A stretch of DNA of 20,120 nucleotides from positions 1 to 20,120 of the forward strand of contig JAQSXU010000058.1 of NCBI GenBank assembly GCA_029256485.1, given 5' to 3'. Of the stretch, positions 1 through 20,120 are shown one piece after another. The notes under the pieces are model-generated. The model made no database searches. It was not told the DNA's origin and saw only the letters and a list, made by a program, of their open reading frames with translations. Position 1 is the first letter of the stretch; each line of letters begins with the position of its first letter. This stretch comes from Clostridiaceae bacterium. Lineage in GTDB: Bacteria > Bacillota_A > Clostridia > Clostridiales > Clostridiaceae. Position numbers and translations under genes: made by a program.

Positions 1-31
1 TTTAAAATTAGTTGTGAAATGAGGGAATTAA

Positions 32-1027
32 ATGGCAGAAGTATTGTCACAAAGTGAAATAGATGCTCTTTTGTCTGCCCTAAATTCTGGAGAATTAACC
101 CCGGATGAAGTCCCAAAGGATGAGGATAAGCAGAAAGTTAAACCTTATGACTTTAGGAGTCCGCAGAAATTCTCAAAGGATCATATAAGGACTCTTGAAC
201 TTATACACGATAATTATGCTAGAATAATTTCAAATTATTTAACAGCACAGGTTAGAAGTAATGTAAAAGTAAAAATAGAGTCTGTTCAGCAGATAACCTA
301 TGAGGAATTTATTCATTCAGTACCAAACCCAACAATACTTACTATATTTAAGATGCCGCCTTTAAATGGGTCTATTTTATTTGAAACAAATCCTCAATTT
401 GTTTTTCAAGTAATTGATGTACTCTTAGGAGGCAGTGGGCTTGGAACGTTTAAAGTAAGGGAATTTACAGACATAGATAAAAATATAATTAAAACAGTTA
501 ATTCTGGGTTAATAGCAAATTTAAAGTTAGCCTGGGAAGATGTTTTGCCAGTGGAACCTGAAATAGAAGGACTAGAAACTAACCCTGCACTGAACCAGAC
601 ATTGGCACCCAATGAACCTGTGGCACTAATAACCTTTTCTGTTGAAATGGGAAAGAACAGCACCTTTTTAAATATTTGTATACCATACTTAAGTATTGAA
701 AAGGTATTGGATAAATTAGTAGTACAGTACTGGTTCCAGGCAAATGATGAGGAAATTTTAAAGGAATCAAGAGAAAGATTAAAGAAAAAGTTAAATGTTG
801 TACCAATAGAATTAACGGCTGTCCTTGGAGAAACCCAAATTACAGTGGATGACTTTTTAAAGCTATCTGTTGGTGATGTTATAGCCTTGGACAATAAAAT
901 CGATAGTGCTATTTCTCTTATGGTAGAAAATGAACCATACTATTATGTTAAACCTGGTACTATTGGTAAAAATAAAGGGGTGCAGATACTAGATATTATG
1001 GATAAGGATGTGGAAAATTATGAGTAA
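32..1027 (+). CDS. fliM: Flagellar motor switch protein FliM
   Basis: FliM forms the upper part of the C-ring at the cytoplasmic face of the flagellar motor; it binds FliG and receives phosphorylated CheY. The N-terminus (residues 4-14, VLSQSEIDALL) is the conserved CheY-P binding peptide. The middle domain follows at about 45-230 and includes the GGSG loop at 133-136 that contacts FliG in the family. The C-terminus, about 255-325, is a SpoA/FliN-like domain. The length of 331 residues is normal. The ATG at 32 is preceded by a GAGGG ribosome binding site at 21-25. The last codons overlap the start of fliY by 8 bases, so the two are probably translationally coupled. Both form the tail of a basal-body operon that begins left of the window. 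Confidence 0.97.
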   Translation: MAEVLSQSEIDALLSALNSGELTPDEVPKDEDKQKVKPYDFRSPQKFSKDHIRTLELIHDNYARIISNYLTAQVRSNVKVKIESVQQITYEEFIHSVPNPTILTIFKMPPLNGSILFETNPQFVFQVIDVLLGGSGLGTFKVREFTDIDKNIIKTVNSGLIANLKLAWEDVLPVEPEIEGLETNPALNQTLAPNEPVALITFSVEMGKNSTFLNICIPYLSIEKVLDKLVVQYWFQANDEEILKESRERLKKKLNVVPIELTAVLGETQITVDDFLKLSVGDVIALDNKIDSAISLMVENEPYYYVKPGTIGKNKGVQILDIMDKDVENYE

Positions 1028-2204
1028 TGGGTTTCTTTCACAGGAAGAAATAGACTCTCTGTTAAATGGAGGTCCTACTACTAATGCTGCTCCAGCTGAA
1101 GATGTAAAGACTAGCCAAAATACTAATGTTGGCCAAGACAGTGGATTATCTGATGTGGAAAAGGATTTGCTTGGTGAAATAGGAAATATCTCAATGGGAT
1201 CTGCCTCCACAGCACTTTCTACAATTATAAATCAACAAGTAAATATAACAACTCCAGTGGTTTCTGTAACTACATTATCTAATCTCAAAGGCACCTTTGA
1301 GGTTCCTAATATTTCACTGGAGGTTAAGTATACCAGTGGAATTATTGGAGAAAATCTTCTAGTTATGAAGGTAAGTGATGCAGCAGTAATTTCTAATCTT
1401 ATGATGGGTGGAAATGGAGTTGTGGATCATGAAGTTAAAGAACTATCTGAGATAGAAGAGAGTGCTGTATCAGAAGCAATGAACCAAATGATTGGTTCAG
1501 CAGCTACTTCTATGGCAACCATGTTTGTAAGAGAAGTGAATATATCTCCTCCAAAATCAAAGATTTGGAATGATTATACATCTCCATTGGCAGATGGAAT
1601 TAGTGATGATGAGCCAATTGTAAGGGTTTCATTTAAACTTACCATTGGAGAATTAGTAGACAGTGAGATGATGCAGCTGCTGCCAATAAACACTGCTAAA
1701 AAAATTGTGGGAATAATGATGGGAGAGGAAACACAGGAAAAACCAGCAGAGACTCCTGCACCACAGCCCAAAGCTAGTGTGTCATATACTGAACCACCAG
1801 CACCTGTTGCAGCACCAAGCAGCAATAATGCTAAACCAGTGTATGCAGAAAGTCCTTCTCCAGTTCAGAGCAAACCAATTGAAGTTCAGAGGGCATCTTT
1901 TGAGTCACTGGGGGATTCTTCTAGATCAAATACAGCAATGCCCCATAATATTGATTTAATTTTGGATGTTCCTCTTGAGGTATCAGTTCTACTTGGAAGA
2001 GCTAAGAAAAATGTTAAAGATATATTAAATATGGGTACTGGCTCACTAATAGAGCTTGATAAATTAGCTGAGGAACCAGTGGAAATCTTAGTTAATGGCA
2101 AGAAGGTTGCTTATGGTGAAGTAGTAGTTATTGATGAAAACTTCGGAGTAAGAATTACCAGCATTGTAAGTGGTGAAGAAAGAATTAAAAATTTAGGAAG
2201 ATAA
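1020..2204 (+). CDS. fliY: Flagellar motor switch phosphatase FliY
   Basis: FliY is the Gram-positive switch protein that combines a CheC/CheX-type CheY-P phosphatase with a FliN-like C-ring domain. The N-terminal peptide (FLSQEEIDSLL, residues 5-15) again looks like a CheY-P docking peptide. Both phosphatase half-sites match the CheC consensus D/S-x3-E-x2-N-x22-P: D49, E53, N56, P79, and S148, E152, N155, P178, so both appear intact. A Pro/Ala/Ser-rich linker of about 240-300 leads to the SpoA domain at about 311-388. I chose the ATG at 1020 rather than an in-frame ATG at 1008: 1020 has AAGGA 11 bases upstream and begins with the conserved peptide. Length is 394 residues. An intrinsic terminator follows directly. 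Confidence 0.95.
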   Translation: MSNGFLSQEEIDSLLNGGPTTNAAPAEDVKTSQNTNVGQDSGLSDVEKDLLGEIGNISMGSASTALSTIINQQVNITTPVVSVTTLSNLKGTFEVPNISLEVKYTSGIIGENLLVMKVSDAAVISNLMMGGNGVVDHEVKELSEIEESAVSEAMNQMIGSAATSMATMFVREVNISPPKSKIWNDYTSPLADGISDDEPIVRVSFKLTIGELVDSEMMQLLPINTAKKIVGIMMGEETQEKPAETPAPQPKASVSYTEPPAPVAAPSSNNAKPVYAESPSPVQSKPIEVQRASFESLGDSSRSNTAMPHNIDLILDVPLEVSVLLGRAKKNVKDILNMGTGSLIELDKLAEEPVEILVNGKKVAYGEVVVIDENFGVRITSIVSGEERIKNLGR

Positions 2205-2211
2205 ATAAAAC

Positions 2212-2250
2212 CCCCGGGGTACTTTTGGACCACGGGGATTGTTTATTTTT
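2212..2250 (+). terminator. Intrinsic terminator after fliY
   Basis: CCCCGGGGTAC at 2212-2222 can pair across a TTTT loop with GGACCACGGGG at 2227-2237, giving an 11-position stem with two mismatches, followed by a T-rich tract ending in TTTTT at 2250. It lies 7 bases after the fliY stop. It probably ends the fliM-fliY transcript before the SigD-controlled operon. The tail also forms part of a separate 9-bp palindrome, GTTTATTTT/AAAATAAAC (2241-2259). Confidence 0.65.
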
Positions 2251-2271
2251 AAAATAAACAACTTTAACTAA

Positions 2272-2326
2272 AACTTATGCAGTATAAAAAAGCGTTGAAG
2301 CTTCGCTATTTTTCTACTGCATAAGT
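2272..2326. repeat. 55-nt long imperfect inverted repeat (hairpin)
   Basis: AACTTATGCAGTA at 2272-2284 is matched exactly by its reverse complement TACTGCATAAGTT at 2314-2326. Pairing continues inward through A-rich and T-rich tracts with one mismatch and one bulge, to GCG/CGC around the loop TTGAAGCTT. The stem is about 23 bp. No T-run follows the right arm, so it is not a typical terminator. Its role is unknown. Confidence 0.75.
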
Positions 2327-2353
2327 TAAGTTTACGTAAGTTTATTTTTACTA

Positions 2354-2380
2354 TAAACTTTTCAAAACCTATACCGATAA
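2354..2380 (+). promoter_or_regulatory. SigD (sigma-28) promoter of the late flagellar operon
   Basis: TAAA at 2354-2357, a 16-base spacer, then CCGATAA at 2374-2380. This matches the sigma-28 consensus of Gram-positive bacteria (TAAA, about 15-16 bases, CCGATAA/T). It lies 37 bases before flgM, so transcription would begin near 2387. In the Bacillus family flgM is likewise driven by SigD. Confidence 0.85.
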
Positions 2381-2397
2381 TAAATTATTGAAAAGTT
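2356..2397. repeat. Inverted repeat straddling the flgM promoter
   Basis: AACTTTTCAA at 2356-2365 and TTGAAAAGTT at 2388-2397 are perfect 10-bp inverted arms. The left arm overlaps the -35 element and the right arm covers the predicted transcription start, with the -10 element between them. It could be an operator or could be chance in AT-rich DNA. Confidence 0.6.
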
Positions 2398-2417
2398 AAA
2401 GTTTAGGGAGTGTTAAA

Positions 2418-2684
2418 ATGAACATTAATGGTGTCAGCGCAAATAAAGTCATTAAATTATATGGTGAGATAAAAAAACAGGATAAAGTAAGCACAATAAA
2501 GCAAAGCAGTGACAGCATAGAAATATCATCCCTAGGTAAAAGTCTCAGCAGTTATTCAATAGATGACAAATTTGTGAGCAATGAAAAGAAAATCCAAGCC
2601 CTAAAGAATGAAGTTTCCAATGGAACTTACAATAGGGATGCAAAACTTATAGCATCTAAAATGCTGGAAGCTATGAAAAAATAA
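2418..2684 (+). CDS. flgM: Anti-sigma-28 factor FlgM
   Basis: FlgM binds SigD in the cytoplasm and holds it inactive until the hook-basal body is complete. The protein is 88 residues, the normal size. It has a polar, probably disordered N-terminal half. The C-terminal part carries the family signature around residues 72-85 (NGTYNRDAKLIASKML), which corresponds to the sigma-binding helices. The ATG at 2418 has AGGGAG at 2405-2410. It is the first gene of the late operon, directly behind a SigD promoter, which gives the expected negative feedback loop. flgN follows after 20 bases. Confidence 0.93.
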   Translation: MNINGVSANKVIKLYGEIKKQDKVSTIKQSSDSIEISSLGKSLSSYSIDDKFVSNEKKIQALKNEVSNGTYNRDAKLIASKMLEAMKK

Positions 2685-2704
2685 TTGTAAATTTGGAGGA
2701 ATTT

Positions 2705-3112
2705 ATGAAAGAGAAGCTTAATTTGATTTTAGTTAAGGAGTATGAATCCTTAAATAAACTTCTTTCAATACTTGATGAACAGCACATCCGCGTAGTTAAG
2801 AATGATGTTTTTGGCATGGAAGCCATTGTAAAGGAAATTGAAAAAGAAAATAAGGCGGTTGCAGAGCTTGAAATGGAAAGAAGAAAGCTTACTCAGGGAA
2901 GGAAAATGAGCGACATCATTCAGGAATTAAACGATGAAAATTTAGATAAAAACTTTAGAAATATCAAAATGTTACTTCAGGAAGTTACCCTTCAGAAGGA
3001 TAATAATGAACTGCTTATAAAGCAAAGGTTAGGTTTTACCACCCAAATGCTAAGAATATTAAGTCCCGATAGAAGTGTAAAAACTTATAATGCCTATGGT
3101 AAGAAAAGATAA
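2705..3112 (+). CDS. flgN: FlgN-type flagellar export chaperone
   Basis: FlgN-type proteins are cytoplasmic chaperones that deliver the hook-filament junction proteins FlgK and FlgL to the type III export apparatus. The 135-residue protein is almost wholly helical and charged, with heptad-like Leu/Ile patterns (LLSILDEQHIRVVK near the N-terminus, LLIKQRLGFTTQMLRIL near the C-terminus), as in the FlgN family. I chose the ATG at 2705 over an in-frame TTG at 2693, because GGAGGA lies at 2695-2700 and would be inside the longer version. The position between flgM and flgK is the standard one. The similarity is more in structure and context than in a sharp motif. Confidence 0.85.
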   Translation: MKEKLNLILVKEYESLNKLLSILDEQHIRVVKNDVFGMEAIVKEIEKENKAVAELEMERRKLTQGRKMSDIIQELNDENLDKNFRNIKMLLQEVTLQKDNNELLIKQRLGFTTQMLRILSPDRSVKTYNAYGKKR

Positions 3113-3131
3113 TATTAAAGGAGTGATTTAG

Positions 3132-4997
3132 GTGGCAGGATTATTTGATACCTTTGGAATAGCAAAAAGAGGATTATTTGCACAACAAAAGGCTTTGGAC
3201 GTTACATCACACAACGTAGCAAATGCTAATACAGAAGGGTACTCCAGACAGAGAGTAACTTTACAAACTACAACGCCATATTGTACCCCAAGCTTTAACA
3301 GTGCAGCTGGACCGGGACAATTAGGTACAGGAGTTGAGGTAACTTCTATAGATAGAGTAAGGGACTCTTTTTTAGACTATCAGACCAGAGTTGAAACTGG
3401 AGTTCAGGGAAGATATGCAGGCCGTGATAAATTTCTAAGCCAAATTGAAAATATTCTAAATGAACCAAGTGATACAGGCATATCGAGTTTAGTAGGTAAA
3501 TTTTTTGATGACTGGCAGCAGTTATCAAAACAGGCTGAAACATCAAATGCCAGATCAGTAGTTGTACAACAGTCATTAGCATTGACAAATGAGTTGAATC
3601 ACACTTCGACTGAACTTGAAAAATTAAAAGAAAATACTCAAATTAATATAAAAGATGATGTTTTTGATATTAATACTACATTAAGTCAGATAAATGACCT
3701 AAACAAAGAAATTGTACAGGTAAAGGTTGCAGGCCAGAGCCCAAATGACTTAGAGGATAAAAGAGATTTATTACTTGATCAATTAAGTGCTAAATTTGGA
3801 ATTACTATAGACAAGAAAAATTATGACGGCATTGATGTTACTACCACCAATGATCCAGTGGATTCTGCAAGTCCAAATGGGGGAGCAGCACCTATAGACC
3901 CTGTCACAGGCAAACCAATGAATATTATGCAGACCATTAATCCTGATAATGCAATACAGTTTGCATATATCAGCAATATAGACACAACCAGCAGTGCCAC
4001 ATCAACCACTGTTACTTATTATGTAAAGGGTGATATGTCTTCTGACAGTAATAAGAGAACAATAACATTTGATCCACCTCTTACAGCGGCACAATTACAA
4101 AAGTTTGATGAGTGCAGAGTTTTATATACGGATGCACAAGGCAATGTTTTAACTGTAGATGGTGCCAATAATAAGACAACGGATGGAGATGCTGCTAACT
4201 GGGTAGGAAGTAATTTAACAATAAATGATGCTAATAAAATAAAGCTTTTCCAACCACCTTCAGGAGAACTGAAAGGATATATGTCAGTACAACAGGACGT
4301 GGATGTATATCAGGATCAATTAAATAAATTGGCAAAGGCATTTGCTTTTGCGGTAAATGCTGTGGAGACACAGAGTGATACTTGGTCTGCAGATGGAAGC
4401 TACAGCAGCGGCACCAATGTTTTAAATTTCTTCGTAAACTCTGATACTGCTGGTACAGAAGATAATATTACAGCAGCTAATATAACAGTAAACCAGGCTC
4501 TTGTGGATGATCCTATGAAAGTAATAGCGGGCTTGGATGCAGATGTAAATGTATCTGGAGAAAGCGACGGCTCAAGGGCCCTGGCTATAGCTCAATTAAG
4601 AGATAAATTAATGGGAATTCAAAATATTGATAGTACTACTACAAGACAGCAATTTTTAACTAAAACTGCAGCAGGAGATTTATTTGCAGTTGATACAAAT
4701 TTAGGAAACGGTTTAAAGACAGCAGTAAATAATTTAGACGGAATGACCTTAGATAATTATTTCAAAGATACTGTTGACAGGCTTGGAATCCAAGAGCAGG
4801 AAGCAAAAAGGATGGTTTCTAATCAGGACACTTTATTGTCAGGGATAAAACAGGCAAAGGATTCATCTTCAGGTGTTTCCCTTGATGAAGAAATGGCTAA
4901 TCTTGTTCAATTTCAGCATGCTTACCAGGCCAATGCTAAGATTATTTCAACAGTAGATCAATTGCTTGATGTTGTTGTTAATGGACTGATTAAGTAA
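3132..4997 (+). CDS. flgK: Flagellar hook-associated protein 1 FlgK
   Basis: FlgK forms the first ring of the hook-filament junction and is secreted by the flagellar export system. The N-terminal D0 helix (FDTFGIAKRGLFAQQKALDV, about 5-24) leads into the rod/hook motif SHNVANANTEGYSRQRV at about 26-42. The C-terminal helix (SLDEEMANLVQFQHAYQANA, then KIISTVDQLLDVVVNGL) is the matching flg_bb_rod/FlgK C-terminal signature. At 621 residues it is on the long side, with a variable Ser/Thr/Asp-rich centre at about 235-460. The start is GTG at 3132, with AAGGAG at 3118-3123. flgL follows 17 bases downstream. Confidence 0.97.
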   Translation: MAGLFDTFGIAKRGLFAQQKALDVTSHNVANANTEGYSRQRVTLQTTTPYCTPSFNSAAGPGQLGTGVEVTSIDRVRDSFLDYQTRVETGVQGRYAGRDKFLSQIENILNEPSDTGISSLVGKFFDDWQQLSKQAETSNARSVVVQQSLALTNELNHTSTELEKLKENTQINIKDDVFDINTTLSQINDLNKEIVQVKVAGQSPNDLEDKRDLLLDQLSAKFGITIDKKNYDGIDVTTTNDPVDSASPNGGAAPIDPVTGKPMNIMQTINPDNAIQFAYISNIDTTSSATSTTVTYYVKGDMSSDSNKRTITFDPPLTAAQLQKFDECRVLYTDAQGNVLTVDGANNKTTDGDAANWVGSNLTINDANKIKLFQPPSGELKGYMSVQQDVDVYQDQLNKLAKAFAFAVNAVETQSDTWSADGSYSSGTNVLNFFVNSDTAGTEDNITAANITVNQALVDDPMKVIAGLDADVNVSGESDGSRALAIAQLRDKLMGIQNIDSTTTRQQFLTKTAAGDLFAVDTNLGNGLKTAVNNLDGMTLDNYFKDTVDRLGIQEQEAKRMVSNQDTLLSGIKQAKDSSSGVSLDEEMANLVQFQHAYQANAKIISTVDQLLDVVVNGLIK

Positions 4998-5014
4998 AGG
5001 AAAGTGGTGATTAA

Positions 5015-6022
5015 ATGAGAATTACAAATAAAATGCTTTCAAATAATTTTTTAAGTGATTTAAATACAAATTTACAGAATATGCAGACCCTGCAAAAGCA
5101 AATGACATCAGGAAAGTTATTCAGTAAACCATCTGATAATCCTTTTAGCGTATCCAGAGCAATGGAACTACATACAAGTATTAATACAAATACAATGTAC
5201 AATGAAAATATAAAGGATACAATAAATTGGCTGGATACAACTGATAAAGCGGCAGGACAAATTGGAGATGTTTTCCAGAGGGTTAGAGAATTACTTGTAA
5301 ATTCGGGAGATGCGGCTTATAGCCCTGAGGAAAGGCAAAAGATTAAGGATGAAGTAAATCAAGATGTATCTCAGCTTTCTCAGATTTTAAACACCAGTTT
5401 TGATGGAAAATATGTTTTTGGTGGAACCAGAGGCACGTCCAAGCCAACAGATGCAGTTACAAATGCAACAACTGGTAATACTGACTTAGTTTATGTAAAT
5501 AAGGATGGAACAACATTAGATCCCGTTGTAACACCAACGGCAGCACAGTATACCATGATTAAAACCAGCCTTCAAGTTGAAGTTTCTCAAGGTGTTACCA
5601 TGAAATACAATGTTAGCGCCAATGAGATAATGCAATATGGCAGTGATCCATCAACTGATGACATAAGATTATTGCTCCAGAGAATAACAAATCATCTTGA
5701 TGGGAATAATGATGCTGGTACTGCTACAGATGCTAATGCCACATCATATCTAACAGGTAAAGATTTAAATGATGTAGATGCAGCTTTGAATAATATACTA
5801 ACAGTTCGCTCTCAAGTAGGCGCAAAACAAAATAGAATGGACAGCGCTCAAACGCAAAATACAGATATGAATGCAAATATGACTGAAATTTTATCTAAAA
5901 CAGAGGATATAGATATAACTCAGAAGACCATGGAGTACGCTACGGCACAAACTGTTTATCTGGCATCACTGCAGACCAGTGCAAAGGTAATACAGCCAAC
6001 CTTAATGGACTACTTGAGATAG
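5015..6022 (+). CDS. flgL: Flagellar hook-associated protein 3 FlgL
   Basis: FlgL is the second junction protein between hook and filament and is homologous to flagellin at both ends. The N-terminus begins MRITNKMLSNNFLSDLN and continues through LQKQMTSGKLFSKPSDNPFS (about 28-47), the flagellin-like D0/D1 helix with the SDNPxxxxRAM pattern. The C-terminus has the long amphipathic helix (AQTVYLASLQTSAKVIQPTL, about 313-332) ending in DYLR. At 335 residues it is of normal length. The ATG at 5015 follows flgK by 17 bases, with AAGGA and GGTG upstream. It would be exported with the FlgN chaperone. Confidence 0.95.
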   Translation: MRITNKMLSNNFLSDLNTNLQNMQTLQKQMTSGKLFSKPSDNPFSVSRAMELHTSINTNTMYNENIKDTINWLDTTDKAAGQIGDVFQRVRELLVNSGDAAYSPEERQKIKDEVNQDVSQLSQILNTSFDGKYVFGGTRGTSKPTDAVTNATTGNTDLVYVNKDGTTLDPVVTPTAAQYTMIKTSLQVEVSQGVTMKYNVSANEIMQYGSDPSTDDIRLLLQRITNHLDGNNDAGTATDANATSYLTGKDLNDVDAALNNILTVRSQVGAKQNRMDSAQTQNTDMNANMTEILSKTEDIDITQKTMEYATAQTVYLASLQTSAKVIQPTLMDYLR

Positions 6023-6038
6023 TTAAGAGGTGAAAGTA

Positions 6039-6470
6039 ATGAAACTAAATACAAAATATCATGGCATTAAAAATTATGAGGAAAATGACATAATTACATT
6101 TGAAAAGGGAATCCCGGGATTTGACAATTTTAAAAAATTTATTTTGTTTGACGTGGAGAATAATGATGTATTTAAAGTACTTCACTCCATAGAGAATAAT
6201 GAAATAGGTTTCCTAGTGGTTTCACCTTTTGATGTGGATAAAAGTTATGAGTTCAATATAGATGATGATACAATATATTACCTTAAAATTAAAGAACCAT
6301 CAGATGCAATGGTTCTAAGTACAGTAACATTAAATTCAAAAGTAAAGGATATTACTATTAATTTAAAAGCACCAATAATAATAAATTTCCATGAAAAATT
6401 AGGACAACAGATAATACTTGACAATGAGAAATATGAAGTAAAACATAAACTTATTAATAATAGCCAGTAA
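6039..6470 (+). CDS. fliW: Flagellar assembly factor FliW
   Basis: FliW is a small cytoplasmic beta-barrel protein that binds either flagellin or CsrA. When flagellin is exported, free FliW binds CsrA and relieves its block on flagellin translation. Recognisable family features are ITFEKGIPGFDNFKKFIL at about 20-37 and the C-terminal IINFHEKLGQQIILDNEKY. I chose the ATG at 6039 (143 residues) rather than a GTG at 6030, because AAGAGG at 6025-6030 is the ribosome binding site and would overlap the earlier start. It is followed by csrA after 72 bases, the usual partner pair. Confidence 0.95.
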   Translation: MKLNTKYHGIKNYEENDIITFEKGIPGFDNFKKFILFDVENNDVFKVLHSIENNEIGFLVVSPFDVDKSYEFNIDDDTIYYLKIKEPSDAMVLSTVTLNSKVKDITINLKAPIIINFHEKLGQQIILDNEKYEVKHKLINNSQ

Positions 6471-6542
6471 AATGGATATAATATTTAAAATGATTACTAT
6501 TGCTGCTTAAGTGTACTTTTGAATGGTTTAGGAGGAAAATAT

Positions 6543-6761
6543 ATGCTTGTTATTGGCCGTAAAAAAGGTGAATCCTTACTGATAGGTGACAATATAGAAA
6601 TAACAGTTTTGAAAATTGAAGATGGAAACGTAAAAATAGCAATTTCTGCACCTAAAGATATAGTGATTTTAAGAAAAGAATTGTACAAAGCTGTTGCTGA
6701 AGAAAATCAGCAGGCTATAGTTACTAATTCATCTTTATTAAAAAATTTAATAAAAAAATAG
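6543..6761 (+). CDS. csrA: Translational regulator CsrA
   Basis: CsrA is a homodimeric RNA-binding protein that recognises GGA in hairpin loops near ribosome binding sites and blocks translation; in Firmicutes its main known target is the flagellin mRNA. The 72-residue sequence shows the family N-terminus [16 protein letters not shown], with the RNA-contacting LVIGRKKGE strand, then [19 protein letters not shown] and the VILRKELY strand/helix. The ATG at 6543 has GGAGG at 6531-6535; an upstream in-frame ATG at 6519 would place this site inside the gene. The C-terminal extension beyond about residue 52 is as in Bacillus/Clostridium CsrA. Its likely target, fliC, lies about 4 kb downstream. Confidence 0.96.
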
Positions 6762-6775
6762 ATGGGGTGTTGAGC

Positions 6776-7156
6776 ATGGAAGTTAAAGTGATAAGTCAAG
6801 GAGGACAAAATTCAATTCCATTTAACAATCAAATTCAAGGTGATGAGGTACAAGCAGTAGAAAAAAGCAACAATAGCAGCGAAAATTTAGTTGTTAATAT
6901 TAGCCCAAATGGTGTTGAACACAGGGCAATAAGAGAAAAAGATCTACAGAAAGCAGTTGACGAAGTAAATAAAACATTAGAAAAGGATAAAACTCATATT
7001 GAGTTTGAGGTTTATGGAAAGTTTAAGGATGTAACTATAAAAATAGTGGACAATGAAACAAAAAAGGTTATCAGAGAGATGCCTCCTAAAAACATTATAG
7101 ATATGATTGCAAAGTTTTGTGAAATGGCAGGGCTTTTCCTTGACCAGAAGGTTTAA
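6776..7156 (+). CDS. flaG: FlaG family protein
   Basis: FlaG proteins are small flagellar proteins whose loss alters filament length in some bacteria; the exact biochemical role is unsettled. The 126-residue protein has a polar, low-complexity N-terminal third. The conserved C-terminal half has LQKAVDEVNKTLE (about 57-69), a beta segment with FEVYGKFKDVTIKIVDNETK, and the diagnostic REMPPKNIIDMIAKF (about 101-115). The ATG at 6776 has GGGGTG at 6764-6769; a GTG at 6767 is less likely. It starts 14 bases after csrA and lies upstream of fliS and fliD, where flaG is often found. Confidence 0.9.
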   Translation: MEVKVISQGGQNSIPFNNQIQGDEVQAVEKSNNSSENLVVNISPNGVEHRAIREKDLQKAVDEVNKTLEKDKTHIEFEVYGKFKDVTIKIVDNETKKVIREMPPKNIIDMIAKFCEMAGLFLDQKV

Positions 7157-7200
7157 TGGATAAATATCTGCTTTAACATGAAATAAGGAGTGGTGCTTAA

Positions 7201-7494
7201 ATGGAGTTTAAATTAAATAAAATTGACACCGATTTAAGACAAAAAATAAATGATGCCACCAAGGAAGGCAAAGTCCACAGTAAAAAGGATTTAGTGATTC
7301 AAAAACAGGAAAACAGAAAAGGCAAAGATGAACAAATGGAATTTGCCAAACAGTTAAAGCAATATAAAAAGAAAAATAATAAAAATTTAACTGTAAAAGC
7401 AGAAAAAATAGATGAAGTCCAGGTAGATGTATATCTGGAAAAGAATCCACGAAGTTCAATAAAGAGAGGACTGCTGTTAGATACAAGAAAATAA
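7201..7494 (+). CDS. Small basic protein of unknown function in the late flagellar operon
   Basis: I do not recognise this 97-residue protein. It is very rich in Lys, with Glu, Gln and Asn, has no Cys, no signal peptide and no membrane segment. The first 70 residues look like charged helix or disordered tail. The last 30 (VQVDVYLEKNPRSSIKRGLL) could form a small ordered element. The ATG at 7201 has AAGGAG at 7185-7190, and it sits between flaG and fliS in the same direction with short gaps. That suggests a cytoplasmic flagellar accessory role (chaperone, regulator or RNA-binding factor), but this is only context. Base composition resembles its neighbours. Confidence 0.75.
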   Translation: MEFKLNKIDTDLRQKINDATKEGKVHSKKDLVIQKQENRKGKDEQMEFAKQLKQYKKKNNKNLTVKAEKIDEVQVDVYLEKNPRSSIKRGLLLDTRK

Positions 7495-7567
7495 AACTTA
7501 ATCTTTTTATAAAATAATAACTGCTGTCAATTGTGAACTTATAAATCACTGAAGGAGGTTAAGTTGT

Positions 7568-7954
7568 ATGTATGGATCAAATGCATATAATACGTATAAA
7601 AATAACAGTATAAATTACGCATCAAAAGAACAGCTTTTACTAATGCTGGTGGAGGGAGCTGTAAAGTTTGGCAAAATTGCAAGACAAGCTATACTAGATA
7701 AAAAAGTACAAACTTCTCATGACAACATTGTAAAAGCTCAAAATATTTATTATGAGCTTATGGCCACTCTTGACGTGTCACAAGGTGGAAATTGGGCAAA
7801 TCAGCTAATGAGTATATATGAATTTATAATAAATAGATTAACTGAAGCAAATATTAAAAAAGACATAAAGATTATGGATGAAGTTATTCCACTAATGGAA
7901 GATGTAAAAGACACTTGGACAGAGGCATATAAAATATCAAAAGTTAATAAATAA
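7568..7954 (+). CDS. fliS: Flagellin export chaperone FliS
   Basis: FliS binds the C-terminal helix of flagellin, stops premature polymerisation and delivers flagellin to FlhA at the export gate; in Firmicutes it also affects FliW-flagellin binding. The 128-residue, all-helical protein starts with the family pattern NAYNTYKNNSINYASKEQLL (about 5-24), followed by LMLVEGAVKF and later GGNWANQLMSIYEFIINRLTEAN. The ATG at 7568 has a strong GGAGG at 7553-7557. fliD follows 12 bases after its stop. Confidence 0.96.
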   Translation: MYGSNAYNTYKNNSINYASKEQLLLMLVEGAVKFGKIARQAILDKKVQTSHDNIVKAQNIYYELMATLDVSQGGNWANQLMSIYEFIINRLTEANIKKDIKIMDEVIPLMEDVKDTWTEAYKISKVNK

Positions 7955-7966
7955 GGGAGTGATTAA

Positions 7967-9958
7967 GTGAGTAATGTAAGTAGTTCTTCATATACTACTC
8001 CTTCAGGAATGACAGGAGCAGGCGGCGGAAACATGTTAAGAATAACAGGTATGGCAACTGGACTTGATGTCGATGCAATGGTAAAGAAAATGATGGCTGC
8101 AGAGCAGGTTAAGGTAGATAAAGTTAAACAGGAGCAGCAGTTAATTTTATGGAAGCAGCAAGCATATCAGGATATAATTTCAAGCATTAAGGATTTGCAG
8201 AATTCAGTTTTTGACCCATTAAATCCTTCAAACAATTTGTTGTCACAGAGTAATTATAACAACCTTATAGCTTCAGGTTCAAATGCTACAGCTATAAATG
8301 CAACAGCTCAAACAGGAGCTGCTAGTGGAACTTATACAATAAATGTAACTCAAATAGCACAAAGTTCTGTCATAGGCAGTGACAATAGTTTGAATACTCA
8401 ATTCAAAGTAAATAATACTACAAATTGGAGTGGAGCTGGAAATAGCATAACTTTTAGCGTAGACGGTACGAATGCTCCTGCAATTGATTTATCAGGATAT
8501 ACGACAACAGGGGATAATTCAAAGGACCTTCCTAATCTAGCTTCATATATTAATAATCAAATAAGTAAAAATGCAAGCTTAAATGGTAAGGTTTCTGCAT
8601 CATATGTTAAGGACTCTTCTGGTGCTGATTATATAAAATTTACACCATTAACAACTAGTGCAATACAGATAACTTCAACTGGGGTTTCTGATATTACATC
8701 TTTAAATAAGAATTTTACCTCAGCTTCAATAAACACAAAACTTACTTCATTGGATTCAACATTAAATACCAATCTTAGCTTAAACTTAAATTATAATGGT
8801 AAAGCTATAGCTGTTAATTTAGATAATAGTGCTGCTGGCAAAAATGGTTCAGCTACAATAAATGATTTAATTACAGCTATAAAAACAGCTACTGGTGGAC
8901 AGGTAACGGGAAATTTTGATGATATTTCAGGAAAATTTATTTTACAAACTGTTAATACAGGAAGTACTACAGCATTATCAATAACTGGCAATAGTTTGAC
9001 TGCTGCATTGGGATTTACAGGCAGTCCGTATTCAACTGGCTCGGATGCTGTAGTTCAAATTACTCCACCAGGTTCAACAATAGCATCAACAGTTACAGAA
9101 AGCTCAAATAACTTTACATTAAATAATATGTCTTATTCTTTAAATAGTACAGGAACCTCAACTATATCAGTAAATACAAATACTCAGGGTGTACACGATA
9201 AAATTAAGAATTTTTTAGATAAATATAATACTATAATAGATAAGATACAGACAAAATTAAGTGAAACTAAGAGCTATGACTATCCTCCTTTAACTGATAC
9301 TCAAAAAAGTTCTATGAGTGCTGCTGATATAGCTTCGTGGAATGTAAAAGCACAGCAGGGGATTTTAAGAAATGATGACAATTTAGAAAAATTACTTTCA
9401 GATTTAAGAAGTGCCTTTGTAACTCCTGTTACAGATGCATCCGGAAAGTCAATTACAAGTCTTCATTTTGGTAATTTTGGAAGCGGTGCCATTGGAATTG
9501 ACACTCCTAGTGGTGCTAATGCTACAACTGATGGAGATAAAATTACCATTGTGGATGATGCAAAACTTAACGATGCCATATTAAATCATAGTGATGATTT
9601 AATAAAGCTTTTCACGACTAGTGTTACTGATAGTAAGAACAATTTGATTTCTAGTCAAAGTGGGATATTCTCCAGGATAGATAATATTTTTGACAATAAT
9701 GTAGGATTTGTTGGGACAAGTTATAACAGCGGAATACTTACTAAATATGCAAATGTACAAGATGACTATAGTATTATTGGGGGTGCAGGCGGTAATACTC
9801 TTCCAGATCAGATTTACTATAAGCAGCTATTGATAAAACAGATGACTGATGCTATGACTACTAAGCAAGAGACGTATTATCAACAATTTTCTCAGCTAGA
9901 AACTGCTATGAATACATTGAATGCACAGCAAGCACAATTGTCTTCACTAACAGGTTAA
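7967..9958 (+). CDS. fliD: Flagellar filament capping protein FliD
   Basis: FliD forms the cap at the filament tip that guides flagellin insertion. The N-terminal signature RITGMATGLDVDAMVKKMM lies at about 25-43 and is followed by a coiled-coil stretch rich in Gln (KQEQQLILWKQQAYQD). The C-terminus returns to coiled coil with many Gln/Tyr residues (ETYYQQFSQLETAMNTLNAQ), as in FliD_C. The centre is Ser/Thr/Asn-rich and variable, and the total of 663 residues is at the long end of the family. The start is GTG at 7967, with AGGGAG nearby. The FliT-like gene follows 21 bases later. Confidence 0.95.
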   Translation: MSNVSSSSYTTPSGMTGAGGGNMLRITGMATGLDVDAMVKKMMAAEQVKVDKVKQEQQLILWKQQAYQDIISSIKDLQNSVFDPLNPSNNLLSQSNYNNLIASGSNATAINATAQTGAASGTYTINVTQIAQSSVIGSDNSLNTQFKVNNTTNWSGAGNSITFSVDGTNAPAIDLSGYTTTGDNSKDLPNLASYINNQISKNASLNGKVSASYVKDSSGADYIKFTPLTTSAIQITSTGVSDITSLNKNFTSASINTKLTSLDSTLNTNLSLNLNYNGKAIAVNLDNSAAGKNGSATINDLITAIKTATGGQVTGNFDDISGKFILQTVNTGSTTALSITGNSLTAALGFTGSPYSTGSDAVVQITPPGSTIASTVTESSNNFTLNNMSYSLNSTGTSTISVNTNTQGVHDKIKNFLDKYNTIIDKIQTKLSETKSYDYPPLTDTQKSSMSAADIASWNVKAQQGILRNDDNLEKLLSDLRSAFVTPVTDASGKSITSLHFGNFGSGAIGIDTPSGANATTDGDKITIVDDAKLNDAILNHSDDLIKLFTTSVTDSKNNLISSQSGIFSRIDNIFDNNVGFVGTSYNSGILTKYANVQDDYSIIGGAGGNTLPDQIYYKQLLIKQMTDAMTTKQETYYQQFSQLETAMNTLNAQQAQLSSLTG

Positions 9959-9979
9959 CTTATAATGGAGAAAGTTAAA

Positions 9980-10324
9980 ATGAAAAGTAATTTAATAGAA
10001 GCTATGGAGTCTATTAAATCACTTACAGAGGAGCTTATTAAAATCGTTGAAGGTGATGATTATTCTAATTTAGAAAATACTTTATGTGAGAGACAGCAAA
10101 AAATAGACTCATTACAAGAATTAGGCTGTTCAATGGAAGAATATAGAGATGCGGAAGAAAGTTTTGAACTAAATAATCTTCAGCAAGTGCTATTTAAGTT
10201 AATGGAAAATAAGAAAATTGAAATTAGGGAAAAGTTAAATGATTTATTTAAAAATAAGGTTGTAACAAATAGCTATAATCATAATAATTTGGTTGGCTCA
10301 AAAATTTTTAGCAAAAAAATATAA
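9980..10324 (+). CDS. FliT-like flagellar chaperone
   Basis: The 114-residue protein is predicted to be almost wholly helical and acidic in its first 80 residues (SLTEELIKIVEGDDYSNLEN, then LCERQQKIDSLQELG), with a Lys/Asn-rich tail. Size, helical pattern and position directly after fliD fit a FliT-type chaperone, which binds FliD before export. Sequence identity to known FliT is not obvious by eye, so the assignment rests on context and fold-level features, and I leave the gene symbol empty. I chose the ATG at 9980, because GGAG at 9967-9970 is well placed for it, over an ATG at 9965. It ends the late operon before the flagellin leader. Confidence 0.72.
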   Translation: MKSNLIEAMESIKSLTEELIKIVEGDDYSNLENTLCERQQKIDSLQELGCSMEEYRDAEESFELNNLQQVLFKLMENKKIEIREKLNDLFKNKVVTNSYNHNNLVGSKIFSKKI

Positions 10325-10343
10325 AAAAATCTTTAAAAAGCTA

Positions 10344-10372
10344 TAAAGTATTTTTAAAATACTGCGAGATAA
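10344..10372 (+). promoter_or_regulatory. Candidate SigD-type promoter of the flagellin gene
   Basis: TAAA at 10344-10347 and CGAGATAA at 10365-10372 are the best sigma-28-like pair in the 174-base gap before fliC. The -10 keeps GATAA but lacks the CC of CCGATAA, and the spacer is one to two bases longer than at flgM. A start near 10379 would give a leader of about 120 nt. The call is weak. Confidence 0.35.
10347..10363. repeat. 17-nt palindrome upstream of fliC
   Basis: AGTATTTT-T-AAAATACT is a perfect palindrome with a one-base centre. It fills the spacer of the candidate fliC promoter. It may be an operator, or may be chance in AT-rich DNA. Confidence 0.5.
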
Positions 10373-10404
10373 TAAGTACAAGTAGTTAATATCAATATAC
10401 TGCT

Positions 10405-10418
10405 TAGTTAATTAACTA
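10405..10418. repeat. 14-nt palindrome in the fliC leader
   Basis: TAGTTAATTAACTA is a perfect 14-bp palindrome. Related half-sites, TAGTTAAT near 10383 and GTTTAACTAT near 10436, lie on either side. Its role is unknown. Confidence 0.5.
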
Positions 10419-10454
10419 TGATAGTAAAACTAAAAGTTTAACTATAAAAAATAA

Positions 10455-10474
10455 TTTGGCAAAGGATTGCCGAA
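10455..10474 (+). promoter_or_regulatory. Hairpin with AGGA loop in flagellin leader: candidate CsrA site 1
   Basis: TTTGGCAA (10455-10462) pairs with TTGCCGAA (10467-10474) in an 8-bp stem with one G-U pair, leaving the tetraloop AGGA at 10463-10466. GGA in a hairpin loop is the known CsrA recognition element. It lies 25 bases before the flagellin ATG and matches the arrangement of the upstream CsrA site in the Bacillus hag leader. Confidence 0.7.
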
Positions 10475-10477
10475 ACA

Positions 10478-10495
10478 AAATTCAAGGAGGAATTT
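10478..10495 (+). promoter_or_regulatory. Hairpin enclosing the flagellin Shine-Dalgarno: candidate CsrA site 2
   Basis: AAATTC (10478-10483) is the exact reverse complement of GAATTT (10490-10495), leaving AAGGAG in the loop. The loop contains the GGA (10486-10488) of the ribosome binding site itself. The two GGA motifs are 22 bases apart, suitable for one CsrA dimer to bridge. CsrA bound here would cover the ribosome binding site. Confidence 0.65.
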
Positions 10496-10498
10496 ATT

Positions 10499-11323
10499 AT
10501 GATAATTAATCACAATCTTAATGCAATGAATGCACACAGAAATATGACAAGCAATATAGCTGCAGCAGGAAAATCAATGGAGAAATTAAGCTCAGGTTTA
10601 AGAATAAACAGAGCTGGTGATGATGCAGCAGGTTTAGCTATTTCTGAAAAAATGAGAGGCCAGATTAGAGGATTAGATCAGGGATCAAGAAATGCTCAAG
10701 ATGGTATTTCATTAATACAAACTGCAGAAGGTGCTTTAAATGAAACTCATTCAATTTTACAGAGAATGAGAGAACTATCAGTTCAATCAACAACAGCAAC
10801 AAATACAACAGCTGATAGAACTGCTCTTCAAAAGGAGTTTGGACAATTACAGAAAGAAGTTACAAGAATAGCAACTCAGACAAACTTCAATACTAAAACA
10901 TTATTAACCGGTTCATTTGCAACAGCTTCATTACAGTTCCAGGTTGGAGCTAATGCTGGTGAGCAAATTGGTTTAGCAATAACAGATATGACAGCAACAG
11001 GTTTAGCTGTTGATAGTTCAAAGGCTTCAATAGGAACTGCTTCAGCTGCTTCAACTGCAATTACAACAGTAAACTCAGCAATAGCTCAAGTTTCTACAGA
11101 AAGAGCTAACCTTGGTTCAGTTCAAAACAGATTAGAGCATACAATAAACAACTTAAATACTGCAAGTGAAAACTTACAAGCATCTGAATCAAGAATTAGA
11201 GATGTTGATATGGCAAAAGAAATGATGAACTATTCAAAGAATAACATATTACAACAGGCTGCTCAGGCTATGCTTGCTCAAGCTAACCAAGCACCACAAG
11301 GAGTTCTTCAATTACTAAGATAA
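10499..11323 (+). CDS. fliC: Flagellin
   Basis: This is the filament subunit. The N-terminal D0/D1 region reads [15 protein letters not shown] and continues with [20 protein letters not shown] (about 31-50) and [20 protein letters not shown]. The C-terminal D0/D1 region has the arginine-containing [13 protein letters not shown] and ends in [14 protein letters not shown], the FliS-binding helix. At 274 residues it is a short flagellin with little or no D2/D3, and its centre (about 135-200) is rich in Thr, Ser and Ala, which are possible O-glycosylation sites. The ribosome binding site AAGGAGG lies at 10484-10490 inside a hairpin loop. The gene is flanked by its own leader and terminator and stands directly before the glycosylation genes. 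Confidence 0.97.
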
Positions 11324-11334
11324 TTATCAAAGAG

Positions 11335-11367
11335 AAAACCTCTGAATAAATATTCAGGGGTTTTTTT
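11335..11367 (+). terminator. Intrinsic terminator after fliC
   Basis: CCTCTGAAT (11339-11347) pairs with ATTCAGGGG (11352-11360), with one T-G pair and loop AAAT, preceded by AAAA and followed by TTTTTTT (11361-11367). It is 12 bases past the flagellin stop codon. Confidence 0.93.
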
Positions 11368-11369
11368 AC

Positions 11370-11397
11370 TAAAGATTATTAACTTCGCATACGATAA
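11370..11397 (+). promoter_or_regulatory. Candidate SigD-type promoter upstream of the first maf gene
   Basis: TAAA at 11370-11373 and TACGATAA at 11390-11397 are separated by 16 bases. This differs from the flgM promoter by one -10 base (ACGATAA for CCGATAA) and one extra spacer base. It lies 28 bases before the maf start, just after the flagellin terminator, so it could co-express the glycosylation genes with flagellin. Confidence 0.4.
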
Positions 11398-11424
11398 TTA
11401 GTTATGCTATTTTAGGAGGTTTAT

Positions 11425-13185
11425 ATGGAAAATATTAAAGAAAAAGATGAAGTTAATAATTACCAGTATTTCTTAGAAAAAAGTAATGACAATAAGCATA
11501 TTATTAAAATTAAAAATAATAATAGAACATTTTATATTGGAAGTAAATATGCAACACAAAGAGATATTGATAAATTTATGGAGCAGATAGATGATTTTAA
11601 CGTTAGCACTGTATTCCTAGTTTTTGGATTAGGTGCTGGGGAACATATATTTGAGCTGTTAAAAAAAATAGGTAAAGAAAATAAAGTTTTAATCATAGAG
11701 CCGTATAAAAAAATTGTGGAATTATCTAAAATAGGTGGTTATTATGATGAAATAGTTAAGGATAAACGTGTAAGTATAGTCGAATTTAATTCTATAAACA
11801 TAATGGAAGTATTAAGTTCCTTTATAGATGAAATAAATATTAACAATATTAATTTTACTGTATATGCAAACTACAATAAAATATTTAAGTATGAATTTGA
11901 TGAGTTTTATAGAAGACTTAATGAATTTTTGTTGAAAAGTATAATAAATATGAATACCAATATTAGCTTTTCAGAACAGTTTTTTAAATGTTTTATAAAA
12001 AATATTAAGCATACTCTAGATAGTGTATTAATAAATGAATTTAGAAACAAATTTAAAAATATACCTGCTGTTGTTGTGTCTGCAGGTCCGTCATTAGAAA
12101 AAAATATAGAATTACTTAAAGAAGTTCAAGAAAAATTTATTATTATAACAGGAATTAGAACTGTTAGTAGTTTAAGTAGTAAGGGAATAAAACCGCACTT
12201 TGTATGTGTTGTTGATCCAACAGAAACTATGTATAATGTTGCTAAAAACTCACTAAATTGTAAATCGGCATTTGCTTTCTGCGAATGTACAAATTATAAA
12301 ATTGTTGAAGAATATAAAGGTAAGAAGATATTTTTTCAAGAAGGCATTAATTTAAAAGATGTGACTCCAGAGCTTCTCAACGTACAAGTAGATTCGTTGT
12401 GGGCAGGAGGCTCTGTGGCGCATACATGTACTGCTTTAGGAAAATATTTAGGGTGTAATCCAATAATTTTTGTTGGCCAGGATTTTGCTTATACTAATGA
12501 TAAATATCATGCGGAAAGCGCAAGTGATGACAATAATATTATAAACCCAGATAATACCATTTTTGTAGATGACATTAACGGAGAAAAGGTGCGAACTAGT
12601 AAACTTTTAAATACATACAAAAAGAATATGGAACAATTTATTAAGGTTTCTAAGGATACTTTATTTATTAATAGTACTGAAGGTGGAGCTAATATGATGG
12701 GAACAAAGATACAGCCTTTAGGATCTGTAATAAATGAGTATTCTCAATCTTATAATTTTAATCTAGGTATTGAAGATTTAATAAGTAAGTCTAATAATAT
12801 TAATAAGAATGAAGTTTTAAATAAAATAAAACAAATATTAGATAATTTAGAGAAAATAAAGGAAGAATGCGTTTCTGCGCTCAATTTTGCAGATCAGTTT
12901 TTAGATTGCAATGAGACGGAAAATGAAAAAAACATAGAAATTTTATTAAGAAAGATTAGTGACATAAATAAAATAATATATAAAGCTAAATTTATAGAGA
13001 ACATGCTAAAACCTACAATTTACAGCGTTTTAATGAATCCTGATTATTTAGAGAAAATTAATGAATCAAAGATCGAGAGGGAATATAGATTAGCTAAACA
13101 AGTTAAGAATTTATATGAAGGTATAGTAAAAGCAATTGATAAATCAATACCATATGTGAAAGAATGTATTGAAGAATTAAATTAG
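11425..13185 (+). CDS. Maf-type flagellin glycosyltransferase (DUF115), long form
   Basis: Motility accessory factor (Maf) proteins are cytoplasmic enzymes thought to transfer nonulosonic acids such as pseudaminic or legionaminic acid from CMP to Ser/Thr of flagellin before export. The central DUF115 domain begins near PAVVVSAGPSLEKN (214-227), with the GPSL motif at 221-224, followed by IKPHFVCVVDPTE and GQDFAYTNDKYHA (351-363). The N-terminal 200 residues are variable with a Rossmann-like VFLVFGLGAGEH stretch. The C-terminal 150 are charged helices. Length is 586 residues. ATG at 11425 has AGGAGG upstream. The base composition is poorer in GC than the flagellar genes. It heads a gene set running to about 14796. 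Confidence 0.9.
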   Translation: MENIKEKDEVNNYQYFLEKSNDNKHIIKIKNNNRTFYIGSKYATQRDIDKFMEQIDDFNVSTVFLVFGLGAGEHIFELLKKIGKENKVLIIEPYKKIVELSKIGGYYDEIVKDKRVSIVEFNSINIMEVLSSFIDEININNINFTVYANYNKIFKYEFDEFYRRLNEFLLKSIINMNTNISFSEQFFKCFIKNIKHTLDSVLINEFRNKFKNIPAVVVSAGPSLEKNIELLKEVQEKFIIITGIRTVSSLSSKGIKPHFVCVVDPTETMYNVAKNSLNCKSAFAFCECTNYKIVEEYKGKKIFFQEGINLKDVTPELLNVQVDSLWAGGSVAHTCTALGKYLGCNPIIFVGQDFAYTNDKYHAESASDDNNIINPDNTIFVDDINGEKVRTSKLLNTYKKNMEQFIKVSKDTLFINSTEGGANMMGTKIQPLGSVINEYSQSYNFNLGIEDLISKSNNINKNEVLNKIKQILDNLEKIKEECVSALNFADQFLDCNETENEKNIEILLRKISDINKIIYKAKFIENMLKPTIYSVLMNPDYLEKINESKIEREYRLAKQVKNLYEGIVKAIDKSIPYVKECIEELN

Positions 13186-13199
13186 TTTGGAGGAAAAAT

Positions 13200-13547
13200 A
13201 TGAATAAAGATAATATGGAATTACTGCTTAATCTTAAGGATTATGGTGAAAAATTAAATTCAGGTATAATTAAAACTTCAGAATATTTTCAAAGTTATGA
13301 TGAAGCTAATGGATCTAAACTTATGATTAGTATAATTGATGGATTGCAGTGGTTTCTTGATGCAGCTGTAAGTTGTTCAATATTATATAATAAAGTTGAT
13401 TTAATTAATATTAATAGTAAATTTAAAGAATTGGTTGAAGCTTTTGAAAATCAAGATTATGTTTTAATAGGAGATCTGTTACAGTATGAATTGTTACCTA
13501 TTATTCAAAAGATAAGAAATAATATAGATGAAATTATTAATATTTAA
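13200..13547 (+). CDS. Small helical protein of unknown function between two maf genes
   Basis: I do not recognise this 115-residue protein. It is acidic, predicted to be almost all helix, with one Cys and no membrane segment or signal peptide. A hydrophobic, aromatic stretch (MISIIDGLQWFLDAAVSCSI, about 41-60) and the C-terminal LLQYELLPIIQKIRNNIDEI suggest a helical bundle or dimer. The ATG at 13200 has GGAGG at 13190-13194, and the gene starts 14 bases after the first maf, so it is co-transcribed. Size and helicity resemble flagellar chaperones such as FliS or FliT, so it may be a Maf partner or a helper presenting flagellin; this is inference from context. Confidence 0.8.
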   Translation: MNKDNMELLLNLKDYGEKLNSGIIKTSEYFQSYDEANGSKLMISIIDGLQWFLDAAVSCSILYNKVDLININSKFKELVEAFENQDYVLIGDLLQYELLPIIQKIRNNIDEIINI

Positions 13548-13572
13548 AAATCTAAATTAGGGGTGTATTAAT

Positions 13573-14796
13573 ATGCAAAGAATAATTAAAGCTTTACAAA
13601 CTAAGGAAGAAAATTATACACTAAGTATTGATAATGTATTTTTGCACAGCAAATATTACCCTTTAAAAGAAGCTGAAAAATTCATAGAGAACAATATAAA
13701 CAATATTAAAAATAAAGAGTATATTGTTATTTATGGTATTGGATTAGCATATCACTTAAAAAAATTATTAAATATAGTAGATGAAAATAGCAAGGTTTTT
13801 GCATTTGATGCAGATATAGAAGTGATTAAGAAGAGTGAAGAAGTGGGATTACTAAATGAATTAAAAATGGATAAAAGATTAGAAATATTCTTTGAATATA
13901 ATAAAAATTTTTTTAAAGCACTGTCAGATAAAATGAAATTAGTTGAAGATATTATTGTGTATAAGCCTTCTGTTAGAACATTGCCATCAGAATATGATGA
14001 CTTAATTAATTTACTAAATTCATATGAATTAGCTAAAATAGCTGTGAAGAAATTTGGAAACATTGCAAAGGAGAACTATATAGTAAATTTACAATACAGC
14101 AATAAAAGTATAAAAGATTTTTTCAGAGAAACAAACTTTAGTGATAAACCTATCGTAATAGCTTCTGGAGGACCTTCTTTAGAAAATAACCTGAGAAGCT
14201 TGAGAAAATATAGGGATAACATATATATTTTTGCTCTTGGCAGAACTTTAGATATTTTAATGAAAAATGAAATAAAACCAGATGTAATTATAATAATTGA
14301 TCCGCAAAATTTAGTATTTGAACAGATAAAAGAGTATATAAATTTGGATATCCCACTATGCTATTTAAGTACTGCAAATAGCATGACGGTTAAAAATTAT
14401 ACTGGACCAAAATATATTTTTTTTAATGATTTGGACGAAAAAAACATAGATAATATTGTTATAAGCACTGGGAAATCCGTAGCTGTAGCAGCTATAGATA
14501 TTGCTGTGAAATCAGGTCCAAAACAAATTATTTTTTTAGGTCAGGACTTAGCATATATAAATAATAAATTTCATGCAGGAGATAAGGAAGAAAGAGAGTC
14601 TAATTTAACACCTGGAGGTAACAGAAAAGTGTTGGGTGTAGATGGTAATATGCTTGATACTAATATGGGACTTTTAGAATTCAAAAGAAATATAGAGAAA
14701 ATTATTAATTTAAATCCAAATGTTGAATTTATAAACTGCAGTAAGGGCGCTAAAATAAGGGGAACTAAGGAAAGAGAATTAGAACAGATTTTATAA
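13573..14796 (+). CDS. Maf-type flagellin glycosyltransferase (DUF115), short form
   Basis: This is a second Maf-family protein. The DUF115 motifs are PIVIASGGPSLENN (193-206), IKPDVIIIIDPQ and GQDLAYINNKFHA (323-335), aligning clearly with the first maf protein. At 407 residues it is about 180 shorter: the N-terminal variable region is somewhat reduced, and the protein ends in GAKIRGTKERELEQIL, soon after the point where the long form reads FINSTEGGANMMGTK, so the C-terminal helical region is absent. The stop is followed one base later by a decayed spsF fragment. It may be a natural short Maf that works with the small upstream protein, or a gene shortened by the rearrangement next to it. Confidence 0.85.
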   Translation: MQRIIKALQTKEENYTLSIDNVFLHSKYYPLKEAEKFIENNINNIKNKEYIVIYGIGLAYHLKKLLNIVDENSKVFAFDADIEVIKKSEEVGLLNELKMDKRLEIFFEYNKNFFKALSDKMKLVEDIIVYKPSVRTLPSEYDDLINLLNSYELAKIAVKKFGNIAKENYIVNLQYSNKSIKDFFRETNFSDKPIVIASGGPSLENNLRSLRKYRDNIYIFALGRTLDILMKNEIKPDVIIIIDPQNLVFEQIKEYINLDIPLCYLSTANSMTVKNYTGPKYIFFNDLDEKNIDNIVISTGKSVAVAAIDIAVKSGPKQIIFLGQDLAYINNKFHAGDKEERESNLTPGGNRKVLGVDGNMLDTNMGLLEFKRNIEKIINLNPNVEFINCSKGAKIRGTKERELEQIL

Positions 14797-14797
14797 T

Positions 14798-14941
14798 ATG
14801 AATATAGTTTGCATAATTCAAGCAAGAACCTATTCAACTAGTTTATCTGGAAAGGTTCGAAAAAACATATGTTGCGTAACAGTTTTAGGGCTTGATATTG
14901 GCAGGTGGAAATATAACACAAATTATTTATATAAAATATGA
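14798..14941 (+). pseudogene. 5' remnant of an spsF-like cytidylyltransferase gene
   Basis: A 47-codon frame begins MNIVCIIQARTYSTSLSGKV and continues KNICCVTVLGLDIGR before a TGA. It aligns residue by residue with the N-terminus of the intact SpsF-type protein encoded at 15789 (MKVCTIIQARTGSTRLPKKV). Several positions conserved in the intact copy are altered: Gly12 is Tyr, Arg15 is Ser, Pro17 is Ser and Leu21 is Arg, so the nucleotide-binding loop is probably dead. There is no clear ribosome binding site. The missing 3' part of such a gene appears at 17357. The remaining 105 bases to the next gene hold no clear coding or regulatory signal apart from its ribosome binding site. Confidence 0.8.
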
Positions 14942-15046
14942 TCAGAAAAATTCTAAGCTGGATTTATTTTTTATTCAAAAATCAATGTAAGAATAGTAAT
15001 GTTTTTTAGAATTTTAAATATAGTAATTTAATGGTGAGGCGAAAAA

Positions 15047-15775
15047 ATGAGCGAAAAAACGGTATTAATAACTGGAGGAAGCAAGGGGCTAGGAAGAGCA
15101 GCTGTGGAATACTTTGTAGAAAGTGGATATAATGTTGCGTTTACTTATTTAAATAGCGAAGATCGTGCAAAAGAATTGCATGATGAATATGGTGATTCAG
15201 TTTTACCAATACAAGCAGATGCATCTAATTATGATAGGGCTTTTGAGGTAGTAGAAGAGGTTATGAAAATGTATGGTAAAATAGACACTATTATTAACAA
15301 TGTTGCTTTAGCAAAAGACAAGCCAATATGGGAGATTGATAAATCAAAATGGGATTTTACAATAAATAATGCATTAAACCCCTGTTTCAATTATACTAGA
15401 GCGGTTGTTAATGAATTTATTAAAAATAGGAGCGGTAAGATTATTAACATTGGATCCATAAATGGTATGAGAGGTAGAGAGGGTAGTGTTGGCTACTGTA
15501 CAGCAAAGGCTGGTATAATAGGATTTACTAAAACAATTGCAAAAGAGCTAGGAGAATTTAATATAACTGCCAATGTTATAGCACCAGGATATATAGACAC
15601 TGATGGGCAAGCAAATACTAGCCAGTTAATAAAGAACTTAGTACTAGATGAATGCGCTATAAGAAGACTTACTAAGCCAATTGAAATTGTTTATTTAATA
15701 GAGTTTTTGGCTAGTTATAAAGGTGATAATATTACAGGGCAGGTTTATCAAGTAGATTGTGGACAATACATATGA
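15047..15775 (+). CDS. Short-chain dehydrogenase/reductase (SDR)
   Basis: A classical SDR of 242 residues, FabG-like in layout. It has the dinucleotide-binding motif TGGSKGLG at 9-16, NNVA at 84-87 (usual form NNAG), and the catalytic set Ser137, Tyr150 and Lys154 in GSVGYCTAKAG. The C-terminus contains NVIAPGYIDTD and ends TGQVYQVDCGQYI, the usual SDR finish. The substrate cannot be read from the sequence. Its position next to an spsF-like cytidylyltransferase and an aldo/keto reductase suggests oxidation or reduction of a sugar, comparable in context to PtmA in Campylobacter flagellin glycosylation. ATG at 15047 has GTGAGG at 15034-15039. The next gene starts 13 bases after the stop. Confidence 0.9.
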   Translation: MSEKTVLITGGSKGLGRAAVEYFVESGYNVAFTYLNSEDRAKELHDEYGDSVLPIQADASNYDRAFEVVEEVMKMYGKIDTIINNVALAKDKPIWEIDKSKWDFTINNALNPCFNYTRAVVNEFIKNRSGKIINIGSINGMRGREGSVGYCTAKAGIIGFTKTIAKELGEFNITANVIAPGYIDTDGQANTSQLIKNLVLDECAIRRLTKPIEIVYLIEFLASYKGDNITGQVYQVDCGQYI

Positions 15776-15788
15776 AAGAAGGAAAATT

Positions 15789-16463
15789 ATGAAAGTTTGC
15801 ACAATAATCCAGGCCAGAACTGGTTCAACAAGATTACCTAAAAAAGTGTTAAGACCAATATGCGGAATTCCTATTTTAATTCATGATATAAATAGAATCA
15901 AAAAAAGTAAATTAATTGATAAAATTATTATAGCTACAACTGACAATAAAAATGATGATGCTATAGTAAATTTATTGAAAAAAGTTGATGTAGGTATTTT
16001 TAGAGGAAATGAAGAGGATGTTTTGGATAGATATTATAAAGCTGCAAAAGAATACAATGCAGACATAATAGTTAGAATTACAAGTGATAATCCACTAATG
16101 GATTATAGAGTAGTGGATGGTATTATTGAAAATTTAATCAATGAAAAAACTGATTATAGCTGTAATAATATGCCTAGAACATTTCCTTATGGTATGGATT
16201 GTGAATGCTTTACATTTAAAGTCTTGCAGGAAGCATGGGAAAATGCTAAAGAACCATATGAAAGGGAACATGTTACACCATACATAAGAAATAATAAATT
16301 TTATAAAAAGTCTAATTTGTTAAATAGTAGAGATTTATCAAACTTGAGATTTACTGTAGATACCATAGATGATTTTAAATATGTAGAAAAAATTTATGAG
16401 AACTTATATTTCAATTATAATGATTTTACTACAGAGGATATTTTGAATTATCTAAATATATAA
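15789..16463 (+). CDS. SpsF-type cytidylyltransferase (intact copy)
   Basis: This belongs to the SpsF / CMP-sugar synthetase family, which activates acidic sugars with CTP (cytoplasmic). The nucleotide-binding loop IIQARTGSTRLPKKVL lies at 6-21, followed by IIIATTDN (46-53), FRGNEEDVLDRY (71-82), the metal-binding region VRITSDNPLMD (95-105), REHVTPYI (159-166) and LRFTVDTIDDF (186-196). At 224 residues it looks complete. I chose the ATG at 15789, with AAGGA at 15779-15783, over one at 15759 inside the SDR gene. Two fragments of a second spsF-like gene lie on each side of the cassette containing this gene. It could activate pseudaminic acid or a different sugar; the sequence does not decide. 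Confidence 0.88.
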   Translation: MKVCTIIQARTGSTRLPKKVLRPICGIPILIHDINRIKKSKLIDKIIIATTDNKNDDAIVNLLKKVDVGIFRGNEEDVLDRYYKAAKEYNADIIVRITSDNPLMDYRVVDGIIENLINEKTDYSCNNMPRTFPYGMDCECFTFKVLQEAWENAKEPYEREHVTPYIRNNKFYKKSNLLNSRDLSNLRFTVDTIDDFKYVEKIYENLYFNYNDFTTEDILNYLNI

Positions 16464-16481
16464 TAGAGATGGTGATGGAGT

Positions 16482-17366
16482 ATGCAGTCTTTAGGTTTAG
16501 GAACAGTTCAGCTTGGAATGAAATATGGTATTGCAAATAAATGTGATAAGCCGACAGCGGATGAATCTTTTGAAATATTAAATTTAGCATATTTGAGTAA
16601 TATAAGATTACTAGATACTGCTTCAGCTTATGGTGATTCGGAGGAGATTATTGGAAGATATATAGCCAAAACAAGCAATGTATTTTCAATTTCCTCAAAG
16701 TTACCTAAAATGGATGATTATGATTGTTCTTATAGAAAGATAAAGGAATATGTATTGAAATCAATAGAAAAATTAAATGTAAATTATATTGAAAAATATT
16801 TTTTACATGATTTCAATATGTTACTAAAGAATCCTAAAATATTTTCTTATTTAAAACGATTAATGGATGATAATTTAGTAAAAGAAATTGGCATTTCAAT
16901 TTATACACCTCAAGAATTAGAGCTGATTTTAAAAAAATTTAATGCAATTGATATTGTTCAAATACCATTTAATGTTTTCGATCAAAGATGGAATGATGAT
17001 TTATTAGCAAGAACAAAAGAAAATAATATTAAAATAATTGCAAGAAGTGTTTATTTACAGGGATTGTTTTTCGCAGATAAAAATAAGGCTTATGGAATTC
17101 ACAAAAATGCCGTTAAATATATAGATGAAATGACACAATTTTGCAAAGACAATAATTTAAGTATTAGTGAGTTTGCACTAAAATATGTTACTGAACAGGA
17201 TTATATTGACTATATTATTATTGGTGCTGAGAATAAGAAGCAACTTCTTAAAAATGTAGAACTATATAATAAAATTAAGAAATCAGGAAGTAAAGATATT
17301 ACCTCATTTGCAAAAGAAAATTTTAAAAATATTGAAACAAAAATAATTGATCCTAGGTTGTGGTAG
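16482..17366 (+). CDS. Aldo/keto reductase family protein
   Basis: A 294-residue aldo/keto reductase. The N-terminus SLGLGTVQLGMKYGIANK is the beta-strand pattern typical of the subgroup found in surface-sugar loci. The catalytic tetrad can be assigned as Asp45 and Tyr50 (LLDTASAYGDSEE), Lys73 (SSKLPK) and His109 (YFLHDF). Cofactor-loop elements follow (IARSVYLQGLF, IIIGAENKKQL). It probably reduces or oxidises a sugar intermediate in the same pathway as the SDR two genes upstream, but the substrate is unknown. The ATG at 16482 follows the spsF-like gene by 18 bases. It is strikingly AT-rich (hand count 11 GC in 60 at 16801-16860). Its stop codon lies inside the spsF 3' remnant, exactly where composition changes. 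Confidence 0.88.
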   Translation: MQSLGLGTVQLGMKYGIANKCDKPTADESFEILNLAYLSNIRLLDTASAYGDSEEIIGRYIAKTSNVFSISSKLPKMDDYDCSYRKIKEYVLKSIEKLNVNYIEKYFLHDFNMLLKNPKIFSYLKRLMDDNLVKEIGISIYTPQELELILKKFNAIDIVQIPFNVFDQRWNDDLLARTKENNIKIIARSVYLQGLFFADKNKAYGIHKNAVKYIDEMTQFCKDNNLSISEFALKYVTEQDYIDYIIIGAENKKQLLKNVELYNKIKKSGSKDITSFAKENFKNIETKIIDPRLW

Positions 17367-17818
17367 TAAGAGTTACAAGTGATTGTCTGCTTATAGATAG
17401 TGAAGTTACAGAAAAAATAATACAGTACTACATGGACAATAATGATAAATATGACTATGTCAGCAATACTATTGACAGAACCTATCCAATGGGACTGGAC
17501 ACAGAGGTATTTAGCTTTAATTCGCTGCAAAAGGCATTTAATGAGGCATCAAGTATGAGGGACAGGGAACATGTCACTCCGTATATTTGGGACAACCCAC
17601 ATTTATTTACATTGTTTCAATATAAAAATCAAAATGATTATTCAAATTTAAGATGGACATTAGATACCGCAGAGGATTTTGAATTAATAAATAGAGTATA
17701 TGGTTTCTTATATGCAGCTAAAGGTAACAATTTTAATATTAGTGATATTGTTGAATTATATAGTTCACATCCAGAACTTATTGATATAAATAAGGACATT
17801 GAACAGAAAAAAGCTTAA
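17357..17818 (+). pseudogene. 3' remnant of an spsF-like cytidylyltransferase gene
   Basis: About 153 codons align with residues 92 to the end of SpsF-type enzymes: VVVRVTSDCLLID, then DRTYPMGLDTEVF, REHVTPYIWDN and NLRWTLDTAEDF, with a family-like tail HPELIDINKDIEQKK. The first 90 residues, which hold the CTP-binding loop, are missing, so the product cannot be active. Frame is closed by TAG at 17354-17356; the only near start is GTG at 17360, without a ribosome binding site. In SDCLLID the Pro found in the intact copy (SDNPLMD) is Leu. Composition (24 GC in 60 at 17461-17520) matches the pse genes downstream rather than the cassette upstream. With the piece at 14798 it probably represents one ancestral gene lacking about 45 codons. 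Confidence 0.85.
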
Positions 17819-17831
17819 AGGGTGGTTAAAA

Positions 17832-18272
17832 ATGTGTTTTCATCTAAAAAAAGCAGCTGCTGAGCATTGCGATTTATTATTCAAATGGACAAATGATAAA
17901 GAAGTAAGAGAAAATTCCTTTACCAAGGATGTTATAAAGTATGATGAACATGTAAAGTGGTTCTATGATAAATTAAATTCTCCTAATTGTAAAATTTTTA
18001 TATTTTATTTGGACAATGTGCCTGTAGGACAAGTAAGAATTGATGTGGAAAATCATGAAGCTGTAATCAGCTATAGTTTAGATAATAACTTTAGAGGAAA
18101 GGGATTATCAGCAGAAATGATTGGCTTGCTTGAGAAAAATGCTGATACTAATGTAAATAAATTAATAGGCTATGTAAAATTCAGTAATGTTATTTCACAA
18201 AGAGTTTTTGAAAAATTAGGATACACTAAGGAACTAAATAATAACTGCATTAAATATAGTAAAATAATTTAG
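17832..18272 (+). CDS. GNAT family N-acetyltransferase, probably PseH-like
   Basis: A 146-residue GNAT acetyltransferase. The N-terminus has LLFKWTNDKEVRENSF (about 15-30), a pattern seen in sugar N-acetyltransferases of this group. The acetyl-CoA loop is NNFRGKGLS (85-93), and VKFSNVISQRVFEKLGY is the typical motif B near the C-terminus. Standing directly before pseI, it most likely acetylates the 4-amino group of the UDP-altrosamine intermediate in pseudaminic acid synthesis (the PseH step), but SpsD-like roles are possible. I chose the ATG at 17832, with AAAGGGTGG at 17817-17825, over a TTG at 17799. It starts 13 bases after the spsF remnant. Confidence 0.85.
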   Translation: MCFHLKKAAAEHCDLLFKWTNDKEVRENSFTKDVIKYDEHVKWFYDKLNSPNCKIFIFYLDNVPVGQVRIDVENHEAVISYSLDNNFRGKGLSAEMIGLLEKNADTNVNKLIGYVKFSNVISQRVFEKLGYTKELNNNCIKYSKII

Positions 18273-18289
18273 GCGAGGTTTTGTATTTT

Positions 18290-19342
18290 ATGTGTGATGT
18301 AATAAAAGTCAAGAATAAATTAATAGGTAAACAGCAGCCTGCATTTATTGTAGCTGAGATATCTGCTAATCATAATGGCAGCTTTGACAGTGCTGTAAAG
18401 TTAATAAAGGAAGCAGCAAAAACAGGGGTTGATGCAGTGAAGCTTCAAACCTATACAGCAGATACCATAACATTGAATTGTGATAATGAATATTTCCAAA
18501 TAAAACAGGGAACTTTGTGGGATGGAAGAACACTCTATGATTTATATAAAGAGGCATATACTCCATGGGAATGGCAGCCTAAGTTAAAGAAAATTGCAGA
18601 GGAAGAAGGCTTGATTTGCTTTTCATCTCCCTTTGACAAAACAGCTGTAGATTTCCTTGAGGAAATAAATGTGCCTGCATATAAGGTGGCATCCTTTGAA
18701 ATAACAGACATACCATTAATAGAATATATGGCTTCTAAAGGAAAGCCTATGATTTTAGCCACAGGTATAGCAACATTAAGTGATATAGAAGAAGCAGTAA
18801 ATGCCTGCAGGAGAATGGGTAACAACCAAATAGCTGTTTTAAAATGTACTTCTGCATATCCTGCACCAATTGAAGAGATTAATTTAAAAACCATACCAAA
18901 TATTGCAGAAACCTTTGGAGTAATTCCTGGTTTGTCGGATCATACTTTGGGAATAACAGTGCCTATAGCTGCTGTATCCTTGGGAGCAAAAATAGTTGAA
19001 AAACATTTTACACTGTGCAGGGCGGATGGCGGACCGGATGCTGCATTTTCACTTGAACCAGAGGAACTGAAAAATATGGTTAAATCCATAAGAGAAGCGG
19101 AAAAGGCTCTTGGTACTGTACGTTATGATTTAAGTGATAAAATGAAAAAGAGCAGAGAGTTCAGCAGATCATTATTTGTAGTTAAGGACATGAAAAAAGG
19201 AGATATATTTACTAAGGAAAATCTAAAATCCATAAGGCCGGGATTTGGAATTCATCCAAGATATTATAATGAAATACTTGGTAAAAAAGTAAATAGTGCT
19301 GTAAAAATGGGGACACCTATGAACTGGAAGTTTTTTGAATGA
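18290..19342 (+). CDS. pseI: Pseudaminic acid synthase PseI
   Basis: PseI condenses 2,4-diacetamido-2,4,6-trideoxy-L-altrose with phosphoenolpyruvate to make pseudaminic acid (NeuB superfamily, cytoplasmic). The sequence shows FIVAEISANHNGSFD (19-33), DAVKLQTYTADTITL (48-62) and the PseI-type stretch GTLWDGRTLYDLYKEAYTPW (74-93), which favours PseI over legionaminic or sialic acid synthases. Later come FSSPFD, GLSDHTLG and VEKHFTL. The C-terminal SAF (antifreeze-like) domain covers about 285-350 (SRSLFVVKDMKKGDIFTKEN). Length 350 is normal. I chose the ATG at 18290, with GAGG at 18275-18278, over a TTG at 18281. It overlaps the start of a terminator hairpin at its stop codon. Confidence 0.94.
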   Translation: MCDVIKVKNKLIGKQQPAFIVAEISANHNGSFDSAVKLIKEAAKTGVDAVKLQTYTADTITLNCDNEYFQIKQGTLWDGRTLYDLYKEAYTPWEWQPKLKKIAEEEGLICFSSPFDKTAVDFLEEINVPAYKVASFEITDIPLIEYMASKGKPMILATGIATLSDIEEAVNACRRMGNNQIAVLKCTSAYPAPIEEINLKTIPNIAETFGVIPGLSDHTLGITVPIAAVSLGAKIVEKHFTLCRADGGPDAAFSLEPEELKNMVKSIREAEKALGTVRYDLSDKMKKSREFSRSLFVVKDMKKGDIFTKENLKSIRPGFGIHPRYYNEILGKKVNSAVKMGTPMNWKFFE

Positions 19343-19375
19343 TTAGTAGTTTTACTGCTAATCATTTCTTTTTTT
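19339..19375 (+). terminator. Intrinsic terminator at the end of pseI
   Basis: ATGATTAGTAG (19339-19349) pairs with CTGCTAATCAT (19355-19365) over 11 bp with one T-G pair and loop TTTTA, then a T-rich tract TTTCTTTTTTT (19365-19375). The pseI stop codon is inside the left arm. Confidence 0.92.
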
Positions 19376-19385
19376 ATAAGCAGTG

Positions 19386-19412
19386 TAAACTATTATTAAA
19401 AAAACTCGAAAA
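19386..19412 (+). promoter_or_regulatory. Weak SigD-like promoter before pseC
   Basis: TAAA at 19386-19389, 16 bases, then TCGAAAA at 19406-19412 (5 of 7 matches to CCGATAA, same spacing as flgM). A promoter is expected here because a terminator separates pseI from pseC, but this particular match is weak. Confidence 0.2.
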
Positions 19413-19472
19413 TAATAACTAGACAGTAAGACGGAAATATAAATCTAAATTTGAAAAAGGAGTGTTTATTTT

Positions 19473-20120
19473 ATGAGTAAAGAACTAGCTATTAATGGTG
19501 GAACACCAGTTAGAGATACATATTTATCCTATGGAAGACAATGCATAGATGATAATGATATAGAAGCAGTTACAAAGATTTTAAAGGGAGACTTTTTAAC
19601 TACAGGACCAAGTGTAAAAGCCTTTGAAGATAAGGTAGCTGAATATGTAGGTGCAAAGTATGCTGTAGCGGTTAGTAATGGTACAGCTGCACTGCATGCA
19701 GCTTGTTTTGCAGCAGGAATAAAAGAGGGAGATGAAGTAATAGTAACTCCTATTACTTTTGCTGCATCAAGCAACTGTGTTTTGTACTGCGGAGGAAAGC
19801 CGGTTTTTGTGGATGTTGACCCTAAAACATATAATATTGATGTGAATAAAATTGAAGAGAAGATAACAGAAAAGACAAAAGCTATAATTCCAGTAGATTT
19901 TACAGGACAAGTGGTGGATATTGATAGAATAAATGAAATTGCAAAAAAATACAATTTGACTGTAATTGAAGATGCAGCACATGCTCTTGGAAGTGAATAT
20001 AAGGGTAAAAAAGTAGGAACACTTTCACACATGACAGAGTTCAGCTTCCATCCTGTAAAGCCTATTACAACTGCTGAAGGCGGAATGGTGGTTACTGACG
20101 ATGAAAAGTTATATAAAAGA
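19473..20120 (+). CDS. pseC: UDP-4-amino-4,6-dideoxy-N-acetyl-beta-L-altrosamine transaminase PseC (partial)
   Basis: A PLP-dependent sugar aminotransferase of the DegT/DnrJ/EryC1 family, cut by the window end after 216 codons (families run to about 380). PseC aminates the 4-keto sugar made by PseB in pseudaminic acid synthesis. Visible features are LAINGGTPVRDTYLSYGRQ (5-23), LTTGPSVKAFE, VAVSNGTAALHAA with the phosphate-binding Thr/Ala turn, VIVTPITFAASSNCVLYCGG, VIEDAAHALGSEYKGKKVG with the cofactor Asp, and the PLP lysine at about 196 in FHPVKPITTAEGGM. ATG at 19473 follows an AAGGAG at 19457-19462. It is set off from pseI by a terminator and 130 bases, so it has its own promoter. Confidence 0.93.
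   Translation, partial: MSKELAINGGTPVRDTYLSYGRQCIDDNDIEAVTKILKGDFLTTGPSVKAFEDKVAEYVGAKYAVAVSNGTAALHAACFAAGIKEGDEVIVTPITFAASSNCVLYCGGKPVFVDVDPKTYNIDVNKIEEKITEKTKAIIPVDFTGQVVDIDRINEIAKKYNLTVIEDAAHALGSEYKGKKVGTLSHMTEFSFHPVKPITTAEGGMVVTDDEKLYKR

What the first reader, a model, noticed from the sequence alone, without database searches (positions are those of the whole stretch)
14798..17818. One spsF-like gene split into two decayed pieces around an intact SDR-spsF-AKR cassette
Seen: a 47-codon N-terminal piece (14798-14941) and a C-terminal piece (17357-17818) of an SpsF-type cytidylyltransferase flank three intact genes, one of which is a second, complete SpsF. Together the pieces cover roughly residues 1-47 and 92-end, lacking about 45 codons, and both carry changes at conserved positions. 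Without the cassette, the order would be maf, spsF, pseH-like, pseI, a sensible pseudaminic acid operon. Inference: recombination replaced the middle of the resident cytidylyltransferase with a sugar-modification cassette, swapping or altering the flagellar glycan. I see no transposase, terminal inverted repeats or convincing target duplication, so homologous or illegitimate recombination is more likely than transposition.
Basis: partly seen in the sequence, partly recalled or inferred. Interest (0 to 1): 0.78.

Follow-up and report, generated by a model that had tools for sequence, protein, structure and literature searches.

The report
Flagellar sugar gene swapped by cassette
In this Clostridium-like flagellar operon the gene that activates the flagellar sugar is a broken relic, and between its two remnants sits an intact three-gene module of the kind that makes an altered form of that sugar in another bacterium, so the flagellum probably wears a changed sugar.

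Summary
Window 14798-14941 and 17360-17818 are two ends of one clostridial spsF (CMP-sugar synthetase). The C-piece is 90-93% identical to intact 244-aa orthologs; the N-piece matches 26 of 38 residues. In L120 (probably C. omnivorum) an uninterrupted spsF follows the same short maf. Between the pieces lie intact SDR, SpsF' and aldo-keto reductase (AKR) genes, a real module: the order recurs in two other genomes, and the three SpsF' form one clade (100/99). In G928 it holds the only spsF-type gene found (E<=1e-20), in a pseudaminic acid (Pse) operon. Its domain families are those of Acinetobacter EpaB (SDR) and EpaA (SpsF-AKR fusion), which convert Pse to 8-epi-Pse (PMC12053666). Best reading: the module took over CMP activation and probably makes an epimerised Pse for flagellin. 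Correction: the pieces did not decay together. The N-piece has 8 of 37 residues unseen in 113 orthologs, the C-piece 2 of 152, suggesting gain of the module before final loss of spsF; in G473 both coexist. The order of events and the sugar are untested; EpaA and EpaB were not compared directly.

The parts
13573..14796 (+). mafS: short Maf-type flagellin glycosyltransferase gene directly upstream of the spsF relic
   Evidence: MptE-like Pfam E=5.9e-46; a 68% identical gene lies directly before intact spsF in L120
14798..14941 (+). N-terminal relic of resident spsF (about codons 1-42)
   Evidence: 26/38 identical to P0002, E=4e-14; 8 of 37 residues unseen in 113 non-redundant ortholog rows
14942..15046 (+). 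AT-rich interval (21% GC) without residual spsF similarity; GGTGAGG before the SDR start looks like a ribosome binding site (recalled motif)
   Evidence: sequence
15047..15775 (+). SDR-family oxidoreductase, 242 aa, intact; cassette gene 1
   Evidence: adh_short E=8.2e-51; 69% identical to the SDRs of L147 and L153; TGxxxGxG, S137, Y150 and K154 shared by the three (their role is recalled)
15789..16463 (+). SpsF' cytidylyltransferase, 224 aa from ATG 15789, intact; cassette gene 2
   Evidence: CTP_transf_3 E=1.3e-37; 51% to resident-type P0002, 62% and 58% to cassette copies in G928 and G473; clade 100/99
16482..17366 (+). Aldo-keto reductase, 294 aa, intact; cassette gene 3; ends IIDPRLW like its relatives; its TAG stop lies within the resident spsF sequence
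   Evidence: Aldo_ket_red E=6e-42; D45, Y50, K73, H109, P291 and W294 invariant in the 22-row alignment, window included (catalytic role recalled); ends of relatives
17357..17368 (+). Right junction: AKR end and stop codon overlap the first spsF codons (GTG GTA GTA); possible microhomology
   Evidence: sequence; orthologs at the same site; inference
17360..17818 (+). C-terminal relic of resident spsF (codons 93-244), open frame of 152 codons overlapping the AKR gene by 7 bases
   Evidence: 90-93% identical to P0001-P0003; P102L and R136M at columns invariant in 127 rows; overlap
17832..18272 (+). pseH-like GNAT acetyltransferase, resident clostridial type
   Evidence: TIGR03585 52.1 bits, below the cut-off of 93.1; 44% to L153, 54% to L122
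18281..19342 (+). pseI, pseudaminic acid synthase
   Evidence: TIGR03586 519.5 bits, cut-off 340.25
19473..20120 (+). 5' part of pseC (aminotransferase), running off the window
   Evidence: translation; 88% to L120 pseC, itself above the PseC cut-off

Best explanation
The operon is a Pse-type flagellar glycosylation locus of a Clostridium-like bacterium. Its original CMP-sugar synthetase, spsF, is dead: N-terminal half eroded, middle missing, C-terminal half left as an open but probably inactive remnant. Its step is taken over by SpsF' of the SDR-SpsF'-AKR module. The module most likely does the job of Acinetobacter EpaB+EpaA: one oxidoreductase oxidises a side-chain hydroxyl (C-8 by analogy), the other reduces the ketone from the other face, and SpsF' makes the CMP donor, so that Maf transfers an epimerised pseudaminic acid to flagellin. 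With spsF gone, all flux would pass through SpsF', unless another synthetase lies elsewhere in the genome. History, inferred: the module arrived first, next to an early relic of the spsF front; spsF was finally lost later, with the AKR end joined to codon 93. Shown: the relics, their unequal decay, intact module genes, the same module in Pse operons of two other genomes and, in one of them, as the only spsF-type gene found. Inferred: order of events, enzyme order, C-8 as the site, product on flagellin.
For: Relics of one spsF and the uninterrupted allele after mafS. Conserved residues of SDR and AKR kept. Same order SDR-SpsF'-AKR in L147 and L153. SpsF' clade of window, L147 and L153 at 100/99, apart from resident SpsF. 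G928: PseC, PseI and PseG above NCBIfam cut-offs, PseB and PseH best matches but below theirs; one spsF-type gene in the genome at E<=1e-20, the cassette one. G473: PseB, PseC, PseG and PseI all above cut-offs, own spsF kept. spsF, AKR and SDR between pseC and pseG-pseH-pseI on a Priestia plasmid. SDR followed by an SpsF-AKR fusion, with a PseI equivalog nearby, on a Marinovum plasmid; the fusion is 31% and 28% identical to window SpsF' and AKR. All 120 listed relatives of that fusion, of 1465 found, carry both Pfam domains. EpaA = CTP_transf_3 + Aldo_ket_red, EpaB = SDR, product 8ePse5Ac7Ac by NMR: PMC12053666, abstract and passages. Unequal decay.
Against: EpaA and EpaB sequences were not reached, so no direct comparison was made; their paper reports no significant identity of EpaA to other A. 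baumannii NulO enzymes. The window SDR is 26% identical to the Marinovum partner SDR, a different SDR branch that may act elsewhere on the sugar. In G928 the AKR has one in-frame stop, so that module may not be whole. The AKR family is not confined to such modules: of 21 AKR loci with flanks of at most about 1.5 kb, 11 had an SDR, 3 an spsF and 1 a neuB-type gene; it also sits beside a class-III aminotransferase and spsF. The two-step history needs either a partial duplication of the spsF front when the module arrived, or later renewal of the C-piece from an intact allele; neither is shown. The window genome is not held, so another intact spsF cannot be excluded; G473 has three spsF-type genes.
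Confidence: 0.55

Rival explanations
1. The module makes a Pse derivative other than the 8-epimer (another epimer, a deoxy or keto form, or a precursor for later amination or acylation); SpsF' still supplies CMP activation.
For: The window SDR is a FabG-like branch, 26% to the partner SDR of an SpsF-AKR fusion; the same AKR family sits beside a class-III aminotransferase in other NulO-type loci, so its substrate need not be fixed.
Against: The domain families match EpaB and EpaA, whose product is known, and SpsF' and AKR follow in the order of the EpaA fusion; no aminotransferase is part of this module.
Confidence: 0.25
2. Single event: one illegitimate insertion split spsF, and both pieces have been drifting since.
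For: No transposon hallmarks found; simplest; needs no duplication; possible microhomology at the right junction.
Against: Decay is unequal: 8/37 against 2/152 unseen residues, Fisher p=4e-5; 10 against 5 private changes, where intact copies have 0-1 and 2-5. Normally the N-terminal part is the better conserved of the two.
Confidence: 0.15
3. The C-piece is kept by selection, for example as a translated spacer coupling AKR to pseH, while the N-piece is free to drift.
For: Frame open over 152 codons, GTG start overlapping the AKR end by 7 bases; substitution count like intact orthologs.
Against: Two residues invariant in 127 rows (P102, R136) are lost; no similarly short homolog is among the 120 listed hits, all at least 211 aa (1163 were found).
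Confidence: 0.12

Closest known systems
EpaA/EpaB, Pse to 8-epi-Pse conversion in Acinetobacter baumannii prophages (PMC12053666; abstract and passages read)
   Same: CTP_transf_3, Aldo_ket_red and SDR families; works on a Pse pathway
   Different: There CTP_transf_3 and AKR are one fused protein, encoded on prophages away from the capsule locus and acting on capsule. Here three separate genes sit in a flagellar operon where the resident synthetase is a relic.
elaABC and aciABCD modules listed in place of lgaG in A. baumannii K loci (PMC9676051; passages read)
   Same: A multi-gene module is listed where the plain CMP-NulO synthetase gene otherwise is, with a different sugar as product (8eLeg, Aci)
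   Different: Lga (legionaminic-type) precursor genes, capsule loci; no relic of the replaced gene mentioned in the passages read
Vibrio B9-25K2 Pse cluster with SpsF-AKR fusion followed by a dehydrogenase (PMC7371886; passages read)
   Same: Same three domain types in a Pse cluster, suggested there to replace the missing NeuA homolog
   Different: Fused; product unknown; no relic of a replaced gene mentioned in the passages read
Hypervariable flagellar glycosylation region of Clostridium (PMC13317340; outline, part 1 of section 18 and passages read)
   Same: Same kind of locus; Pse genes next to maf genes, content varying between strains
   Different: Its main text has no occurrence of 'spsF', 'aldo', 'short-chain', 'reductase', 'dehydrogenase', 'pseudogene' or '8-epi'

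Membership tests
EpaAB-type Pse 8-epimerisation module | Cytidylyltransferase (CTP_transf_3), aldo-keto reductase and SDR domains encoded together | tested here: met
EpaAB-type Pse 8-epimerisation module | CTP_transf_3 and AKR fused in one protein (EpaA) | tested here: not met
   Separate genes 15789-16463 and 16482-17366, in one reading frame but divided by a stop codon
EpaAB-type Pse 8-epimerisation module | Prophage-borne (as in all A. baumannii cases of the paper) | tested here: not met
   Lies inside a flagellar operon; no phage gene recognised among the listed frames of the window (by reading, no phage library was searched)
EpaAB-type Pse 8-epimerisation module | Acts with a Pse pathway | tested here: met
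   Next to a PseI equivalog and a pseC gene; pseB and pseG are not in the window
EpaAB-type Pse 8-epimerisation module | Sequence homology to EpaA and EpaB themselves | tested here: inconclusive
   Searches of phage records and viral contigs brought no such fusion; only a fused homolog from Marinovum was compared
EpaAB-type Pse 8-epimerisation module | Product 8-epi-Pse | not testable with these tools
   needs enzyme assay or NMR
PseF equivalog (TIGR03584) | Score above the family cut-off of 205.7 bits | tested here: not met
   SpsF' 38.9 bits; it is SpsF-type
SpsF-type cytidylyltransferase (PF02348) | Full-length CTP_transf_3 domain | tested here: met
   SpsF' E=1.3e-37, profile 2-214 of 217
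Pseudogene (resident spsF) | Missing segment and changes at highly conserved positions | tested here: met
   about 50 codons absent; of columns at least 95% conserved, 5 of 13 are changed in the N-piece and 2 of 59 in the C-piece
Transposon insertion | Terminal inverted repeats, target duplication or transposase | tested here: inconclusive
   No transposase recognised and no end repeats of 14 bases or more; target duplications shorter than 14 bases were not tested

The most novel reading that the evidence does not exclude
The flagellin of this Clostridium carries 8-epi-pseudaminic acid, or another not yet described epimer, made by an unfused EpaAB-like module that has replaced the resident CMP-Pse synthetase. 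It would be a chromosomal flagellar counterpart of the phage-borne capsule-converting enzymes, with gain-then-loss recorded in the unequal decay of the two relics. The listings show no paper on such a module in a Gram-positive flagellar locus; most listed papers were not opened.
Probability: 0.4. Interest if true: 0.66.

Novelty: new variant of a known kind. Interest (0 to 1): 0.52.

Why it matters
It turns an apparent gene break into a testable rule for reading nonulosonic acid operons: where SDR+SpsF+AKR stands in place of a plain SpsF/PseF, predict an epimerised sugar. It suggests that enzymes known from Acinetobacter prophages have counterparts in flagellar operons of Gram-positive bacteria and on plasmids, and it shows a likely route by which a flagellar surface sugar is switched: a second synthetase arrives, then the first is lost.

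Tried and rejected
Chance similarity of the N-piece: rejected, although Pfam alone is not significant. Decayed spsF codons hidden in 14912-15046: none found. Transposition: no hallmarks found, short target duplications not tested. AKR truncated or extended by the junction: rejected; P291 and W294 are invariant in 22 rows, and close relatives end PRxW with none to three residues after it. pseH imported with the module: not favoured, 54% to a clostridial pseH against 44% to that of L153. Base composition: module 25-34% GC, five other genes 26-36%, not informative. First SpsF' tree was spoiled by five long branches (L156, L155, L126, L149, L125); the second leaves these five out and adds four rows. 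The 127 ortholog rows hold duplicates (loci that are also listed proteins); with rows of 98% or more identity dropped, 113 remain and the counts for the pieces do not change. In that set 67 of 113 intact rows have as many unseen residues in the C-region as the C-piece, so only the position of its changes marks it as damaged. Promoter scan: 48 sites, 34.8 in shuffles, not informative. Searches that led nowhere: genome scan with mafS, plasmids near search, plasmids with the C-piece (27 records, all under 60%), viral contigs with SDR and AKR, phages with AKR and SpsF' (5 and 1 weak records). Viral scan with SpsF-AKR fusions gave two loci: in L157 AKR and SpsF are separate frames; in L158 there is an AKR frame and no SpsF frame of 200 aa or more in the listing. 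Geobacillus and B. subtilis papers PMC5109656 and PMC7439481 have no 'keto reductase' or '8-epi' in their main text (passages only).
Full report
What is there. The right half of the window reads fliC, maf (586 aa), a 115-aa gene, a short maf (mafS, 407 aa), then a 47-codon frame (14798-14941), an SDR gene (15047-15775), an spsF-type gene (SpsF', from ATG 15789), an aldo-keto reductase gene (AKR, 16482-17366), a 152-codon frame (17360-17818), a pseH-like gene, pseI and the start of pseC. PseI exceeds its NCBIfam cut-off (519.5 bits against 340.25); the pseH-like gene is below its cut-off (52.1 against 93.1); SpsF' is far below the PseF equivalog cut-off (38.9 against 205.7) and is SpsF-type.

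The two frames are ends of one gene. The 152-codon frame is 90-93% identical over its full length to three intact 244-aa SpsF proteins (P0001-P0003). The 47-codon frame is insignificant in Pfam (13.2 bits, E=0.077) but matches the N-terminus of P0002 at 26 of 38 residues without gaps, E=4e-14 in that one comparison. The module's own SpsF' is only 51% identical to P0002, so the frames are not pieces of it. In L120, from a genome whose contig length identifies it as Clostridium omnivorum, the order is maf, 115-aa-type gene, two other genes, mafS (68%), intact spsF, a formyltransferase, pseI, pseC, a pseB-like gene and pseG (PseI, PseC and PseG above their cut-offs, PseB best match but below). 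mafS directly before spsF was also seen in L090, L095 and L101, and in L002, where mafS is in pieces.

Unequal decay. The N- and C-pieces were compared, as separate rows, with 127 ortholog rows (119 of the 120 listed proteins, one dropped as shorter than 225 aa, and 8 translated loci). The N-piece has 8 residues in 37 columns not seen in any row, where an intact row has on average 0.25 and at most 2; the C-piece has 2 in 152, where intact rows average 1.8 and reach 9. Some rows are the same protein twice; after dropping rows of at least 98% identity, 113 remain, the piece counts are the same (8 and 2), intact rows average 0.31 (maximum 2) and 2.17 (maximum 9), and 0 of 113 and 67 of 113 reach the value of the piece. 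Fisher's test of 8/37 against 2/152 gives p=4e-5. In a four-way comparison with P0001-P0003 the N-piece has 10 private changes (intact copies 0-1), the C-piece 5 (intact copies 2-5). Of columns at least 95% conserved, 5 of 13 are changed in the N-piece and 2 of 59 in the C-piece; the latter are P102L and R136M, at residues invariant in all 127 rows. Two pieces that lost function on the same day should not look like this. I infer that the N-piece has been free for long and the C-piece only recently, or that the C-piece is under some constraint.

Junctions. Close AKR relatives end in PRxW followed by none to three residues (L126 none, L125 and L147 two, L153 three), and the window AKR ends IIDPRLW and stops, so the AKR looks complete. 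Its last codons and TAG stop overlap the spsF codons GTG GTA GTA, where orthologs have two hydrophobic residues and then VR or IR. That is what a join at a few shared bases would leave; the length of the shared stretch cannot be known without donor DNA. On the left, similarity to spsF fades near codon 38-42, and the following AT-rich bases show no trace of the missing codons. No transposase was recognised and no end repeats of 14 bases or more were found; shorter target duplications were not tested.

The module is real. SDR-SpsF'-AKR occurs in this order in L147 (genome G473; identities 69, 57 and 40% in tblastn) and in L153 (G928; SDR 70%, SpsF' 62%). The three SpsF' proteins form one clade with support 100/99, apart from resident SpsF of Clostridium and others (24 rows; five long-branched rows of the first tree were left out and four others added). 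In G928 the module stands directly upstream of pseH-pseI, as in the window, and downstream of pseC. There PseC, PseI and PseG exceed NCBIfam cut-offs, while PseB and PseH are best matches below theirs. The module's SpsF' is the only spsF-type gene found in that genome at E<=1e-20, though the AKR there is interrupted by one in-frame stop. In G473 the module follows a Pse operon with PseB, PseC, PseG and PseI above their cut-offs that keeps its own spsF: a state in which both coexist. The module is rare. Close relatives of the SDR were found in 2 of 398 genomes drawn from the phylum (E<=1e-60); of the AKR in 2 of 206 of the family (E<=1e-25) and 19 of 391 of the class (E<=1e-35). The highest identity of any listed AKR in the protein database, other than the window's own, is 48%.

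What it does. EpaA of Acinetobacter baumannii prophages is a fusion of CTP_transf_3 and Aldo_ket_red, EpaB is an SDR, and together they turn Pse5Ac7Ac into 8ePse5Ac7Ac, shown by NMR in a complemented strain (PMC12053666, abstract and passages read). The window module has these three families, with SpsF' and AKR adjacent in the order of the fusion and, as it happens, in one reading frame. A bridge is seen on a Marinovum plasmid: SDR, then an SpsF-AKR fusion, with a PseI equivalog nearby; window SpsF' and AKR match its two halves at 31% and 28%. All 120 listed relatives of that fusion, of 1465 found, carry both domains. On a Priestia plasmid spsF, AKR and SDR lie between pseC and pseG-pseH-pseI. 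A Vibrio Pse cluster with such a fusion and a dehydrogenase was noted in 2020, its product unknown (PMC7371886, passages read). In A. baumannii K loci the modules elaABC and aciABCD are listed where lgaG otherwise stands, with 8-epilegionaminic or acinetaminic acid as predicted sugar (PMC9676051, passages read). I therefore predict CMP-8-epi-Pse as the most likely donor. The two-oxidoreductase logic (oxidise, re-reduce from the other face) is inference.

History. The favoured order is: module gained, spsF finally lost later. Since the front of spsF cannot decay upstream while the gene works downstream, this needs either a partial copy of the spsF front left when the module arrived, or a later renewal of the C-piece from an intact allele. 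Neither is shown; the single-event model needs no such step but does not explain the unequal decay.

Limits. EpaA/EpaB sequences could not be reached, so likeness rests on domain set, order and pathway, not on direct alignment. The window SDR differs from the Marinovum partner SDR (26%). The AKR family also occurs outside such modules: of 21 AKR loci, 11 had an SDR, 3 an spsF and 1 a neuB-type gene within flanks of at most about 1.5 kb. The window genome is not held. The listings show no paper describing such a module in a Gram-positive flagellar locus; of the papers listed there, passages of PMC12053666, PMC7371886, PMC9676051 and PMC7439481 were read and the rest were not opened. The main text of the 2026 survey of Clostridium flagellar loci has no occurrence of 'aldo', 'short-chain', 'reductase', 'pseudogene' or '8-epi' (PMC13317340); supplementary files were not seen.

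Verdict. It is a new variant of a known kind of system.

Noticed in passing
L125:9889-11270 (G100, probably C. magnum): Only a C-terminal part of pseI (residues 198-349) matches here, followed by the most similar listed relative of the window AKR (48%), then pseB- and pseG-like genes (by reading); a second AKR at 5821-6467 looks decayed. Another scarred Pse locus with this AKR.
   Followed up: partly
L126:6187-11793 (G090): pseI is broken into several frames; beside it, on the other strand, AKR-SDR-spsF-GNAT form a differently ordered module, and a second pseI with an open frame lies at 15782-16849.
   Followed up: partly
L127:821-10548 (G006, C. bovifaecis): About 9 kb with a large repeat protein, an IS66-family transposase (Pfam E=4.7e-86) and a PseB/LegB-like gene (by reading) separate mafS from spsF; spsF itself is out of frame.
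   Followed up: partly
L149:8191-13485, L150:9323-13454, L157:4761-8325: Same AKR family next to a class-III aminotransferase and spsF, with a neuB-type gene in L149 and L150 (by reading), in L157 on a viral contig: perhaps a related module that aminates rather than epimerises.
   Followed up: partly
L148:1782-10562 (G225): AKR and a 49% identical SDR sit near DHDPS-family and amidohydrolase-family genes and a GntR-like regulator (by reading): perhaps a sugar-acid breakdown operon, so the SDR-AKR pair may also serve degradation.
   Followed up: no
L153:11277-12182 (G928): The AKR of the best matching module has one in-frame stop codon; sequencing error or real loss not decided.
   Followed up: no
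window 15789-17366: SpsF' and AKR genes are in the same reading frame, 18 bases apart after the stop, in the order of the natural SpsF-AKR fusions; one chance in three by itself.
   Followed up: partly
L097, L099, L100, L111: spsF lies in an open frame of 395-399 codons, longer than spsF alone; not examined.
   Followed up: no
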